This document shows, piece by piece, positions 1-64,000 of a stretch of 64,000 nt of DNA. The notes under the pieces are model-generated. The model was not told the DNA's origin and searched no databases. It worked only from the letters and a program-made list of their open reading frames with translations. The DNA is from Micromonospora sp. CB01531. GTDB lineage: Bacteria > Actinomycetota > Actinomycetes > Mycobacteriales > Micromonosporaceae. Position 1 is the stretch's first letter. Each line of letters begins with the position of its first letter. Both the position numbers and the translations under genes were made by a program. The stretch lies in NCBI RefSeq assembly GCF_001905095.1, contig NZ_LWLS01000001.1:172581-236580 (forward strand), in the 5' to 3' direction.

Positions 1-18
1 CCCCCCCCCCCCCCCCCC
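1..18. repeat. Poly-C homopolymer tract (at least 18 C)
   Basis: The window opens with 18 consecutive C residues, followed by GCAAGGAATGATGGAGAAGG and a GTG start at 46. The tract is cut by the window edge, so its full length is unknown. It lies in the 5' leader or promoter of the sugar transferase gene. It may be a genuine slippage-prone tract or a contig or gap artefact. Confidence 0.9.
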
Positions 19-45
19 GCAAGGAATGATGGAGAAGGGCCCATT

Positions 46-1599
46 GTGTCCAGCCATACCCAGATCGGTCCGGCCGCTCCGCCGGCGTCGAGTCCGGATC
101 CGATGTTCGGCGTGATCACGCCGCCGTCGAACGGTATTGCCCGGTCGGCCTTCGCCCGTCCGGTCGCCCGGCGGGCCACCTGGCACCGCCCGTACGTGGC
201 GTGGCTGGTGCTGCTCGACTTTCTGGGGGCGCTGGCGGCCAGCCGGACGGCTATCGCCCTGCTCGACGTGGCCGACGCCGGATTCCGAGACACCGCCGCT
301 CCAAACGGGGTCGACGGGATGTTCGTCCTGGTGGCCAACCTGGGGGTGCCGTTGGGCTGGACCGCCCTGCTGGCGGCCTGCGGCGCGTATGACCGCCGCG
401 CGCTCGGGACCGGCACCGAGGAACTCAAGCGGGTGGGAAGGGCCAGCATCGCCATGGCCGCCACCGTGTCGCTGCTGGCGCTCGGCTTCAAGAAGGACCT
501 GTCCCGGATGACGGTGGTGGTCGTCATCCTGGCGGCGCTGCTCTACACCCTGTCGGGTCGATTCCTGGCCCGGAGCGTGCTGCGCTACGTCCGGCGGGAC
601 GGCGGGCGGTCGTCGCAGAAGGTGCTGCTGGTGGGCAAGCTCTCCGACGCGCTGGCGCTCTACGACGTGGTCACCCGGAACCCGGGGGCGGGGCTGCGGC
701 CGATCGCCATTCACCTGCCCCATCACCCGCTGCCCGGCGAGCAGGTGACGGCGCCGGTCCCGGTCTACGTCGGGTGGGATCTGGTGCCTCTCGTCGAGGA
801 GATCGAGGCGGACACCATCGCGGTGTGCGGGCCGGCGAGCCTGGAATCGTACGAGCTGCGCCGGCTCGCCTGGCAGTTGGAGGGCACCGGCCTCGACCTG
901 GTCGTGGTGCCACAGGTCACCGATGTCACGGGACCACGCATTCACGTACGGCCCGTCGAGGGGCTGCCACTGCTCAACGTCGAGGAGCCGACCCTGTCCG
1001 GACTCTCCCTGCTGGCCAAGTCGGTCCTCGACCGGCTCGCCGCGCTGGTCGGCCTGATTCTGCTGAGCCCAGTGCTGCTTACGACCGCACTGGCCATTAA
1101 GCTGACCGACCCCGGGCCCGTCATGTTCCGGCAGACCCGGATCGGCCACCGGGGAAACGCCTTCAAGGTGTGGAAGTTCCGCACCATGTACACGAACGCG
1201 GAGCAGCGCCTCGAGGCGCTGCGGGACCAGAACGAGAGCGACGGTCTGCTGTTCAAGATGAAGGACGATCCGCGGATCACGCCGATCGGCCGCCACCTCC
1301 GCGCGCTGTCGCTGGACGAACTCCCCCAGCTCATCAACGTGCTGATGGGCCAGATGTCGCTGGTGGGTCCGCGGCCGCTGCCCACCGAGGACGACGACTA
1401 CCAGGGCGACGTCCGCCGCCGGCTGCTGGTCCGGCCCGGCATCACCGGGCTCTGGCAGATCTCCGGCCGGTCGGACCTTACCTGGGACGACGCGGTCCGC
1501 CTGGACCTGCACTACGTGGACAACTGGTCCCTGGCGTACGACCTCGGGATCCTGTGGCGGACCGTGAGCGTGGTCCTGGCCCGGCGCGGCGCCTACTGA
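46..1599 (+). CDS. Exopolysaccharide polyprenyl glycosylphosphotransferase (WbaP/WcaJ-type)
   Basis: This 517-residue membrane enzyme probably transfers a sugar-1-phosphate from a nucleotide sugar to undecaprenyl phosphate, the first membrane step of exopolysaccharide assembly. The N-terminal third holds about four hydrophobic segments (near residues 50-70, 95-115, 130-150 and 158-178), followed by a Rossmann-like nucleotide-binding region. The C-terminal 200 residues are the bacterial sugar transferase domain. They contain a membrane helix, the GPVMFRQTRIG and KFRTM motifs, the LSLDELPQLINVL motif, VGPRP, and RPGITGLWQ. The length matches the long two-domain subfamily. The GTG start is preceded by GGAGAAGGG at 31-39. 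A terminator hairpin follows, and an LCP ligase lies convergently downstream, consistent with a cell-surface polymer role. Confidence 0.93.
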   Translation: MSSHTQIGPAAPPASSPDPMFGVITPPSNGIARSAFARPVARRATWHRPYVAWLVLLDFLGALAASRTAIALLDVADAGFRDTAAPNGVDGMFVLVANLGVPLGWTALLAACGAYDRRALGTGTEELKRVGRASIAMAATVSLLALGFKKDLSRMTVVVVILAALLYTLSGRFLARSVLRYVRRDGGRSSQKVLLVGKLSDALALYDVVTRNPGAGLRPIAIHLPHHPLPGEQVTAPVPVYVGWDLVPLVEEIEADTIAVCGPASLESYELRRLAWQLEGTGLDLVVVPQVTDVTGPRIHVRPVEGLPLLNVEEPTLSGLSLLAKSVLDRLAALVGLILLSPVLLTTALAIKLTDPGPVMFRQTRIGHRGNAFKVWKFRTMYTNAEQRLEALRDQNESDGLLFKMKDDPRITPIGRHLRALSLDELPQLINVLMGQMSLVGPRPLPTEDDDYQGDVRRRLLVRPGITGLWQISGRSDLTWDDAVRLDLHYVDNWSLAYDLGILWRTVSVVLARRGAY

Positions 1600-1608
1600 C
1601 GACGACAA

Positions 1609-1640
1609 GGGGCGGCAGGATCACTCGACCCCGCCGCCCC
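1609..1640. terminator. Bidirectional terminator hairpin
   Basis: GGGGCGGC (1609-1616) pairs with GCCGCCCC (1633-1640), with further GACGAC/GTCGTC pairing outside. It lies between the convergent sugar transferase and LCP genes. There is no clear T tract. Confidence 0.6.
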
Positions 1641-1670
1641 GTCACGTCGTCGTCCCGCCCGCCGGGGCGG

Positions 1671-2744
1671 TCACTTCCGGGCGTACTGCTTGATCTCGTC
1701 CACCGCGTCCCGGCGCACCGCGTCGTAGCAGGCCTTCGCCCGGTCGGTGTCGGCGAGCACCACACTCTCGGTGCCCTTCCGGCCAGTGCCCTTGGTCGGG
1801 CTGGTGAGGAACGACAGGTTGCTGCCCCGCACCCCGCGCATCTGCGTCCCCATGTCGAGCAACGACATGCCCTTGTCCACCGACACCGAGCTCGACGTCG
1901 CCTTGAGGAACGAGTTCAGCTTGGCGGGGTTGGCGAGGATGCCACCGGAGGCGGCCTTGTCGAGGATGGCCTTGATGACCTGCTGCTGGTGGCGGATGCG
2001 GGCGAAGTCCCCGTCTGCGAACTGCTTGCGCTGGCGGGAGTAGTCGAGCGCCGCCTCGCCGTCGAGCTGCTGCGGGCCGGCCTGGAAGGCGCGGTACGGC
2101 GGGTGGATCGACTTGAAGGACTTCTCCACGTTGACGTCCACGCCGCCGAGCGCGTCGATGATGTCCTTAAAGCCGGCGAAGTCGATGATCGCCACGTGGT
2201 CGATCCGCACCCCGGTGAACTTCTCCACCGTCTGCACCATCAGCGGCACACCGCCCCAGGCGAAGGCAGCGTTGATCTTCGCCTCCCGGCCGCCGTGCTG
2301 ACCGTCCGCCGATCGCGGCACCGACACCCACGTGTCTCGTGGAATGGAGATCAGCTGGGCGCTTGACCGGTCGGCCGGAAGGTGGGCCACGATGATCGTG
2401 TCCGTACGCGACCCCTCGGTCTTCTCCGGGTCACGGGAGTCGCTGCCGAGAAGCAGCAGGTTCTGCGCGCCCTTGGCCCCTGCCGTCGGGCGACCCTCCT
2501 CAGGCATCCCGGCAAAGGCGTCGACCCGCTCGATACCGGACTCGACGGACTTCAGGTAGATCCCACCAGCGATCAGGCCAACGCCACCCAGCAGCGCCAC
2601 CACCAGCAGACTGATCAGAACTATCCGCCTCCACCGGCGCCGCGGTCGTGGTGGCTCACCCGCCTCCACATCGGAAGGACCGCCGATTGGATCCACCGGC
2701 GGCTGGAAAGGTTGAGGATCGGCATACTGATGGGGATACGACAT
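1671..2744 (-). CDS. LytR-CpsA-Psr (LCP) family cell-wall glycopolymer ligase
   Basis: This 357-residue protein has a proline-rich cytoplasmic N-terminus, a basic stretch RRRWRR and one membrane helix at about residues 42-63, so the catalytic part is extracellular. The LCP domain shows LLLGSDSRD, a GSRTDTIIVAHL-type strand, SIPRDTWV, KINAAFAWGG, LGGVDVNV and SRQRKQFADGDFARIRHQQQ, the conserved Asp/Arg positions that bind polyprenyl pyrophosphate. Family members move wall polymers (teichoic acid, arabinogalactan or capsule) from the lipid carrier to peptidoglycan. Placement opposite a sugar-phosphate transferase suggests the same polymer pathway, but that link is inference. The ATG start gives the normal short cytoplasmic tail. 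Confidence 0.93.
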   Translation of the reverse strand: MSYPHQYADPQPFQPPVDPIGGPSDVEAGEPPRPRRRWRRIVLISLLVVALLGGVGLIAGGIYLKSVESGIERVDAFAGMPEEGRPTAGAKGAQNLLLLGSDSRDPEKTEGSRTDTIIVAHLPADRSSAQLISIPRDTWVSVPRSADGQHGGREAKINAAFAWGGVPLMVQTVEKFTGVRIDHVAIIDFAGFKDIIDALGGVDVNVEKSFKSIHPPYRAFQAGPQQLDGEAALDYSRQRKQFADGDFARIRHQQQVIKAILDKAASGGILANPAKLNSFLKATSSSVSVDKGMSLLDMGTQMRGVRGSNLSFLTSPTKGTGRKGTESVVLADTDRAKACYDAVRRDAVDEIKQYARK

Positions 2745-2852
2745 GCCGCGATGTTACTGACCGGCCCTGTCGCCCGCGTACCCACCGGATGGTTACGCCG
2801 ACCCGGAACTTTTCATCGTCAGCGACCCCCTTCGCCTGGTAGAAACCCTTCC

Positions 2853-3686
2853 GTGGACGCAACGAAGCTCCGTCGGGCCATCGCCCGCACCCGGCTGGCC
2901 CCGGTCGCCGCCTTCCCGACCCGCCTGGCCAAGGTCGCCCGGCACGACGGCAAGGTGCTGCGCGCCTCCGCCCGCTGGCTGCTCACCTCCCGCGAGCATC
3001 ACAACTACACGTACGACCTGACCACCCTGAGCCAGCACCACCTCGCCTGGTTCGTCAGCGTCGTGTGCGACGTCCCCGTCGGGCAGGTGCGCGGCTGGTT
3101 CGCCGAACTCGAAGGCGACGACAAGCTGCGCGGGCACATCGAGACCGCCACCGCCACCGCGTCCCGGCGCGGCCTGGCCGACCGGCAGGTCCGCTACGCC
3201 CGCCGGATCGGCTGGTACGCCATCGTCCGCGCCCGCAAACCCGCCCATGTCGTCGAGACCGGCGTGGACAAGGGCCTCGGCAGCTGCGTCCTGGCCGCCG
3301 CCCTGCTACGCAACACCGCCGAAGGACACCCCGGCCGGCTCACCTCGCTCGACATCAACCCCGAGGCCGGCTACCTCGCCAAAACCACCCCGTGGGCCGA
3401 CGTGGTCGACCTCGTCATCGGCGACTCCATCGCCTCCATCAACGCACTGCACCGGCCGGTCGACCTCTTCCTGCACGACAGCGACCACAGCCGGGGGCAC
3501 GAGCAGCGCGAGTTCGCCGCGATCGAGCCGCAACTCGCCCCCGCGGCGATGCTGCTCACCGACAACGCCACGATCACCAACGTCCTCGCCCAGCACGCCG
3601 AACGCACCGGCCGCCGGTTCCTCGCATACCGGGAGACCCCGGCCCGGCACTGGTACCCCGGCGACGGGATCGGCGTCGCCTGGTGA
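2853..3686 (+). CDS. Class I SAM-dependent methyltransferase
   Basis: This 277-residue protein resembles the Methyltransf_24 group of small-molecule and sugar methyltransferases. After a helical basic N-terminus it shows motif I as VVETGVDKGLGS, an acidic TSLDINPEAGY strand end that should hold the ribose hydroxyls of SAM, VIGDSIASI, and VDLFLHDSDHSRGHEQ followed by AAMLLTDNA. GTG 2853 was chosen because it starts the first stretch with family-like composition; the open frame extends to 2382, but the extra sequence is antisense to the LCP gene. The substrate is unknown. The neighbouring surface-polymer genes would fit sugar methylation. Confidence 0.82.
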   Translation: MDATKLRRAIARTRLAPVAAFPTRLAKVARHDGKVLRASARWLLTSREHHNYTYDLTTLSQHHLAWFVSVVCDVPVGQVRGWFAELEGDDKLRGHIETATATASRRGLADRQVRYARRIGWYAIVRARKPAHVVETGVDKGLGSCVLAAALLRNTAEGHPGRLTSLDINPEAGYLAKTTPWADVVDLVIGDSIASINALHRPVDLFLHDSDHSRGHEQREFAAIEPQLAPAAMLLTDNATITNVLAQHAERTGRRFLAYRETPARHWYPGDGIGVAW

Positions 3687-3783
3687 CGGTCGCGTCTCAG
3701 CTCTCGGTCAGGTCGCTTGTCCGGGCCGCCAGAGCTCCGGCGCCATCGACCGCCCGCTGCGGCTGCCGACACTGCCGGAATGG

Positions 3784-4323
3784 TCAGGCCGCGGCGGTGC
3801 CCAGGTCGAGCCACATCAAGACCTCGTCCCGGTCGTCGCCGGGGACGAGGCGCAGCGCGGCGGGGAGCCGGCCCACCTCCCGGTAGCCGAGCCGGCCGTA
3901 GAACGCGCCCAAACCTAGGCCGTCCCGCACCGTCACGTGCAGCGCCGCCAGGCCCAGCTCCCGGCCGATCCGCTCGGCCTCGCGCATCAGCGCCGCGCCG
4001 TACCCCCGGCCCTGGGTATCGGGATGCACCATCACCCGCTTGAGCACCCGCCAGTGCGTCTTCAGGTGGAACCGGTTGTCGGAGATGATCAGGATGCCGA
4101 CGAGGCGGTCCCCCGCGTAGCCCACCAGCAGCCGGTCCGGCCCGTCGGCCAGACCCGCGAAGGTCTCCTCGGCGAGGGGCCGGACTTCGGCCGCCGTCAC
4201 CGGGGCGACGAAGCCGACCGCGCCGCCGGCGTTGGTGACGTCCACCCAGAGTGCGACGATCTGCTCGTGCAGCTCGGGGGTGAGTTCGGGGTCGAGGACG
4301 AAACGCAGGTTCACGCCCGCCAT
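3784..4323 (-). CDS. GNAT family N-acetyltransferase
   Basis: This 179-residue protein is a single GNAT domain that would transfer an acetyl group from acetyl-CoA to an unknown amine. It shows VGYAGDRLVGILIISDN (strands 2-3), VMVHPDTQGRGYGAALMREAERIGRELG (the Q/RxxGxG/A pyrophosphate-binding motif A) and FYGRLGYREVGRLP (motif B). The frame is open upstream to 4422, but that part overlaps tRNA-Leu, so ATG 4323 (MAGVNLRF) is taken as the start. It lies convergent to the methyltransferase; the 97-bp gap between them holds nothing recognisable. Confidence 0.85.
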   Translation of the reverse strand: MAGVNLRFVLDPELTPELHEQIVALWVDVTNAGGAVGFVAPVTAAEVRPLAEETFAGLADGPDRLLVGYAGDRLVGILIISDNRFHLKTHWRVLKRVMVHPDTQGRGYGAALMREAERIGRELGLAALHVTVRDGLGLGAFYGRLGYREVGRLPAALRLVPGDDRDEVLMWLDLGTAAA

Positions 4324-4381
4324 CCTGCGGGAATGGCGCGGCGTGAACCCACCTTCGTGACCTTCACGACACCGCTGCTGG

Positions 4382-4465
4382 TGCGGGAGAGGGGAGTCGA
4401 ACCCCCACGTCCTTTCGGACACGGGCTCCTAAGGCCCGCGCGCCTGCCTGTTACGCCACTCCCGC
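4382..4465 (-). tRNA. tRNA-Leu (TAG anticodon)
   Basis: On the minus strand the acceptor GCGGGAG pairs with CTCCCGC. The anticodon stem CGGGC/GCCCG encloses the loop CTTAGGA with anticodon TAG. A long variable arm (TGTCCGAAAGGACGTG) identifies a class II leucine tRNA, and the T arm carries GGTTCGACTCC. CCA is not encoded. Confidence 0.96.
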
Positions 4466-5352
4466 GACTCGATGAGTCTAGTGCGTCGGGCCGAGACGGT
4501 GTGCAGTCCCGCCCGCCGCAGAATGTTCGACACCGTTCCATGGCTGACCACGCACGTGCCGGCGGACGACGACTTGATGAGGTCGGCCAGCCTTCGTGGG
4601 CCGAGATCGGGGTGTGCCAGCGCGTGGCGAACGACGACAGCTTCGAGTGCGGGATACCGAGTTGCCCGGCGTGCGGGCGCGGCGGCGAGGCCGCCTCGGT
4701 CGGCGAGACGTTGTCGGAGCCGGGCGACGTGGTTGCGGTGGCAGTCGATTCGCCGCGCGGCCTCGCTCGGACCGAGGATGCCGACTGCCACTTGCCTGAT
4801 CAGGTCTTCCACCTGAGCCAGCGGTAACTGAGGACGAACTGCTGGCGTGGGTGCGGCGGCGGGGGACGGGGCCTCTGGCGACGGACCGCGCTTGTTCCGG
4901 CCAGCGTAGGTGTCGGTCTGGCTGTGACAGTTCGGACAGAGCATCCGCAGGTTCGGTGGCCGGTTGTCCAGGAAGTCGCCGTTCATGTGGTCCACGTGCA
5001 GCGTCAGCGGCCGGCCCCGCCAGCGTGGGCCGACGCCGCACTCTCACACTCCTCGGGGACGCCGATGTCCCGCAGCGCCCACTTCAACCGGGTGCCCGGT
5101 GTGCGGCGGGAGCCGGCCGGCAGCCGTAGCAACAACTGGGACGAGGTGGTGCGCCGTGCGCCGCGTTGCCCCTTGTTGTGCACCTGCCCGGTGAAGTGCG
5201 ACGTGTCGATGCCGAAGCGCTTGAGCTGCCGGCTGATGTGCGTGCGACCCACCGCTCAGCCGTACGCCGAGCAGCCGCAGCACCTCCGCGATGCTCCGGG
5301 CCGGTGCCGCCGCTGCCGCCAGCATCTCCGGGCTGTACTTGTACCGAGGCAT
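4429..5352 (-). pseudogene. HNH endonuclease with HTH tail, two frameshifts
   Basis: Three consecutive pieces in two frames together make one recognisable actinobacterial HNH endonuclease. Piece 1 (5352 to about 5258, starting MPRYKYSPEMLA) ends near SGGSHAH. Piece 2 (to about 5040) has ISRQLKRFGIDTSHFTG and ends PEECE. Piece 3 returns to the first frame with the zinc Cys (CG) and the HNH core HVDHMNGD...DNRPPNLRMLCPNCHSQTD. A proline-rich linker and a helix-turn-helix tail (GPSEAARRIDCHRNHVARL, HGTVSNILRRAGL) follow. The breaks look like loss of 2 nt near 5255 and 1 nt near 5038, which sum to one codon. The frame runs 37 nt into tRNA-Leu before its stop, so the native 3' end may also be lost. 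Decay or sequencing error are both possible. Confidence 0.8.
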
Positions 5353-5383
5353 GTGCGCACGGTAGCGGCGGCCTACGGCAGGC

Positions 5384-5854
5384 TCAGTCCAGGCCGAGGT
5401 CCCGGCGGAGCTTGGCGACGTGCCCGGTGGCCTTGACGTTGTAGAGCGCCCGCTCGATCTTCCCGTCCTCGTCGATGACGAAGGTCGAGCGGATCACCCC
5501 GGTCACCGTCTTGCCGTACAGCTGCTTCTCGCCGTACGCGCCGTACGCGGTCAGCACGGCCTTGTCGGTGTCGGCGACCAGCGGGAAGGTGATGGCGTCC
5601 CGGTCGCGGAACTTCGCCAGCTTCTCGGGCTTGTCCGGGGAGATGCCCACGACCTCGAAGCCGGCGGCCTGGAGCGAGGCGAGCGAGTCGCGGAAGTCGC
5701 ACGCCTGCTTGGTGCAGCCGGGCGTCATGGCGGCCGGGTACGCGTACAGGATGACCTTGCGGCCGCGCAGGTCGGCCAGGGAGAGGCTCCCGCCGCTGTC
5801 GGTGGGGAGGGTGAATTCGGGGGCGGGGTCGCCGGTGCTGAGGCGGTCGGTCAT
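5384..5854 (-). CDS. bcp: Thioredoxin-dependent thiol peroxidase (Bcp/PrxQ peroxiredoxin)
   Basis: This 156-residue cytosolic peroxiredoxin would reduce hydrogen and organic peroxides at the expense of thioredoxin. It has the AhpC/TSA fold: APEFTLPTDSGG at the start, then PAAMTPGCTKQACDFRD carrying the peroxidatic Cys in PGCT and the resolving Cys five residues later, the usual Bcp spacing. VVGISPDKPEKLAKF, FPLVADTD, YGEKQLYGK and RSTFVIDEDGKI follow. The length is normal. ATG 5854 is the only sensible start. It is transcribed away from the metal-importer operon across a shared 159-bp promoter region. Confidence 0.95.
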   Translation of the reverse strand: MTDRLSTGDPAPEFTLPTDSGGSLSLADLRGRKVILYAYPAAMTPGCTKQACDFRDSLASLQAAGFEVVGISPDKPEKLAKFRDRDAITFPLVADTDKAVLTAYGAYGEKQLYGKTVTGVIRSTFVIDEDGKIERALYNVKATGHVAKLRRDLGLD

Positions 5855-5929
5855 GGCGCTGACGATACCGCCGCATGGCCGGACCGGGACGGTGGCGACG
5901 CGCGGCGGCGTGATGATCACCATGGCTTG

Positions 5930-5969
5930 TTGCAAGGGAGTGGCAACAACGGGCCGTCGCAAATAAGCT
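5930..5969 (+). promoter_or_regulatory. Nur-like box overlapping the importer promoter
   Basis: TTGCAA (5930-5935), five bases, then TGGCAA (5941-5946) fits the Streptomyces Nur box tTGCaa-N5-ttGCAA with one mismatch. TGGCAA also sits as a -35 element 17 bp from TAAGCT (5964-5969), a TAnnnT-type -10. Binding there would block the promoter of the cbiM-type operon. A longer dyad TTGTTGC/GCAACAA spans 5927-5949. Confidence 0.6.
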
Positions 5970-6013
5970 GCCCGTGTCGGCGTGGATCCTCCCGCCGCGT
6001 CCGGGGAGGTCGA

Positions 6014-6733
6014 GTGGACACACTGGCGATGCACATCTCGAACGGGATCATCGACGGTCCCGTCGCCGCGATCTTCGCCGCGTTCGCGCTCGCCGTGCTC
6101 GCCTTCTGCGTGCTGCGCGGGCGCCGCGACCTCGACGACCGGCTGGCCCCGATGGCGGGCCTGGTGGCCGCGTTCATCTTCGCCGTGCAGATGCTCAACT
6201 TCCCGATCTTCACCGCCGGCGTCAGTGGCCACCTGCTCGGTGGCGCCCTCGCCGCGCTGCTGGTCGGGCCGTGGGTCGGGGCGCTCTGCGTGGCCGTGGT
6301 CCTTGTCGTGCAGGCGCTGGTCTTCGGCGACGGCGGGGTGGCCATGCTCGGCCTCAACATCACCAACATGGCGATCCTCGGCACCGCCGCCGCGTACCTG
6401 CTGATCGCGCTGCTGCTGCGGGTGCTGCCGCGCACCACGGCCGGTCTCGGCGTCACCGCCTTCGTCGCCGCGCTGGTCAGCGTGGTGGTCGCCAGCCAGG
6501 GCTTCGTCCTGCAGTACTGGCTGGGCGGCACCGCCGACCTGGGCGGCAACCTCGCCGGCCTGGCCGGCACGATGGCCGGCGTCCACCTGCTGATTGGCAT
6601 CGGCGAGGGCCTGATCACCGCGACCACGGTGGTCACCGTCGCGAAGGTCCGTCCCGATCTGGTGTACGCGCTGCGCGCCCGCAAGCCGGCTGTGCCGGCT
6701 CCCGCCGTCCCGACCGCCGGAGGTCTCCGATGA
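6014..6733 (+). CDS. cbiM: ECF nickel/cobalt transporter substrate-binding permease (CbiM/NikM)
   Basis: This 239-residue S-component of an energy-coupling-factor importer has about six to seven hydrophobic helices, the MHISNGIIDGP start, and VSGHLLGGALAALLVGPW, the conserved CbiM segment. In known NikM structures the metal is held by the N-terminal Met amine, His2 and a loop His, so MHIS should be the mature N-terminus. GTG 6014 has a good ribosome site (GGGGAGG 6003-6009) but adds five residues (VDTLA) before that Met. ATG 6029 is the alternative start. It is first in a tight four-gene operon. Confidence 0.92.
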   Translation: MDTLAMHISNGIIDGPVAAIFAAFALAVLAFCVLRGRRDLDDRLAPMAGLVAAFIFAVQMLNFPIFTAGVSGHLLGGALAALLVGPWVGALCVAVVLVVQALVFGDGGVAMLGLNITNMAILGTAAAYLLIALLLRVLPRTTAGLGVTAFVAALVSVVVASQGFVLQYWLGGTADLGGNLAGLAGTMAGVHLLIGIGEGLITATTVVTVAKVRPDLVYALRARKPAVPAPAVPTAGGLR

Positions 6734-7194
6734 GCAAGCGCCCTTGGCCCCTCATCCTCGGCGGCCTGCTGGTCGCCCTGCTGCTCGCCGGCGTCGTCAG
6801 CAACTACGCCTCGTCGCACCCGGACGGGCTCGACTCGTCGCTGCTGAAGGGCTGCACGGTGAACGCCGAGGACGAGATCACCGGCGGGAGCTGCCCGGCC
6901 CAGCAGGCCAAGGACCACGAGCTGGCCGACAGCCCGTTGGCCGACTACGGCGTCCGGGGCGTCGGCAACGGGTTCCTCTCGACCGGGATCTCCGGCGTGA
7001 TCGGCGTGCTGCTCACCTTCGCCCTGGGCGGCGGCCTGTTCTGGCTGGCCCGCCGCCGCGGCCCGGCCACCGGCGCCCCCACCGACGGCGCCCCGACCGG
7101 CCCGGCCAACGGCGCCCCGACCGATCCTGGCGCTGGCGCCCCGACCGGGTCGGCGGCACGGGACGCCGGCGCGCGCCCCGCCGGCACCCGCTGA
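6730..7194 (+). CDS. CbiN-like PDGLE-domain membrane protein
   Basis: This 154-residue protein has an N-terminal membrane helix (about residues 7-24), an external loop beginning SSHPDGLDSSLL, which matches the PDGLE domain of the NikN/CbiN accessory subunits of ECF importers, and a second helix (about 94-113). A low-complexity tail of repeated GAPTDGAPTGP-type units ends the protein. Two conserved-looking cysteines lie in the loop (GCTVNAE, GGSCPA). Family members couple to CbiM and are needed for full transport. The ATG overlaps the cbiM stop by four bases (ATGA), indicating translational coupling. The tail is probably cytoplasmic and poorly conserved. Confidence 0.85.
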   Translation: MSKRPWPLILGGLLVALLLAGVVSNYASSHPDGLDSSLLKGCTVNAEDEITGGSCPAQQAKDHELADSPLADYGVRGVGNGFLSTGISGVIGVLLTFALGGGLFWLARRRGPATGAPTDGAPTGPANGAPTDPGAGAPTGSAARDAGARPAGTR

Positions 7195-7206
7195 AGGACC
7201 GCCGTC

Positions 7207-7977
7207 ATGGGTGCCGGGCACGTGCACGTGCTCTACCGCGAGTCCGCCTCACCGGTGCACCGCCTCGCGCCGGAGGTGAAGATCGCCGCGATGGTGCTCT
7301 TCACCGTCGCGGTGGTCGCCACGCCCCGGGAGGCGTACTGGGCTTTCGGCGCCTACGCCCTGCTGGTCGCCGCCGTGGCGGCGTTGGCCCGGGTCGGGCC
7401 GCGCTGGCTGCTCAGCCGGGCGCTGATCGAGCTGCCGTTCGTGCTCTTCGCGTTCGCGCTGCCGTTCCTCGGCACCGGGGAGCGGGTCGAGGTGGCCGGG
7501 TTGAGCCTGTCCGTCGACGGGCTGCACGGCGCCTGGAACATCCTGGCCAAGGGCACGCTCGGCGTACTCGCGTCGCTGTTGCTGGCGGCGACCACGACGA
7601 CGCGTGACCTGATCGTCGGCCTGGACCGGCTGCGCTGCCCGCAGATCCTCACCCAGATCGCCACGTTCATGCTGCGCTACCTGGACGTGCTGGTGGGCGA
7701 GGCACGGCGGATGCGGGTGGCCCGGGTGTCCCGGGGCGACGACCCGCGGTTCCTCTGGCAGCTCCGGGGTTTCGCCGCCGGGGTGGGCGCGCTCTTCCTG
7801 CGTGCCTTCGAACGCGGCGAGCGGGTCTACCTGGCGATGCTCTCCCGCGGCTACACGGGGCGGATGCCGGCGGTGTGGCAGGGCGCCGGCGCGGCCACCG
7901 CCGGGCAGTGGATGGCCGCCGCGACGGTGCCGCTGGCCGCGGCCACCATCGCCGCCGTCGCGGTCGTCCTGAGATGA
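7207..7977 (+). CDS. cbiQ: ECF transporter transmembrane T-component (CbiQ)
   Basis: This 256-residue membrane protein is the T-component linking the ATPase to the substrate-binding subunit. It has HRLAPEVKIAAMVLFTVAVV near the start, several hydrophobic helices (about 25-60, 75-95, 120-140) and the cytoplasmic arginine-rich coupling helices ARRMRVARVSRGDD and RAFERGERVYLAMLSRGYTGRMP. The last includes the RGY-type motif that docks in the ATPase groove. The length is typical for CbiQ. It starts 12 bp after the CbiN-like gene and its stop overlaps the ATPase start. Confidence 0.93.
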   Translation: MGAGHVHVLYRESASPVHRLAPEVKIAAMVLFTVAVVATPREAYWAFGAYALLVAAVAALARVGPRWLLSRALIELPFVLFAFALPFLGTGERVEVAGLSLSVDGLHGAWNILAKGTLGVLASLLLAATTTTRDLIVGLDRLRCPQILTQIATFMLRYLDVLVGEARRMRVARVSRGDDPRFLWQLRGFAAGVGALFLRAFERGERVYLAMLSRGYTGRMPAVWQGAGAATAGQWMAAATVPLAAATIAAVAVVLR

Positions 7978-8798
7978 TCGGGCACGTGCAGACACCTCCC
8001 TCGCTGGACGTACGCGGCGTCCGGTACGCGTACCCGGACGGCCACGTCGCCCTGCACGGGGTGGATCTGACCGTGCCGCGCGGGGAGCGGGTGGCCCTGC
8101 TCGGGCCGAACGGCGCCGGGAAGACCACGCTGGTGCTGCACCTCAACGGCATCCTCACCGCGACGGAGGGGACGGTCAGCGTCGGCGGCCTGACCGTGGG
8201 CCGGGACCGGGACACCCTCGCCGAGATCCGCCGCCGGGTGGGCATCGTCTTCCAGGACCCGGACGATCAGCTGTTCCTGCCCACCGTCGCCGAGGACGTC
8301 GCGTTCGGGCCGGCCAACCTGGGGCTGCGCGGGGCGGAGCTCGCTGCCCGGGTCGACGAGGCCCTGGCCGCCGTGGGGATGAGCGAGCACCGGGACCGGG
8401 CGCCGCACCACCTCTCGTTCGGGCAGCGCCGCCGGGTGGCGGTGGCCACCGTGCTCGCCATGCACCCGGAGATCCTGGTCCTCGACGAGCCGTCGTCCAA
8501 CCTCGACCCGGCCGCCCGGCGGGAGCTGGCGGAAATCCTGCGTGCGCTGCCGGTGACCCTGCTGATGGTCACCCACGACCTGCCGTACGCGGCGGAACTC
8601 TGCGACCGTTCGGTGATCCTGGACGCCGGCCGGATCGTCGCCGACGCCCCCACGCCCGAGATCCTCACCGACGACGCCCTGCTGGCGGCCCACCGCCTCG
8701 AGCTGCCCTACGGCTTCGACCCCCGCACCGCCCCCCCGCCCCGCCTGACCCACCTCACCGGGGCAGCGTTCCAAGGTCGTGCTCAATCCCGGACGTAG
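7974..8798 (+). CDS. cbiO: ECF transporter ATP-binding protein (CbiO)
   Basis: This 274-residue ABC ATPase powers the nickel/cobalt importer. Walker A is GPNGAGKTTLVL, the Q loop lies in VFQDPDDQLF (the FQDPDDQ form typical of CbiO/EcfA), the signature is LSFGQRRRVAVA, Walker B is ILVLDEPSSNLDP, and the switch His is in MVTHDLPYA. ATG 7974 overlaps the cbiQ stop (ATGA). The operon appears to end here: the convergent membrane-protein gene ends at 8867 and the 68-bp gap shows no strong hairpin. With the Nur-like box upstream, nickel is the more likely substrate. Confidence 0.95.
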   Translation: MIGHVQTPPSLDVRGVRYAYPDGHVALHGVDLTVPRGERVALLGPNGAGKTTLVLHLNGILTATEGTVSVGGLTVGRDRDTLAEIRRRVGIVFQDPDDQLFLPTVAEDVAFGPANLGLRGAELAARVDEALAAVGMSEHRDRAPHHLSFGQRRRVAVATVLAMHPEILVLDEPSSNLDPAARRELAEILRALPVTLLMVTHDLPYAAELCDRSVILDAGRIVADAPTPEILTDDALLAAHRLELPYGFDPRTAPPPRLTHLTGAAFQGRAQSRT

Positions 8799-8866
8799 TG
8801 GCCTTCCGGTCGTCACGAGGCCCCAGGATCGAGCGTGATCATGGATGGGCCCACGCGGGGCGTTCG

Positions 8867-9979
8867 TCAGCGGCGGGCAGGCGTCGCGGCGGTGGGGCGT
8901 GGGTCGCCCGGTGCGTGCCGCGCGGCGCGGGAGGCGGCGTGCAGGCGCAGGACGCCGGCGGCGACCGCACCCGCCCCGGTGGCCAGGATCAGCGTCACCA
9001 GCACCCGGGCCAGGCCCGCCGGCCACAGCACCGGCACCACCGAGCGGGACAGCACGGCCAGGTTCGCCACCCCGGCGAAGAGGGCCAGGCAGGCCCCGGC
9101 CAGGGCGAGCGCGAAGTCGGCGGCCTCCCGGCGAGCCAGCGCGTATCCGCCGGCGGCGAGCGCGCCGAGCCCGGTGAGCAGCGTCCACACCTGCCCGCTG
9201 ACCAGCTCGAGCAGCACCCCGCCGACGCCGGCGGCCCCGGCGTCCAGCGCCCGGCCGACGGTGAGCGCCACCGTGGCCAGCCCGCCGGCGGCGAGCAGCG
9301 CGCCCGCCGCGCGCAACGCGCGCGTACCGGCCGTCGAGCCGGCGGGAACCAGCCCGGCCGCGCCGATCAGCAGGAAGCCGAGCGTGGCGGCCACCCACCA
9401 CGGGTAGGCGTCCGGCGGCGGCACCCAGTCCAGCGTGCCGCGTACCTCGACGGGCTGGTCGCCGGTGCGCAGCGGCACCACCCAGGCGCGGACCTGCTGC
9501 TCCCGAGCCGGGTCGGCGGTGACCTGCGACGGTGGCGCCGACTCCAGCCAGAGCGTGCGCTGGTCGTGCCAGCGGGCGGTCGGCCCGGCGGAGATCCGCT
9601 GCCAGGTCGGCGGCGCCGCCGGGTCGGCCTGCGGGGGCAGCTGGGTGTCGCCGGCGATGGTCCGGTTCAGGTAGGTGGCGGGGGAGCGGGTGTTCTCGTA
9701 CACCCCGCCCGGCCCGATCCGCAGGTACGGCTCGCCGGAGTAGCCGATCACCTCGACGTCCCGCCCGGTGTGGTTGGTCAGCTCGAGCCGGGCGCCCGCC
9801 TCGACCATCCGGGCGGTGAGTCCGGGCGGGGCCGGGCTGAACTCGATCACCGCGGCCCGGTAGTTGGTGCCGTCGGGGGCGTCCGCCCCGTGCGCGGCGG
9901 CCGGGGCGGCGAGGGCGAGGAGTGCGGCGAGGGCGGCGGTGAGCACCACCGCCGCCCGGCGCAGCGGTAGGAGGCTCAC
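8867..9979 (-). CDS. Exported membrane protein with predicted N-terminal His
   Basis: I do not recognise a named family. The 370-residue product has a cleavable signal (basic LRR, hydrophobic core, APAAA) after which the mature chain would start HGADAPDGTNY. An external domain of about 190 residues follows, containing LELTNHTGRDVEVIGYSGEPYLRIG and a WLES/WVPP region. Four to five membrane helices lie in the last 160 residues. GTG 9979 overlaps the stop of the DsbA-like gene (GTGA). It is last in the sigma factor-MauE-DsbA operon, and its N-terminal histidine resembles those of the nearby CopC and YcnI proteins. A copper-handling role is inference. Confidence 0.8.
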   Translation of the reverse strand: MSLLPLRRAAVVLTAALAALLALAAPAAAHGADAPDGTNYRAAVIEFSPAPPGLTARMVEAGARLELTNHTGRDVEVIGYSGEPYLRIGPGGVYENTRSPATYLNRTIAGDTQLPPQADPAAPPTWQRISAGPTARWHDQRTLWLESAPPSQVTADPAREQQVRAWVVPLRTGDQPVEVRGTLDWVPPPDAYPWWVAATLGFLLIGAAGLVPAGSTAGTRALRAAGALLAAGGLATVALTVGRALDAGAAGVGGVLLELVSGQVWTLLTGLGALAAGGYALARREAADFALALAGACLALFAGVANLAVLSRSVVPVLWPAGLARVLVTLILATGAGAVAAGVLRLHAASRAARHAPGDPRPTAATPARR

Positions 9980-10692
9980 TTTCCGGCCGCCGCCACCGCT
10001 GCCTTGATCCCCTCGGGGCTCTTGTCTGTGAGCTCCTTGCCGTTGACCTTGATGGTCGGGGTGCCGGTGACGCCCGACTTGCTGGCGTCGTCCGTGACGT
10101 GCGCGGTCCACGCCTTGAACGTGCCGTTGTTGACGCAGGCCCCGAAGTCGTCCCGGTCCAGCCCGACGCCCGCGCCGATGTCGATCAGCTCGGCGTCGCT
10201 CAGCCCGGCGCTGCCCTCCGGCGGCTGCTTGGCGAAGAGCTCGTTGGTGAACTCCTTGAACCTCGAGCCCTTGGCGGCGCAGCCGGCGGCGGCCGAGGCG
10301 CGGGTGGAGTACTGGGTGGTGGAGAAGCGGTTCAGGAAGGCCACCGGGTGGAAGATCACCCGCACCTTGTGGTCTCTGACCAACTCGTCGATGGTCGCCC
10401 CGTTGACCTGCTGGAACTGCTTGCAGACCGGGCAGAGGTAGTCCTCGTACAGGTCGATGGTGACGGGGCCGTTTCCGTCGAGGATGCCGGTGCCGCCGGC
10501 GTTGGCGCCGGGCGGGGCGGTGAAGGTCTTCGACTGCTGGCTGGAGTAGACGGCCCAGCCGATCAGCCCGGCGATCACCAGCACCACCACCGCGGCGATC
10601 GACGTGATGATCGTGCGGGTGCGCCGCTTCTCCCGGGCGATCTGCGCGCGGACCACCTGGGCCGCCTTCTTCTGACCCTTCCGACTACTCAT
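9976..10692 (-). CDS. Membrane-anchored DsbA-like thioredoxin-fold oxidoreductase
   Basis: This 238-residue protein has a lysine/arginine-rich cytoplasmic start, one membrane anchor (about residues 28-50) and an extracytoplasmic thioredoxin domain. The active site is YLCPVCKQF (CxxC) and the cis-proline loop is GVTGTPTIKVNGK. A second Cys pair (GCAAKG, GACVNN) lies in the inserted helical domain. The DsbA/BdbD-type group oxidises or shuffles disulfides in exported proteins. It lies in an operon behind a MauE-like protein, a common pairing in which MauE supplies or relays electrons. ATG 10692 overlaps the end of the MauE gene by 8 bp. Confidence 0.92.
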   Translation of the reverse strand: MSSRKGQKKAAQVVRAQIAREKRRTRTIITSIAAVVVLVIAGLIGWAVYSSQQSKTFTAPPGANAGGTGILDGNGPVTIDLYEDYLCPVCKQFQQVNGATIDELVRDHKVRVIFHPVAFLNRFSTTQYSTRASAAAGCAAKGSRFKEFTNELFAKQPPEGSAGLSDAELIDIGAGVGLDRDDFGACVNNGTFKAWTAHVTDDASKSGVTGTPTIKVNGKELTDKSPEGIKAAVAAAGK

Positions 10693-11209
10693 CCTCGCCC
10701 TCCTCGGGTGCCGCGCCCGCCAGCCAGCCGTCCACGGAGAACGGGGTGCGGGGCCAGATCAGCAGGAATCCGGCCATGACCAGGAATCCCAGGTCCCGGA
10801 GGATCTCCGGGAGGTAGCTCGGGGCCTGCCCGGCGGCGAGTTGGCCGCCGCTGCCGAAGCACCCGCAGTCGATGGCGAGGCCGCGCGCCCAGGCCGAGGC
10901 GATGCCGGTGATGAAGACCACCAGCAGCGCCGTGGAGACGCTGGCGACCAGGCGGCTGGCCAGCCCGACGAGCAGGAGTACGCCGAGCGCCAGCTCCACG
11001 AAGGGCAGCGCGGCGCCGATCACGGTGGCCACCTCGTACGGCATGACCTGGTAGGCGTTGACCGCGCGGCCGGAGGCGGCCAGGTCGCCGACCTTGGTGG
11101 CGCCGGCGAACAACCAGACGGCGGCCAGCCCGAGCCGGACGGCGGCGCCGAGCCAGGGCCGGACGGCGGGCCACTGGATGGCCCGGGTGCTCGGTGCAGT
11201 CACGGTCAT
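10685..11209 (-). CDS. MauE/DoxX family membrane redox partner
   Basis: This 174-residue protein has four predicted helices in DoxX/MauE style: RLGLAAVWLFAGATKVGDL, ALPFVELALGVLLLVGLAS, VSTALLVVFITGIASAWARG and DLGFLVMAGFLLIW. The motif IDCGCFGSGG carries the CxC pair seen in MauE-like proteins, which work with thioredoxin-fold proteins to form disulfides. ATG 11209 has a ribosome site (GAGG). An in-frame ATG at 11245 overlaps the sigma factor stop (ATGA) and would add 12 residues. It is co-transcribed with the DsbA-like gene. Confidence 0.87.
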   Translation of the reverse strand: MTVTAPSTRAIQWPAVRPWLGAAVRLGLAAVWLFAGATKVGDLAASGRAVNAYQVMPYEVATVIGAALPFVELALGVLLLVGLASRLVASVSTALLVVFITGIASAWARGLAIDCGCFGSGGQLAAGQAPSYLPEILRDLGFLVMAGFLLIWPRTPFSVDGWLAGAAPEEGEDE

Positions 11210-11241
11210 TGGTCGCCTCGGATCCGAGAAAAGTTCCGCCG

Positions 11242-11829
11242 TCATCCGGCCAGCGCGTCGCCGACGGCGTCGACCAGCTCGCTGCGGGCCCGGGCGACGC
11301 GGGACCGGATGGTGCCCACCGGCACCCCCTCCACGGCGGCGGCCTCGGTGTATGACAGGCCGAGCAGCTGGGTGAGCACGAACGCGCCGCGCCGTTCGGC
11401 GGGCAGCCGGCGGATCAGGTCGGTGGCGCCGAGCTGCCCGGCGGGGTCGGGGTACGGCCGCTCGGTGGCCGCGTGCGCGGTGAGCCGCTCGTCGAGCCGC
11501 CGCCGGCGGACCACCGTGCGCAGGTGGTCGGCGCAGGCCCGCCGGGCGATGCCGAGCAGCCAGGTACGCGCGGTGGACCGCCCCTCGAACCCGGGCAGCG
11601 CCCGGAACGCGCGCAGGTAGGTCTCCTGGGTCAGATCGTCGGCGCTGTCCACGTCGACCAGGGCGGCGGCGAAGCGCCACACCTCGGCCTGGGTGGCGCG
11701 GACGAAGGCGGCCTGGGCGACCGGGTCCCCGTCGCCAGCGGCCAGCGCCCAGTGCGTGGCCGGGTCCGGCGCAGCGTCGGGCCCCGCCGCACGGTGGCTG
11801 GCGGAGCTGTCGCGCGGGGCGGGGATCAC
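11242..11829 (-). CDS. ECF-type RNA polymerase sigma factor
   Basis: This 195-residue sigma factor has only regions 2 and 4. Region 2 includes VWRFAAALVDVDSADDLTQETYLRAFRALPGFEGRSTARTWLLGIARR, with the DDLTQETF-like core of sigma-2.2 and the -10-recognising end. Region 4 holds LLGLSYTEAAAVEGVPVGTIRSRVARAR, the -35-binding HTH. GTG 11829 is the only usable start before region 2. The gene heads an operon with MauE, DsbA and the His-type membrane protein, so these are probable regulon members. The candidate anti-sigma factor is divergent at 11938 rather than co-transcribed. Confidence 0.93.
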   Translation of the reverse strand: MIPAPRDSSASHRAAGPDAAPDPATHWALAAGDGDPVAQAAFVRATQAEVWRFAAALVDVDSADDLTQETYLRAFRALPGFEGRSTARTWLLGIARRACADHLRTVVRRRRLDERLTAHAATERPYPDPAGQLGATDLIRRLPAERRGAFVLTQLLGLSYTEAAAVEGVPVGTIRSRVARARSELVDAVGDALAG

Positions 11830-11937
11830 GACAGACGAGGTTACGCGGCGTACGGGGGTCGGGCAGGGTCCTTCGGCCCTTTCCGTGGTCCGGCCCACGT
11901 CGGGAACTTTTCCCACCCGCCCGCCGACTACCCGCTC

Positions 11938-12582
11938 ATGACGTGCGACGAGGTTCGCCTGGCGCTGTCGGCGCGCCTGGACGGGGAGGACCCGCAGGCC
12001 CCGGCGGCGGCCCTGGAGGCGCACACCGGGTCCTGCCCGGGCTGCCGCTCCTGGCTGGCCCACGCCGAGCGGGTGACCCGGCTCACCCGGCTGCAGCCGG
12101 TGGACGTACCCGATCTGACCGCCCCGGTGCTGGCCGCCGTCGCCGCGGACCGGGCGGCGGCGCGGGCCGGTGCCGCGGCCGCCGGGCGGGCCCGGCGGCA
12201 GGTGCTCCGGGTGGCCGTGGCGGTGGCCGCGGCGGCGCAGTTCGCTGTCGCGCTGCCGATCCTGCTGGCCGGGCTGGGCGTCGACGCGGACCCGCACACC
12301 AGCCGGGAGATGGCCTCCTTCGACGCGGCCCTCGCGGTCGGCTTCGCGCTCGCCGCCTGGCGGCCGGAGCGGGCCCGGGCGTTCCTGCCGGTGGCCCTGG
12401 TGCTGGCGGTCTGCCTGGCCGGCACCAGCCTGGTGGACATCGCCGCCTCGACCACCGCCGCCGTGCACGAGTTGGGCCACCTGGCGGCCGTGGTGCAGGC
12501 CGGCCTGCTCTGGGCGCTCGGCCGGGTCAGCGACGAGCCGGAGCGGCCCCGACCCGCCGCGCTCGCCGCCGGACGCGGATGA
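11938..12582 (+). CDS. Zinc-finger anti-sigma factor, membrane-bound
   Basis: This 214-residue protein starts MTCDEVRLALSARLDGED and carries HTGSCPGC, the HxxxCxxC zinc motif of ZAS-type anti-sigma factors, at about residues 29-36. A linker (about 40-75) leads to four hydrophobic segments from about residue 84 on (VAVAVAAAAQFAVALPILLAG, ALAVGFALAAW, FLPVALVLAVCLAGTSLV, LAAVVQAGLLWALG). It should hold the neighbouring ECF sigma factor at the membrane. It is transcribed divergently from that sigma gene and runs straight into the CopC-CopD gene, placing sensing next to copper handling. A GGGAAC motif at 11902-11907 in the shared promoter could be an ECF -35 element. Confidence 0.87.
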   Translation: MTCDEVRLALSARLDGEDPQAPAAALEAHTGSCPGCRSWLAHAERVTRLTRLQPVDVPDLTAPVLAAVAADRAAARAGAAAAGRARRQVLRVAVAVAAAAQFAVALPILLAGLGVDADPHTSREMASFDAALAVGFALAAWRPERARAFLPVALVLAVCLAGTSLVDIAASTTAAVHELGHLAAVVQAGLLWALGRVSDEPERPRPAALAAGRG

Positions 12583-12626
12583 TCAGGGGTCGCCGATCCC
12601 GGGCCGCGTCGGGAAGCATGATGGTC

Positions 12627-14339
12627 ATGACTGCTGCCGTACGCCGCCGGCGCCGCCCCGCCGCCGACCGCCGCGGGGCCGACCGACCGGCCGCCGCCGA
12701 CCGCCGCTGGGCCGCCCGGCTGGGGGCCGCCGCCGGCCTGCTGGTCGCCCTGGCCGCCCTGCTCCTCGCCCCGGCCACCCCGGCCAGCGCCCACGCGGTG
12801 CTGGTGAGCACCAGCCCGACCGCCTCCGCCGTGGTGCCCGGCGCGCCGGCCGAGGTGGTGCTGACCTTCAGCGAGGGGGTCCGCAAGGTCCCGGGCAAGA
12901 TCCGGGTGATCGCCCCCGACGGCTCCCGGGCCGACCGGGGCGAGCCGACGTTCAAGGACACGGTGGTGACCATCCCGGTCGACCCGTCCGGCGCGCGCGG
13001 CACCTATCTGGTCAGCTACCGGGTGATCTCCGCCGACAGCCACCCGGTCTCCGGCGCCTTCACCTACTCGGTGGGCGCCCCGTCGACGCCGCCGACCGAC
13101 ACCGGTACGGACAGCCGCGCGAATCCGGTGGTGGAGAACGCGGTGAAGGTGGCGAAGTACGTCGGCTACCTGGGTCTGCTGCTGCTGGTCGGCCCGGCCC
13201 TGGTGCTGGCCCTGCTCTGGCCGCGCCGGCTGTCCCGGCGCGGGCCGGCCCGGCTGGCCTGGTCGGGCCTGGGCCTGCTGGCCGTCGCGACCCTGGCCGA
13301 GCTCTGGTTGCAGGTGCCCTACACGGCCGGTGGTGGCCTGTTCGCCGTGACCGGGTCCGGTTTCGGCGACGTGTTGGGCAGCGCGTACGGCACCGCGCAC
13401 CTGGTCCGGCTCGGCCTGCTCGCCGCAGCGGCGTTCCTGCTGCGGCCGCTCTTCGCCTCGCCGGTCGGCCGGACCGACGGGATCATCCTGGCCATCCTCG
13501 GCGGGGCGGCGCTGTTCACCTGGCCGCTGGCCGGCCACCCGGCCGCCTCGCCGGTGCCGGCGGTCTCGGTGGTGGTGGACGCGGTGCACCTGGGCAGCAT
13601 GGCGGTCTGGCTGGGCGGCCTGGTGATGCTCGCGGTCTTTCTGCTGCGCCGGGCCGACGAGCGGGAGCTGGACGCGATCCTGCCGATCTGGTCCCGCTGG
13701 GCGGCCCTGGCGGTCGCGGCGCTGCTGCTCGCCGGCACCGTGCAGGGGCTGATCGAGGTGGCCACCCCGCGGGCGCTGTTCGACACCACGTACGGGCAGT
13801 TGCTGCTCGCCAAGATCGGTCTGTTCGTGCTGGTGATCGGGGTGGCCGCGTACTCCCGGTCGCTGGTGCGGCGCACCGCGGCGGGCCGGCCCGGTTCGAT
13901 GCGCCGGGCGGTGGTGGCCGAGCTGGCGATCACCGCGGTGGTGCTCGGCGTCACGGCCAACCTGGTGCAGACCACGCCGGCCCGCACCGAGGCCGCCAAC
14001 GTGGCCGGTACGTCCACCGGCTACTTCTCCACCACGCTGACCAGCCCGCTCTACTCACTGCAGGTGGAGCTGGACCCGGCCCAGCGCGGCAACAACTCGA
14101 TGCACCTGTACGCGTACACCAGCGACAACCGACCGCAGCCGGTGCAGGAGTGGAAGGCCACCGCCGCGCTGCCGTCGGCCGGGATCGAGCCGATCGAGAT
14201 CCCGCTGTTGTCGCTGACCGACAACCACGCCACCGGTGAGATCAACCTGCCGGCGGCGGGGCAGTGGGTGTTTCGCTTCACCGTCCGCACGTCCGACATC
14301 GACCAGGCCACGGTGACCGCCACCGTGCCGATCAAGTAG
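12627..14339 (+). CDS. CopC-CopD fusion copper-handling protein
   Basis: This protein of about 570 residues has a long Arg-rich start, a signal/anchor (AAGLLVALAALLLAPATPASA) and then the CopC domain. CopC begins HAVLVSTSPTASAVVPGAPAEVVLTFSE, where the mature N-terminal His would bind Cu(II), and has a second His in ISADSHPVSGAFTYSVG. A CopD domain of about eight helices follows (residues 165-430), then a C-terminal external beta domain of about 120 residues with HLYAYTSDNRP. Family members move copper across the envelope for cuproenzymes or resistance. ATGs at 12579, 12618, 12621 and 12627 are possible; the last has the best GGGAAG spacing, whereas 12579 overlaps the anti-sigma stop (ATGA). 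Confidence 0.9.
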   Translation: MTAAVRRRRRPAADRRGADRPAAADRRWAARLGAAAGLLVALAALLLAPATPASAHAVLVSTSPTASAVVPGAPAEVVLTFSEGVRKVPGKIRVIAPDGSRADRGEPTFKDTVVTIPVDPSGARGTYLVSYRVISADSHPVSGAFTYSVGAPSTPPTDTGTDSRANPVVENAVKVAKYVGYLGLLLLVGPALVLALLWPRRLSRRGPARLAWSGLGLLAVATLAELWLQVPYTAGGGLFAVTGSGFGDVLGSAYGTAHLVRLGLLAAAAFLLRPLFASPVGRTDGIILAILGGAALFTWPLAGHPAASPVPAVSVVVDAVHLGSMAVWLGGLVMLAVFLLRRADERELDAILPIWSRWAALAVAALLLAGTVQGLIEVATPRALFDTTYGQLLLAKIGLFVLVIGVAAYSRSLVRRTAAGRPGSMRRAVVAELAITAVVLGVTANLVQTTPARTEAANVAGTSTGYFSTTLTSPLYSLQVELDPAQRGNNSMHLYAYTSDNRPQPVQEWKATAALPSAGIEPIEIPLLSLTDNHATGEINLPAAGQWVFRFTVRTSDIDQATVTATVPIK

Positions 14340-14354
14340 GAGAGGCTTCCGCCC

Positions 14355-15092
14355 ATGTTCCGTCTTCGGCGTCCCGCCACCGCGGCCGCGCTCGCCCTCG
14401 CCGCCGTCGCCACCGCCGTGCTCGGCCTCGCCGGCCCGGCCTCGGCGCACGTCACGGTCAACCCGAAGGAGGCGACCCAGGGCGGCTACGGCCGCTTCGC
14501 CTTCCGGGTGCCGAACGAGAGCGACACGGCCTCGACCACCAAGGTGGAGGTCTTCCTGCCGGAGGAGGCACCGGTCGGCTCGGTGTCCACCATGCCGGTG
14601 CCGGGGTGGACGGTGCAGGCGGAGAAGCGCAAGGTCGACCCGCCGATCGACGTGCACGGCAGCCAGCTCACCGAGGCGGTGGCCAAGCTGACCTTCACCG
14701 CGGCGTCGGGCGGCGGGGTCAAGCCGGGCGAGTTCCAGGAGTTCCCGGTGTCGATGGGGCCGCTGCCGCAGGTCGACCAGATGGTGTTCAAGGTGATCCA
14801 GACCTACTCGGACGGCAATGTGTCCCGCTGGATCGAGGTGCCGACGCCGGGCAAGGAGGAGCCGGAGAACCCTGCCCCGGTCCTCAAGCTGACCGCCGCG
14901 TCGCCGTCCGCCTCGCCGGCGGCGAACGGGGCCGCGAACGCCTCGCCGGCCGCGTCCGGCGGTGACGACGACTCCGACGGGAGCGCCGGCACGGCCCTCG
15001 GCGTGGCCGGTCTGGTCGCCGGCCTCGCCGGTCTGGTCCTCGGTGGGCTCGCCTTCCTGCGTACCCGTCGGGAGCCCACGCCGAAGTCCTGA
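14355..15092 (+). CDS. YcnI family (DUF1775) copper-binding membrane protein
   Basis: This 245-residue protein has a signal peptide ending GPASA followed by HVTVNPKEATQGGYGRFAFRVPNE, the start of the YcnI domain. YcnI proteins bind Cu(II) with the N-terminal His of the mature chain. Further conserved pieces are VEVFLPEEAPV, STMPVPGWTV, LTFTAASGGGVKPGEFQEFPVSMGPLP and IQTYSDGNVSRWIE. A Ser/Ala/Pro linker leads to one C-terminal membrane helix (LGVAGLVAGLAGLVLGGLAFL) and a short Arg-rich tail. It follows the CopC-CopD gene by 15 bp with GGAGAGG as ribosome site, the usual copper pairing. Confidence 0.94.
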   Translation: MFRLRRPATAAALALAAVATAVLGLAGPASAHVTVNPKEATQGGYGRFAFRVPNESDTASTTKVEVFLPEEAPVGSVSTMPVPGWTVQAEKRKVDPPIDVHGSQLTEAVAKLTFTAASGGGVKPGEFQEFPVSMGPLPQVDQMVFKVIQTYSDGNVSRWIEVPTPGKEEPENPAPVLKLTAASPSASPAANGAANASPAASGGDDDSDGSAGTALGVAGLVAGLAGLVLGGLAFLRTRREPTPKS

Positions 15093-15105
15093 CCTGCGCA
15101 GGTGC

Positions 15106-15138
15106 CGCCGGCCCGTCGGATCTTCCGGCGGGCCGGCG
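15106..15138 (+). terminator. Terminator hairpin after the ycnI-type gene
   Basis: CGCCGGCCCG (15106-15115) pairs with CGGGCCGGCG (15129-15138). TGCTTTCT follows. It closes the anti-sigma/CopCD/YcnI unit. Confidence 0.65.
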
Positions 15139-15242
15139 TGCTTTCTGCGGTCCTTGGGATGCTTGCCGTGGATATCCGGCGATTGTGCGGTTCACGTCGG
15201 TAAGGTCGGCCGGGTGGTTGGCTACCGAGGGAGAGGACCCGA

Positions 15243-16244
15243 ATGCGGTTCGTGCGAACGATCGCCGGCATGCTGCTGTTGGCCGTGGGAATCCCGGCGC
15301 TCCTCGTGGGGGCCGGGCTCTGGACCGCGGCCCGGCACGCGAACCCGGACGGCGGCTTCGGCGCCCGCTTCGAGACGATCCGCACGCCCGGGCAGGCCGT
15401 CGTGGTCACCGACGTGGACGACCTGCTCCGCGCCGAGGCGCCCTTCGCCCGGACCGCACAGGCCCGCCTACGGCTGATCGCGCGGACCGCCGACGGGCCG
15501 GCCTTCCTCGGCCTGGCCCCGACCGACCAGGTGGCCCGCTGGCTGGCGGCCGCCCCGCACGCCACCGTCAGCCGGGTCGCGCTGGCCCGCGGCCCGCTGC
15601 CGATCCGCCTGGAGCCCGCCGGCCCGGCCACCGCCGGCGCCGCCGCCACCGTCCCCGCCGAGCAGGGCTTCTGGGTACGCGAGGGGATCGGCGCGCTGGA
15701 GTGGAGCCCCGCCGAGCTGGCCGGCCGGTCGCTGAGCCTGGTGGTGATGCGGCCGGACGCGCGGGCCGACCTCGCCCTGGACCTGCGTGCCGAGCTGCGC
15801 GCCGGCTGGTTCCCCGGGCTGGCGTGGGCGCTGCTCGCCGGTGGGGTGCTGCTGGTGGTCCTCGCCGTGCTGCTCCTGCTGCGCCCGGTCCGCCCGCGCG
15901 AGGTGGTCTTCGTCGTCGAGCCTGACCAGGTCCCGCTGCTCGCCGGACGGCTCGGGGTCAGCTCGCTCAGCGGGCTGGGCACGCCCGACGGGGTGGGGGA
16001 GCGGCCGGCCTGGCCGGAGCGGCAGCTGGTCGCCGTCGGCTCGGCGCCCACCGCGCGGTCCCGGGCCGCGATCGGCCCGGTGCCGAGCCGGCGCCCGGAG
16101 ACCCTGACGGACCTGCCCGCCGATCCGGCGTGGTCCTGGCCCCCGGCGACCATGCCGGCGACCCCCCGACCGGTGGAGGTCCCGCCACGGGTGGCGTCGC
16201 CGCTGGACGCCGGGCCGGACGCGCCGGAGCCCGCCGACGGATAG
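15243..16244 (+). CDS. Hypothetical two-helix membrane protein
   Basis: I do not recognise the family. The 333-residue protein has an N-terminal helix (IAGMLLLAVGIPALLVGAGLWTAA), an external region of about 165 residues rich in Arg/Ala that mentions QFFGxx-like elements nowhere and has no Cys, then a second helix (LAWALLAGGVLLVVLAVLLLLRPV) and a cytoplasmic tail of about 115 residues rich in Pro and Ala (from about residue 218). ATG 15243 follows GGGAGAGG. It stands alone between two terminator-like hairpins. Topology suggests a sensor or scaffold of the envelope, but no function can be assigned. Confidence 0.8.
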   Translation: MRFVRTIAGMLLLAVGIPALLVGAGLWTAARHANPDGGFGARFETIRTPGQAVVVTDVDDLLRAEAPFARTAQARLRLIARTADGPAFLGLAPTDQVARWLAAAPHATVSRVALARGPLPIRLEPAGPATAGAAATVPAEQGFWVREGIGALEWSPAELAGRSLSLVVMRPDARADLALDLRAELRAGWFPGLAWALLAGGVLLVVLAVLLLLRPVRPREVVFVVEPDQVPLLAGRLGVSSLSGLGTPDGVGERPAWPERQLVAVGSAPTARSRAAIGPVPSRRPETLTDLPADPAWSWPPATMPATPRPVEVPPRVASPLDAGPDAPEPADG

Positions 16245-16342
16245 CGCCGGCTTCCTACGGCATGGTATCGCCACCCCCCTCGGGCCGGCTTCCCTGGGGC
16301 GTGGTCTCGGGAAACCGGCCCTGTGTCAGGCCGACAACGGCG

Positions 16343-16377
16343 GGTGGCCCTCCGCGCTGCCGACGCGGAGGGCCACC
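16343..16377. terminator. Strong bidirectional terminator hairpin
   Basis: GGTGGCCCTCCGCG (16343-16356) and CGCGGAGGGCCACC (16364-16377) form a perfect 14-bp stem with a 7-nt loop, between two convergent genes. The rest of the 236-bp gap shows no gene. Confidence 0.8.
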
Positions 16378-16480
16378 GTCACCGGGGGAATCGGTGCTAC
16401 CTGGGAGAAACTTGAGGTAGTTGTGACCAGATTAGCGCCGAACGGCGCCCGCCGCGATGTCTGTCCATTTGGTGCAAGTT

Positions 16481-17740
16481 TCAGCTTGCCCCGGTGCGGT
16501 CCCGTCCACCCGGCCGCCGGGTCGGCAGCGCCGCCAGCAGCACCAGGCTGAGCAGCACGTACGCGTTACGCGCGACGAACTCGCCGAAGCTGTCGGTACG
16601 CGCCGGCGCAACCCCCCAGTCCAGGAAGGTGACCACCCCGTAGATGATCACGAAGGCGCCGCCGATCGCGAGGCTGAGCTGCCAGCGGCGCCGCCGGGCA
16701 CCCGCCACCGTGCCCCGGTCGGCGTCCAGCGCCGAGTCGACCAGCACCACCACCGCCGGGATGAACCAGTACAGGTGGTGCGTCCAGGTGATCGGGCTGA
16801 CCAGGCCGCCGACCAGGCCGGTCAGGGTGACCCCGACCAACGCGTCCCCGGCCCGGGCGGCGCGGGCGGCCCGCCACAGCCCGTACCCGGCGACCACGAT
16901 GACCAGCAGCAGCCAGGGCAGCTGAGCCGGCTTCTCCGGGGCGGTGATCCGGCTGAGCAGGCCGAACAGCGACTGGTTCCCGGTGTAGTCGGTGCGACCC
17001 ACCCGGTCGGTCGCCCACAGCTCGTGGGTCCAGAACCGCCACGAGTCGCTCGGCGCCACCGCCGCGGCCAGCAGGGTGGCCAGCGCCGCGGTCGCCGAGG
17101 CGACCACCGCCGCCCGCCAGCGCCGGGTGGCCAGCAGGTAGAGCACGAAGATGCCGGGAAAGAGCTTGAGCGCCGCCGCCAACCCCACACCCACCCCGGC
17201 CCAGGACCGCCCCCCGGGTACGGCGAAGAGCAGGTCGGCCAGGATCAGCACCACCAGCAGCATGTTGATCTGCCCGAAGGTGAGCGTCTCCCGGGTGCTC
17301 TCCACCGCGAACACCAGCAGCACGGCCACCGTGAGGGTGAACAGCCGGGGCAGGTCGTGCCGCTTGATGACCGGGACCACCAGCCAGCGGGTCGTCACCA
17401 CCACGCCCAGCACGGTCAGCACCGTGAAGATGGTCACGGTGGCGCCGAGCGGTAACAGCGCGAACGGCCGCAGCAGCAGCGCGGCGAACGGAGGGTAGGT
17501 GAAGTAGAGCGCCCCCTGCACCCGGTCCGGCTGGACGTAGTCGTAGAGCGGGTGGCCGGCCGCCCACCAGTCCATCGCCCGCATGTAGATCTTCAGGTCG
17601 AAGAAGTCGTGGACCGTGCCGGGCAGGTAGAGCGCCGGCAGCACCGCCGCGAGCGCCACCACCGTGACGAGCCGACGGGCCGTACGGCCGCCCGGATCGT
17701 CCTCGGTGACGGCGGGTGGTGCGACAGGTTCGGCTGGCAC
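16481..17740 (-). CDS. GT87-type polyprenyl-phosphate-mannose mannosyltransferase
   Basis: This 419-residue multi-span membrane protein is of the GT87/DUF2029 group (PimE-like alpha-1,2-mannosyltransferases acting outside the membrane with a lipid-linked sugar). It has about ten helices. The first loop holds the acidic segment HDFFDLKIYMRAMDWWAAGHPLYDY, and YFTYPPFAALLLRP follows, both hallmarks of the family; the Asp there is the presumed catalytic base. NMLLVVLILADLLF, GLAAALKLFPGIFVLYLL, GNQSLFGLLSR and SPITWTHHLYWFIPA are also typical. ATG 17740 starts the chain. The product could act on phosphatidylinositol mannosides, lipoglycans or a wall polysaccharide. Confidence 0.88.
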   Translation of the reverse strand: MPAEPVAPPAVTEDDPGGRTARRLVTVVALAAVLPALYLPGTVHDFFDLKIYMRAMDWWAAGHPLYDYVQPDRVQGALYFTYPPFAALLLRPFALLPLGATVTIFTVLTVLGVVVTTRWLVVPVIKRHDLPRLFTLTVAVLLVFAVESTRETLTFGQINMLLVVLILADLLFAVPGGRSWAGVGVGLAAALKLFPGIFVLYLLATRRWRAAVVASATAALATLLAAAVAPSDSWRFWTHELWATDRVGRTDYTGNQSLFGLLSRITAPEKPAQLPWLLLVIVVAGYGLWRAARAARAGDALVGVTLTGLVGGLVSPITWTHHLYWFIPAVVVLVDSALDADRGTVAGARRRRWQLSLAIGGAFVIIYGVVTFLDWGVAPARTDSFGEFVARNAYVLLSLVLLAALPTRRPGGRDRTGAS

Positions 17741-17814
17741 GGGGCAAACCCTACTGGTCCACCTCTGCCATGGTGCCGAGGCGCGGGCGGATCGGTGGCG
17801 CGTAGTCTGATCCG

Positions 17815-18405
17815 GTGGCTGATCTTCTCGTCTGGATCGACTGTGAGATGACCGGGTTGGACCTCGGCCGGGACGCGCTGATCGAGGTCGCCGCGCTCGT
17901 CACCGACCGCGACCTGAACGTGCTGGGGGAGGGCGTGGACGTGGTCATCCACGCCGACGACGCGGCGCTGGACGGGATGCCGGAGATCGTGCAGACCATG
18001 CACGCCAAGTCCGGGCTCACCGAGGCCGCCCGCCGCTCCACGGTCACCCTCGCCGAGGCCGAGGACATGGTGCTCGACTACATCACCACGTACGTCAAGG
18101 ACTCCGGCAGCGCGCCGCTGTGCGGCAACTCGATCGCCACCGACCGCGGGTTCATCGCCCGGGACATGCCCCGCCTCGACGCGCACCTGCACTACCGGAT
18201 GATCGACGTCTCCTCGATCAAGGAGCTCTGCCGGCGCTGGTACCCACGGGTGTACTTCGGCCAGCCGCAGAAGGGGCTGGCCCACCGGGCCCTGGCGGAC
18301 ATCCGGGAGAGCATCCGGGAGCTGGAGTACTACCGGCGGACCATCTTCGTCCCGCTGCCCGGCCCGGACGTGGAGAGCGCCAAGGCGATCGCCGCCCAGC
18401 TCTGA
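17815..18405 (+). CDS. orn: Oligoribonuclease
   Basis: This 196-residue 3'-5' exonuclease degrades 2-5 nt RNAs and pGpG to mononucleotides. It is a DEDDh enzyme: exo I is [11 protein letters not shown], exo II is [19 protein letters not shown], and exo III is [18 protein letters not shown] with the catalytic His and Asp. The length and the start [13 protein letters not shown] match actinobacterial Orn. GTG 17815 lies 6 nt after TAGTCT (17803-17808), suggesting a leaderless transcript. The gene may also clear pGpG made by the c-di-GMP phosphodiesterase encoded at 56100. Confidence 0.97.
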
Positions 18406-18507
18406 GCCTCCGCCCGGCGGCCGGCCGGAACCCGGTGGACGGGGACGGCAGGGGTGTGGCTATTATTAGTCCGCGCCCCGCCCGGCTCGACCGGCGCGGA
18501 GAGCATG

Positions 18508-18580
18508 GTGGCTGTAGCTCAGTTGGCAGAGCACCGGGTTGTGGTCCCGGTTGTCGTGGGTTCAATTCCCATCAGTCACC
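18508..18580 (+). tRNA. tRNA-His (GTG anticodon)
   Basis: The acceptor GTGGCTG pairs with CAGTCAC (one G-T). The anticodon stem CCGGG/CCCGG encloses TTGTGGT with anticodon GTG. The extra 5' G (18507) opposite C73 is the His identity element. CCA is encoded at 18581-18583. Confidence 0.96.
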
Positions 18581-18607
18581 CCAGCAAGTGGATCAGATCC
18601 ACCTGAC

Positions 18608-18637
18608 CTCAGGCCCCCTCTGACGAGGGGGCCTGAG
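18608..18637 (+). terminator. Terminator of tRNA-His
   Basis: CTCAGGCCCCCTC (18608-18620) pairs perfectly with GAGGGGGCCTGAG (18625-18637) around a 4-nt loop. TCGTCTT follows. Confidence 0.85.
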
Positions 18638-18756
18638 TCGTCTTGGGGACGTAGTAGGGAGATTGTGGGCCGGTCCCCGAGCCCGAGGGCGAATCGCCCG
18701 TGCCGAAACAAACTCCCATCCCGGGACGGCGGTACGGGGTGCTCTCCATCCTGTCT

Positions 18757-18817
18757 CTTTGTCTTTTTCTTTGCGACAAAGCCAGGCTGGGGCTACGGTT
18801 GTCTCATTCAAAAAGAC
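18757..18817 (+). promoter_or_regulatory. AT-rich promoter with inverted repeats upstream of fic
   Basis: TTGCGA (18771-18776), 17 bp, TACGGT (18794-18799) makes a plausible sigma-70-type promoter. CTTTGTC (18757-18763) and GACAAAG (18775-18781) form a dyad over the -35, and GTCTTTTT (18761-18768) matches AAAAAGAC (18810-18817) inverted around the start point. The stretch is far richer in A and T than its surroundings. The layout suggests a repressor site; the regulator is unknown. Confidence 0.5.
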
Positions 18818-18829
18818 ACAAGGACAAGC

Positions 18830-20059
18830 ATGTCGATCTACGAGACACCCGAGCTGACCGACAAAGATCGGTCTGTCCTGTCCGAGATATACGAGATGCG
18901 AACGAGCCTGGCAGACGTCCTCCGCACTCCTCGCCGTTGGACCGGCGGGCTGCGTAGGACGATGCTCGCCCGGGCCATCCTCGGCTCGAACAGCATTGAG
19001 GGGTATGTCGTCGCCGAGGACGATGCCGTTGCGGCGCTTGAGGACGAGGAGCCGCTGAGCGCGGACCAGCGAACCTTCGCGGAGATCCGCGGCTACCGGC
19101 AAGCGCTGGGCTACGTCCTGCAGTGCGCCGGCGATCCCCACTTCCGCTACGACACCTCAATCATCCGCAGCATGCACTACATGATGCTGTCGCACGACCT
19201 TTCGAAGAGCCCGGGGCAGTACCGCCAGGGGCCGATCTACGTGCACGACGAGCGAACTGACCGGCGCGTGTATGAGGGTGCGGACCTGACCGAGGTGCCG
19301 CTACTCATGGAGGTGTTGGCAGAGCGTCTGCGCTCCGACGGGTCTGTCGATCCGCTGGTGAGAGCAGCGATGGCGCATCTGAACCTGGTGATGATCCATC
19401 CGTTCCGGGACGGCAACGGGCGCATGGCTCGCGCTCTCCAGACGTTGGTGCTGTCCCGGGACGCGATCGTCGAGCCGGCGTTCTCCAGCATCGAGGAGTG
19501 GCTCGGGAGCAACACCGAGGACTACTACCGGGTGTTGGCGATCACCGGCAAAGGAAGCTGGAACCCGCAGGAGTCCGCCCAGCTATGGGTGTCATTCAAT
19601 CTCCGCGCCCACCACATGCAGGCGCAAACTGTGGCCCGGCGATTCCAGGAGGCATCCGCGATCTGGGCGGAGCTTGACGCCCTGGTCGCCGCTGACAAGC
19701 TTCCGGACAGGGTTACGGGTCTGCTCTATGAGGCCGTCCTCGGATACCGGGTCCGGCGTCCCCTCTACGTGAAACTCGCCGAGGTCGAGGATCGAACCGC
19801 CACCCGTGATCTTGTCCGTCTCGTAGATCATGGTCTGCTCGAGGCGCGCGGCGAGAGGCGTGGCCGTCACTACGTCGCCGGTGCCGCCCTTGACCAGGTC
19901 CGGCGGCGGATCCGCGAGCAGCGCCGGCCTATCGAGGATCCCTACCTGGGGATGCCGGTGGTTCTTGCCACCGAAGCGGCAGCTCTCACCGGGACGGCAC
20001 GCCCGGACGGCAGATGGAGTGCGGCGGCGGCCAGGGGCAACTCACCTCCGCATGCCTAG
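18830..20059 (+). CDS. Fic family AMP transferase with N-terminal inhibitory motif
   Basis: This 409-residue protein would transfer AMP (or a related group) from a nucleotide to a protein hydroxyl. The Fic core motif HPFRDGNGRMAR is complete, with catalytic His at about residue 190, in the order HPFxxGNGRxxR. An inhibitory helix motif S-NSI-EG at residues 53-58 fits (S/T)xxxE(G/N), so the enzyme is a self-inhibited class II Fic protein. The C-terminal 110 residues look like a winged helix (LYVKLAEVEDRTATRDLVRLVDHGLLE), as in many stand-alone Fic regulators. ATG 18830 follows AAGGA (18820-18824). It directly follows tRNA-His and no antitoxin gene is adjacent. Confidence 0.92.
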   Translation: MSIYETPELTDKDRSVLSEIYEMRTSLADVLRTPRRWTGGLRRTMLARAILGSNSIEGYVVAEDDAVAALEDEEPLSADQRTFAEIRGYRQALGYVLQCAGDPHFRYDTSIIRSMHYMMLSHDLSKSPGQYRQGPIYVHDERTDRRVYEGADLTEVPLLMEVLAERLRSDGSVDPLVRAAMAHLNLVMIHPFRDGNGRMARALQTLVLSRDAIVEPAFSSIEEWLGSNTEDYYRVLAITGKGSWNPQESAQLWVSFNLRAHHMQAQTVARRFQEASAIWAELDALVAADKLPDRVTGLLYEAVLGYRVRRPLYVKLAEVEDRTATRDLVRLVDHGLLEARGERRGRHYVAGAALDQVRRRIREQRRPIEDPYLGMPVVLATEAAALTGTARPDGRWSAAAARGNSPPHA

Positions 20060-20145
20060 CCCTCATCTCCGGGGCGCCTCCGTCATGCCGGCCGGGGACG
20101 CGCCGGAACCCCCTCCGCTGGGAAGGGGCTCCGGGTACGCGTTGG

Positions 20146-21444
20146 TCAGGCGTTCGGCGTGGCGCTCGGGTCCGCGCTCGGGCTGGTGTCGTCACCCGGC
20201 TGCGCCGGCGGCTCGTACGGCAGGGCGCTGCCCTTGACGTACTCGTCCCAGCTCATGTTCCAGTCGGTCCAGCCGTTGCCGTTCTGGAGCTTGCGCTCGG
20301 TGCCCTTCACCGTGATCGGATCGCCGATCCGGGTGTTGGCGAAGAGCCAGGCGCCCTCCTTCATCGAGACGTTCACGCAGCCGTGCGAGACGTTGACCCG
20401 GCCCTGCACCCCCTCGGACCAGGGCGCGGCGTGGATGAACTCGCCGCCCCAGGTGAGCCGCTGGGCGAAGTCGATGTCGGTGCGGTAGCCCTCCTCCGGA
20501 CCCAGCTCCTCGCGGGTGTCGAAGACCGTCTTGCGGAGCTTCTCGATCACCACCATGGTGCCGCTGGACGACGGGGTGGTCTTCTTGCCGAGACTCACCG
20601 GGATCGTCCGGATCACCTTGCCGTCCTTGGTGACCGTCATCCGCTTGGTGCGGTTCTCGACGGTCATGACGAACGACGGGCCGATCTTGATGTCGACGGT
20701 CAGGTCGGCTCGGCCGTACCAGCCGTCGCCGAGCGGGAGGCCGCCCGCCTGCACCCGGTACGACACCGTGCTGTTGGCCCGCCAGAACGTCTTCGGCCGG
20801 TAGCGCACCTCGGTGGGGCTCGCCCAGTGCCAGATGCCCTCCTGGGCCGGCTTCGCGGTGACCGTCATCCGGCGTTGCACGTCGTCCCGGTAGTCCTGCG
20901 GGATGGCCCGGCTGAACCTGACGATCAGCGGCATGCCCACGCCGACGACCTGGTTGTCGGCGAGGAAACTGCTGACCCGGACCTGCTTGCCCGGCTTGGC
21001 CATGGTGGTGAAGGTGCTGGTCGCCGTCGCCGGCTTGCCGTCGTCGCCGGTCGCGGTCACCGTCGCGGTGTACGTCTCGCCGTACTTCAGGGCACCGGCG
21101 GGGAGCCAGCTCTTCCCGTCCTCCGCGAGCGAGCCCTCGACGACCGTGCCGGCGGAGTCCTTGAGCTCGACGGCGGTCTCATTCGCCTCCTTCGTGGTGA
21201 AGGTGATGGCGGTCGAGGCGGGCACGTCCTTGGCGTCGGCCACGGGCTCGCTGATGGTGGCGGCCGCCTTCGGGCCCTCCTCCCCGCCATGCCAGCTCGA
21301 CGGCTTGTCGCCGCCGCCACCGCCGCCGGTGCAGGCGGAGGTCAGCGCCATCGCGGCGGCGAGCACCGCGGCCGCGAACATCCGGCGCCCAGTGCCGCGC
21401 CGGGCGGTGCCGCGCCGGATCAACTCATCCTGGCTAGCTCGCAT
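20146..21444 (-). CDS. L,D-transpeptidase lipoprotein (YkuD), copy 1
   Basis: This 432-residue protein is an exported L,D-transpeptidase that forms 3-3 crosslinks in peptidoglycan. It has a signal peptide ending LTSAC (a lipobox-like site), a glycine-rich linker, two Ig-like domains (about 60-150 and 150-260, with YTATVTATGDDGKPATATSTFTTMAKP) and a YkuD domain. The active site is HAAPWSEGVQGRVNVSHGCVNVS, with catalytic Cys in SHGCVN. A short Pro/Ser tail follows. This is the LdtMt2-type layout of actinobacteria. The frame is open to 21504; ATG 21444 (MRASQDEL) places the signal normally. It is paralogous to the next gene. Confidence 0.93.
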   Translation of the reverse strand: MRASQDELIRRGTARRGTGRRMFAAAVLAAAMALTSACTGGGGGGDKPSSWHGGEEGPKAAATISEPVADAKDVPASTAITFTTKEANETAVELKDSAGTVVEGSLAEDGKSWLPAGALKYGETYTATVTATGDDGKPATATSTFTTMAKPGKQVRVSSFLADNQVVGVGMPLIVRFSRAIPQDYRDDVQRRMTVTAKPAQEGIWHWASPTEVRYRPKTFWRANSTVSYRVQAGGLPLGDGWYGRADLTVDIKIGPSFVMTVENRTKRMTVTKDGKVIRTIPVSLGKKTTPSSSGTMVVIEKLRKTVFDTREELGPEEGYRTDIDFAQRLTWGGEFIHAAPWSEGVQGRVNVSHGCVNVSMKEGAWLFANTRIGDPITVKGTERKLQNGNGWTDWNMSWDEYVKGSALPYEPPAQPGDDTSPSADPSATPNA

Positions 21445-21663
21445 GGTTCCCCCACAGTCGTCATCCCCGGTCCCATCGTCCTCTACAGACGCGCGGGTAC
21501 CCATACCCGTTGCCGGAAGTGAACCGAAACACGCCGGGCGCGACGTAACGATTCTGGTATGTTACGGCGCTTCATGAACCGGGCTCGTCTCTGCCTCGGT
21601 CCGGCGCCGCCCGACGGCCGCCGGCGGTGGCCCGGCGGGTGCCACCGCGCCGCCGCCGATCAA

Positions 21664-22929
21664 TCAGAAGGCCGGTCCCGCACCCCCGTCGGGCACCGGC
21701 AGCGCGCTGCCCGCGACGAACTGCGACCAGTTCATGCTCCACGCCGTCCAGCCGTTGCCCGGCGCCAGCTTCCGCTCGGTGCCCCGGACGGTGATCGGGT
21801 CGCCGACCAGGGTCTGGCCGAACAGCCACCGTCCGCTCGCCATCGAGACGTTCACGCAGCCGTGCGACACGTTCTGCCGCCCCTGCACGCCCTCGGACCA
21901 GGGCGCGGCGTGGATGTACTCGCCACCCCAGGTGATCCGCTGAGCGAAGTCGATCTTCGTGACGTACCGGTTCTGCGGGTCCGGGTCGTCCCGGGTGTCG
22001 AAGACCGTCGACTCCTTCTTCTCCATCACCACCATGGTGCCGCTGGAGGAGGGGGTGCTCTTCTTGCCGAGGCTCACCGGCAGGGTGCGGACCAGGGCGC
22101 CGTTCTCGTACACGCTCATCTTCTTGGTCGCGTTGTCGACCTTCATCTCGAAGGCGCGCCCGATCTTCGCGGTCGCGCTCCGGTCGACGTTGCCGTAGCG
22201 GCCGTTGCTCAGCGGGATCCCGGCCAGCGCCAGCCGTACGGTGATCGTGGTGCCCGGCTTCCAGTACTCCGGCGCCCGGTAGTACGCCTGCGTGCCGTTG
22301 TCGACCCAGTGCCACGCGCCCGGCTGCGGCGGATCGGTCTGCACGAACATCCGCTTCTGCACCGCGGCCCGGTCCTTCTTCGGGATGCCCGGCGAGAACT
22401 CGGCGACCACCGGCATCGCCACGCCGTACGTCTTGCCGCTGAACAGGTAGAGCCCGGAGCCGATCATCGACTTCGGCTTGGCCATCGTGGTGAAGGTGCT
22501 GGTGCCCTGGTGGGTCTGGCCGTCGGTGCCGGTGCCGGTGACCGTGGCGGTGTACCGGGTGGCGTACTTCAGCGGGGCGGAGGGCACCCAGGAAGAGCCG
22601 TCGCGCCGCAGCCGGCCCGCCACGGTGGTGCCGTTCGCCGCGGTGAGCACGACCTCCGACACCTTCCCGCCGCCGGGAACGGTCGCGCTGATCTCGGTGC
22701 TGACCGGGCGCTTGTCCGACCCGTCGGTCGGGTTCACCTTCAACGGTGCCGCAGCTGTGCCCGCCGGTTCGCTGGTCGGGCTGCCCGCTACGGCGCCCGG
22801 TACGACCTGCTGCTGGCTGGCAGCCCCGGATGCCGGCTTCTTCTCGTCGCCCCCGCAGCCGGTCAATGCCAGCGACGCCGTGAGAACCAGAGCGCCCAGC
22901 ATCGCCCCGGCCCGCCCGAACCTGCCCAT
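21664..22929 (-). CDS. L,D-transpeptidase lipoprotein (YkuD), copy 2
   Basis: This 421-residue paralogue of the preceding gene keeps the same architecture: signal with lipobox LALTGC, linker, two Ig-like domains (YTATVTGTGTDGQTHQGTSTFTTMAKP), and the YkuD catalytic domain with HAAPWSEGVQGRQNVSHGCVNVS. The shared SLGKKSTPSSSGTMVVMEK core shows a tandem duplication with clear divergence elsewhere. ATG 22929 has GAGGTGGGG just upstream. The 219-bp gap between the two genes has no terminator I can identify, so co-transcription is possible. Two copies may differ in timing or in the substrate stem. Confidence 0.93.
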   Translation of the reverse strand: MGRFGRAGAMLGALVLTASLALTGCGGDEKKPASGAASQQQVVPGAVAGSPTSEPAGTAAAPLKVNPTDGSDKRPVSTEISATVPGGGKVSEVVLTAANGTTVAGRLRRDGSSWVPSAPLKYATRYTATVTGTGTDGQTHQGTSTFTTMAKPKSMIGSGLYLFSGKTYGVAMPVVAEFSPGIPKKDRAAVQKRMFVQTDPPQPGAWHWVDNGTQAYYRAPEYWKPGTTITVRLALAGIPLSNGRYGNVDRSATAKIGRAFEMKVDNATKKMSVYENGALVRTLPVSLGKKSTPSSSGTMVVMEKKESTVFDTRDDPDPQNRYVTKIDFAQRITWGGEYIHAAPWSEGVQGRQNVSHGCVNVSMASGRWLFGQTLVGDPITVRGTERKLAPGNGWTAWSMNWSQFVAGSALPVPDGGAGPAF

Positions 22930-23098
22930 CCCCACCTCTGTTCTCGCGTGCCTGGCGCACATCGTGCCGTATCGCTGCCTTGGCGTTGGGCCCCTTGCGC
23001 CTGCGGGTGGGAGATTTTGTACGGTCTTGCCCGTTAAGCTCGACCGAAGGGGGGAGCCGGGGATCGGATTGGAACCCGGGTCGGGGGCCGTGCTAGTG

Positions 23099-23196
23099 TT
23101 CTCCCCGTTGCCAGCGAGCGCCGCTAGCTCAACTGGCAGAGCAGCGGACTCTTAATCCGCGGGTTCGGGGTTCGAGTCCCTGGCGGCGCACCAGCA
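23099..23196 (+). repeat. 98-bp direct repeat, left copy (tRNA-Lys plus flank)
   Basis: Bases 23099-23196 recur without a mismatch at 25012-25109, offset 1913 bp. Each copy covers 19 bp of leader, the whole tRNA-Lys and CCAGCA. The segment between them holds the multicopper oxidase. Upstream of the repeats the sequences are only loosely similar. Confidence 0.93.
23118..23190 (+). tRNA. tRNA-Lys (CTT anticodon), copy 1
   Basis: The acceptor GCGCCGC pairs with GCGGCGC. The anticodon loop CTCTTAA carries CTT, and the T arm has GGTTCGAGTCC. CCA is encoded at 23191-23193. It is identical to the copy at 25031. Confidence 0.97.
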
Positions 23197-23201
23197 CTCA
23201 T

Positions 23202-23234
23202 CTGGGCATTCATCCTTAACGGATGGGTGCCCAG
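23202..23234 (+). terminator. Terminator after tRNA-Lys copy 1
   Basis: CTGGGCATTCATCC (23202-23215) pairs with GGATGGGTGCCCAG (23221-23234), a 14-bp stem with one or two wobble or mismatched pairs, loop TTAAC. It also lies just beyond the convergent oxidase gene. Confidence 0.75.
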
Positions 23235-23266
23235 ACGTCATTTCGGGGACGTGAAGGTTTCGGCCG

Positions 23267-24849
23267 TCACAACTCCGGAGAGGGCAGGTCACGGCAGGGG
23301 GCGGCCTTGACCGGGTCATCGCCCCCGCCGGGACGCCCCACCCGGAACTGGGCCATCATGTCGTGATCCTCGTGCACCAGGTTGTGGCAGTGGATCATGT
23401 ACTTGCCCTGGTGCGGCCCGAACCTTGCGATGACCCGTACCGTCTCGTTCTCGCCCACGTACACGGTGTCCTTGGGACCGAGCTCGTAGTCGAACGGCGG
23501 CTTGCCGTTGCGGTCCAGGATCTTGAAGTCGATCAGATGGACGTGCACCGGGTGGAACCAGCCGCGCGAGGTGTTGACGAACTCCCAGATCTCGGTGTCG
23601 TTCAGGCCCGGGTCCGCCCACACGTACTCGTACCCGGAGTCCGCCGCGTCGTGCCAGGTCTTGCCGTTGATCGCCCACTGGCCGTCGGCCCGCATGAACT
23701 CGAACCGGCGGGTCCTCAGGTTCGGCGTCTCGACCAGGTCCATCGCCGGCGGCTTCGGGTTGAGCAGGTCCGGGATCGCGTTGCCGCGCAGATCGGTCGC
23801 ATCGCCGACCACGTCGAAGGCCATCACGTTCCGGGTGCCGTCGTAGTCGACGGCGTTCTGCACCCCGAGGTTCTCCAGGACGATCCGCTGACCAGTGCGG
23901 TACGTGGCGAAGTCGATGACGACCTCGTACCGCTCGGCCATGCTCTGCCGGAACGTCGTGGTCCGCTGAGGGAACTGCCTCAGGCCGCCGTCCGTGCCGA
24001 TGATCCAGAACGGGTCACCGGTGCTGAGCCGGAAGGCGTACCCGCGGGACAGCGAGGCGTTCAAGAAACGGAAGCGGTACTTGCGCCGCTCCACCTTCAT
24101 CACGGGCCAGGGCCTGCCGTTGACCAGGATCACGTCGCCGTAGAGCCCGGAGTGGCTGTGGTCGTCGTAGATCATGTTGCCGCGTTCGTCGAACATCGCG
24201 TCCTGGATGATCAGCGGCACGTCGTAGTCGCCGTGCGGGATCGGCAGGCTCTGCTCCAACTCGTCGGTCATGATGTACATCGCCGCGAGGCCCATGTAGG
24301 CGTTCTCCGCGGTGTGGTGGAGGCCGTGGTCGTGGTACCACAGCGTCCGAGCATCCTGGTGGTTCGGGTAGTGGTAGTCCTTCCACTGGCCCGGCCCGGT
24401 GACGTCGTTGGCGTATCCGTCGTACTGCGGAAACGAGCCCGAGCCGTGCAGGTGGGTCGACGTCATCACCTGGTAGCCGAGCGTCGGGTGCCGGCCGGGC
24501 AGGTTGTTGATCTGGCGGACCACCGCGGGCCGCCCGCGCCGCACCTTATCGTCGGGCCGGCCGGGATCCCGTTGTAGGCCCAGAGGTCGCTCTTGTACCC
24601 GGGCAGGACCTCCACCTGGGTGGCCTGCTGCTTGATCTCGTAGAAGTCGTAGCCGTCGTCGGCGGCCCGCCAGACCGGCCTCACCACCGGCGGCGACGCG
24701 AACGGAACGGTGAAGGGCGCGGGCAGCCTGCTCTCCGCGATGCGGCTCACGCCGTTGGCTGCCGTGGCGCCGCGTTCGAACGGCAACGTCGCCGCGGCGG
24801 TCCCCAGGACGCCGAGCTTGAGCATGTCCCGGCGGCTCAGCATGGCCAT
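23267..24849 (-). pseudogene. Multicopper oxidase (CotA/bilirubin-oxidase-like), frameshifted
   Basis: The N-terminal 101 residues (from ATG 24849, with the Tat-like signal SRRDMLKLGVLG) read through GIPAGPTI in one frame. From about 24546 the protein continues in another frame as KVRRGRPAVVRQINNLPG, consistent with one lost A in AAAGG. All copper motifs are otherwise intact: HLHGSG, WYHDHGLHHTAENAYMGL, HPVHVHLIDFKIL and HCHNLVHEDHDMM (type 1, 2 and 3 sites with axial Met). A functional enzyme would oxidise phenols, bilirubin or Cu(I)/Mn(II) outside the cell. GGAAGGA is the ribosome site. A single indel and otherwise perfect conservation leave sequencing error as an open alternative. Confidence 0.82.
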
Positions 24850-25011
24850 GACATCGTCCTTCCCCAGCGTCGGTCGCCTGACCCGCACGCGCCGGCCGGG
24901 ACCAGCATAGGAACGCCGCAAGGTCGGTTTCCTGGCTTTGCACCCACGGGTGATCCGCCCGTAGCGGGTGCGGGTACTCCCGCCGGTTCCGGTCGCGGGG
25001 CGTGTTACCGT

Positions 25012-25109
25012 TTCTCCCCGTTGCCAGCGAGCGCCGCTAGCTCAACTGGCAGAGCAGCGGACTCTTAATCCGCGGGTTCGGGGTTCGAGTCCCTGGCGGC
25101 GCACCAGCA
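25012..25109 (+). repeat. 98-bp direct repeat, right copy
   Basis: Identical to 23099-23196; see that entry. Together the repeats bracket a 1.8-kb segment with the multicopper oxidase, as expected of a tandem duplication or of an insertion that duplicated its tRNA target. Confidence 0.93.
25031..25103 (+). tRNA. tRNA-Lys (CTT anticodon), copy 2
   Basis: Same sequence as the gene at 23118-23190, with CTT anticodon and encoded CCA (25104-25106). It has its own strong terminator downstream. Confidence 0.97.
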
Positions 25110-25115
25110 GTAACA

Positions 25116-25152
25116 CAGTCAGGCCCGGTCCACCGTGGACCGGGCCTGACTG
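25116..25152 (+). terminator. Rho-independent terminator after tRNA-Lys copy 2
   Basis: CAGTCAGGCCCGGTCCAC (25116-25133) and GTGGACCGGGCCTGACTG (25135-25152) are exact inverted copies, followed by CTTTTCTC. It is the clearest terminator in the window. Confidence 0.92.
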
Positions 25153-25240
25153 CTTTTCTCCGCCCCACGGGTCCGACGGCGGGCCAGGCGACGGTTGGAG
25201 TGGCGGGACCCGCAGGACTGCGAGATCCTGCGCTCGCACT

Positions 25241-25290
25241 CGTCAACCAGTGGTTGACGTTGGCCATGCGTCAACTTATGGTTGACGCAT
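25241..25290 (+). promoter_or_regulatory. Two operators and leaderless promoter of the HTH/Clp-N gene
   Basis: Operator 1 is CGTCAACCA-G-TGGTTGACG (25241-25259). Operator 2 is ATGCGTCAAC-N5-GTTGACGCAT (25266-25290) and includes the start codon at 25289. Both share GTCAAC/GTTGAC arms, with centres 28 bp apart. A promoter TTGACG (25254-25259), 17 bp, TATGGT (25277-25282) overlaps both, and its predicted start point falls on the ATG, so the mRNA would be leaderless. Binding of the encoded HTH protein would shut off its own gene. Confidence 0.72.
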
Positions 25291-26017
25291 GACGGAGCCC
25301 TTGAAGATGACCCATCCCGTACGCCTTGACGACCTGATCGAAGGCATCAAGCAGGCGCACACCGATGCGCTGGACCAGCTCGCCGACGCCGTGCTGGTGG
25401 CCGACCACCTGGGAGACGTCGCCGACCACCTGATCGGTCACTTCGTCGACCAGGCCCGGCGCTCGGGCGCCTCCTGGACGGAGATCGGCCGCAGCATGGG
25501 GGTCAGCAAGCAGGCCGCCCAGAAGCGGTCCGCCGCGAAGGCCGAGACGGCCGCAGCGCTCGACCCGAACGCCGGGTTCGGCCGCTTCACCACCCGGGCG
25601 CGCAACGTGGTGCTGGCCTCGCAGGAGGAGGCGCGTACCGCCGGCAACGCCGAGATCGGTCCGGAACATCTCGCCCTCGGCCTGCTCGCCGAGCCGGACG
25701 GGCTCGCCGCCCGGCTGATCGAGGCGCAGGGCGTACCCCAGGAGCGGCTGCGGGAGGTCCTCACCGCGGCCCTGCCGGCCAAGGCCGACCAGCTCCCGGA
25801 TCTGATCCCCTATGACGCGCGCGGCAAGAAGGTCCTGGAGCTCACCTTCCGGGAGGCGCTGCGGCTCGGCCACAACTACATCGGTACCGAGCACATCCTG
25901 CTCGCCCTCATCGAGGAGGAGGGCGGCGACGGGGTGCTGGCCGGCCTGGGGCTGGAGAAGGCCACCATGGAGGCCGCAGTCAGCGGCGCCCTCGCCGAGA
26001 TCGCGCGGCGGCGCTGA
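25289..26017 (+). CDS. HTH regulator with C-terminal Clp-N (Clp repeat) domain
   Basis: This 242-residue protein begins with a helical segment (LDDLIEGIKQAHTDALDQLADAVL) and a helix-turn-helix WTEIGRSMGVSKQAAQKR at about residues 68-85. It ends with a double Clp-N repeat like the N-domain of ClpA/ClpC (FTTRARNVVLASQEEARTAGNAEIGPEHLALGLL, then LTFREALRLGHNYIGTEHILLALIEEEGGDG). No AAA+ or protease part is present. Clp-N domains bind adaptors or substrates, so the protein may couple DNA binding to Clp proteolysis or to protein damage. It sits behind two matching operators and is probably autoregulated. Function beyond this is unknown. Confidence 0.87.
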   Translation: MTEPLKMTHPVRLDDLIEGIKQAHTDALDQLADAVLVADHLGDVADHLIGHFVDQARRSGASWTEIGRSMGVSKQAAQKRSAAKAETAAALDPNAGFGRFTTRARNVVLASQEEARTAGNAEIGPEHLALGLLAEPDGLAARLIEAQGVPQERLREVLTAALPAKADQLPDLIPYDARGKKVLELTFREALRLGHNYIGTEHILLALIEEEGGDGVLAGLGLEKATMEAAVSGALAEIARRR

Positions 26018-26024
26018 CCCGCCT

Positions 26025-26046
26025 GCGGGGGATCCGGATCCCCCGC
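26025..26046 (+). terminator. Palindromic hairpin after the Clp-N gene
   Basis: GCGGGGGATCC (26025-26035) is directly followed by its inverse GGATCCCCCGC (26036-26046), just after the stop codon. No T tract. Confidence 0.5.
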
Positions 26047-26130
26047 GCGGGGGAGCCCCGGACGATTCCCGGCCGGCAGAGTCGGAGCTGGCACGTCGGT
26101 GCCCATGGCGGGCACCGACGGCACCCGGTA

Positions 26131-26174
26131 CCGCCAGCCGGGTACGCGGCTCGGGGCGCGTACCCGGCTGGCGG
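26131..26174. terminator. 18-bp stem terminator between convergent genes
   Basis: CCGCCAGCCGGGTACGCG (26131-26148) pairs with CGCGTACCCGGCTGGCGG (26157-26174) around GCTCGGGG. It ends 6 bp before the stop of the minus-strand gene. A smaller dyad CGTCGGTGCCC/GGGCACCGACG lies at 26095-26121. Confidence 0.78.
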
Positions 26175-26179
26175 GGACG

Positions 26180-26698
26180 TCAGTCGGCGGTGGGGAAGCC
26201 GTACCGTTCGGCGTGCTCCGGGTCGGCTGGGTCGATCTGGCGGATGCCGGCGTCGGCGAGTCGCTTGTTGACCTCGTCGAGGCGCTCGCGCACCAGCCGG
26301 GCCTCCTCCTCGGTGACCCGGCCGCGATGCGGCTTCCCGGCGTGCTCGATGGTGCCGTAGTCGACCTTCTCCGCGCTCCGCCGTGCCTTCGGCGGCTTGA
26401 CCCGCTCGGCGGTACGCAGGAGCTGCGCCATCGGCACGTCGGTCGCCATCGCGTCGAACTCGCTGGCGGTCAGCACCACCCGGCGCGGCTCGCCGCCGCC
26501 GTGCTTGTCGTGGATCTCCACCACCGCCACGTCCAGCGCCGCGTCGTCGATGCTCTCCACCTCGACGGGGGTGGCGTCCAGTTGCACGGGCCCGGCGACC
26601 AGGTCAGGGTGCTCCAGCACGACGACCTTGACCACCTCGTCGTCGGCGCGCAGCACCGTGCCACTGAAGTCAGAGACGTGGATCGTCTTCTTGCCCAT
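26180..26698 (-). CDS. Hypothetical acidic/charged protein
   Basis: I do not recognise the family. The 172-residue soluble protein starts MGKKTIHVSDFSGTVL and has a beta-rich first half (DDEVVKVVVLEHPDLVAGPVQLDATPVEVESI, VAVVEIHDKHGGGEPRRVVLTASEFDAM) and a helical charged second half (TEEEARLVRERLDEVNKRLADAGIRQIDPADPEHAERYGF). No Cys, signal or membrane segment. ATG 26698 follows AGGAGAA by about 10 nt. The layout (strand, helix, DPADPEHAERYGF tail) could suit a DNA- or protein-binding accessory role, but nothing specific can be claimed. Confidence 0.75.
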   Translation of the reverse strand: MGKKTIHVSDFSGTVLRADDEVVKVVVLEHPDLVAGPVQLDATPVEVESIDDAALDVAVVEIHDKHGGGEPRRVVLTASEFDAMATDVPMAQLLRTAERVKPPKARRSAEKVDYGTIEHAGKPHRGRVTEEEARLVRERLDEVNKRLADAGIRQIDPADPEHAERYGFPTAD

Positions 26699-26822
26699 GC
26701 GCGGAGCTTCTCCTGTCGTAGACCGGGATTCGGACCACAAGACGCTACCGCACACATGTGCGAAGACCCCGGGTGGAGCGCCCGGGTGTGTCGCCGCCTT
26801 GACCCGTCCGTCGGGCCGGACG

Positions 26823-27011
26823 TCAGCGGCTGTTGAGGCCGTGCCGGGTCGAGGTGCCGGCCGGCAGCGCGTTCAGCTCCGCCCAGGAGAGCTGGCCGGC
26901 GCTCCGGGCCTCCCGGTGGGCCGGCTGCGCCGGAAACCCTTCGGCCGGCCCGGCAGCCGGCCAGCTGCGCTCAATTTCCTGCTGGTACCGGTCATTCGGC
27001 TGATTCGGCAT
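26823..27011 (-). CDS. Small hypothetical protein (62 aa)
   Basis: This 62-residue open frame starts MPNQPNDRYQQEIER and ends HGLNSR. It is hydrophilic, rich in Ala, Pro and Arg, with the phrase QLSWAELNALPAG in the second half. AAGGG lies just ahead of the ATG. It occupies the only gap between the 26180 gene and the histidine kinase, with the correct strand for both. Its upstream gap is unusually AT-rich and holds the palindrome TCCATGTATGGA (27038-27049). No relatives recognised; a real but unknown small gene is the best reading. Confidence 0.5.
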   Translation of the reverse strand: MPNQPNDRYQQEIERSWPAAGPAEGFPAQPAHREARSAGQLSWAELNALPAGTSTRHGLNSR

Positions 27012-27075
27012 GACCCTTACCGTCCCAAAGAAATTTGTCCATGTATGGAAATGGATATGACGCAGCGTCGATGCG

Positions 27076-28104
27076 TCAGGTTCCCGTCGCCGGTAACCGG
27101 ACGACGAATCGGCAGCCGCCGGCGACGTTCTGTACGTCTACCCGCCCGCCGTGCGCGTCAATCAGACCGTGGACGATGGCGAGCCCCAGCCCGCCCGATC
27201 CCTCGACGCCGCCGTTGCCGGAGCGCGGAGTCCGCGCCGGCTCACCCCGGAACGCCACGTCGAACAGGCGGGGCAGGTCCCCCTCGGGGATACCACCGCA
27301 GGTGTCCGTCACGGCCAGCCACGCGATGTCGGAGTCGCGGCCGGCATCCACCCGTACGGTGCCGTCCTCCGGGGTGTAGCGGACCGCATTGAGCAGCAGG
27401 TTGCCCACCACCCGAGCCAGCTCCGGCTCGCTCGCGGCCACCGTCGGCCAGCCCGACTCGGCAGCCACCAGCCGGATCCGCCGAGCGGCGGCCAGCGGCG
27501 CGGTGCTGGCCAGGGCGTCCGAGACCACGTCGCCGAGCGGCACCGCGGACAGCGACAGCCGCAACGCGCCCGCGTTGATCCGGGAGAGCTCGAACAGGTC
27601 GTCCACCAGCCGGGCCATCCGGTCGGTCTCCAACCGGATCCGGCGGTGGTACTCGGCCACCGTCCCCGGGTCGTGGACCACCGCGTCCTCCAGCGCCTCG
27701 GCCATCGCCCGCAGGCCCGCGAGCGGGGTGCGCAGGTCGTGCGAGACCCAGGCGACCAGGTCCCGGCGGCCCTTCTCGATCCGCCGCTCCCGCTCCCGCG
27801 CCTGGTCCGCCCAGACTGCGGCGGCGGCCAGCCGGCGGCCGAAGAGCCAGCCGACCGCGAGGCTCACCACCGCGGCGGCCGAGACGGTGATCAGCACCAC
27901 CTCCAGGTCGTGCGGGGAGAGGAACATCGCCTCGGCGACCACCGCCACCCCGGCCACCACCGCGCTCACCGTGACGGTCAGCAGCACGACGATGTGTCCG
28001 GTGATCGACCGCCCACGCAACAGCCGCAGGGCGATCGCGCCGACCAGCCCGACGCCGAGCGCCGCGACCAGCGCCACCCCGAAGATCAGCGCCAGGTCAC
28101 GCAT
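27076..28104 (-). CDS. Sensor histidine kinase
   Basis: This 342-residue membrane kinase senses an unknown signal and phosphorylates the response regulator at 28097. Three N-terminal helices (about 4-28, 38-60, 68-90) leave almost no external domain. The DHp domain holds LVAWVSHDLRTPLAGLRAM with His at about 122, and the ATPase domain has LLLNAVRYTPEDGTV (N box), WLAVTDTCGGIPEGDLPRLFDVAFRG (G1/F box) and GSGGLGLAIVHGLIDAHGG (G2). Short sensors of this type often read membrane or envelope state. The ATG is 8 bp inside the regulator's end, so the pair is co-translated. Confidence 0.93.
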   Translation of the reverse strand: MRDLALIFGVALVAALGVGLVGAIALRLLRGRSITGHIVVLLTVTVSAVVAGVAVVAEAMFLSPHDLEVVLITVSAAAVVSLAVGWLFGRRLAAAAVWADQARERERRIEKGRRDLVAWVSHDLRTPLAGLRAMAEALEDAVVHDPGTVAEYHRRIRLETDRMARLVDDLFELSRINAGALRLSLSAVPLGDVVSDALASTAPLAAARRIRLVAAESGWPTVAASEPELARVVGNLLLNAVRYTPEDGTVRVDAGRDSDIAWLAVTDTCGGIPEGDLPRLFDVAFRGEPARTPRSGNGGVEGSGGLGLAIVHGLIDAHGGRVDVQNVAGGCRFVVRLPATGT

Positions 28105-28792
28105 CGCCCGGCTCGTAGCGGTAGCCGACGCCCCAGACGGTGACGATCCGGCGCGGGTTCGCCGGGTCCGCCTCGATCTTCTCCCGCAGCCGTCGCACGT
28201 GGACCGTCACGGTGGACTGGTCGCCGAAGCTCCAGCCCCACACCCGCTCCAGCAGTTCGGCCCTTCGGAACGCCCGCGTCGGGTGCCGCATCAGGTGCGC
28301 CAGCAGGTCGAACTCGCGCAGCGTCAGGGTCAGCTCCCGGCCGTGCAGCCGGGCCACCCGGGGCCCGGTCTCCACCGCCAGGCCGTCGTCGGTCAGCACC
28401 TCGGCGGGTACGCCGGGCGGCTCGCCGCCGACCCGGCGCAGCACGGAGCGGACCCGCAGCACCAGTTCCCGGGGGGAGAACGGCTTGCTCAGGTAGTCGT
28501 CCGCGCCCAGTTGCAGGCCGAGGATCCGGTCGGCCTCGTCGCCGCGCGCGGTCAACATGACGATGGGTACGCCGTCCGGCCGCTCGCGCAACCGTCGGCA
28601 CACCTCCAGCCCGTCCAGCACTGGCAGCATCAGGTCGAGCACCACCAGCTGGGGCGGGTGCCGGGCCACGGCGGCGAGCGCGGCGGCCCCGTCCCCGACG
28701 TGGCTCACCTCGTAGCCCGCGTGCTCCAGGTAGCGGCAGACCACGTCGGCGACCGTCCGGTCGTCGTCGACCACCAGTACCCGCTGCGCCAC
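28097..28792 (-). CDS. OmpR/PhoB-type response regulator
   Basis: This 231-residue regulator has a receiver domain (VLVVDDDRTV acidic pocket, phospho-acceptor Asp at about 53 in VVLDLMLP, Thr/Ala in MLTARGD and Lys in YLSKPFSP) and a C-terminal winged-helix DNA-binding domain (LTLREFDLLAHLMRHPTRAFRRAELLERVWG, VTVHVRRLREKIEADPANPRRIVTVWGVGYRYEP). It is first in the operon and its stop overlaps the histidine kinase. Targets are not evident. The 120-bp upstream gap is shared with the divergent GNAT gene. Confidence 0.95.
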   Translation of the reverse strand: MAQRVLVVDDDRTVADVVCRYLEHAGYEVSHVGDGAAALAAVARHPPQLVVLDLMLPVLDGLEVCRRLRERPDGVPIVMLTARGDEADRILGLQLGADDYLSKPFSPRELVLRVRSVLRRVGGEPPGVPAEVLTDDGLAVETGPRVARLHGRELTLTLREFDLLAHLMRHPTRAFRRAELLERVWGWSFGDQSTVTVHVRRLREKIEADPANPRRIVTVWGVGYRYEPGDA

Positions 28793-28921
28793 CGCGTACC
28801 TCCCGTCGTGGGGTCAGCGTATCGACGGACCGGGTAGTGGATCTATTGCGAGTTCCTTACGGGCGGGGTGGGCGTACCGTGATCACGACAAGCGTGGCGG
28901 CCGGGCGAGGAGGTGTGCCGC

Positions 28922-29587
28922 GTGCTGGACCGGCGGTTGTTCCTGCACCTGGCGACCTGGCTGGGGCAGTGGCCGGCCGGGCCCGGGCTGCACGTGGTCC
29001 GCTCGCACCGCCGGGCCCGGCCGGCGTGGGACGGCCGGCTGCGGCCCGCCCTCGCTGTCGCGTCGCCCGACTGCGCGATCCTCTCGGTGCCACCCGACCG
29101 GGTGCCCGCGGTCCGGGCCCTCGGGTCCGCGCGGCCGCTCGACGAGCTGCTGCCCGCCCTGCCGGCGGCGGTCGGGCTGCCGGAGTTCACCACCCACGCC
29201 GGCAGGTTCCGGTGGAGCACCGCCCCGGCACCGCTGCCCGACGCCGGCGAGTGGATCCCGCCGACCGCGCCCGGTCTGCCGCCCTGGCTGCGGCTCTTCG
29301 ACAGGGAGGTGCTGGTGGTACGCGACGCCGACGGGCGGTACCTGGCCGGCGCGGGGATCAAGCGGCACGACGCGTACGGGCACGAGCTGGCCGTCGGCAC
29401 GGTGCCGGGCGTCCGGGGACGGGGGCTGGCCCGGCGGCTGGTCGCGCAGGCGGCCCGGCGGGTGCTCGACGAGGGAGCGGTGCCCACCTATCTGCACAAC
29501 TTCGACAACCACGCCTCAGCCCGGGTGGCCGAGGCGGCCGGCTTCCCGGACCGGGGCTGGACCTCGTACGGCGTCTTCCCCCGCTGA
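28922..29587 (+). CDS. GNAT family N-acetyltransferase (FR47-like)
   Basis: This 221-residue protein has a poorly conserved N-terminal half and a GNAT C-terminal half: VLVVRDADGRYLAGAGIKRHDAYGHELAVGTVPGVRGRGLARRLVAQAARRVLDEGAVPTYLHNFDNHASARVAEAAGFPDRGW. The GVRGRGLARRL piece is motif A for acetyl-CoA, and NHASARVAEAAGF is the FR47-type end. GTG 28922 sits about nine bases after GGAGG; GTG 28913 is an alternative three codons earlier. Substrate unknown. Confidence 0.85.
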   Translation: MLDRRLFLHLATWLGQWPAGPGLHVVRSHRRARPAWDGRLRPALAVASPDCAILSVPPDRVPAVRALGSARPLDELLPALPAAVGLPEFTTHAGRFRWSTAPAPLPDAGEWIPPTAPGLPPWLRLFDREVLVVRDADGRYLAGAGIKRHDAYGHELAVGTVPGVRGRGLARRLVAQAARRVLDEGAVPTYLHNFDNHASARVAEAAGFPDRGWTSYGVFPR

Positions 29588-29616
29588 TCGCGGGTGGGTG
29601 CGGATCGCGGGTGGGC

Positions 29617-29652
29617 GCGGACCGTGGATCCCGGGCCGGATCCACGGTCCGC
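29617..29652. terminator. 15-bp stem terminator
   Basis: GCGGACCGTGGATCC (29617-29631) pairs with GGATCCACGGTCCGC (29638-29652) around CGGGCC. It lies between the convergent GNAT and TetR genes. The rest of the 200-bp gap shows nothing else. Confidence 0.8.
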
Positions 29653-29787
29653 AGCCTCTCCTCCCAGGTCCCGTCACGGGTAACGCTAAGTGTTGGCGTG
29701 CTGCCGGAGCAAGGGGTGATCGGCGGTTTGGTGCTGTCCGGTAATGGACTTGACCTGCGGTTTAGTCGGGCTGGCGGCCTTCGTTGG

Positions 29788-30495
29788 TCAGTGACGCAGC
29801 GTGTGGATGAGGGTGATCACCTGGCGGGTCACGGGGCGCAGCACCCGCAGCCGGGACAGCCCCACCAGCCGGTCGACCAGCGGCACCGCACCGTCGATCA
29901 ACTGCCGCGTCTTCACCTGCGCCGGCGAGCGGTCGTGCACCCAGTAGAGCACCACGCCCATGTACGCCAGCCAGAGCAGCTCCGGCAGCGCCGGCCGCAG
30001 TTCGGCGTCCACCCGGGCGGTGGAGCCTTCCAGCACCTCGCGGAAGAGCGCGATCGACGCCTCCCGTGGCTCCGACGACTCCGACGAGAACGGGCTGAGC
30101 GGCGAGGTCGGCTCCGCCGCCGTCTTGAAGAAGGTGGCCGCGAACGAGTGGTACGGCGTCAGCACGTCCACCCCGGCGTGCAGCACCCCGGCCAGCCGGG
30201 CGGCGAAGTCCCGCTCCCGGGCCAGCGTCGGCGCGGCCGCCGCCCGGTGCTCGTGCTGGGTGCCCGCGTAGAACTCCTGGATCAGGTGTTCCTTCGAGCC
30301 GAAGTAGTAGTAGGCGTTGCCCACCGCCACGCCGGCCTCCTGGGCGATCGCCCGCATGGTGGTGCGGGCGTAGCCCCGCTCGCGGAACAGCCGCATCGCG
30401 GTGTCCAGGATCAGCTGCCGGGTCTGCTCACCCCGGGCCGTCGCCCCGGTGCTCGGGCCATCCGCACCGGTCGTCGACGCAGTCTGCTCGGTCAT
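29788..30495 (-). CDS. TetR family transcriptional regulator
   Basis: This 235-residue repressor has the TetR HTH at about residues 20-70 (TRQLILDTAMRLFRERGYARTTMRAIAQEAGVAVGNAYYYFGSKEHLIQEFY), followed by a helical ligand-binding domain (ELLWLAYMGVVLYWVHDRS near the end). It is last in an operon with a membrane protein and a DCC oxidoreductase, and two copies of TTGAACGCGTTCAA flank that operon's promoter, so autoregulation is likely. The ligand is unknown. ATG 30495 lies 68 bp inside the DCC gene, an unusually long overlap, but no later start keeps the HTH intact. Confidence 0.92.
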   Translation of the reverse strand: MTEQTASTTGADGPSTGATARGEQTRQLILDTAMRLFRERGYARTTMRAIAQEAGVAVGNAYYYFGSKEHLIQEFYAGTQHEHRAAAAPTLARERDFAARLAGVLHAGVDVLTPYHSFAATFFKTAAEPTSPLSPFSSESSEPREASIALFREVLEGSTARVDAELRPALPELLWLAYMGVVLYWVHDRSPAQVKTRQLIDGAVPLVDRLVGLSRLRVLRPVTRQVITLIHTLRH

Positions 30496-30928
30496 CGTGG
30501 TCACCGTATCCCGGGTCCGGCCAGGGCTGGCGGACCAGTTCGCGTACCGAGGAGGCGGTCGCCACCACCCGCCGCGCCAGCGGCAGCAGGTCGCGGCGGG
30601 CCAGCCGGTCCGCGGTCCGGCGGTGGTCGGCCAGCGCCCAGAGGCAGGCGAACCAGGCACCGTCGCCCGCGTACACCGCGCCGGTGTCGGCCACCACGGT
30701 CAGGTCCCGCAGGGTCGCGTCGTGGTCCAGCCCGGGGAAGCGCCGCCGGGCCTCCGCCGAGCCGGCCGGCACGAACTCCAGGGGTACGAGCTGGGCGCGC
30801 GACGCGAGCCACTGCCGGGCGGCCCGGCACAGCGGGCAGTGCGCGTCGTAGAGGACGGTGAACCAGCGGATCCCACCGGCCCCGTGCCCGGTGGGATCCG
30901 CCGGCTGCCCGCCGGGTACGAGCGTCAT
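30428..30928 (-). CDS. DCC family thiol-disulfide oxidoreductase
   Basis: This 166-residue protein belongs to the DUF393/DCC group, a thioredoxin-like fold. The name motif is seen as VLYDAHCPLCRAARQWLASR (DxxCPxC). A later conserved part is AGDGAWFACLWALADHRRTADRLARRDLLPLARRV. Members are thought to be dithiol redox proteins of uncertain substrate. Its ATG overlaps the stop of the membrane protein (ATGA), and its own 3' end overlaps the TetR start by 68 bp. The last 30 residues (DPGYGDHDDRADC...) are in the overlap and may be poorly conserved. Confidence 0.85.
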   Translation of the reverse strand: MTLVPGGQPADPTGHGAGGIRWFTVLYDAHCPLCRAARQWLASRAQLVPLEFVPAGSAEARRRFPGLDHDATLRDLTVVADTGAVYAGDGAWFACLWALADHRRTADRLARRDLLPLARRVVATASSVRELVRQPWPDPGYGDHDDRADCVDDRCGWPEHRGDGPG

Positions 30929-31443
30929 CGCACCGGTGGCGTCGGGCCGGCCGGTGGCGTGGGCCCGGTGGGCGGTGTCGGACCGGCCTGGGTCGCCGGG
31001 CCGGTCTGGGGCGTCGGGCCGGCGGGGTTGACCGGCCGAGCGCCGGGCTGCGCGGGCAGGTAGCCCACCGGGGCGAGCGGTGGGTGGGCGGCCGCCTGCT
31101 GGCGGAGCCGACCGCGCCGGTACCGGCCGAGCGCGAAGACGTTGAAGAAGTGCAGCGCGCCGAGGACCAGCAGCACCCACCCCACCTTCATGGACAGCTC
31201 CTCCAGCGCCTGGCTGGTGGTGCCCACCGCGTCGGCCTCCTTCATCGCCACCGTCACGTAGCCGAGGTTGAGCAGGTAGAAGCCGACGACCAGCAGGCTG
31301 TTGACCGCGTCCGCCAGCCGCTTGTCGGCGAAGACGTCCTCCAGGAAGACCAGCCCGTTGCGGGACAGCGCCCGGGCCACCCAGACGGTCAGACCAATGC
31401 TGACCGCGAGGTAGGCCAGGTACATCCAGACCTTCACGTCCAT
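30925..31443 (-). CDS. Hypothetical three-helix membrane protein
   Basis: No family recognised. The 172-residue protein has helices at about residues 6-26, 45-66 and 86-107 (YLAYLAVSIGLTVWVARAL, LLVVGFYLLNLGYVTVAM, VGWVLLVLGALHFFNVFAL) and a Pro/Thr/Gln-rich tail with PTGPTPPAGPTPP-type repeats. ATG 31443 is chosen; an in-frame TTG at 31470 would lie inside an operator. It heads the operon membrane protein-DCC-TetR, under a promoter with dual TetR-type operators. A stress- or ligand-induced membrane role is inferred from the context only. Confidence 0.78.
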   Translation of the reverse strand: MDVKVWMYLAYLAVSIGLTVWVARALSRNGLVFLEDVFADKRLADAVNSLLVVGFYLLNLGYVTVAMKEADAVGTTSQALEELSMKVGWVLLVLGALHFFNVFALGRYRRGRLRQQAAAHPPLAPVGYLPAQPGARPVNPAGPTPQTGPATQAGPTPPTGPTPPAGPTPPVR

Positions 31444-31456
31444 CTCGTCGCCCTTC

Positions 31457-31514
31457 TTGAACGCGTTCAAATCGAGGTCGCGCTCAGCGTACGACAGGAT
31501 TTGAACGCGTTCAA
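31457..31514 (-). promoter_or_regulatory. Dual TetR-type operators around the operon promoter
   Basis: The 14-bp palindrome TTGAACGCGTTCAA occurs at 31457-31470 and 31501-31514, centres 44 bp apart. Reading on the minus strand, TTGAAC (31514-31509) within the first copy serves as -35, 17 bp before TACGCT (31491-31486), and the second copy lies just after the expected start point. A dimer at each site would block both entry and escape of RNA polymerase. Confidence 0.78.
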
Positions 31515-31994
31515 GAGAGGGGCGACGCCGGCACGCGACCGCGCGGCCGGGTCACCGGCCGCGCCGGGGAGGCGGCAGCCGATCCCGTCGGAGCGCCCTG
31601 CCGCGACGCTACGAAGGGGAGGCGGCGGCCGGCGAAGTCGGAAACCAGCCCGTCGGAGTTTCCTGCTGCGGCGCTACGAACTTGATGACGTGAACGGATC
31701 GGTCCGGCGGAGGTGGTCCTCGTCGGGCCCTTTCGAGCTGATGGCATGAACGACTCGGCCACGGCGCCCGGGCTGAATCGTTTGCGCCATCAGCTCTGTA
31801 GGGGCCGCGCAGGAAGCGGTCCGTCGCCCACGAACGCTCACCGGGCGGGCACTTGCGTGGGCAGTGGCCACGGCCGGTGGGGGCGCGCGACACGACGACG
31901 CCGAGCGGAGGGGCCCGGCCCGGGCCCGACACACCACGACGCCGACCGGAGGGCCCGGCCCGCGCTCGGCGGGCGACGGCCGCGGTGGGGCGGC
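31515..31994. repeat. Gene-free repeat-rich stretch (480 bp)
   Basis: No gene is seen. A 32-bp element (CCCGTCGGAG... to GCTACGAA) occurs at 31584-31615 and 31649-31680 with 27 of 32 matches. A dispersed motif (GCTACGAACTTGATGACG type) lies at 31671-31700, with a variant at 31732-31758 and an inverted variant at 31773-31801; GAGCTGATGGC (31735-31745) is the exact inverse of 31786-31796. Two imperfect ~39-bp tandem units with ACGACGCCGA and GGCCCGGCCCG lie at 31888-31966. Confidence 0.75.
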
Positions 31995-33446
31995 TCAGCC
32001 GGTCAGGCCGAGCACCTCCGCCGCGGCCCGGCCGTTGGCGTGGCTGGCGCCGTACGTGGTGACGAAGGCGCGGGCGCCGGCGGGCCGCCAGGCACCCGGC
32101 CAACCCATCTCCACCACGGTCACCGGGTGCGCGGCAGCCAGCGCCTCGACCAGTTCCCGCGCCCCGGGCAGCCGGTGCAGGTGGCGGCCGACCAGCACGA
32201 TGGGCCGGTCCCCGGCCCAACGGCGCAGCTCGTCCGGGTCGGTCTCGCCCGCGACGGCGCGGACCTCCTCGGCCCGGGCCAGGTGCGGCCCGAGCCCCCA
32301 CGGTACCCGGCCCTCGGCGATGGTCGAGGTGGCGTGCACCTGCACCACCAGCGGCGCGGCCAGGCCGGTGACGTCGCCCTCGACGCGTACCGCGCGCAGG
32401 GCGGCGGCGTAGCCGAGGCCGTCCGGGCCGCTGGTCGGCGTGCCCGCCGTCCCGGTCCAGGCGGCCAGTTCGGCGGCACGGCCCGCCGCCTCCTCGACCC
32501 GCGCCCGGTCCAGCCGGCCGTCGCCGAGCGCGCCGACGATCTCCTCGACCACCAACTCCACCAGATCGGCGTCCACCTTGGCGCCGATGCAGAGCAGGTC
32601 CGCGCCGGCGGCCAGCGCGCGTACGGCGGCCGGACCGACCCCGCCCGCGGCCAATGCGGCCCCCTTCATCTCCAGCGCGTCGGTGATCACGGCGCCGGTG
32701 AAGCCGTACTCGCCGCGCAGCAGGTCGACCAGGACCGCCCGGCTGAACGTGGCCGGACCGTCGCCGGTCAGCGCCGGCACCCGGATGTGCGCGGTCATGA
32801 CGGCGCGTACCCCGGCGTCGACCACCGCCGCGAAGGGCGGCAGGTCCCGCGCGCGCAGCACCGCCGGGGGCACGTCGACGGTGGGTAGTTCGTAGTGCGA
32901 GTCGGCGACGGTCGCGCCGTGGCCGGGGAAGTGCTTGGCGCAGGCGGCGACGCCGGCGGACTGGAGGCCGGCCACCGCGGCAGCCGAGTGGGCGGCCACC
33001 CGGAGCGGGTCGGCCCCGAAGGAGCGGGTGCCGATCACCGGGTTCTCGTCGGCGGTGTTCACGTCGACCGTCGGCGCCAGGTCGAGGGTGATGCCGAGCG
33101 CGGCCAGTTCGGCGCCGATCGCCGCGTACACCTGGCGGGTCAGCGTCACGTCGTCGACCGCGCCGAGCGCCGCGTTGCCCGGGTACGGGCTGCCGGTGGC
33201 GTGGGCCAGCCGGGTGACGTCGCCGCCCTCCTCGTCGATCGCGATGATGGCGTCCGGGCGGCCGGCGCGCAGCTCGGCGGTGGTCGCCGCCACCTGGGCC
33301 GGGTCGTGGATGTTGGTGCCGAACAGGGTGTGCCCGGCGAGCCCTTCGGCGAGCAGGTCCACCGCCCAGTCGGGCGGGACCGGGCCGGGGTACGCGGCCA
33401 GCAACGTGCCCAGCGCCAGCCGACGGAGTCCTGGATCCAGGCCCAC
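31995..33446 (-). CDS. Glycoside hydrolase family 3 beta-N-acetylhexosaminidase (NagZ-like)
   Basis: This 483-residue hydrolase would remove beta-linked N-acetylglucosamine from wall or chitin fragments. The GH3 barrel shows GHTLFGTNIHDPAQ, IAIDEEGGDVTRL, DLAPTVDVNTADENPVIGTRSFG, KHFPGHGATVADSH (catalytic His loop, about 171-184) and AVITDALEMKG with the nucleophile Asp at about 256. A C-terminal Rossmann-like domain follows (about 340-483). No signal peptide, so it is likely cytosolic. GTG 33446 follows GGGAAAGGGGAG. It is divergent from a ROK regulator, consistent with control by an amino-sugar signal. Confidence 0.94.
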   Translation of the reverse strand: MGLDPGLRRLALGTLLAAYPGPVPPDWAVDLLAEGLAGHTLFGTNIHDPAQVAATTAELRAGRPDAIIAIDEEGGDVTRLAHATGSPYPGNAALGAVDDVTLTRQVYAAIGAELAALGITLDLAPTVDVNTADENPVIGTRSFGADPLRVAAHSAAAVAGLQSAGVAACAKHFPGHGATVADSHYELPTVDVPPAVLRARDLPPFAAVVDAGVRAVMTAHIRVPALTGDGPATFSRAVLVDLLRGEYGFTGAVITDALEMKGAALAAGGVGPAAVRALAAGADLLCIGAKVDADLVELVVEEIVGALGDGRLDRARVEEAAGRAAELAAWTGTAGTPTSGPDGLGYAAALRAVRVEGDVTGLAAPLVVQVHATSTIAEGRVPWGLGPHLARAEEVRAVAGETDPDELRRWAGDRPIVLVGRHLHRLPGARELVEALAAAHPVTVVEMGWPGAWRPAGARAFVTTYGASHANGRAAAEVLGLTG

Positions 33447-33537
33447 GAGTCTCCCCTTTCCCTGCCGGGTCGTCCGACGACTCCGGATCGGAGCGGCCGA
33501 TACGCTAGCGGACACCCCTCGGCAGGACTTTTTGTGG

Positions 33538-33555
33538 TTAGCAAACTTTACTGAA
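33538..33555 (+). promoter_or_regulatory. ROK-type operator candidate
   Basis: TTAGCAAACTTTACTGAA is an imperfect AT-rich dyad (TTAGCAAA against TTCAGTAAA) in an otherwise GC-rich 124-bp divergent promoter region. Its form resembles operators of ROK/NagC-type repressors. It would cover the start of the ROK leader (ATG 33571). Confidence 0.5.
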
Positions 33556-33570
33556 AATAGAGGACCTGGC

Positions 33571-34746
33571 ATGAGTGCGACCCGGCTGCCCGGCACCCCC
33601 CGCCTGTTGCGGGCGCTCAACGACCGCGCGGCGCTGGAACTGCTCCTCGAACGCGGGCCGCTCACCCGGGCCCGGCTCGGCGAGCTGACCGGGCTCTCCA
33701 AGGTGACCGCGTCCCAGCTCGTCGAGCGGCTGGAAGAGCGCGGCCTGGTCACCCGGGTCGGCGAGCAGGCCGGCGGGCGGGGCCCGAACGCCCAGCTCTA
33801 CGCGGTCCGGCCCGGCAGCGCGTACGTGGTCGGCGTGGACGTCGACGCCGAGCGCGTGGTGGCGGCCTGCGCCGACATCACTGGGGCGGTGATCGGCCGG
33901 GTCGAGCAGTCGACGAAGGACACCGACGACCCGGTGGGCGTGGTGCACAACGCGGTGGTCGAGGCGGCGAGCAGCGCCGGCGCGGAGCTGTCGAGCGTAC
34001 GGCGGATCGTGCTCGGTACCCCCGGCCTGGTGGACCCGGGCACCGGCGACATCACCTTCGCGTTCAACCTGCCGCGCTGGCACCGCGGCCTGCTCGCCGC
34101 GCTCCGCGAGGACCTGCACACCCCGGTGGTCTTCGAGAACGACGTCAACCTGGCCGCCGTCGCCGAGGCGCAGTCCGGCGCGGCGCAGGGCGTCTCGGAC
34201 TTCGTCCTGGTCTGGGTGGGCGCCGGCGTCGGCCTGGCGATCATGCTCGGTGGCCGGCTGCACCACGGCAGCAGCGGTGCGGCCGGCGAGATCGGCTACC
34301 TGCCGGTGCCCGGCGTACCCATCCCGCGGGACGTCTCGAAGCGGGCCAAGCCGGCGTTCCAGCAGCTCGCGGGTGCCGACGCGGTCCGTGCGGTGGCCGC
34401 CGAGCACAGCTTCGCCGCGGAGAGTGCGGCCGACGCGGTGCGGGCCGCCATCGCCGCCGGCACGGCCGGCGGACCGATGCTGGACGAGTTGGCCCGCCGG
34501 CTGGCCCTCGGGGTGGCCAGCACCTGCGTGGTGCTCGACCCGCCGCTGGTGGTGCTCGCCGGCGAGGTGGGGCAGGCGGGCGGGGCGGCGCTGGCCGAGC
34601 GGGTGCAGCATGAGGTAGCGGCGATCACCCTGGTCCGGCCGCGGGTGGTCACCACCGGGCTCACCGAGGAGCCGATCCTGCGCGGCGCGCTGCGCACCGC
34701 GCTCGACGCGGTGCGCGACGAGGTGTTCGGCTCGACGGTCGGTTGA
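33571..34746 (+). CDS. ROK family transcriptional regulator
   Basis: This 391-residue protein has an N-terminal winged helix (ALELLLERGPLTRARLGELTGLSKVTASQLVERLEERGLVTRVGE, about residues 18-62) and a ROK sugar-kinase-like domain (VVGVDVDAERVVAACADITG, ATP-binding-like; VLGTPGLVDPGTGDI; PVVFENDVNLAAVAE). The zinc CxCGxxGC motif of sugar-kinase ROK proteins is replaced by LHHGSSGAAGEIGYLPV, without cysteines, as in many regulators. Expected inducers are sugars or amino sugars. It is divergent from the GH3 hexosaminidase, its likely target. Start ATG 33571 follows AGAGGA. Confidence 0.92.
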   Translation: MSATRLPGTPRLLRALNDRAALELLLERGPLTRARLGELTGLSKVTASQLVERLEERGLVTRVGEQAGGRGPNAQLYAVRPGSAYVVGVDVDAERVVAACADITGAVIGRVEQSTKDTDDPVGVVHNAVVEAASSAGAELSSVRRIVLGTPGLVDPGTGDITFAFNLPRWHRGLLAALREDLHTPVVFENDVNLAAVAEAQSGAAQGVSDFVLVWVGAGVGLAIMLGGRLHHGSSGAAGEIGYLPVPGVPIPRDVSKRAKPAFQQLAGADAVRAVAAEHSFAAESAADAVRAAIAAGTAGGPMLDELARRLALGVASTCVVLDPPLVVLAGEVGQAGGAALAERVQHEVAAITLVRPRVVTTGLTEEPILRGALRTALDAVRDEVFGSTVG

Positions 34747-34820
34747 CCGTCCGCCCGTCGTCGCCCACGCCGCCATGTGAAGGAATTCTTCACGAGCTGG
34801 CGATCGTCTGCAAGGAGTTG

Positions 34821-34854
34821 CCGGTGCGGCCCCCGGCGCCGAGGGCCGCACCGG
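34821..34854. terminator. Terminator between convergent genes
   Basis: CCGGTGCGGCCC (34821-34832) pairs with GGGCCGCACCGG (34843-34854) around a 10-nt loop, ending 6 bp before the ABC permease stop. Confidence 0.78.
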
Positions 34855-34860
34855 CCCGGC

Positions 34861-35871
34861 TCAGATCAGGTCGCGACGGCGGAACGCGGCGAACGCGGCC
34901 CCGACCAGCACCACGGTCAACCCGAGCAGCACCGCCAGCCCGGGTCGCCAGGTCAGGGTGTACAGGCCCTGGCAGAAGCCGGAGATGTCGCCCTGGCAGG
35001 CGCTGCGGTCCCAGAACTCGACCTCACCGCTGAGCCAGGCCCCCAGGTAGCTGGAGAGCATCCACTGGTCCGGACGGGCCACGTCGAGGATCTGCAGCAC
35101 CAGTCGCGCCCCCAGCTCCCACACCACCAGGTACGCGGCCACCGTGCCGAGCGCCGCGGCGGTGTGCCGGCCCAGCGTCGCGATGGCGAAGCCGACCGCC
35201 GCGGCGATCAGCACCAGCGCCATCCCCCGCCCGTGCTGGACGCCCAGCGACGCCCAGAACGACCCGTCCATCGGGCCGGGGTACCCGACCGTCTGGCCGA
35301 TCAGCCAGAACACCGTCAGATACGCCGCCGACGCCACCGCGGAGAACACCAGCAGCCCGGCGAGCAGCGTGCCGAGCTTGGCGCCGAGCACCGCCCACCG
35401 GCGGGGTCGCCACAGCAGCAGGTTGACCACGCCGCCCGAGTTCAGATCGGCGCCGATGTAGGAGGCTCCGACCAGGAAGCCGAACAGCACCAGGAACGCG
35501 ATCAGGAAGTAGAGCAGCGGCTTGGCCTCGGTGGCGAAGACGAACACTCCGCTGAGGTAGTCCGAGGTGGTCGGCAACCGCTCCATCCGCCCCGGGTCCA
35601 CCTCGGCGCAGTCCTTGGGCACGTAGTCGTGCTCCTGCGGCTCCACGGTCCCGGCCTTGATGGCCAGACAGCGATCGTGCGCCGCCTCCAGCTGCGCGAT
35701 CTGCTCCGCGGCCTGCGCCCGGGCCCGGCTCAACTCCTCGGCCGAGGGCTGGTGTGAGCCGGCCAGCGTGGTCCCCGCGGTCACCGCGAAGGCGACCAGC
35801 AGCAGCACCACCATCAGTTGCACGAAGCGGCGGGCGGTCAGCCGCTCCAACTCGGCACGGACCAGGTTCAC
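34861..35871 (-). CDS. ABC exporter permease (ABC-2 type)
   Basis: This 336-residue membrane subunit has about six helices (RFVQLMVVLLLVAFAVTAGTTL, LLYFLIAFLVLFGFLVGASYIGAD, LGTLLAGLLVFSAVASAAYLTVFWLIG, MALVLIAAAVGFAIATLG, LGTVAAYLVVWELGARLVL, VLLGLTVVLVGAAFAAFRRRD). A long first external loop holds two cysteines (DRCLAIKAG, KDCAEVDP); a second pair (SACQGD, GFCQGL) lies before the last helix, so disulfides are possible. GTG 35871 overlaps the ATPase stop (GTGA). The pair probably exports a peptide, lipid or drug. Confidence 0.88.
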   Translation of the reverse strand: MNLVRAELERLTARRFVQLMVVLLLVAFAVTAGTTLAGSHQPSAEELSRARAQAAEQIAQLEAAHDRCLAIKAGTVEPQEHDYVPKDCAEVDPGRMERLPTTSDYLSGVFVFATEAKPLLYFLIAFLVLFGFLVGASYIGADLNSGGVVNLLLWRPRRWAVLGAKLGTLLAGLLVFSAVASAAYLTVFWLIGQTVGYPGPMDGSFWASLGVQHGRGMALVLIAAAVGFAIATLGRHTAAALGTVAAYLVVWELGARLVLQILDVARPDQWMLSSYLGAWLSGEVEFWDRSACQGDISGFCQGLYTLTWRPGLAVLLGLTVVLVGAAFAAFRRRDLI

Positions 35872-36887
35872 GCGTCCACCTCCTGGCTCTCGCGCGCGTC
35901 GAGGTCGATCACCACGTCGTCCGAACCGGCCGGTGGGCGTATCGACCCGTCCACCTGCCGGGGCACCGTGGGGTGCGGGGTGGTGCCGGTCAGCTCCAGG
36001 AAGACGCTCTCCAGGTCCGGGCGGAGCGGGATCAGCTCGCGCACCCAGAGACCCTGCTCGCCCAGCGTGCGGCTGATCAGCTCCGGGTCGTCGACCCCGG
36101 CGACCAACAGGTGCTCGGGATGGGCGGTGACCGACATGCCGGCCTGGGCCAGCAGCTCCACGGCCCGCTCCGGCTCGGCCACCCGGACCTGCCACTCGTG
36201 CTGGTCGAAGCCGTCCAGCACCTCCTCCACCCGCCCGTACGCCACCCGCCGGCCCCGGCTGATGATCGTCACGTGGTCGCAGATCAGCTGGATCTCGGCC
36301 AGGATGTGGCTGGACAGCAGCACGGTCACCCCGGACGCCGCGAGGGAGCGCATCAGGTCCCGCATCTCCCGGATACCGGCCGGGTCCAGCCCGTTGGCCG
36401 GCTCGTCGAGGATCAGCAGCTCCGGGCTCTTGAGCAGCGCCGACGCGACGGCCAGCCGCTGTTTCATGCCCAGCGAGTAGCCCTTGACCCGCTCCTCGCT
36501 CCGATCCCGCAGGCCGACCTGCTCCAGCACCTCGTCCACCCGGCCGGTGGGCACGCCCCCGGCCACCGCGAGCAGCCGCAGCGTACGGCGGGCGGTGAAG
36601 TTGCCGAAGAACTGCGGGCTCTCGACGATCGCGCCGACCCGCCCGGCCACCTCCGGCAGCCGCTCCGGGGAACTGGCCCCGAGCACGCTCATCCGGCCGG
36701 CGTCGGCCCGCACCAGCCCGAGCAGGGCGCGCAGCGTGGTGGTCTTGCCCGAGCCGTTCGGCCCGAGGAAGCCGTGGATCTGCCCCGACTCGACCAGCAG
36801 GTCGAAACTGTCGACGGCGACCCGGCGCCCCTGGCGCAGGGTGTGGAACGTCTTGCGGAGACCGGCGATCTCGATGACCGCGCTCAT
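35868..36887 (-). CDS. ABC transporter ATP-binding protein
   Basis: This 339-residue ATPase energises the permease. Walker A is LGPNGSGKTTTLRAL, the Q loop IVESPQFFGNFT, the signature YSLGMKQRLAVASALL, Walker B LLILDEPANGLDP and the His switch LLSSHILAEIQ. An accessory C-terminal domain of about 110 residues (ERAVELLAQAGMSVTAHPEHLLV, ELIPLRPDLESVFLELTG) is typical of the CcmA/drug or lantibiotic-immunity exporters, and a charged tail ends ARESQEVDA. First gene of the operon; ATG 36887. Confidence 0.94.
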   Translation of the reverse strand: MSAVIEIAGLRKTFHTLRQGRRVAVDSFDLLVESGQIHGFLGPNGSGKTTTLRALLGLVRADAGRMSVLGASSPERLPEVAGRVGAIVESPQFFGNFTARRTLRLLAVAGGVPTGRVDEVLEQVGLRDRSEERVKGYSLGMKQRLAVASALLKSPELLILDEPANGLDPAGIREMRDLMRSLAASGVTVLLSSHILAEIQLICDHVTIISRGRRVAYGRVEEVLDGFDQHEWQVRVAEPERAVELLAQAGMSVTAHPEHLLVAGVDDPELISRTLGEQGLWVRELIPLRPDLESVFLELTGTTPHPTVPRQVDGSIRPPAGSDDVVIDLDARESQEVDA

Positions 36888-37019
36888 CCCCGCGGCTCCT
36901 GGCTGGTGCCGGGCATGAACCATCCTCCGGGTGTGGTGACCAACGACACGGTGCCCCACCCTATGGCGGCGGCCCCGCCCGTGGGGGGCGCCGCACGGGC
37001 TGCGTGGTTGGATGGACCG

Positions 37020-37814
37020 GTGACTCATGACCTGGATGTGGTGGTCAGCCTCGACGGGGTCGGCGTCAAGCGCTCCGGCACCGCGCTGCTGCACGACCTC
37101 GACTGGCGGGTCGAGCTGGACGAACGCTGGGTGGTGCTCGGCGCGAACGGCGCCGGCAAGACCACCCTGCTCAACCTGGCCGCCGGCCGGCTGCACCCGA
37201 CCACCGGCACCGCGCACGTCCTCGGCGAGCGGATCGGCCGCACCGACGTCAACGAGCTGCGGACCCGCATCGGCCTCTCCACTGCCACGCTGGCCGAGCG
37301 GATTCCCGGCGACGAGCGGGTCGCCGACGTCGTGGTCACCGCGGCCTGGTCGGTGGTGGGCCGCTGGCGGGAGAACTACGACCGCACCGACGAGCTGCGC
37401 GCCCAGTCGCTGCTGCGCCAGCTCGGCGTCGGCCACCTCGCCGAGCGGGCGTACGGCACGCTGTCGGAGGGGGAGCGCAAGCGGGTGCAGATCGCCCGCG
37501 CCCTGATGACCGACCCGGAGTTGCTGCTCCTCGACGAGCCGGCCGCCGGGCTCGACCTGGGTGGGCGCGAGGACCTGGTCGCCCGGCTCGCCGAGCTGGC
37601 GTACGACCCGGACGCCCCGGCGCTGGTGCTGGTGACCCACCACGTCGAGGAGATCCCTCCCGGCTTCACCCACGCCCTGCTGCTGCGCGAGGGCGGCGTG
37701 GTGGCCCAGGGTCTGCTCGCCGACACGCTCACCGCCGACAACCTGTCGAAGACCTTCGGCCTGCCGCTGGTCGTGCAGCGCACCGGCGACCGGTGGACCG
37801 CCCGGGCCGCGTGA
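37020..37814 (+). CDS. ABC-type ATPase, ModF/YheS-like single domain
   Basis: This 264-residue ATPase has Walker A LGANGAGKTTLLNLAAG, signature LSEGERKRVQIARAL, Walker B LLLLDEPAAGLDLGG and His switch LVTHHVEEIP. No permease gene is adjacent, so it resembles the soluble ModF/photorepair-type ATPases more than a transporter partner. GTG 37020 (VTHDLDVVVSLDGV) is chosen as start; ATG 36964 would add 19 low-complexity residues. The stop overlaps a possible GTG start of the following ribokinase gene, so the two may be co-expressed. Confidence 0.87.
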   Translation: MTHDLDVVVSLDGVGVKRSGTALLHDLDWRVELDERWVVLGANGAGKTTLLNLAAGRLHPTTGTAHVLGERIGRTDVNELRTRIGLSTATLAERIPGDERVADVVVTAAWSVVGRWRENYDRTDELRAQSLLRQLGVGHLAERAYGTLSEGERKRVQIARALMTDPELLLLDEPAAGLDLGGREDLVARLAELAYDPDAPALVLVTHHVEEIPPGFTHALLLREGGVVAQGLLADTLTADNLSKTFGLPLVVQRTGDRWTARAA

Positions 37815-37831
37815 CCGGAGTAGGGGCCACC

Positions 37832-38731
37832 GTGCCGCAGACCCGGGTCGCCGTGGTGGGCAGTGCCAACATGGACCTGGTCGGCACCGCCGCCGCGCTG
37901 CCCCGCCCCGGCGAGACCGTGCTCGGCAGCGACTTCGTGATGCTGCCCGGCGGCAAGGGCGCCAACCAGGCCATCGCCGCCGTGCGCGCCGGCGCCTCCT
38001 GCGTCTTTCTCGGCGCCATCGGCTCGGACGCCTTCGGGGTCACCCTCAAGGCCCGGATCACCGCGGCCGGCGTGGACACCAGCCAGCTCCGGGTGGTGTA
38101 CGGGGCCTCGGGCGTCGCCCTGGTCATGGTGGGTGGTGCGGGGGAGAACGCCATCCTGGTCACGCCCGGCGCCAACGGCGCGTTCACCGGCCTCACCCAG
38201 GGCGAGCTGGACGCCGTACGCGCAGCGGATGTGCTGGTCGCGCAGCTGGAGGTGCCGGTCGAGACGGTGACCGAGGCGGCGGTCGCGGCCCGGGCGGCGG
38301 GCACCCGGGTGGTGCTCAACGCGGCGCCGGCCCGACCGGTGCCGGCGGAACTGCTCGCCGCAGCGGACCTGCTGGTGGTCAACGAGACCGAAGCGCACGC
38401 CCTCACCGGACGGCGCCGGGACGAGCCGGACGCACTGCTCGACCTGGCGCCCCGGGCGGTGCTGACCCTCGGCGCCGACGGTGCCTGGTACGGCGACCGG
38501 GACGGCACGTCCGTGCACGTCCCGGCCGTGAAGGTCGACGTGGTCGACGAGACCGCCGCCGGGGACGCCTTCACCGCCGCGCTCGCCGTCGGCTGGGGCG
38601 AGGGCCGGGACCTCGTCGACGCGGTGCACTGGGCGGCGGCGGCCGGCGCGGCCTGCGCACGCCGGCTCGGCGCGTCGGTGGCGATGCCCCGCCGGGTGGA
38701 GATCGACGAGCTGTACACCCCGCCGGCCTGA
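37832..38731 (+). CDS. Ribokinase / PfkB family sugar kinase
   Basis: This 299-residue kinase phosphorylates a sugar, probably ribose, at the C5 hydroxyl. It starts TRVAVVGSANMDLVG, has the PfkB signature 1 as LPGGKGANQAIAAVRAGA and signature 2 as VDETAAGDAFTAALAVG with catalytic Asp in GDAF, plus LVVNETEAHAL. These fit RbsK well. GTG 37832 has GGAG/GGGG upstream; GTG 37811 overlaps the ATPase stop (GTGA) and would add seven residues. It has no rbs transporter nearby. Confidence 0.9.
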   Translation: MPQTRVAVVGSANMDLVGTAAALPRPGETVLGSDFVMLPGGKGANQAIAAVRAGASCVFLGAIGSDAFGVTLKARITAAGVDTSQLRVVYGASGVALVMVGGAGENAILVTPGANGAFTGLTQGELDAVRAADVLVAQLEVPVETVTEAAVAARAAGTRVVLNAAPARPVPAELLAAADLLVVNETEAHALTGRRRDEPDALLDLAPRAVLTLGADGAWYGDRDGTSVHVPAVKVDVVDETAAGDAFTAALAVGWGEGRDLVDAVHWAAAAGAACARRLGASVAMPRRVEIDELYTPPA

Positions 38732-38758
38732 CCGGCTACGCCGCGCCGGCCCGGTCAG
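38728..38758. terminator. Hairpin over two convergent stops
   Basis: CTGACCGG (38728-38735) pairs with CCGGTCAG (38751-38758), overlapping the ribokinase stop and the next gene's stop. Confidence 0.45.
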
Positions 38759-39336
38759 TTGGCTGCGGCGTCCCGGTCGGTCGGGTCGTCGACAAGGCGT
38801 TCGCCGCGGCGGCGGAGCATGCCGAGGCCCGGGATGCCGGCGACGGCGAGCTTGAGGTCGCGGGTGACGGCGAGCAGGTCGTGCAGGTCGGGGCCGACCC
38901 GGTCCAGGGTGGCCAGGATCGGCAGCACGTCCGAGGTCAGGTGCTCCTTCAGCTTCGGTAGTTCGTCGACCAGCCGGATCGCGGCGGTCACCTCCTCCGG
39001 GCTGAGGGCCACCGCGTCGGCCTCGCCGACCACTGCGGCGGCGGCCGTGGCGACCTCGGTGGCCGTCTCAATGGCGCCGGTGGCGGCGGCGCTGATCACC
39101 CCGACCTCCCGGACCGCGGCCTCCGCGTCGGTGAGCACCCGGTCGGTGCGGTCGAGCGTGCCCTCGATCCGGTCGACCACCCCGTTGATCCGGCGCAGCA
39201 GCGCCTCCACGTCGTCGAGCACCGCGAAGGCACGGGCCGGCACGGCGGCGAACGCGGCGGCCGAGCCGAGCGCCTGGTCCAGGGCGGAACGGGTGAGCCC
39301 GACGACGGCGCCGGGGCGGGGGAGGGAAATCGCCAT
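38755..39336 (-). CDS. Hypothetical coiled-coil protein
   Basis: No named family recognised. The 193-residue soluble protein is almost all helix, with heptad-like stretches (VLDDVEALLRRINGVVDRIEGTLDRTDRVLTDAEAAVREV; ATEVATAAAAVVGEADAV; AIRLVDELPKLKEHLTSDVLPILATLDRVGPDLHDLLAVTRDLKLAV). No cysteine. The form resembles small coiled-coil proteins of actinobacteria with MCP- or phasin-like character. ATG 39336 is the start; a GTG two codons up is possible. It may serve as a scaffold or structural protein; that is inference. Confidence 0.75.
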   Translation of the reverse strand: MAISLPRPGAVVGLTRSALDQALGSAAAFAAVPARAFAVLDDVEALLRRINGVVDRIEGTLDRTDRVLTDAEAAVREVGVISAAATGAIETATEVATAAAAVVGEADAVALSPEEVTAAIRLVDELPKLKEHLTSDVLPILATLDRVGPDLHDLLAVTRDLKLAVAGIPGLGMLRRRGERLVDDPTDRDAAAN

Positions 39337-39382
39337 GCCCACCAGTGTGCGTTGCCCCGACCAGCGTCGCCGGGTGGAGCGG

Positions 39383-39865
39383 TCAGCGGCGCTCGCCCTG
39401 CTGCTCGACGGCGCGCTGCACCGCCCGGTAGATCTGCCCGAACCGCAGCGCGTCCGGTGTCCGCAGCAGCATCACCTCCCGCCCGTGGTGCTGCACCCAC
39501 AGCTCGTGCACCCGGTTGCCGCGGTCGTAGGAGCGGTCCAGCCAGCCGAGCGGCGCCTCCAGAAAGGGGGTGAGCGCGAGCGCGGCGACCGCGCAGCCGG
39601 CCAGGACGACCAGGGCGAGCTGCCAGTTGCCCCGGTCCTGTGCGGCCCAGGCGAGGGACAGTACGCAGACCACGGCCACCAGCGGCGGCAGCGACAGGAG
39701 CAGGACCAGGACGCCGCGGCCGAGGACCCGGGACCGCACGGCCAGGGTGGTCGGTCCGCGCGCGTGCCAGACGTACGTGACGTCGGCGAGGGTGACGACG
39801 TGCCCGCCCGCGTGGATGGCCTCGGAGGTGACCTGTACCGCGTCGTCCCGGTAATAGAGGGTCAT
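39383..39865 (-). CDS. Small membrane protein (DUF6232-like), copy 1
   Basis: This 160-residue protein starts MTLYYRDDAVQVTSEAIHAGGHVVTLADVTYVWHARG, a beta-rich domain, followed by two helices (about residues 48-70 and 79-98). A conserved tail follows with [43 protein letters not shown]. It recalls the DUF6232 group, but I could not check this. A second copy at 40388 shares the start (YY.D.SVQVTS) and end. ATG 39865 or the adjacent GTG 39868. Function unknown. Confidence 0.8.
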   Translation of the reverse strand: MTLYYRDDAVQVTSEAIHAGGHVVTLADVTYVWHARGPTTLAVRSRVLGRGVLVLLLSLPPLVAVVCVLSLAWAAQDRGNWQLALVVLAGCAVAALALTPFLEAPLGWLDRSYDRGNRVHELWVQHHGREVMLLRTPDALRFGQIYRAVQRAVEQQGERR

Positions 39866-40005
39866 CACTCAGATTAACCACCCGGTTTCAAGCCCCGGGT
39901 GCTGGCGAGAGCCGCGTTGGCGGTCCGGGCTCGGGGTTCCGGCTCCAAACCCCGACCGGCCGCGGGGACAACGGAAACACGACCGGCCGGGTAGCGTCCG
40001 GGCGC

Positions 40006-40442
40006 ATGACGGGCCCGAACGGCGCCGGTGCCCCGGCGGCCCCAGCGAGCAGGAGCGCAACGTCGAGGTGGTCCGTCGGTACCTGCGGACGTTCGTCAGC
40101 AAGGACCTGGCCGAGTTGGCCGAGGTGGTCGCCGAGGACGTGGAGATCTACGGCTCGGGCACGGCGGTGCGCGGCCGGCACTACCCCGAGGTCGCCGTCT
40201 CCTCGCCCGGGTTGACCGTCGTCGACCAGGAGATCCTGGAGATCTTCGCGGCGGAGGACCGGGTGGTCGTCTCGCTGGCGCAGACGTACCGGCGGGACGC
40301 CACGGGGGCGACGACCGTGCAGAGCGCCTGCAAGATGTACCGGCTGGCCGGCGGGCGGATCGTCCAGTTCTGGGGCGAGCAGGACACCTATGGCCTGCTG
40401 CGCGGCCTGGGGCTGCTGCCGGACGAGCCGATCGCCTTCTGA
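40006..40442 (+). CDS. SnoaL/NTF2-like protein, possible frameshift near its start
   Basis: The safe part is GTG 40068 to 40442 (124 residues: VVRRYLRTFVSKDLAELAEVVAEDVEIYGSG...), a small cone-shaped SnoaL/NTF2 fold. The family-like start SEQERNVEVVRRYLR extends further upstream in the same frame without a start codon. ATG 40006 lies in another frame but directly follows a TAGCGT -10 (39992-39997), as in leaderless genes here. One extra C in the run at 40040-40043 would join them as M...AAPSEQERN. The start is therefore uncertain. Role unknown: ketosteroid-isomerase-like hydration or a binding pocket. Confidence 0.7.
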
Positions 40443-40906
40443 CGGCGGGGCACCTGCCCGCTCTCCATGGCGCGCTGCACCGCCCGGTAGATCTGGCCGA
40501 AGCGCAGCGCGTCGCCGCTGCGCAGCAGCCGCACCGGCTGGCCCCGCCAGCGCGCCCACATCTCCAGTTCCCGGCTGCCCCGGTCGTACGACCGGTCGAG
40601 GTGTTCGAAGAGGACGTCGGCGAGCGGCCCGACCCCGAGGCCGACGAGCACGGAGGCGCCCACGATGGCGATCGTCACCACCGGCGCGGGCCGCAGCCAG
40701 ATGGCCAGCGCGACCCCGAGCACGGCGGCCGCCACCGGCCCGGCGAGGGCCGCCCCGATGGCGCCCCGGCCGGCCAGTACCCGCCAGGAGCGGCTGCCTC
40801 GGCGGTGCCACACCACGCTGATCTCGGCGAGCGGGAACGTCCGGCCGTCGACGCGCACGGCGGTCGAGGTGACCTGCACGGACCTGTCGTCGTAATAGGT
40901 GATCAT
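40388..40906 (-). CDS. Small membrane protein (DUF6232-like), copy 2
   Basis: This 172-residue paralogue of the 39383 gene starts [37 protein letters not shown]. It has two or three helices (about 46-94) and the same tail [43 protein letters not shown]. Its 3' end overlaps the convergent SnoaL-like gene by 55 bp and extends past the conserved tail with about 20 Arg/Ser/Pro residues. The two copies bracket the SnoaL-like gene. Function unknown; the conserved charged tail suggests cytoplasmic contacts. Confidence 0.8.
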
Positions 40907-41004
40907 GGCCTTACTCCCGGTGGCAGGGCAGCTACCAGACTACTTGCCCCAACGACCCGGGCCGTAAGGTTGGCACGCGACTTCGACGAGGAAGTGAGGG
41001 CAGC

Positions 41005-41778
41005 GTGGGCGAGTTCGTCAGGCTGGAAGTGAAGGACGGCATCGGCACCATCCGGCTGGAGCGGCCGCCGATGAACGCGCTCAACACCCAGGTGCAGGAG
41101 GAGTTGCGCGCCGCCGCGACCGAGGCCACCGCGGACGCCGAGGTCCGCGCCGTCATCGTGTACGGCGGGGAGAAGGTCTTCGCCGCCGGCGCGGACATCA
41201 AGGAGATGGCCGACATGTCCTACGTGGACATGGCCGCCCGCGCCGCCGACCTCTCCAGCGCGCTGGGCGCCATCGCCCGGATCCCGAAGCCGGTGGTCGC
41301 CGCGATCACCGGGTACGCTCTCGGCGGCGGTTGCGAGCTGGCCCTGGCCTGTGACTGGCGGGTGGTGGCCGAGGACGCGAAGCTCGGCCAGCCGGAGATC
41401 AAGCTCGGCATCATCCCGGGCGCCGGCGGCACCCAGCGGCTGGCCCGGCTGGTCGGCCCGGCCCGGGCCAAGGACCTGATCATGACGGGCCGGATGGTCG
41501 ACGCGCAGGAGGCGCTGCGGATCGGCCTGGCCGACCAGGTGGTCCCGGCCGCCGAGGTCTACGACGCCGCCGTCGCCTACGTGAAGCCGTTCCTGACCGG
41601 CCCGGTGCAGGCCCTGCGGGCCGCCAAGCTGGCCGTCGACGGTGGCCTGGACATGGACCTCAACTCGGGCCTGGCCTGGGAGAGCCAGCTCTTCGCGGCG
41701 CTCTTCGCCACCGACGACCGGCGCGAGGGTATGGCCGCGTTCGTCGAGAAGCGCAAGCCAGGCTTCACCGGCCGCTGA
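41005..41778 (+). CDS. Enoyl-CoA hydratase/isomerase (crotonase) family protein
   Basis: This 257-residue enzyme should hydrate trans-2-enoyl-CoA in beta-oxidation or act on a related acyl-CoA. Crotonase features are [15 protein letters not shown], the oxyanion-hole and CoA loop [32 protein letters not shown] with a catalytic Glu in GCELA, and [24 protein letters not shown] with the second Glu in QPEIKLG. Both glutamates present support true hydratase activity. GTG 41005 begins GEFVRLEV. It stands near etfBA (46.3 kb), which could take electrons from acyl-CoA dehydrogenases of the same pathway, though not in one operon. Confidence 0.93.
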
Positions 41779-41891
41779 GCCGCCTGCCCCCGGGTCGGCG
41801 GCGCACCTCCGTCGCCGGCCCGAGGCCGGTTCACATTCCGCCTACCGGCCAGTAACGTGTGCCTCCGGTCCTGGGACGAAGGGGAGTGGCG

Positions 41892-43514
41892 ATGACGGAA
41901 CGGGTCGAGGGGCACGGCGGGGAACTGGCGCTGGCGGCGCTGCGCGCGCACGGCGTACGGGAGATGTTCACCCTCTCCGGCGGACACGTCTTTCCACTCT
42001 ACGACGCCGCGCACCGGACCGGCTTCCCGATCTACGACGTCCGGCACGAGCAGTCCGCCGTCTTCGCCGCCGAGGCCGTGGCGAAGCTCCAGCGCCGCCC
42101 CGGCCTGGCCGTGCTCACCGCGGGCCCCGGCGTGACCAACGGTGTCTCCGGGCTGACCAGCGCCTTCTTCAACGCCTCCCCGGTGCTGGTGCTGGGCGGG
42201 CGGGCCCCGCAGTTCCGCTGGGGCTCCGGCAGCCTGCAGGAGATGGATCACCTGCCCCTGGTCGCCCCGGTGACCAAGTACGCCGAGACGGTGTTCAGCG
42301 CCGACGACATCCCGCGCGCGGTCACCGCCGCCCTCACCGCGGCGCTCGCCCCGCACCGCGGCCCGGTGTTTCTCGACTTCCCCCTCGAAGCGGTCTTCTC
42401 GGTCGGCGACGCCGACCTGCCGGCCGTCAGCCCGGTCGCCCCGCTGGACGCGGACCCGGACGAGGTCGCCAGGGCCGCCGGCCTGATCGCCGGCGCCGCC
42501 CGCCCGGTGATCATCGCCGGTTCCGACGTGTACGCGGGCGACGCGACCGAGGCCCTGCGGGCCGCCGCCGAGTCCCTCCAGGTGCCGGTCTTCACCAACG
42601 GCATGGGGCGGGGCGCGCTGCCGCCGGAGCACCCGCTGGCCTTCGCCAAGGCCCGTCGGGTCGCCCTCAAGGGCGCCGACGTGGTCGTGGTCGTCGGCAC
42701 CCCGTTGGACTTCCGGCTGAGCTTCGGTGACTTCGGCGACGCGCAGGTCGTCCACATCGTGGACGCGCCGAGCCAGCGCGCCGGGCACGTCCGGCCGGCC
42801 GTCAGCCCCGCCGGCGACCTGCGGCTCATCCTCACCGCGCTCGCCGAGCACTCAGGCGACCGGGCCGACCACGCCGACTGGATCGCCCAGCTGCGCACCG
42901 CGGAGGACGCCGCGAAGGCCCGCGACGCCGAGGAGATGGCCGCCGAGACGGACCCGATCCGCCCGGCCCGGGTCTACGGCGAGCTGCGCCGGGTGCTCGC
43001 CGCCGACGCGATCACCATCGGCGACGGCGGCGACTTCGTGTCGTACGCCGGGAAGTACCTGGAGCCGGCGCAACCCGGCACCTGGCTCGACCCCGGCCCG
43101 TACGGCTGCCTCGGCACCGGCATGGGCTACGCCATAGGAGCCCGGGTCAGCTACCCCGACCGGCAGATCTGCGTGCTGATGGGCGACGGCGCCGCCGGCT
43201 TCTCGCTGATGGACGTGGAGTCCCTGGTCCGGCAGCAGCTTCCGGTGGTCATCGTGGTCGGCAACAACGGCATCTGGGGGCTGGAGAAGCACCCGATGCG
43301 GGCCATGTACGGCTACGACGTGGCCGCCGACCTCCAGCCCGGGCTGCGCTACGACAAGGTGGTCGAGGCGCTCGGTGGCGCGGGCGAGACGGTGGAGAAG
43401 GCCGCCGACCTCGGCCCGGCTCTGACCCGCGCCTTCGACGCCGGCGTACCGTACCTGGTCAACGTGCTGACCGACCCGTCCGACGCGTACCCCCGCTCGT
43501 CCAACCTGGCCTGA
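41892..43514 (+). CDS. Thiamine-diphosphate enzyme, acetolactate-synthase-like (IlvG type)
   Basis: This 540-residue protein has the three-domain ThDP layout: PYR domain with catalytic Glu in DVRHEQSAVFAAEAVAKL, central FAD-like domain (GAARPVIIAGSDVY), and PP domain with GDGAAGFSLMDVESLVRQQLPVVIVVGNN, the GDG...NN ThDP-binding motif. It resembles the lone acetolactate synthase IlvG of mycobacteria, in which no small subunit lies alongside; none is seen here either. Oxalyl-CoA or glyoxylate carboligase activity cannot be excluded. ATG 41892, ribosome site GGGGAG. Followed by a strong terminator. Confidence 0.82.
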   Translation: MTERVEGHGGELALAALRAHGVREMFTLSGGHVFPLYDAAHRTGFPIYDVRHEQSAVFAAEAVAKLQRRPGLAVLTAGPGVTNGVSGLTSAFFNASPVLVLGGRAPQFRWGSGSLQEMDHLPLVAPVTKYAETVFSADDIPRAVTAALTAALAPHRGPVFLDFPLEAVFSVGDADLPAVSPVAPLDADPDEVARAAGLIAGAARPVIIAGSDVYAGDATEALRAAAESLQVPVFTNGMGRGALPPEHPLAFAKARRVALKGADVVVVVGTPLDFRLSFGDFGDAQVVHIVDAPSQRAGHVRPAVSPAGDLRLILTALAEHSGDRADHADWIAQLRTAEDAAKARDAEEMAAETDPIRPARVYGELRRVLAADAITIGDGGDFVSYAGKYLEPAQPGTWLDPGPYGCLGTGMGYAIGARVSYPDRQICVLMGDGAAGFSLMDVESLVRQQLPVVIVVGNNGIWGLEKHPMRAMYGYDVAADLQPGLRYDKVVEALGGAGETVEKAADLGPALTRAFDAGVPYLVNVLTDPSDAYPRSSNLA

Positions 43515-43529
43515 TCCGCGGCCGGCGAT

Positions 43530-43558
43530 CGCCGTCGCCGGAGTGACCGGCGACGGCG
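43530..43558. terminator. Terminator hairpin
   Basis: CGCCGTCGCCGG (43530-43541) pairs with CCGGCGACGGCG (43547-43558), 12 bp, loop AGTGA, between convergent genes. Confidence 0.78.
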
Positions 43559-43593
43559 GTCGGGTCGTCGGGGTGAGCGGACTGCCAGCGGGC

Positions 43594-44013
43594 TCAGACC
43601 TCCGGCCGGTCCCGGTCGCCCTCCCGGCGGCGCAGCTCCTCCTCGCGCTTGCGCAGGTCGTCCTCCCAGCGCCGGAGGAGTTCCTGGTCGTCGCGGCGGG
43701 ACCGCTCGGCCAGGGAGGACAGGAACGCCGGGTCGTCGTCCGGCGCCACCGGCCGGCGGCGGTCCTGTTCGGAGAACCCGTTCCCCATCGGCCAGGGGGT
43801 GCGGGGTCGGCGACCGGTGTGCTCCCGCCCGGCGGCGAACCAGGCGACCGAACCGATCAGCGGGAAGAACAGGATGATGAGCACCCAGGCGATGCGGGGC
43901 AGCGCCCGGATCTCACCCTCCTCGGCGGAGAGACAGCTGATCAGTGCGCAGACGGCGAGCACGACCTGGGCCAGGAAGAGGAGCCCGTACAGGCGATACA
44001 TGCCGGACATCAT
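43594..44013 (-). CDS. PLDc_N domain-like small membrane protein
   Basis: This 139-residue protein has two N-terminal helices (LYGLLFLAQVVLAVCALISCLS and IAWVLIILFFPLIGSVAWFAAG). The WVLIILFFPLIGSVAWFAAGR segment matches the phospholipase D N-terminal (PLDc_N) membrane motif. The C-terminal half is charged and helical (EDDLRKREEELRRREGDRDRPE). No catalytic HKD motif. A role in lipid metabolism or membrane support is not shown. Two ATG codons at the start (MM); an in-frame ATG at MYRLYG is an alternative. Separated from the DUF202 pair by 16 bp and possibly co-transcribed. Confidence 0.78.
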   Translation of the reverse strand: MMSGMYRLYGLLFLAQVVLAVCALISCLSAEEGEIRALPRIAWVLIILFFPLIGSVAWFAAGREHTGRRPRTPWPMGNGFSEQDRRRPVAPDDDPAFLSSLAERSRRDDQELLRRWEDDLRKREEELRRREGDRDRPEV

Positions 44014-44029
44014 GGACCACTGACGCCGG

Positions 44030-44329
44030 TCAGCGCAGCCCGGCCACCACCAGCACGACGCCGAGCAGCGCGAGACCTGCAGCGGTCAGCGCGGTCAGCG
44101 GGAACGACCAGCGTGGCGGCCGCCATACCCCGGTGCCGGTGGCCCGCCGCCAGCTCACCGCGAGCGCGCCCAGCCACGCCAGCACGGCGAGCCCGGCCAG
44201 CGCAGCGCCCGTGGCGCCGCCGGTGAGCGCCAGCCGGACCAGCAGCACGGTGACCCCGGTGAGGGTCAGTAGGGTACGCCGCCAGGCCAGCCGGGTCCGT
44301 TCCGGCTGGAGTCCGGGGTCGCCGGTCAT
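44030..44329 (-). CDS. DUF202 family small membrane protein (YidG-like)
   Basis: This 99-residue protein starts GLQPERTRLAWRRTLLTLTGVTVLLVRLAL, the DUF202 signature (ERTxLAWxRT), and has three helices in all. The related 44326 gene is its partner and overlaps it (ATGA at 44326-44329), the usual YidH-YidG pairing. Function is unknown; members are often linked to stress or membrane transport by context alone. Confidence 0.85.
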   Translation of the reverse strand: MTGDPGLQPERTRLAWRRTLLTLTGVTVLLVRLALTGGATGAALAGLAVLAWLGALAVSWRRATGTGVWRPPRWSFPLTALTAAGLALLGVVLVVAGLR

Positions 44330-44712
44330 CGGATCGCCCGGGCGAGGACCGCGACCACCAGCAGCAGCGCGCCGACGGCGACGGCGAGGGCCAGGATCGC
44401 CGGGAAGCGGGACGCGGGCAGTTCCTCGCCCAGCCGGATCGCCCGCTCGGTACGCGCCCAGTGGTCGACCGCGCGGACCGCGACCGTGCCGCCGAGCAGC
44501 AGCAGGGCGATGGCGATCGCCTCGCGCAGGTGGGTCAGGGGGAGCGGGGGCAGGAACTGCGCGGCGGCCAGCCCGCCGGCGATCAGCGCCAGGCCGGTAC
44601 GCAGCCAGGCCAGGAAGGTCCGCTCGTTGGCCAGGGAGAAGCGGTAGTCCGGCTTGGTGCCGACCGATCGCAGCTCGCGCGGGTCGAACCAGCGCCTGAT
44701 CGCCTCCCACAT
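44326..44712 (-). CDS. DUF202 family small membrane protein (YidH-like)
   Basis: This 128-residue protein has FSLANERTFLAWLRTGLALIAGGLAAAQFLPPL, a clear DUF202 start, followed by two more helices (AIAIALLLLGGTVAVRAV and FPAILALAVAVGALLLVVAVLA). ATG 44712 (MWEAIRRWF) is the natural start; longer in-frame starts lie inside the divergent GNAT promoter. It is first of the YidH/YidG pair. Unknown function. Confidence 0.87.
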   Translation of the reverse strand: MWEAIRRWFDPRELRSVGTKPDYRFSLANERTFLAWLRTGLALIAGGLAAAQFLPPLPLTHLREAIAIALLLLGGTVAVRAVDHWARTERAIRLGEELPASRFPAILALAVAVGALLLVVAVLARAIR

Positions 44713-44753
44713 GTCGTCGATTATCCGCTTTACCCGGTGCCTAGCCTGGAGGG

Positions 44754-45551
44754 ATGACTGATCTTGACGCGCGAAGCCTGCGCGATGCCTATGACGCACA
44801 GATCCGCCCGGAGATCCCGAACCCGCCGCGGGCCGGCGTGACCGTCGAGCGGGACGGCCCGCTGGTCCGCATCGTCGGCCTGGACCATCGCGGGTTCATC
44901 ACGTACCGGACGCTCGACGGGCTGGCCGGCGCGGAGCTGGACGCGCTGATCGCCCGGCAGGTCGAGTTCTTCCGCGGCCGGGGCGAGGCGGTCGAGTGGA
45001 AGCTGAATGGCCACGACGAGCCGACCGACCTGGGCGACCGGCTGAGCGCTGCCGGCTTCGTGCCGGAGGATCTGGAGACCGTCGTGGTCGGTCCGGTCGC
45101 GGCCCTGGCCGCCGCCGTCCCGGTCCTGCCCGAGGGGGTACGCCTGCGTGAGGTGACCGCCCGGGAGGACCTGGAGCGGATCGCCGCGATGGAGGAGGCG
45201 GTCTGGAACGACGATCGGAGCCACCTGGTCACCGGGTTGGCGAAGGAGATCGAGGCCGACCCGCAGTCGATCACGGTGGTGGTGGTCGAGGCGGGCGGCG
45301 TGGTGGTCAGCGCCGGCTGGGTGCGCTATCTGCCCGACACCAGCTTCGCCACGCTCTGGGGCGGCTCGACCCTGGCCGAGTGGCGGGGCAAGGGCATCTA
45401 CCGGGCGCTGGTGGCGTACCGGGCGCGGCTGGCCGAGCAGCGCGGCAAGACGCTGGTGCAGGTCGACTGCTCGCCGGACAGCCGCCCGATCCTGGAGCGG
45501 CTGGGGCTTGTCGCGGTCACCACGACCACTCCGTACGTCTACACTCCGTGA
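44754..45551 (+). CDS. GNAT family N-acetyltransferase
   Basis: This 265-residue protein has a less conserved N-terminal half and a GNAT C-terminal half: LREVTAREDLERIAAMEEAVWNDD, VVVEAGGVVVSAGWVRYLPDTSFATLWGGSTLAEWRGKGIYRALVAYRARLAEQRGKTLVQVDCSPDSRPILERLGLVAV. RGKGIYRALV is the acetyl-CoA motif. TAGCCT lies at 44742-44747, 6 nt before the ATG, and GGAGGG overlaps, so the mRNA may be nearly leaderless. It ends in TGA overlapped by a possible GTG start of the next gene. Confidence 0.87.
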   Translation: MTDLDARSLRDAYDAQIRPEIPNPPRAGVTVERDGPLVRIVGLDHRGFITYRTLDGLAGAELDALIARQVEFFRGRGEAVEWKLNGHDEPTDLGDRLSAAGFVPEDLETVVVGPVAALAAAVPVLPEGVRLREVTAREDLERIAAMEEAVWNDDRSHLVTGLAKEIEADPQSITVVVVEAGGVVVSAGWVRYLPDTSFATLWGGSTLAEWRGKGIYRALVAYRARLAEQRGKTLVQVDCSPDSRPILERLGLVAVTTTTPYVYTP

Positions 45552-45553
45552 TC

Positions 45554-45958
45554 ATGGAACCGTTGACGGAGGACGAGCGGCTGACGCTCAGGACCGGAGC
45601 CTTCGGCGCGGTCTTCCTGGTCTCCAACGCCGAGCCGGGAATGCTGTCCCTGCTGCGGGAGAGCTTCGCGGCGTCCGGGGCGCTCGGCGACGCCAGCGGG
45701 GTGGTGAAGGAGGCGCTCACCACGGGCCGGCTGCCGCAACTGCCCCGGGACTCCGCGCTGGAGATCGAGGCGACGGTGCTGCCCGCGTTGCGCCGGGCGG
45801 TGGAGATCCTGCGGGCGAAGTCGCCGGCGGACGTCGAGACGTACCGGTCGGTGGTGCTGGCCGCGGCGGAGCGGGTGGCGCAGGCCCACCGGGGGAAGTC
45901 GACCAGTGAGGCGGCGGTGATCGACAAGATCAGGGGTGCGCTGGCCGGGCCCGCCTGA
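45554..45958 (+). CDS. Hypothetical protein, co-transcribed with GNAT
   Basis: This 134-residue protein begins MEPLTEDERLTLRTGAFGAVFLVSNAEPGMLSLLRESFAASGAL. The rest is helical and charged (VLPALRRAVEILRAKSPADVETYRSVVLAAAERVAQAHRGKSTSEAAVIDKIRGAL). No signal and no cysteines. A GTG at 45548 overlapping the GNAT stop is the alternative start. It resembles small actinobacterial proteins of unknown role; its operon context suggests a partner of the acetyltransferase. Its end overlaps a convergent small gene by 29 bp. Confidence 0.78.
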   Translation: MEPLTEDERLTLRTGAFGAVFLVSNAEPGMLSLLRESFAASGALGDASGVVKEALTTGRLPQLPRDSALEIEATVLPALRRAVEILRAKSPADVETYRSVVLAAAERVAQAHRGKSTSEAAVIDKIRGALAGPA

Positions 45959-46127
45959 CCGGCTCGGCGGACCAGAGCGCGCGGACGCTGGCCCGGACAC
46001 AGCGGTCGCGGACGCGGCCGCAGGCGCACCGGTAGGTGTCCGGGATCATCCGGCGGCAGGGCCGGCGGGAGGTCCGCACGCCTCCCGCCGGGTCGCGCCG
46101 ACCCAGTGAAACGCCGTTTTCGGGCAT
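45930..46127 (-). CDS. Small Cys-containing protein (65 aa)
   Basis: This short frame starts MPENGVSLGRRDPAGGVRTSRRPCRRMIPDTYRCACGRVRDRC and has five cysteines, four of them in a C-x6-CAC-x6-C region that could bind zinc. GGAGGTGAGG lies ideally spaced before its ATG, one of the best ribosome sites in the window, which argues for real expression. It is strongly basic. No family recognised. Its end overlaps the convergent gene by 29 bp. A small zinc-ribbon or RNA/DNA-binding protein is a guess. Confidence 0.55.
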   Translation of the reverse strand: MPENGVSLGRRDPAGGVRTSRRPCRRMIPDTYRCACGRVRDRCVRASVRALWSAEPVRRARPAHP

Positions 46128-46174
46128 ATGCCTCACCTCCCGATTTGTGAGCCTACCCGGCACTCCGGCGCACG

Positions 46175-46188
46175 GTGACCTGTGTCAC
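46175..46188. promoter_or_regulatory. CRP-like palindrome upstream of etfB
   Basis: GTGACCTGTGTCAC (46175-46188) fits the actinobacterial CRP/GlxR core GTGA-N6-TCAC. It lies between the small Cys gene and etfBA, about 160 bp before the etfB start, and could influence either. Confidence 0.4.
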
Positions 46189-46347
46189 TCTGAGCACCCG
46201 GAGGGGCGATGCTACTTGTGGGTAACATAGGCCCCGTGGGCAACCGCACAGCAGCCCGCAGTTGACCGATCGTTAAGTCACGCGGGAGGCTGCGCCCGTG
46301 ACCGGGCGAGTGATCGCTACACCAAACAGGAGGGTCGTCGAAGCGCG

Positions 46348-47127
46348 ATGAACATCGTCGTACTCGTCAAGCAGGTGCCCGATTCGGGCGCGGACCGCAA
46401 CCTGCGTTCTGACGACAACACCGTCGACCGCGGTTCGGCGAACAACGTCATCAACGAGATGGACGAGTACGCCATCGAGGAGGCGTTGAAGATCAAGGAG
46501 GCGCACGGCGGCGAGGTCACCATCCTGACCATGGGTCCGGACCGGGCGACCGAGTCGATCCGCAAGGCGCTCTCCATGGGCCCGGACAAGGCCGTGCACG
46601 TGGTGGACGACGCCCTGCACGGATCCTGCGCCGTGGCCACCTCGAAGGTGCTCGCCGCCGCCCTCGGTCAGCTTGGCGCGGACCTCGTGATCTGCGGCGC
46701 CGAGTCGACCGACGGCCGGGTCCAGGTCCTCCCGCACATGATCGCCGAGCGGCTGGGTGTCGCCGCCCTGACCGGCGCGCGCAAGCTCACCGTCGACGGC
46801 TCCACCCTGACCGTCGAGCGGCAGACCGAGGAGGGCTACGAGGTGGTCACCGCCGCCACCCCGGCCGTGGTCTCCGTCTGGGACACCATCAACGAGCCGC
46901 GCTACCCCTCCTTCAAGGGCATCATGGCCGCCAAGAAGAAGCCGGTGCAGACGCTCTCCCTGGCTGACCTCGGCGTCGCCCCCGCCGAGGTGGGCTTCGA
47001 CGGCGCGACCAGCGCCGTGCTCGAGCACACCAAGCGCCCGCCGCGCTCCGGCGGCGAGAAGATCAGCGACGAGGGCGAGGGCGGCGTGAAGCTGGTCGAG
47101 TTCCTCGCCACCGAGAAGTTCGTGTGA
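46348..47127 (+). CDS. etfB: Electron transfer flavoprotein subunit beta
   Basis: This 259-residue subunit of the soluble ETF dimer takes electrons from acyl-CoA dehydrogenases and passes them to the respiratory chain. It starts MNIVVLVKQVPDSGADRNL and shows ANNVINEMDEYAIEEALKIKE, VTILTMGPDRATESIRKALSMGPDKAVHV, DLVICGAESTDG and VVSVWDTINEPRYPSFKGIMAAKKKP, the ETF-beta signature near the end. AMP-binding residues are in the middle. Ribosome site AGGAGGG. Followed closely by etfA in one operon. Confidence 0.97.
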   Translation: MNIVVLVKQVPDSGADRNLRSDDNTVDRGSANNVINEMDEYAIEEALKIKEAHGGEVTILTMGPDRATESIRKALSMGPDKAVHVVDDALHGSCAVATSKVLAAALGQLGADLVICGAESTDGRVQVLPHMIAERLGVAALTGARKLTVDGSTLTVERQTEEGYEVVTAATPAVVSVWDTINEPRYPSFKGIMAAKKKPVQTLSLADLGVAPAEVGFDGATSAVLEHTKRPPRSGGEKISDEGEGGVKLVEFLATEKFV

Positions 47128-47138
47128 GAGGTCTGGAC

Positions 47139-48098
47139 ATGTCTGAGGTTCTCGTCGTCGTCGAAGCCACCCGGGAGTTCGGCGTCAAGAAGGTCACCCT
47201 GGAGATGCTCACCCTCGCCCGCGAGCTGGGCACCCCGAGCGCGGTCGTGCTCGGTGGCGCCGGTGCCGCCGAGGCGCTGAGCGCCAAGCTGGGCGAGTAC
47301 GGCGCGGAGAAGATCTACGCCGCCGAGGGTGCGGAGATCGACGGCTACCTGGTGGCTCCGAAGGCCACCGTGGTGGCCGAGCTGGTCAAGCGGGTGCAGC
47401 CGGCCGCCGTGCTGCTCGCCTCGTCGCAGGAGGGCAAGGAGATCGCCGCCCGCCTGGCGGTCAAGCTGGACAACGGCATCCTGACCGACGTGGTCGCCCT
47501 CGCCGCCGACGGCACCGCGACGCAGGTCGCGTTCGCCGGCTCCACCATCGTCAAGTCCAAGGTCACCAAGGGGCTGCCGCTGGTCACCGTCCGGCCGAAC
47601 TCGCTCACCCCGGCCCCGGCCCCGGCCAGCCCGGCGGTGGAGCAGCTCACCGTCACGGTCGGCGACGCCGACAAGCTCGCCAAGGTCGTGGAGCGGGTCG
47701 CCGAGCAGAAGGGCTCCCGCCCCGAGCTCACCGAGGCCTCGGTCGTCGTCTCCGGCGGTCGCGGTGTCGGCAACGCGGACAACTTCAAGCTGGTCGAGGA
47801 GCTGGCCGACCTGCTCGGCGGCGCCGTCGGCGCGTCCCGCGCGGCGGTCGACTCCGGCTTCTACCCGCACCAGTTCCAGGTGGGCCAGACCGGCAAGACG
47901 GTCTCCCCGCAGCTCTACATCGCGCTGGGCATCTCCGGCGCGATCCAGCACCGGGCCGGCATGCAGACCTCGAAGACCATCGTCGCGGTGAACAAGGACG
48001 GCGAGGCGCCGATCTTCGAGCTGGCCGACTTCGGCGTGGTCGGCGACCTGTTCAAGGTCGTCCCGCAGGCCGCGGAGGAGATCCGCAAGCGGAAGTGA
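47139..48098 (+). CDS. etfA: Electron transfer flavoprotein subunit alpha
   Basis: This 319-residue FAD-binding subunit is the partner of EtfB. The N-terminal domain has [28 protein letters not shown]; the C-terminal FAD domain has [108 protein letters not shown]. The last includes the ETF-alpha signature [17 protein letters not shown]. ATG 47139 starts 11 bp after the etfB stop. A terminator with a 17-bp stem follows. Confidence 0.97.
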
Positions 48099-48107
48099 CC
48101 GAAAGGA

Positions 48108-48150
48108 GCTGATCGGCGGGCCGGGGAGCTGAGCCGGCCCGCCGATCAGC
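48108..48150 (+). terminator. Terminator after etfBA
   Basis: GCTGATCGGCGGGCCGG (48108-48124) and CCGGCCCGCCGATCAGC (48134-48150) form a perfect 17-bp stem with a 9-nt loop, 10 bp after the etfA stop. Confidence 0.87.
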
Positions 48151-48287
48151 CCGTCAGGGATGCCCTCGGCGAGTTGTCGGCGACGTGGGCCCGTTCAGCG
48201 TACCGACTGGGAACATCCGGCGTGGCCCGGGATCGACGGGCGGTCCGGCATCCGGCGGCACGACGCTGGGCCGTTAGGCTGAGCGGG

Positions 48288-49463
48288 ATGGCATACCTGG
48301 ATCACGCGGCGACGACCCCGATGCTCGACGAGGCACTCGAGGCGTACGTCGCCACGGCCCGCGAGGTGGGCAACGCGTCGTCGCTGCACGCGGCGGGCCG
48401 GCGCGCCCGGCGGCGGGTGGAGGAGTCCCGCGAGCGGGTGGCCGCCGTCCTCGGTGCCCGCCCCTCCGAGGTGATCTTCACCGGGGGTGGCACCGAGAGC
48501 GACAACCTCGCGGTGAAGGGCATCTTCTGGGCCCGCCGCACCGCCCACGCCGGGCGGACCCGGGTGGTCTCCAGCGCCGTCGAGCACCACGCCGTGCTGG
48601 ACGCGGTGGACTGGCTCGCCGGGCACGAGGGCGCCGAGGTCGGCTGGCTGCCGGTCGACGCCGCCGGCCGGCTCGACCCGGAGCGGCTCCGCGCCGAGCT
48701 GGCCGCGCACGGCGAGCGGGTGGCCCTGGTCACCGCCATGTGGGCCAACAACGAGGTGGGCACCGTGCAGCCGGTCGCCGAGCTGGCCTCGGTCGCCGCC
48801 GAGCACGGGGTGCCGTTCCACACCGACGCGATCCAGGCGGTCGGGCAGGTGCCGGTCGACTTCGCCGCGAGCGGCGCTTCCGCCCTCACCGTCACCGGGC
48901 ACAAGCTCGGCGGTCCGACCGGGGTCGGCGCCCTGCTGCTCGCCCGGGACGTCGCCGCCACCCCGGTGCTGCACGGCGGCGGCCAGGAGCGCGATGTCCG
49001 CTCCGGCACCCTCGACACCGCCGGCATCGTGGCCTTCGCGGTCGCCGTCGAGGCCGCCGTGAAGGGCCAGCAGGAGTACGCGGCCCGGGTCGCCGCCCTC
49101 CGCGACGAGCTGGTGGAACGGGTCCGGCAGGCGGTCCCCGAGGTGATCTTCAACGGCGACCCGGTCGAGCGGCTCCCCGGCAACGCGCACTTCTCCTTCC
49201 CCGGCTGCGAGGGGGACGCGCTGCTGCTCCTCCTCGACGCCCAGGGCATCGCCTGCTCGACCGGCTCGGCCTGCTCGGCCGGGGTGGCCCAGCCCTCGCA
49301 CGTGCTGCTGGCCATGGGCGCCGACGACGATCGGGCCCGTTCGTCGCTGCGGTTCACCCTCGGCCACACCAGCACCCGGGCGGAGGTCGACGCGTTGATC
49401 GCCGCGCTGCCGGCCGCCGTGGAGCGGGCCCGCCGCGCGGCCGCTCTCCGCACTCCCCGCTGA
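48288..49463 (+). CDS. Cysteine desulfurase (IscS/NifS family)
   Basis: This 391-residue PLP enzyme removes sulfur from cysteine as a persulfide for iron-sulfur clusters and tRNA thiolation. It starts [16 protein letters not shown] and has [43 protein letters not shown] (PLP Asp/Gln), [17 protein letters not shown] with Schiff-base Lys and [10 protein letters not shown] with the catalytic Cys. The start follows TAGGCT (48275-48280) by seven bases, hence probably leaderless. mnmA starts 37 bp downstream, making this the sulfur donor for MnmA. Confidence 0.95.
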
Positions 49464-49500
49464 CCCGGATACCCTCGGTGAGGACGAGGGGAGTGAGCCG

Positions 49501-50574
49501 GTGAGGGTTCTGGCGGCGATGTCGGGCGGGGTGGACTCCGCCGTGGCGGCGGCGCGCGCGGTGGAGGCCGGGCACGACGTGACCGGAGTGCACCTGGCGC
49601 TGGCCCGCAACCCGCAGACCTACCGCACTGGCGCCCGGGGCTGCTGCACCCTCGAGGACTCCCGGGACGCCCGTCGGGCCGCCGACGTGCTCGGCATCCC
49701 GTTCTACGTCTGGGACCTGGCCGACCGCTTCCACGAGGACGTGGTGGACGACTTCGTCGCCGAGTACGCGGCCGGCCGTACCCCGAACCCGTGCCTGCGC
49801 TGCAACGAGAAGATCAAGTTCGCTGCGGTGCTGGACCGGGCGGTGGCGCTCGGCTTCGACGCGGTGGTGACCGGCCACCACGCGCGGCTCGGCCCGGACG
49901 GTCTGCTGCGGCGCAGCGTCGACCTGGCCAAGGACCAGTCGTACGTCCTCGCGGTGCTGACCCGCGCACAGCTCGACCGGTCGATCTTCCCGCTCGGCGA
50001 CTCCACCAAGGCCGAGGTACGCGCGGAGGCCGCCCGACGCGGCCTCGCGGTGGCCGACAAGCCGGACTCGCACGACATCTGCTTCATCGCCGACGGCGAC
50101 ACCCGGGGCTTCCTGGCCGAGCGGCTCGGGGAAGCCCCCGGCGAGGTGGTCGACGCGCTCACCGGCGCGGTGGTGGGCAGCCACAACGGCGCCTACCAGT
50201 ACACCGTCGGGCAGCGGCGCGGCCTGCACCTGGACCGGCCCGCCCCGGACGGCCGCCCCCGCTACGTGCTCTCCATCACCCCGAAGACCAACACCGTGAC
50301 GGTCGGGCCGGCCGAGGCGCTGGAGGTCTCCCAGGTGCGGGCCACCCGCCCGGTGTGGACCGGTGGCGAGCGGCCTGCCGGCCCGGTCGAGTGCGAGGTG
50401 CAGTTGCGAGCGCACGGCGACGTGGTGCCGGCGACCGTGTCGCTGGACGCCGACGGGCTGCACGCCGAGCTGCGGCGCCCGGTACGCGGGGTCGCCGCCG
50501 GGCAGGCCGTGGTGGCATACCGGCCGGACCCGGCCGGGGACGTGGTGCTCGGCTCCGCCACCATCACCGGCTGA
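49501..50574 (+). CDS. mnmA: tRNA-specific 2-thiouridylase MnmA
   Basis: This 357-residue enzyme makes 2-thiouridine at U34 of tRNA-Lys, Glu and Gln. It has the PP-loop [23 protein letters not shown], catalytic Cys in [12 protein letters not shown], second Cys in [16 protein letters not shown] and the RNA-binding MnmA C-terminus ([11 protein letters not shown]). GTG 49501 follows GGGGAGTGAGCC. It is clustered with the cysteine desulfurase that supplies the sulfur. The gene ends before a repeat-rich gap of about 600 bp. Confidence 0.97.
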
Positions 50575-51172
50575 GCCGCCCGATCGGCGCGAGAACGGCT
50601 GTGGCGAGGCGGACCGCGTCATTGCCGTCCCCGCGGTGGCTGCAGGTCTTTCCGGCACCCTCATCGTCGGTCCGGCCACCTGGAATTGGCCTTGTCCGAC
50701 GCTACAAAACTTGATGTCGTAAACGACTCAGACCCGCACCGAGTGGCGGGACGGTGGGGTGCGATAGGCCCTCTCGCCGGTCCGCTCCAGCATGGTCAAC
50801 CCAGGCCCCGGCACGTCCGCCAGCTCCCGCGGCGCCCGCGTCCCTGGTCACCCGCGTCGCGGTGCCGCGTCCCTGGGTCACACGCGTGGCGGTGCCGCGT
50901 CCTTGAGTCATTCGGATCATCAAGTTCGTAGCGTCCGCTGGAGTGGTCCTTGGCTCGGCGGGTGCGGTGGGTGCGGCGGGATCGCACATCGACCGGTGGG
51001 CCACGTCGCGACGACCGCTTGGCAAGTCGCGACCGTGGGCGATCGCCGGCCCCAATCGGCGCGGACCGGCGAAACCCGGCGCGGCGGCGCGCGGTGGGGT
51101 CGCCAGCCATCGAGGCCCCGGCGGCCGCAGGCTTCCCGCCGATGCCGGGCCGCGGCGGGATAGTCTGCGGCG
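50575..51172. repeat. Intergenic repeat element (inverted termini, tandem core)
   Basis: No gene is supported in this 598-bp gap. GACGCTACAAAACTTGATG (from 50698) and an inverted copy ending GCGTC at 50935 (reverse: GACGCTACGAACTTGATG) bracket 238 bp. Inside, a 30-bp unit (GCGTCCCTGG-GTCAC-GCGTGGCGGTGCC type) recurs at 50839, 50868 and 50898, the last merging with the right terminus. The same terminus family occurs at 31.67-31.80 kb. TAGTCT (51161-51166) just before the next GTG looks like its -10. Confidence 0.75.
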
Positions 51173-52177
51173 GTGAGTGATCAGCCCTGGCCCTGGCCCG
51201 CCGGGGCGGCGACCGGCATCGGTTCGCTGCCCGGCACCGACATCGCCGAGGCGCAGCGCATCGTGCTCGGCGAGCTGCCCGCCCTGCCGCACCTGCCGGA
51301 GCTGCCCGCCCGGGGTCCCGGTGCCGACCTGATCGGCCGGACCGCTGGGCTGCTCGTCGAGCTGCCGGTCGAGCTGTTCGCGGCCCGCTGGCGGGTCGCG
51401 CCGCGCCCCGGCAAGGACCTGCGCCGCGCCCGCGACCTGATGGAGCGCGACCTCGACCAGCTCGCCGAGCAGGCCGAGGAGTATGCCGGCCCGGTCAAGG
51501 TCCAGGCGGCCGGCCCGTTCACCCTGGCCGCGTCGGTGGAGCTGCCGATCGGCGGTCGGATGATCCGCGACCCGGGCGCGGTACGGGACCTCGCCGGCTC
51601 GCTCGCCGAGGGGCTGCGCGGGCACGTCGAGGCGGTGGCCCGCCGGCTGCCCCGGGCGTCGGTGCTGCTCCAGCTCGACGAGCCGTCCCTGCCGGCGGTA
51701 CTGGCCGGCCGGGTGCCCACCGAGAGCGGCTTCGGCACCTACCGCGCGGTGGAACCGGAGGTCGCCAGGGCGCTGCTGCGCGACGTGATCGAGGCGACCG
51801 GGGTGTCGACCCTGGTGCACTGCTGCGCGCCCGACGTGCCGCTGGAGCTGATCCGGGCCGCCGGGGCCGCCGGCGTCGCCCTCGACCTCGGACTGCTCAC
51901 CGACCTGGACCCGCTCGGCGAGGCGATCGACGCCGGGCTCGGGCTGCTGGCCGGCGCCGCGCCCACGCTGCCGCCGCCCGGCAGTCGCGCCCCCACCTCG
52001 GCCCAGGTCGCCGACCGGGTACGCCGGGTCTGGGACCAGCTCGGCTTCCCCCGCCGCCGGCTCGCCGAGCAGGTGGTGGTCACCCCCGCCTGCGGCCTGG
52101 CCGGGGCCACCCCGGGGTACACCCGGGCGGTCCTCGCGGCGTGCCGGGACGCCGGCCGACGGCTGGCCGAGGAGTGA
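51173..52177 (+). CDS. Methionine synthase-like (MetE C-terminal type) protein
   Basis: This 334-residue protein has a single UROD/MetE-like barrel: TGIGSLPGTDIAEAQRIVLGELPALPHLPELP, VQAAGPFTLAASVEL, LQLDEPSLPAVL, TLVHCCAPDVPLELIRAAGAAGVALDL and VVVTPACGLAG. The zinc-ligand candidates are His-Cys in VHCC and Cys in PACGL. It is annotated as methionine synthase in relatives, but it is half the size of MetE, so the exact methyl donor is uncertain. GTG 51173 lies seven bases after TAGTCT, so it is likely leaderless. The order mnmA-this gene-ligA is common in actinobacteria. Confidence 0.85.
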   Translation: MSDQPWPWPAGAATGIGSLPGTDIAEAQRIVLGELPALPHLPELPARGPGADLIGRTAGLLVELPVELFAARWRVAPRPGKDLRRARDLMERDLDQLAEQAEEYAGPVKVQAAGPFTLAASVELPIGGRMIRDPGAVRDLAGSLAEGLRGHVEAVARRLPRASVLLQLDEPSLPAVLAGRVPTESGFGTYRAVEPEVARALLRDVIEATGVSTLVHCCAPDVPLELIRAAGAAGVALDLGLLTDLDPLGEAIDAGLGLLAGAAPTLPPPGSRAPTSAQVADRVRRVWDQLGFPRRRLAEQVVVTPACGLAGATPGYTRAVLAACRDAGRRLAEE

Positions 52178-52204
52178 GGTTTCCTGTCGTAGCTACCGGG
52201 CAGG

Positions 52205-52582
52205 ATGACCGGCATGATTGGACAGCTGCGTTCCGTGGTGATCGACTGCCCCGATCCGCGCGCGCTGGCCGGCTTCTACGCGGAGCTGCTCGGCCTCCCG
52301 CTGATCGAGGACAACTCCGACGGCGACGAATGGGTGGTGCTCGGCGGTCCGCCGGGGCACCAGCCGCGGATCGCCTTCCAGCAGGCGCCCGGCCTGCGCG
52401 CGCCGGACTGGCCCGACCCGGACCGGCCGCAGCAGTTCCACCTCGACGTGACGGTGGACGACATCGAGACCGCGGAGAAGGCGGCGCTGGCCCTGGGCGC
52501 GCGGCGGCTGCCCGGCGAGGGTGAGGGCTTCCGGGTCTACGCCGACCCGGCCGGGCATCCGTTCTGCCTCTGCTGGGACTGA
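52205..52582 (+). CDS. VOC family (glyoxalase-like) protein
   Basis: This 125-residue protein is a vicinal oxygen chelate fold: VVIDCPDPRALAGFYAELLGLPLIEDNSDGDEWVVLG, FQQAPGLRAPDWPDPDRPQQFHLDVTVDDIETAEKAALALGARRLPGEGEGFRVYADPAGHPFCLC. His in HLDVTV and Glu/Asp positions could bind a metal, but the substrate is unknown; antibiotic resistance or small-molecule metabolism are usual. ATG 52205 (MTGMIGQL), or ATG 52214. Only 27 bp follow the preceding gene. Confidence 0.9.
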   Translation: MTGMIGQLRSVVIDCPDPRALAGFYAELLGLPLIEDNSDGDEWVVLGGPPGHQPRIAFQQAPGLRAPDWPDPDRPQQFHLDVTVDDIETAEKAALALGARRLPGEGEGFRVYADPAGHPFCLCWD

Positions 52583-52613
52583 CCGCGGGCGGCGCGGCTT
52601 GCGGCGGCGGTGC

Positions 52614-55935
<3,322 letters not shown>

Positions 55936-56099
55936 GGGCGGGCTCGAAGTGGATCTCCGCGAGGTCGAGGCGCGGATACCAAGTTAATTACGACTACGAC
56001 CGATTCGTGACTGTCGCGGCGGGAATCCGGGCCTGAGGGCGTTTCATTGGCGTACGGCGTGTGACGGCGCACGCCCGAGGGCCGCTCCCGGGAGGTGCG

Positions 56100-58556
56100 A
56101 TGGAGACCGGCGACCCGCGTAACTCCGTGCCGCCCGGGCGGGGTACGCCGTTCTTCGGTTTCGTCGCCGTGGTCGGGGTGCTGGCCGTGCTCGTCTCGGC
56201 CGGACCGCTGGCCGGGCTGCCGGAACGGCTGTCGGACATGCCGCCGGCCTTCTGGACCATGGCGGCGCTCGCCGTCGCCTGTGACGCCCGCCCGTTCGTC
56301 CCGCCCGGCCGGCGTCGGACCTCGGCGGTCTTCCCGTCGACCTGCTTCACCTTCGCGATCCTGCTCGGCTGGGGGCTCGGCCCGGCCGTCGCCGTGCAGG
56401 CCGTGGCGGTGGCCGTCTCCGGCTGGCGGCTCGGGTACGCCCTCTGGCGGACCGGCTTCAACGCCGCCCAGTACGCCTGCGCGCTCGGCGCCGCGTTCCT
56501 GGTCACCCGGCTCGGTGCCGGCGACCTCTTCGACGGCGGGCAGCTGCACTGGGCGGACGTCGCGGCGGTGGGCGGTGCCGCCGCGGCCTGGTTCGCGGTC
56601 AACTACGGCCTGGTCACCTTCGCGATCCGGCTGCGTTTCGGTGCCCGCTGGTGGCCCCGGGTCCGCCTCGGCCTGGCCTACGAGCTGCTCTCCACCGGTT
56701 CGCTGCTGCTGCTCGCCCCGGTGCTGGTCGCCGCCGCCCGGGCCAGCGCCGCGTTGATCCCACTGGTGCTGGTGCCGCTCTTCGCCGTCTACCGGATGGC
56801 CCGGCTCTCCGCCGAGCAGGAGCAACTGGCCGCCCTCGACCCGCTCACGGGGCTGCCCAACCGCAAGGCGCTGCTGGCCGAGGTGGCCGAGCAGGTGCAC
56901 CTGCACGCCGAGCGGGCCGCCCGGAGCGAGCCGGACGCCCACCTCGCCCTGCTGCTGCTCGACCTGGACCGGTTCAAGCACGTCAACGACGCCCTCGGGC
57001 ACGCGGTGGGGGACCGGCTGCTGGTCGAGGTGAGCGCCCGGCTGACCGACGTGGTGGACGAGGATCACCTGGTGGCCCGCCTCGGCGGCGACGAGTTCGC
57101 CATTGTCGTACCCCGGCTCACCGGTGCCGACCAGGCCCGGGAACTGGCCGACCGGGTGGTCGCCGCGCTCGCCGAGCCGGTCCCGTTGGACGGGCTGCCG
57201 CTGGACGTGGGCGGCTCGATCGGCGTCGCGATGTTCCCGGAGCACGGCGAGGACTTCGCCACCCTGATGCGCCACGCCGACGTGGCCATGTACGACGCCA
57301 AGCACCGCAACGACACCGTCGCCGTCTACGCGGCCGAGTCCGACCACAACTCGGCGGAACGGCTCGGCCTCCTGGCCGACCTGCGCCGGGTGCTGGAGAG
57401 CACGCCGACCTCGCCCGTCGCGGCACCGCCCGGCGTACGCGGTGGCGACGGCGCCGCCCTCGCCACCGCGTCCGGCCTGCCCGCCCCGGCTCGGGCCGAC
57501 GGCGTAGCCCGCAACGGCGGCCGGCGCGGCGTCGCTGCCCGGCCGGGCCAGGGGTCGGGGCGCTGGCGGCTGCGTCGTCGACCGGCCCGGGTCGACCTGC
57601 GGCACGAGGACGAGCTGATCAACCGGATCGTCACGAACGCCGATCCGATCCGCCGCCGGGCCGCCCGCACGGTCGGCGCCAACGCGTCGGTGGGCGTCGC
57701 CGGTGACCGGTTTCCGGAGGCGCTCGGCGAGGTCCCGGACCGGAAGGTCGGCGGCGGGGACGACCAGGCCGGGGATCCGGGCGAGATCACCATGTACTAC
57801 CAGCCGCAGATCGCCATCGCGACCGGCGAGGTGGTCGGGGTGGAGGCGCTGCTGCGCTGGCGACACCCGCGCCGGGGCATGGTCGACCCGGGGGAGCTGA
57901 TCCAGGTCGCCGAGCAGAGCGCCGTGATGCGGCTGCTCACCCGCCGGGTGGTGGACGACGTGACGGAGCAGTTGGCGAAGTGGTCGGCGGCCGGCCTCAC
58001 GCTGCGCGCCGCGCTCAACGTCAGCGTCCGTGATCTGCACACCGGCGAGATCGCCGAGCAGATCGCCGACCGGCTGGCCCGGTACGGCGTGCCGCCGGAC
58101 CGGCTCCAGGTGGAGATTACCGAGGGCGCCCTGATGGCCGACCCACGGCGGGTGCTGGCCAGCATCTCCCAGCTGCACCGCATCGGCGTCGGCATCGCGC
58201 TGGACGACTTCGGTACCGGGTACTCGTCGTTGCAGCACCTGCGCCGGCTGCCGCTGTCCGAGGTGAAGGTGGACCGGTCGTTCGTCCTCGGGATGGCGGA
58301 GGACCCGGACGACGCGGCGATCGTCCGGTCGATGATCGAGCTGGCCGGGGCGCTCGGGCTGCGTGTGGTGGCCGAGGGCGTGGAGGACGAGCGCACTTGG
58401 CGGTTGCTGCACGCCGCCGGCTGCGATGTGGCCCAGGGGTGGTTCTACGCCCGGCCGATGCCGGCCGAGGAGCTGGTCGCCTGGCTGTCCCGGTACCGCC
58501 CGGTCCACCCGATGGCGGCCGCGGAAGCGGAGGGGCCGCGCCGACCGGCCCGGTGA
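56100..58556 (+). CDS. GGDEF-EAL c-di-GMP enzyme with membrane sensor
   Basis: This 818-residue protein has an N-terminal membrane sensor of about eight helices (residues 15-235), a GGDEF domain (about 245-410) and an EAL domain (about 560-800). GGDEF is intact ([25 protein letters not shown]) but lacks the RxxD inhibitory site five residues before it. EAL is also intact ([45 protein letters not shown]), so both cyclase and diesterase activity are possible. A linker of about 140 residues separates the two, with charged and low-complexity parts. ATG 56100 follows GGGAGG. It lies between ligA and gatC. Confidence 0.94.
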
Positions 58557-58696
58557 CGGGCCCGGAGGGGGAGTCGGAGGCGTCGACGCGACCGCAGGAC
58601 AATAGACTCGCTCCGGTCACCGCGCGTCATCGCCACCGACGAACGCGCGGCCGGCACACCGAAGACGCAGCAGGACAGCCACGAAGGGGGCACCCG

Positions 58697-59002
58697 ATGG
58701 CCGCCATCTCCCGCGAGGAGGTCGCGCACCTCGCGCGACTGTCGCGGCTCGCCGTCACCGAGGAGGAGCTGGACACGTTCGCCGGTCAGCTGGGCGTGAT
58801 CCTCCAGTCGGTCGCCCAGGTCGGCGAGGTCGCCGCGGCGGACATCCCGCCGACCTCCCACTCGGTGCCGCTGACCAACGTCCTCCGGGAGGACGTGGTG
58901 GCGCCGTGCCTGACCCCGCAGGAGGCGCTGTCGGGTGCGCCCGACGCCGAGGAGCAGCGGTTCCGCGTCCCGCGGATCCTGGATGAGGATGTGGCTTCAT
59001 GA
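58697..59002 (+). CDS. gatC: Aspartyl/glutamyl-tRNA amidotransferase subunit C
   Basis: This 101-residue subunit stabilises the GatCAB amidotransferase, which converts Glu-tRNA-Gln and Asp-tRNA-Asn to their amides. It shows [65 protein letters not shown] and FRVPRIL. ATG 58697 is preceded by GAAGGGGG. The ATG of gatA overlaps its stop (ATGA), so the two are coupled. Confidence 0.96.
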
Positions 59003-60474
59003 GCGACCTGACCAGGCTGACCGCGACGGAGATCGCGGGGCTCGTGGCGAGCGGGGAGACCTCCGCCGTCGAGGTGACCCAGGCCCACCTGGACCGGATC
59101 GCCGCCGTGGAGGACCAGGTCCACGCCTTCCTGCACGTCGACACCGAGGGCGCGCTGGCCGCTGCCCGCACCGTCGACGAGCGGCGGGCGGCCGGCGCGG
59201 AGCTGGGCCCGCTGGCCGGCGTGCCGGTCGCCGTGAAGGACGTGCTCACCACCAAGGGTGTGCCGACCACGGTCGGGTCGAAGATCCTGGAGGGCTGGCG
59301 CCCGCCGTACGACTCGACGATCGTGCAGCGGCTGCGCGACGCGGGCACGGTGATGCTCGGCAAGACCAACATGGACGAGTTCGCCATGGGCTCCTCCACC
59401 GAATACTCGGCCTACGGTCCAACCCACAACCCCTGGGACCTGACCCGGATCCCGGGCGGCTCGGGTGGCGGCAGCGCCGCCGCGCTGGCCGCGTTCGAGG
59501 CGCCGCTGGCGATCGGCTCGGACACCGGTGGCTCGATCCGCCAGCCCGGTGCGGTCACCGGCACGGTCGGCGCCAAGCCCACCTACGGCGGCACCTCCCG
59601 GTACGGCCTGGTCGCCTTCTCCTCGTCGCTGGACACGCCCGGTCCGTGCGCCCGTACGGTGCTGGACGCCGCACTGCTGCACCAGGTGATCGGCGGGCAC
59701 GACCCGCGCGACTCCACCTCCATCCCGGCCACCGTGCCGGACGTGGTGGGTGCGGCGAAGCTCGGCGCGACCGGCGACCTGACCGGGGTGAAGCTCGGTG
59801 TGGTCACCGAGTTCACCGGCGAGGGTGCCGAGCCGGGTGTGATGGCCGCGTTCCGCGAGTCGGTGGAGGCGCTGGCGAAGCTGGGCGCCGAGATCGTCGA
59901 GGTCTCCTGCCCGCACTTCAAGTACGCCCTGCCGGCCTACTACCTGATCGCGCCGAGCGAGTGCTCCTCCAACCTGGCCCGGTTCGACGGCGTCCGGTTC
60001 GGCCTGCGGGTCGGCGACGACGGCAACCGGTCGCTGGAGGAGGTCATGTCGCTGACCCGCGAGACCGGCTTCGGCCCGGAGGTCAAGCGGCGCATCATGA
60101 TCGGCACGTATGCGCTCTCCTCGGGCTACTACGACGCCTACTACGGGCAGGCGCAGAAGGTCCGCACCCTGATCACCCGGGACTTCACCGCGGCGTTCGA
60201 GCAGGTGGACGCGCTGATCTCGCCGACCACCCCGTTCGTGGCCTTCCCAATCGGGGCGCGTACCTCCGACCCGTACCAGATGTACCTGGCGGACCTGTTC
60301 ACCATCCCGACCAACCTGTACGGCGGGCCGGCCATCTCGGTCCCGTGCGGCCTCTCCGAGGGGCTTCCGGTTGGTCTGCAGATCATGGCCCCGACGATGG
60401 CGGACGACCGGATGTACCGGGTGGCCGCCGCGCTGGAGTCCACGGTCGGCACGTTCGCCCCACCGGCCCTGTGA
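58999..60474 (+). CDS. gatA: Aspartyl/glutamyl-tRNA amidotransferase subunit A
   Basis: This 491-residue amidase releases ammonia from glutamine for GatCAB. It has the amidase-signature core: [20 protein letters not shown] with Lys, [77 protein letters not shown] with the Ser-cisSer-Lys triad, and [27 protein letters not shown]. Length is normal. No gatB follows within the window; the next gene is a surface protein. A strong hairpin closes the unit. Confidence 0.97.
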
Positions 60475-60480
60475 CCCGCC

Positions 60481-60508
60481 CGCGGGGCGGCCGACAGGCC
60501 GCCCCGCG
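60481..60508 (+). terminator. Terminator after gatA
   Basis: CGCGGGGCGGCC (60481-60492) and GGCCGCCCCGCG (60497-60508) form a perfect 12-bp stem with the loop GACA, 6 bp after the gatA stop. Confidence 0.82.
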
Positions 60509-60682
60509 AGGGGCACGGTCTTGTCCGGGAACGGGCGCTGCGACAGCCGAACGCAACGCCGATTGGCAACACGCGGTCACCGTTCGGTCCATTACGCCTT
60601 CCTGCCTGTCCTGATTGGATAAGGTCGCCTCGCGCCGGTGAACGCGAATCCCGGCGTACCTCGATCGAATCCTGGACGGGCG

Positions 60683-62035
60683 ATGAAGACGCTGCGACCG
60701 ATAATGATCGTGTCGGCATTCATGCTGCTGCTGCTCGGCACGGCGCAGCCGGCGGCTGCCGCGACGATCACCATCACCTCCGGTCCGCCGACGTCCCCGG
60801 TCACCGCGTACGAGCCGTATCCGACGCACACGTTCACGGCGTCGGGTGGCACGGCTCCCTACAGCGCGTCGCTGCGGTCGGGTTCGTTGCCGGTGGGGAT
60901 GGCGTTGTCGTCGGTCACGCGCAACCTCTCGGGTACGCCGACCACGCCGGGCAGCTACTCGTTTGGCGTCCGGGTGACCGACGCGGACGGCTTCTTTGCC
61001 GACCAGGACGTGACCGTCGTGGTCGAGGCACCCACCATCACCATCACCTCGGGCGCGCCCACCTCGCCGGTCACCGCCTACGAGCCGTATCCGACGCACA
61101 CGTTCATGGCGTCGGGTGGCATGGCTCCCTACAGCGCGTCGCTGCGGTCGGGTTCGTTGCCGGTGGGGATGGCGTTGTCGTCGGTCACGCGCAACCTCTC
61201 GGGTACGCCGACCACCCCGGGGACCTACACCTTCGGCGTCCGGGTGACCGACACGAACGGCTTCTACGCCGACCAGGAGGTGACCGTCGTGGTGGTCGCG
61301 CCGACCATCACCATCACCTCGGGCACCCCCACCTCACCCTGGTACACGGGGCAGGCGTACCCGACGTACACGTTCACGGCGTCGGGTGGCATGGCTCCCT
61401 ACAGCGCGTCGCTGCGGTCGGGTTCGTTGCCGGTGGGGATGGCGTTGTCGTCGGTCACGCGCAACCTCTCGGGTACGCCGACCACCCCGGGGACTTACAC
61501 CTTCGCCGTCCGGATGACCGACACGAACGGCTTCTACGCCGACCAGGACATCACCGTCGTGATCGCCGATCCGGCCACCACCATCACCTCGGGCGAACCG
61601 CCCCGAGGCACGGTGGGCGAGGGGTACTCGTTCCGGTTCACCGCCACCGGTGACTCCAACATCAAGTTCAGCGTGACCGCCGGCGACCTGCCCGACGGGC
61701 TGACCCTCGCTCCGGACGGCGTGCTCAGCGGCACCCCCGAGGCCGAGGGCAGCTTCACCTTCACGGTGAAGGCGACCGGCACCGCGTCGAGCGCCACCGA
61801 CGAGGTCACTCTCGTCATCGATGCCGGGCCGTCCTCGCCGTCCCCGACGCCCACGTCATCGGCATCGCCGTCCCCGTCATCGGCGTCGCCGTCGGCCACG
61901 GCCGGACCCGGGCTCCCTGTCACCGGATCCGACACGCGAACCATGCTGTTGCTGGGCGTCGCGGTGATCGCCGTCGGTGGGATGCTCCTCCTCCTGGCCT
62001 ACGAGCGCCGCCGGCGATCCCTGACCCGCGGGTGA
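60683..62035 (+). CDS. Sortase-type surface protein with Ig-like repeats
   Basis: This 450-residue exported protein has a signal peptide (IMIVSAFMLLLLGTAQPAAAA), then three nearly identical 90-residue Ig-like (He_PIG type) units (TITITSG...TAPYSASLRSGSLPVGMALSSVTRNLSGTPTTPG), a fourth diverged unit (residues about 300-390) and a Ser/Pro linker. It ends LPVTG-SDTR, a membrane helix and RRRR, the LPxTG sorting signal for sortase. The DNA repeat is 270 bp with 91-nt identical stretches, so recent expansion or gene conversion is likely. Start ATG 60683. A structural or adhesive surface role is expected. Confidence 0.9.
   Translation: MKTLRPIMIVSAFMLLLLGTAQPAAAATITITSGPPTSPVTAYEPYPTHTFTASGGTAPYSASLRSGSLPVGMALSSVTRNLSGTPTTPGSYSFGVRVTDADGFFADQDVTVVVEAPTITITSGAPTSPVTAYEPYPTHTFMASGGMAPYSASLRSGSLPVGMALSSVTRNLSGTPTTPGTYTFGVRVTDTNGFYADQEVTVVVVAPTITITSGTPTSPWYTGQAYPTYTFTASGGMAPYSASLRSGSLPVGMALSSVTRNLSGTPTTPGTYTFAVRMTDTNGFYADQDITVVIADPATTITSGEPPRGTVGEGYSFRFTATGDSNIKFSVTAGDLPDGLTLAPDGVLSGTPEAEGSFTFTVKATGTASSATDEVTLVIDAGPSSPSPTPTSSASPSPSSASPSATAGPGLPVTGSDTRTMLLLGVAVIAVGGMLLLLAYERRRRSLTRG
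60762..61571 (+). repeat. Three tandem 270-bp coding repeats
   Basis: Positions 60855, 61125 and 61395 start the same 91-nt run (GCTCCCTACAGCGCG... to ...GCCGACCAC), exactly 270 bp apart, within the surface-protein gene. The rest of each unit is diverged to a lesser degree. Copy number may vary between strains. Confidence 0.9.
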
Positions 62036-62042
62036 CGCCCGG

Positions 62043-63002
62043 TCAGGCCAGGCCCCGCCGGCCGGCCTGCAGCCCGGCCTGAAAGCGGGTACGGGCGCCG
62101 AGCGCGGCCAGCAGGGCGGACGAGCGGCGTCCCAGGGTGCGCACGCTCACGCCGAGTTCGCGGGCGATGGCTTCGTCCTTGAGCCCGGTGGCGAGCAGGG
62201 CCAGCAGCCGCAAATCCGGCTCGTCGGCTCCCGTCGCGGGCTGCTCCGGGTCCCAGGCGGGCAGCGGCGTGGCCTGCACCCAGAGCAGTTCGAAGAGCTT
62301 CACCAGCGCCGACACGACCATGGGCGCGCGGATCACCAGCGCGGCGTCCATGGCCCGCTCGCTGGCCAGCGGCAGCAGCGCCACCGAGCGGTCGCCGATC
62401 GCCAGCTTCAGCGGCACGTCCGTGTGCACCCGCGCCTGTTCCCCGGCCGCCACGGCCGCCATCGCCTGCTCGTAGGCGCCGGGCAGCTCGAAAGCCTCGG
62501 GGGCGTAGATGCCCCGCACGCTGGCGTCCCGACCGAGCAGCTCGTTCTCGGACACGTTCGCCGACGCCACCTCCTGGGCGTACGGCGGGCGATCCAGGAC
62601 CAGCAGCTCCTTCGTCACGCCGTAGGTGAGCTGGACGAACTGGGCCTCGACGGCAGCCCGGCCGGTGACGATCTCCAGCAGTTCGTCCGGCCTGGTCGGC
62701 AGTTCCTGCGGAAACTCCTCCGCCATCTGTTCGGCGGCTCGGCGTACCTGGGTGAACTCCTCGGTGCGCCGCACGACCAGGGCGTTCACCGCGACGTCCG
62801 GACGGGTCGGCAGCAGCCGGGTGCCAGCACCGACCAGCCGGCTGACGAAGCCGAGTTCCTCCAGGCGCTCGGTCGCCGCGCGGACCACCCGGACGCTCTC
62901 CCCGACCTGCCGGGCCAGCTCCGGCACGCTCGACTGCCGTCTGTGCAGGAGGGCCAGGTAGACCGATTCCTCCACCGGGTTCAGACCCAACGACTCGAAC
63001 AT
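62043..63002 (-). CDS. TrmB-like / LuxR-type transcriptional regulator
   Basis: This 319-residue regulator has an N-terminal TrmB-type winged helix (MFESLGLNPVEESVYLALLHRRQSSVPELARQVGESVRVVRAATERLEELGFVSRL), a central sensor-like region (about 100-235), and a C-terminal LuxR/GerE HTH (DLRLLALLATGLKDEAIARELGVSVRTLGRRSSALLAALGARTRFQAGLQAGRRGLA). The pairing of two HTH domains is found in many actinomycete regulators of unknown ligand. ATG 63002 is set by the TrmB start. It is divergent from the BNR-repeat gene across a region with two dyads. Confidence 0.88.
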   Translation of the reverse strand: MFESLGLNPVEESVYLALLHRRQSSVPELARQVGESVRVVRAATERLEELGFVSRLVGAGTRLLPTRPDVAVNALVVRRTEEFTQVRRAAEQMAEEFPQELPTRPDELLEIVTGRAAVEAQFVQLTYGVTKELLVLDRPPYAQEVASANVSENELLGRDASVRGIYAPEAFELPGAYEQAMAAVAAGEQARVHTDVPLKLAIGDRSVALLPLASERAMDAALVIRAPMVVSALVKLFELLWVQATPLPAWDPEQPATGADEPDLRLLALLATGLKDEAIARELGVSVRTLGRRSSALLAALGARTRFQAGLQAGRRGLA

Positions 63003-63023
63003 CCGAGCCCCTTCCCGCCTCGC

Positions 63024-63101
63024 GGGTGTCCGACACAGGCCATGGCCGGGCTCGGACACCCGAAACTGTGGCGATCGGTGCATGTCCACGTCTAGACATG
63101 C
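63024..63101. promoter_or_regulatory. Two inverted repeats in the regulator/BNR divergent promoter
   Basis: GGGTGTCCGA (63024-63033) and TCGGACACCC (63052-63061) are a perfect 10-bp inverted pair, and GCATGTC (63080-63086) / GACATGC (63095-63101) a second pair. They lie in the 102-bp gap between the regulator and the BNR gene and may be its operators. Confidence 0.5.
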
Positions 63102-63104
63102 TTC

Positions 63105-64000
63105 ATGATCTTCTCCCGACTCAGCGGTGCACTCGCGCTGGCCGTCACGGCCGCCGGTGCCGTCAACCTCGCCACCGCGGCGCCCGCCGCCGCTGCCGAC
63201 GGGTGGCACCGCCCGCAGTGCGGCGTGGTGCAGGGCGACGGCTCGGTCACCTTCACGCGTAACGACGGTGGCGTCCTGGCCCGCACCACGACCCCCCTCA
63301 CCCCGGTCGCCTACCCGAGGCTCGTCGCCCTGAGCACGCCGAACACGCTGGTGGCCATCTCGAAGACGGCGATCCAGCGGTCCACCGACGCCGGCTGCAC
63401 CTGGCAGCAGATCGCCGACACCGGGCTGAGCCTGGCGGCGTACTACCTCGCCGCCGGGCCGGACGGGAACGCCTACGCGTACGGCGTGAACGACCAGCCG
63501 ATCTACCGGGTGCAGGGCGACCAGGTCGCCGAGGTGGCCGGCCCGGTCCCGAGCGACGGCGTGGTCGGACTGGCGGTGGACCGGACCGACGCGCGGGACC
63601 TGCGGGCGGTCAGCAAGGCCGGGCAGGTCTACGACTCCCACGACGGCGGTGCCACCTGGGCCGCCGTCGGGGTGCCGGCCGGCCAGGACGAGTTCGTCTA
63701 CCAGGCGGCCGTCGATCCCGCCGACCGGGATCACCTCATCGTGGGCACCATGGGCCACGGCAGCTACGTGACGTTCGACGGTGGCCGCAGCTGGACCCGG
63801 TCGGCCGGGGTCGGCGCCACCCCGCAGGCGAACGGCTTCTCCGTCGCCTTCTCGCCGGTTGATCCGCGGACGGTGTGGCTGGAGGGCTACGACCTCAGCC
63901 AGAACGACAACTCCGCGCGGCACATCTGGCGCTCGACCGACGGGGGCCGCAGCTTCGTGTCGGTGCTCGACGGCGCGCAGGCGACCCTGATCAACGGCAC
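63105..64000 (+). CDS. Secreted BNR/WD40-like repeat protein (partial, 3' end missing)
   Basis: The gene is cut by the window end after 298 codons. It begins MIFSRLSGALALAVTAAGAVNLATAAPAAAADGW, a signal peptide. The mature part shows repeated Asp-box-like pieces (STDAGCTWQQI, SHDGGATWAAV, TFDGGRSWTRS, STDGGRSFVSV), S-x-D-x-G-x-T-W, as in sialidase/BNR or vacuolar-sorting-like beta propellers, each spaced by about 55-70 residues. Sequence ends inside the fourth box region. ATG 63105 is the start. It may be a cell-surface or extracellular enzyme or binding protein. Confidence 0.85.
   Translation, partial: MIFSRLSGALALAVTAAGAVNLATAAPAAAADGWHRPQCGVVQGDGSVTFTRNDGGVLARTTTPLTPVAYPRLVALSTPNTLVAISKTAIQRSTDAGCTWQQIADTGLSLAAYYLAAGPDGNAYAYGVNDQPIYRVQGDQVAEVAGPVPSDGVVGLAVDRTDARDLRAVSKAGQVYDSHDGGATWAAVGVPAGQDEFVYQAAVDPADRDHLIVGTMGHGSYVTFDGGRSWTRSAGVGATPQANGFSVAFSPVDPRTVWLEGYDLSQNDNSARHIWRSTDGGRSFVSVLDGAQATLING

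Follow-up and report, generated by a model that had tools for sequence, protein, structure and literature searches.

A candidate new family of N-terminal-histidine copper-handling membrane proteins in a putative SigC-type regulon of Micromonospora

An undescribed membrane protein of 370 amino acids, here called U370, was found to be encoded amid copper genes in the window, that is, the whole 64-kb stretch of Micromonospora sp. CB01531 DNA that we analysed. On the evidence of its sequence and surroundings, U370 is a strong candidate for a new copper-handling family under a seemingly shared copper-linked regulator. We think it probable that the cluster belongs to a SigC-type regulon for copper acquisition and metallation, in which U370 would represent a new copper ectodomain with an N-terminal His, carried on a membrane domain. 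The protein is carried by many soil actinobacteria, and a predicted shared promoter motif precedes the copper genes, as in a SigC-type regulon.

The gene for U370 lies at 8867..9979 on the minus strand (Pfam scan, alignment and structure model), with a signal at 9979-9893 and the codon of the mature His1 at 9892-9890. On the same strand, a DsbA-like thioredoxin (Thioredoxin_4/DSBA, with CPVC; 9976..10692) ends in a 4-bp overlap with the U370 start and is preceded by a MauE/DoxX-like membrane protein (10685..11245), the long ORF of which starts within the stop of the ECF sigma factor gene. Because a promoter motif lies inside this long ORF, the mauE start in use is probably GTG at 11203-11201. 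The sigma factor (sigma-70 r2/r4, SigC-like group) occupies 11242..11829 on the minus strand, with a putative GTG start at 11829. On the plus strand, a membrane anti-sigma factor with a zf-HC2 domain and HxxxCxxC (11938..12582; Pfam scan) is followed by a YcnJ-like CopC-CopD fusion (about 12579-14339, start codon uncertain; Pfam CopC and CopD) with its mature His1 codon at 12792-12794, and by YcnI (DUF1775; 14355-15092) with its mature His1 codon at 14448-14450, Glu24 and a C-terminal hydrophobic stretch. The coordinates and gene calls of the preliminary description held in the ORF calls and the Pfam scan. The mature CopC domain has H1, D82 and H84, which we take to be ligands; the fusion scored below the NCBIfam CopC and CopD equivalog cut-offs. 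In YcnI, H1 and E24 stand at the published spacing, and W128 is likely the Trp of YcnI.

It had been claimed from the letters that U370, CopC-CopD and YcnI all end their signals with AxA just before His, and this is the case (APAAA|HGADAP, PASA|HAVLVS and PASA|HVTVN, respectively). With the cleavage site of U370 judged by motif, an Ala|His junction after a signal-type stretch was observed in 77 of 81 U370 ORFs from a pattern scan (76 by script, one by eye); the 76 scripted cases comprised 73 AxA, 2 VxA and 1 TxA. The other four were unreadable, one at a contig end, one in an N run and two with no in-frame signal peptide above the match. In a tblastn set, which shares some organisms with the pattern-scan set, the junction was found in 38 of 40 ORFs (36 by script, two by eye), the exceptions being one ORF with Asp in place of His and one that was masked. 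The residues after Ala|His are variable among the relatives. A crude signal-peptide rule, applied to the ORFs called in the fetched loci, placed His at +1 for 50 of 69 U370, 32 of 35 YcnI and 27 of 33 CopC or CopC-CopD ORFs, compared with 10 of 177 background proteins. An earlier cleavage rule, which cut too early (His at +1 in 9 of 54 U370 ORFs), was replaced. Since this His is to be expected in CopC and YcnI, U370 alone is the new case.

In the structure model, U370 has a beta-rich ectodomain (mature residues 1 to about 160) followed by about five membrane helices, counted by eye; the ectodomain is modelled confidently overall, with pLDDT below 50 for residues 1-4. Besides His1, a second conserved block, WHD(H/Q)R, was recognized. 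Its H138 and R141 (precursor numbering) are invariant and D139 is conserved in at least 90% of 26 sequences, which were picked by hand from the 40 tblastn ORFs without any WHDHR pattern, near-duplicate, tandem and unreadable ORFs being omitted and all having a readable Ala|His. The pattern-scan loci were found with patterns including [WF]HDHRxHW, so that conservation of WHDHR there is partly selection. The window protein departs from the usual WHDHRxHW block in that Q and L stand in place of its second and third His (H111 and H114, mature numbering), which leaves fewer candidate ligands (H1, H109 and D110).

No Pfam family matched the window U370 and no convincing relative emerged from a Pfam scan of 59 members; neither NCBIfam nor PDB yielded a relative, and an open-licence literature search returned no earlier account. 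U370 was present in 206 of 250 Micromonosporaceae genomes. These results agree with the earlier suggestion of a new family. A Foldseek search with the model gave nothing at E<=0.001, and the best VIA-align row was a chain of a translocon complex (Z 5.9). CopC, YcnI, PCuAC and Ang-1 were absent from the fold rows, an absence that says nothing about a difference in fold. Several matches were rejected: nine designed beta-trefoils in the PDB profile search (E 4e-05 to 9e-04, about 35 residues, repeated copies) and the next entry, ribosomal eL39 (E 0.0045), were regarded as short chance matches, and the helix-bundle matches of the whole model, including copper storage proteins (Z 9-10), are in the chance range for helical bundles.

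Outside the Micromonosporaceae, U370 was found in Frankia, Geodermatophilaceae and Acidimicrobiia. Conservation of the neighbourhood, the check set for the preliminary description, was evident in two sets of loci that overlap in organism. Of 39 fetched stretches (20 hand-chosen representatives of the 206 family genomes and 19 of 20 places outside the family), 31 had CopC-CopD near U370 and 25 had YcnI; the named set, made up of the best 80 of 443 relatives, gave 51 and 36 of 80 loci, respectively. Where at least 4.5 kb was available on both sides, CopC-CopD was within 5 kb of U370 in 33 of 45 loci. Variants of U370 were also observed. All three scanned proteins longer than 700 residues were fusions of U370 with a DyP peroxidase, one of them also with a cupredoxin, and two scanned proteins of about 510-520 residues gave no family match. 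Another variant has a separate cupredoxin gene downstream, and tandem-ectodomain variants adjoin galactose/glyoxal-oxidase-like genes in all four loci examined, out of eight without CopC-CopD.

The window sigma factor scored 166 bits against the SigC equivalog PRK09649, below the curated cut-off of 219 bits, and falls inside a SigC-like score group that ends at 129.8 bits, the next matches being at 79. The HxxxCxxC pattern was present in 82 of 87 anti-sigma matches; it occurs in all 74 extracted anti-sigma factors (duplicates removed by the first 60 residues only) because the extraction required it. The membrane part contains a near-invariant set of His120, Glu124, Asp167 and His181 (protein numbering). 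Among 33 SigC-like loci fetched by the sigma factor alone, 28 had an anti-sigma match, 27 had GGGAAC-N16-18-CGAC, and 20 had a CopC, CopD, PCuAC or DyP match within about 1.5 kb. In many mycobacterium-like genomes the anti-sigma factor, a putative sensor, forms an in-frame fusion with SigC. As of 2021, M. tuberculosis had no identified anti-SigC factor (PMC7924339).

A SigC-type motif, GGAAC-N17-CGACTA with a G before it (GGGAAC), was found at 11903..11930 on the plus strand, preceding the anti-sigma-copCD-ycnI operon; it ends 7 nt before the anti-sigma ATG, and the transcript is probably leaderless. A variant, GGAAC-N17-CGACCA, at 11210..11237 on the minus strand precedes mauE-dsbA-U370. Two of the three matches in the window (0.24 expected) are those at the two operons, and such matched motifs point towards a common sigma control. 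In 109 unique loci there were 85 matches, compared with 3 for the reversed pattern; 59 of the 85 stood close to a cluster-gene start and 26 were not near a scanned cluster gene. The motif preceded the anti-sigma gene, copCD or ycnI in 37 of 44 loci with the sigma factor plus the anti-sigma factor or copCD. It was close to U370 in 7 of 75 loci without mauE, and direct sigma control of U370 is therefore suggested mainly where mauE is present. Of the locus counts, those of 85 matches, of 44 loci and of 75 loci had duplicates removed, and the others did not. In the strain's own genome, five of eight exact matches precede this cluster, a second YcnI, a PepSY_TM gene or two anti-sigma genes, one of a DyP-CopC-CopD cluster and one SigC-adjacent; the other three look like chance and were discarded. 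A class-wide pattern scan matched in 66 of 118 genomes; judged by eye, its control columns were about as large, so most single sites in it are chance. Of 16 sites in other genomes chosen by eye from that scan, mostly for GGGAACT, five preceded copper-type genes, one was a known U370 locus, one preceded a PPE-like gene and nine were unconvincing.

The preliminary description had proposed a sigma-controlled copper and disulfide unit. The conserved N-terminal His, the conserved neighbourhood and the motifs before both operons speak for this proposal, although the disulfide half is rarer, MauE and DsbA matches being found in 18 of the 80 named-set loci against 51 for CopC-CopD.

Several described systems resemble this one in part. 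The anglerases Ang-1 and Ang-2 (a His1 ectodomain on HupE/UreJ_2), as presented in the accessible text of PMC12537917, share with U370 a signal peptide, a conserved His1, a beta-rich ectodomain attached to membrane helices and a proposed role in metal capture. What sets U370 apart is its WHD(H/Q)R block, its position among copper genes and SigC-type motifs, its membrane part with about five modelled helices against the eight of the Ang-2 model, and the lack of a PF13795 match, either in 59 members or, at E<=1, in the window protein. YcnI/DUF1775 (PMC8424229) is likewise extracellular and membrane-anchored, has an N-terminal His and adjoins CopC-CopD, whereas U370 (window protein and 59 members) gave no DUF1775 match, has several membrane helices instead of one and conserves other residues. 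The CopC domain of YcnJ, for which the sections of PMC12362106 at hand describe a His brace, is similar in its mature N-terminal His, Asp and His candidate ligands and joined membrane domain; U370 is distinguished by a 160-residue ectodomain, by the lack of a PF04234 (CopC) match in the window protein and 59 members, and by a membrane part without a CopD match. M. tuberculosis SigC (ECF36; PMC7924339, PMC8999054) has copper targets. The window sigma factor falls in the same score group, and mycobacterium-like genomes have the same motif next to sigC and copper-ATPase-like genes. In contrast, the window sigma factor is below the equivalog cut-off and has a separate membrane anti-sigma factor, and its nearby targets would be CopC-CopD, YcnI and U370 rather than nrp. 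Finally, the U370-DyP fusions and the tandem forms by glyoxal-oxidase-like genes parallel the Streptomyces Sco-ECuC-DtpA pathway for GlxA, in which a DyP peroxidase takes part in maturation of a radical copper oxidase; that operon, as described in the available part of PMC4736821, has no U370.

We prefer copper acquisition and metallation over resistance as the likely role of the system. In our proposal, the membrane anti-sigma factor would read the copper status outside the cell through its near-invariant His/Glu/Asp/His set and would free the sigma factor when copper is short. U370 would capture Cu(II) with its N-terminal amine and His1, probably with help from H109 and D110, and would exchange this Cu(II) with YcnI and the CopC domain, leading to import by CopD or loading of secreted cuproenzymes; MauE-DsbA might hold disulfides or copper-site thiols in the proper state. 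As background, M. tuberculosis SigC prevents copper starvation (PMC7924339), and Cu(II) is bound by, and passed between, YcnI and YcnJ-CopC, which help cells to grow when copper is limiting (PMC12362106). More tentatively, and at somewhat less than even odds, U370 could be a new extracellular copper-capture and metallation domain (His1 plus WHD), used on membrane helices, on DyP or beside radical copper oxidases, within an ancient SigC-type regulon with the anti-sigma factor as outside copper sensor.

It is possible but rather unlikely that the regulon instead responds to copper excess and that U370, YcnI and CopC serve to buffer or sequester Cu(II) on the outer side of the membrane. Copper-ATPase pumps usually export copper, and the motif precedes copper-ATPase-like genes adjoining sigC in 11 of 13 mycobacterium-like loci. 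Elevated copper is reported to up-regulate the CopC, CopD and YcnJ genes of Frankia EuI1c (PMC4531530), which counts against a pure starvation reading. Against copper excess, the accessible parts of the sources place M. tuberculosis SigC (PMC7924339) and up-regulation of the B. subtilis ycn operon (PMC12362106) in starvation and report that CtpB aids growth in copper-limited niches (PMC9147137); Pfam detected no efflux pump or multicopper oxidase among the scanned cluster genes. Capture of nickel or cobalt by U370, with cbiMNQO as importer, is ranked low and seems improbable to us. It would draw on the CbiQ and CbiO genes (with CbiM/CbiN-like genes, named by eye) directly beside the window U370, on the cbiM-like match in 13 of 20 Micromonosporaceae loci, and on the binding of Ni(II) too by N-terminal His sites (PMC12537917, accessible part), but CbiM, CbiN and CbiQ matches occur in 8 of the 80 named-set loci compared with 51 for CopC-CopD, the cbi operon and U370 are transcribed convergently, with no motif match before that operon in the window, and the partners of U370 (DyP, cupredoxin and glyoxal-oxidase-like) count as redox or copper proteins.

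Two other readings of the conserved His appear less probable still. It might be kept for signal processing or structure, U370 being a metal-free redox protein or disulfide client of DsbA, as the overlapping MauE, DsbA and U370 genes of this lineage might suggest; this is very unlikely, given that these partners occur in those 18 of 80 loci, that other secreted proteins seldom have His at +1 (the 10 of 177 above), and that the family alignment shows no conserved Cys in U370. The least likely reading takes U370 for a copper enzyme (an oxidase, peroxidase or His-brace monooxygenase) and not a carrier. The N-terminal His with a W-H-x-H block in most relatives and the fusion to DyP peroxidase would fit an enzyme, but the second and third His vary; a weak likeness of the ectodomain to PmoB/AmoB domains (VIA-align, Z 3.4-3.9 over 90-94 residues at 4.5-6.1 A) lies in the range of chance arrangements; and Ang-1 and Ang-2, whose His1 site is comparable, showed only weak oxidase activity, on a par with free Cu(II) (PMC12537917).

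How bacteria of any species recognize and acquire extracytoplasmic copper is little known, according to the accessible text of PMC12362106. Because U370 has no domain model in the searched libraries, a near-universal N-terminal His, a construct of about 160 residues and a defined motif, it makes this question directly testable, and the conservation of the anti-sigma factor offers a concrete candidate signal input for SigC-type sigma factors.

The window carries two divergent operons, in a host genome of 9.24 Mb. In the leftward operon, an ECF sigma factor gene (11829-11242) is followed by a MauE-like gene ending at 10685, a DsbA-like gene (10692-9976) and the gene (9979-8867) for U370, a 370-aa membrane protein. 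The gene calls and the overlaps of 4-8 bp between successive genes, each start lying over the preceding stop, agree with the proposal in the preliminary description that U370 shares one operon with the sigma factor, MauE-like and DsbA-like genes. The rightward operon encodes a zf-HC2 anti-sigma factor (11938-12582), a CopC-CopD fusion and YcnI, the last gene ending at 15092. Every gene of both operons was confirmed by Pfam except U370, which matched nothing in either Pfam or NCBIfam and lacked a significant sequence match in PDB. A cobalt-type CbiQ/CbiO transporter operon, whose CbiM- and CbiN-like genes were named by eye, adjoins U370 convergently. A protein of unknown type encoded at 15243-16244 (+), without significant Pfam match, accompanies the cluster in 11 of the 80 named loci (the best 80 of 443 U370 relatives).

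As had been proposed, an AxA motif directly precedes a histidine in U370, CopC-CopD and YcnI, the cleavage point being placed by the motif. In CopC and YcnI the N-terminal His is a known copper ligand, according to the available portions of PMC12362106 and PMC8424229. The window CopC keeps further ligand-type residues (H1, D82 and H84), and the window YcnI has H1 and E24 with spacing equal to that of B. subtilis His27 and Glu50. A tblastn search across the class found U370 in 21 of 296 genomes; within the family, it was present in 206 of 250. We fetched 39 stretches, comprising 20 family representatives of our choice and, for genomes outside it, 19 of 20 places; their 40 U370 ORFs showed His in 38, Asp in one (L088, a tandem form) and a masked residue in one. 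Among the 81 U370 ORFs of the named set (best 80 of 443 relatives), 77 read Ala-His at the cleavage point and 4 were unreadable. The residues following the His differ (HGAD, HTVG, HEVG, HVGG, HDT), an argument for selection acting on the His itself. Under a crude rule applied to the same loci, His stood at +1 in 50 of 69 U370 proteins; among the other proteins predicted to be secreted, the figure was 10 of 177.

Across 26 sequences collected without the use of a WHDHR pattern, H138, R141, W126, W166, N96, Y103 and N105 (precursor numbering) were invariant and D139 was conserved in at least 90%. In 59 mature sequences, H1, N67, W97, W108, H109, D110, R112 and P128 were invariant; these were selected by pattern and picked for a readable His, which biases conservation upward for those features. 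Position 111 is His in 55 and Gln in 4 of the 59, and position 114 is His in 54. Since the window protein has Q at 111 and L at 114, its strict set of candidate ligands would be the amine, H1, H109 and D110. No conserved Cys was seen in the U370 alignments. The model of full mature U370 (pLDDT 94.9, pTM 0.90) predicts a beta-rich domain at about residues 1-160 followed by helices at 163-326; the ectodomain modelled alone gave 92.5 and 0.86, with residues 1-4 below 50. Neither Foldseek nor VIA-align gave a convincing relative among solved structures. Foldseek returned no match at E<=0.001. The best VIA-align row for the ectodomain (Z 5.9, 91 residues, 3.5 A) was a translocon-complex chain that is probably a TRAP subunit, and PmoB and AmoB chains gave Z 3.4-3.9 over 90-94 residues.

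The neighbourhood proved to be conserved, with CopCD matched in 31 and YcnI in 25 of the 39 fetched stretches. In the named loci (best 80 of 443), which cover Frankia, Geodermatophilaceae, Acidimicrobiia, Catenulisporales and Micromonosporaceae, CopCD was matched in 51 of 80, YcnI in 36, either in 54, sigma in 33, anti-sigma in 25, MauE and DsbA in 18 each, CbiO-like in 18, and CbiM, CbiN and CbiQ in 8 each. The 8 stretches without CopCD include one short contig and tandem-ectodomain forms with, by eye, one C-terminal membrane helix; 6 of the 8 hold two U370 matches within one ORF. A gene for a secreted galactose/glyoxal-oxidase-like protein (GO-like_E_set, Kelch) adjoins tandem U370 in all four examined of the eight (L087, L089, L092, L094). 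U370 is fused to DyP peroxidase in Catellatospora, Longispora and Catenulispora, as seen in 3 of 3 scanned proteins of more than 700 residues (L100, L139 and L143, checked by Pfam); L139 also has a C-terminal cupredoxin, and a separate cupredoxin gene directly follows another DyP fusion. Long products of similar kind occur in L109, L119, L124, L125, L128, L133, L134, L140, L149 and L156. In Streptomyces, the DyP DtpA is required for maturation of the copper oxidase GlxA at low copper (PMC4736821, in the part available), and the DyP, cupredoxin and glyoxal-oxidase-like associations of U370 thus point the same way. In L165 (Geodermatophilus aquaeductus), a Penicillinase_R repressor and an M48/M56-like peptidase adjoin U370, with no sigma match in the locus; the same gene is there accompanied by a different regulator.

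The window sigma factor scored 166 bits against the SigC model, below the cut-off of 219, and is therefore not a SigC equivalog. Since SigC-like matches in 61 genomes of the order run from 366 down to 130 bits and the next begin at 79, it falls within the SigC-like group. On reading the intergenic regions, we saw GGGAAC-N17-CGACTA directly 5' of the anti-sigma gene. Over 109 unique U370 loci, GGGAAC-N16-18-CGAC gave 85 matches versus 3 for the reversed pattern; of the 85, 59 fall close to where a cluster gene begins. The motif precedes the anti-sigma gene, copCD or ycnI in 37 of 44 loci having sigma plus anti-sigma or copCD. In the 64-kb window, GGAAC-N16-18-CGACYA matched 3 times (0.24 expected; three or more in 0 of 100 shuffles): at 11903-11930 before anti-sigma-copCD-ycnI, at 11210-11237 before mauE-dsbA-U370, and elsewhere at 34881. 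The GGAAC-type motif stands at the aligned mauE start in 24 of 34 loci and before the anti-sigma gene in 32 of 36. Where mauE is lacking, it precedes U370 in 7 of 75 loci, all encoding long products of DyP-fusion type (2 checked by Pfam). The window anti-sigma ATG lies 7 nt past the -10 element, so its mRNA is probably leaderless.

The host genome has four SigC-like sigmas and 8 exact GGGAAC-N16-18-CGACTA sites, versus 4 for the control, and five of the 8 make sense by the gene downstream. These are the U370/copCD/ycnI cluster; two divergent sites, one ahead of PepSY_TM and the other ahead of a second YcnI (ASA before HVSVN); a site before an anti-sigma gene followed by a PCuAC-like match, DyP, CopC (AAA before HNSLQ) and CopD-CtaG, a cluster adjoining the second SigC-like sigma; and a site before an anti-sigma gene adjoining the third. 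Contigs C58 (L184), C115 (L225, L226) and C63 (L186) carry extra SigC-like sigma, anti-sigma, CopC, CopD-CtaG, PepSY_TM, DyP and YcnI genes, and several of these have the motif. On C58, FecCD/FecB-like genes (by eye) follow the PepSY_TM gene. Of 16 sites picked by eye in other genomes, 5 precede copper-type genes and 9 were unconvincing. The motif lies before PepSY_TM in L228 (with SigC-like sigma and DsbA) and L231, before a gene followed by PepSY_TM in L229, before anti-sigma-CopC in L230, and before CopC-PCuAC and then a DyP-like gene (by eye) in L232. In the mycobacterium-like L227, a PPE-like gene and then ESX-like genes follow a GGGAACTTTT site, and a metal ABC transporter adjoins (by eye). 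When SigC-like loci were retrieved through the sigma factor alone (33 in all), 28 had an anti-sigma match, 27 had GGGAAC-N16-18-CGAC, and 20 had CopC, CopD, PCuAC or DyP within about 1.5 kb; for comparison, one of two unrelated sigma loci matched the motif.

All 13 mycobacterium-like SigC loci examined (59-64% identical to reference SigC) have the motif, and in 11 an HMA-type metal-binding motif begins 115-166 bp downstream (Pfam HMA and E1-E2 ATPase confirmed for L245), in agreement with ctpB, a SigC target reported in the available part of PMC7924339. The closest SigC orthologs are fused in frame, with no stop between, to an upstream zf-HC2/DUF2275 membrane anti-sigma domain in 17 of 17 mycobacterium-like loci (L243, L244, L272-L286; Pfam run on L243); those of L243 and L244 adjoin BlaC-like and/or CobM-like genes. 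This domain is a candidate for the missing anti-SigC. M. tuberculosis itself is not known to have room for such a domain. The 13 more distant SigC loci gave no anti-sigma match of this kind within 1.5 kb; the survey covered 30 of the 40 places listed. Above the fusion, a SigC-type motif points away toward the neighbouring gene in 12 of 17 loci (L244, L273-L277, L279, L280, L282, L283, L285, L286); in L243, which is without the motif, that neighbour is class A beta-lactamase-like.

We retained 74 of 87 anti-sigma matches, leaving out 5 without the zinc-finger pattern and 8 that were duplicate, masked or short. Zinc-finger residues aside, Q101 (74/74), H120 (73/74), E124 (66/74), D167 (74/74) and H181 (74/74; window numbering) are conserved and fall, by eye, in the apparent membrane part; the His/Glu/Asp/His set would be a natural metal sensor.

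In the open-licence papers searched, we found no description of U370. By Pfam it is distinct from both CopC and DUF1775. It resembles the anglerases (PMC12537917, as far as available) in having a His1 ectodomain on membrane helices and may work like one; since HupE/UreJ_2 was not found, it lies outside Ang-1/Ang-2 as defined there. Copper starvation is favoured over excess as the signal by analogy with the SigC and ycn precedents, although the Frankia data, in the available part of PMC4531530, point the opposite way. Cu(II) exchange between YcnI and the CopC domain of YcnJ has been demonstrated in B. subtilis (PMC12362106, available portion). We infer every U370-specific step of the following mechanism, which we regard as the most likely: the anti-sigma factor would read copper status and set free the SigC-type sigma, inducing both operons; U370 and YcnI would capture Cu(II) at the outer face through their N-terminal His sites; and Cu(II) would pass between them and the CopC domain, for import by CopD or delivery to secreted cuproenzymes.
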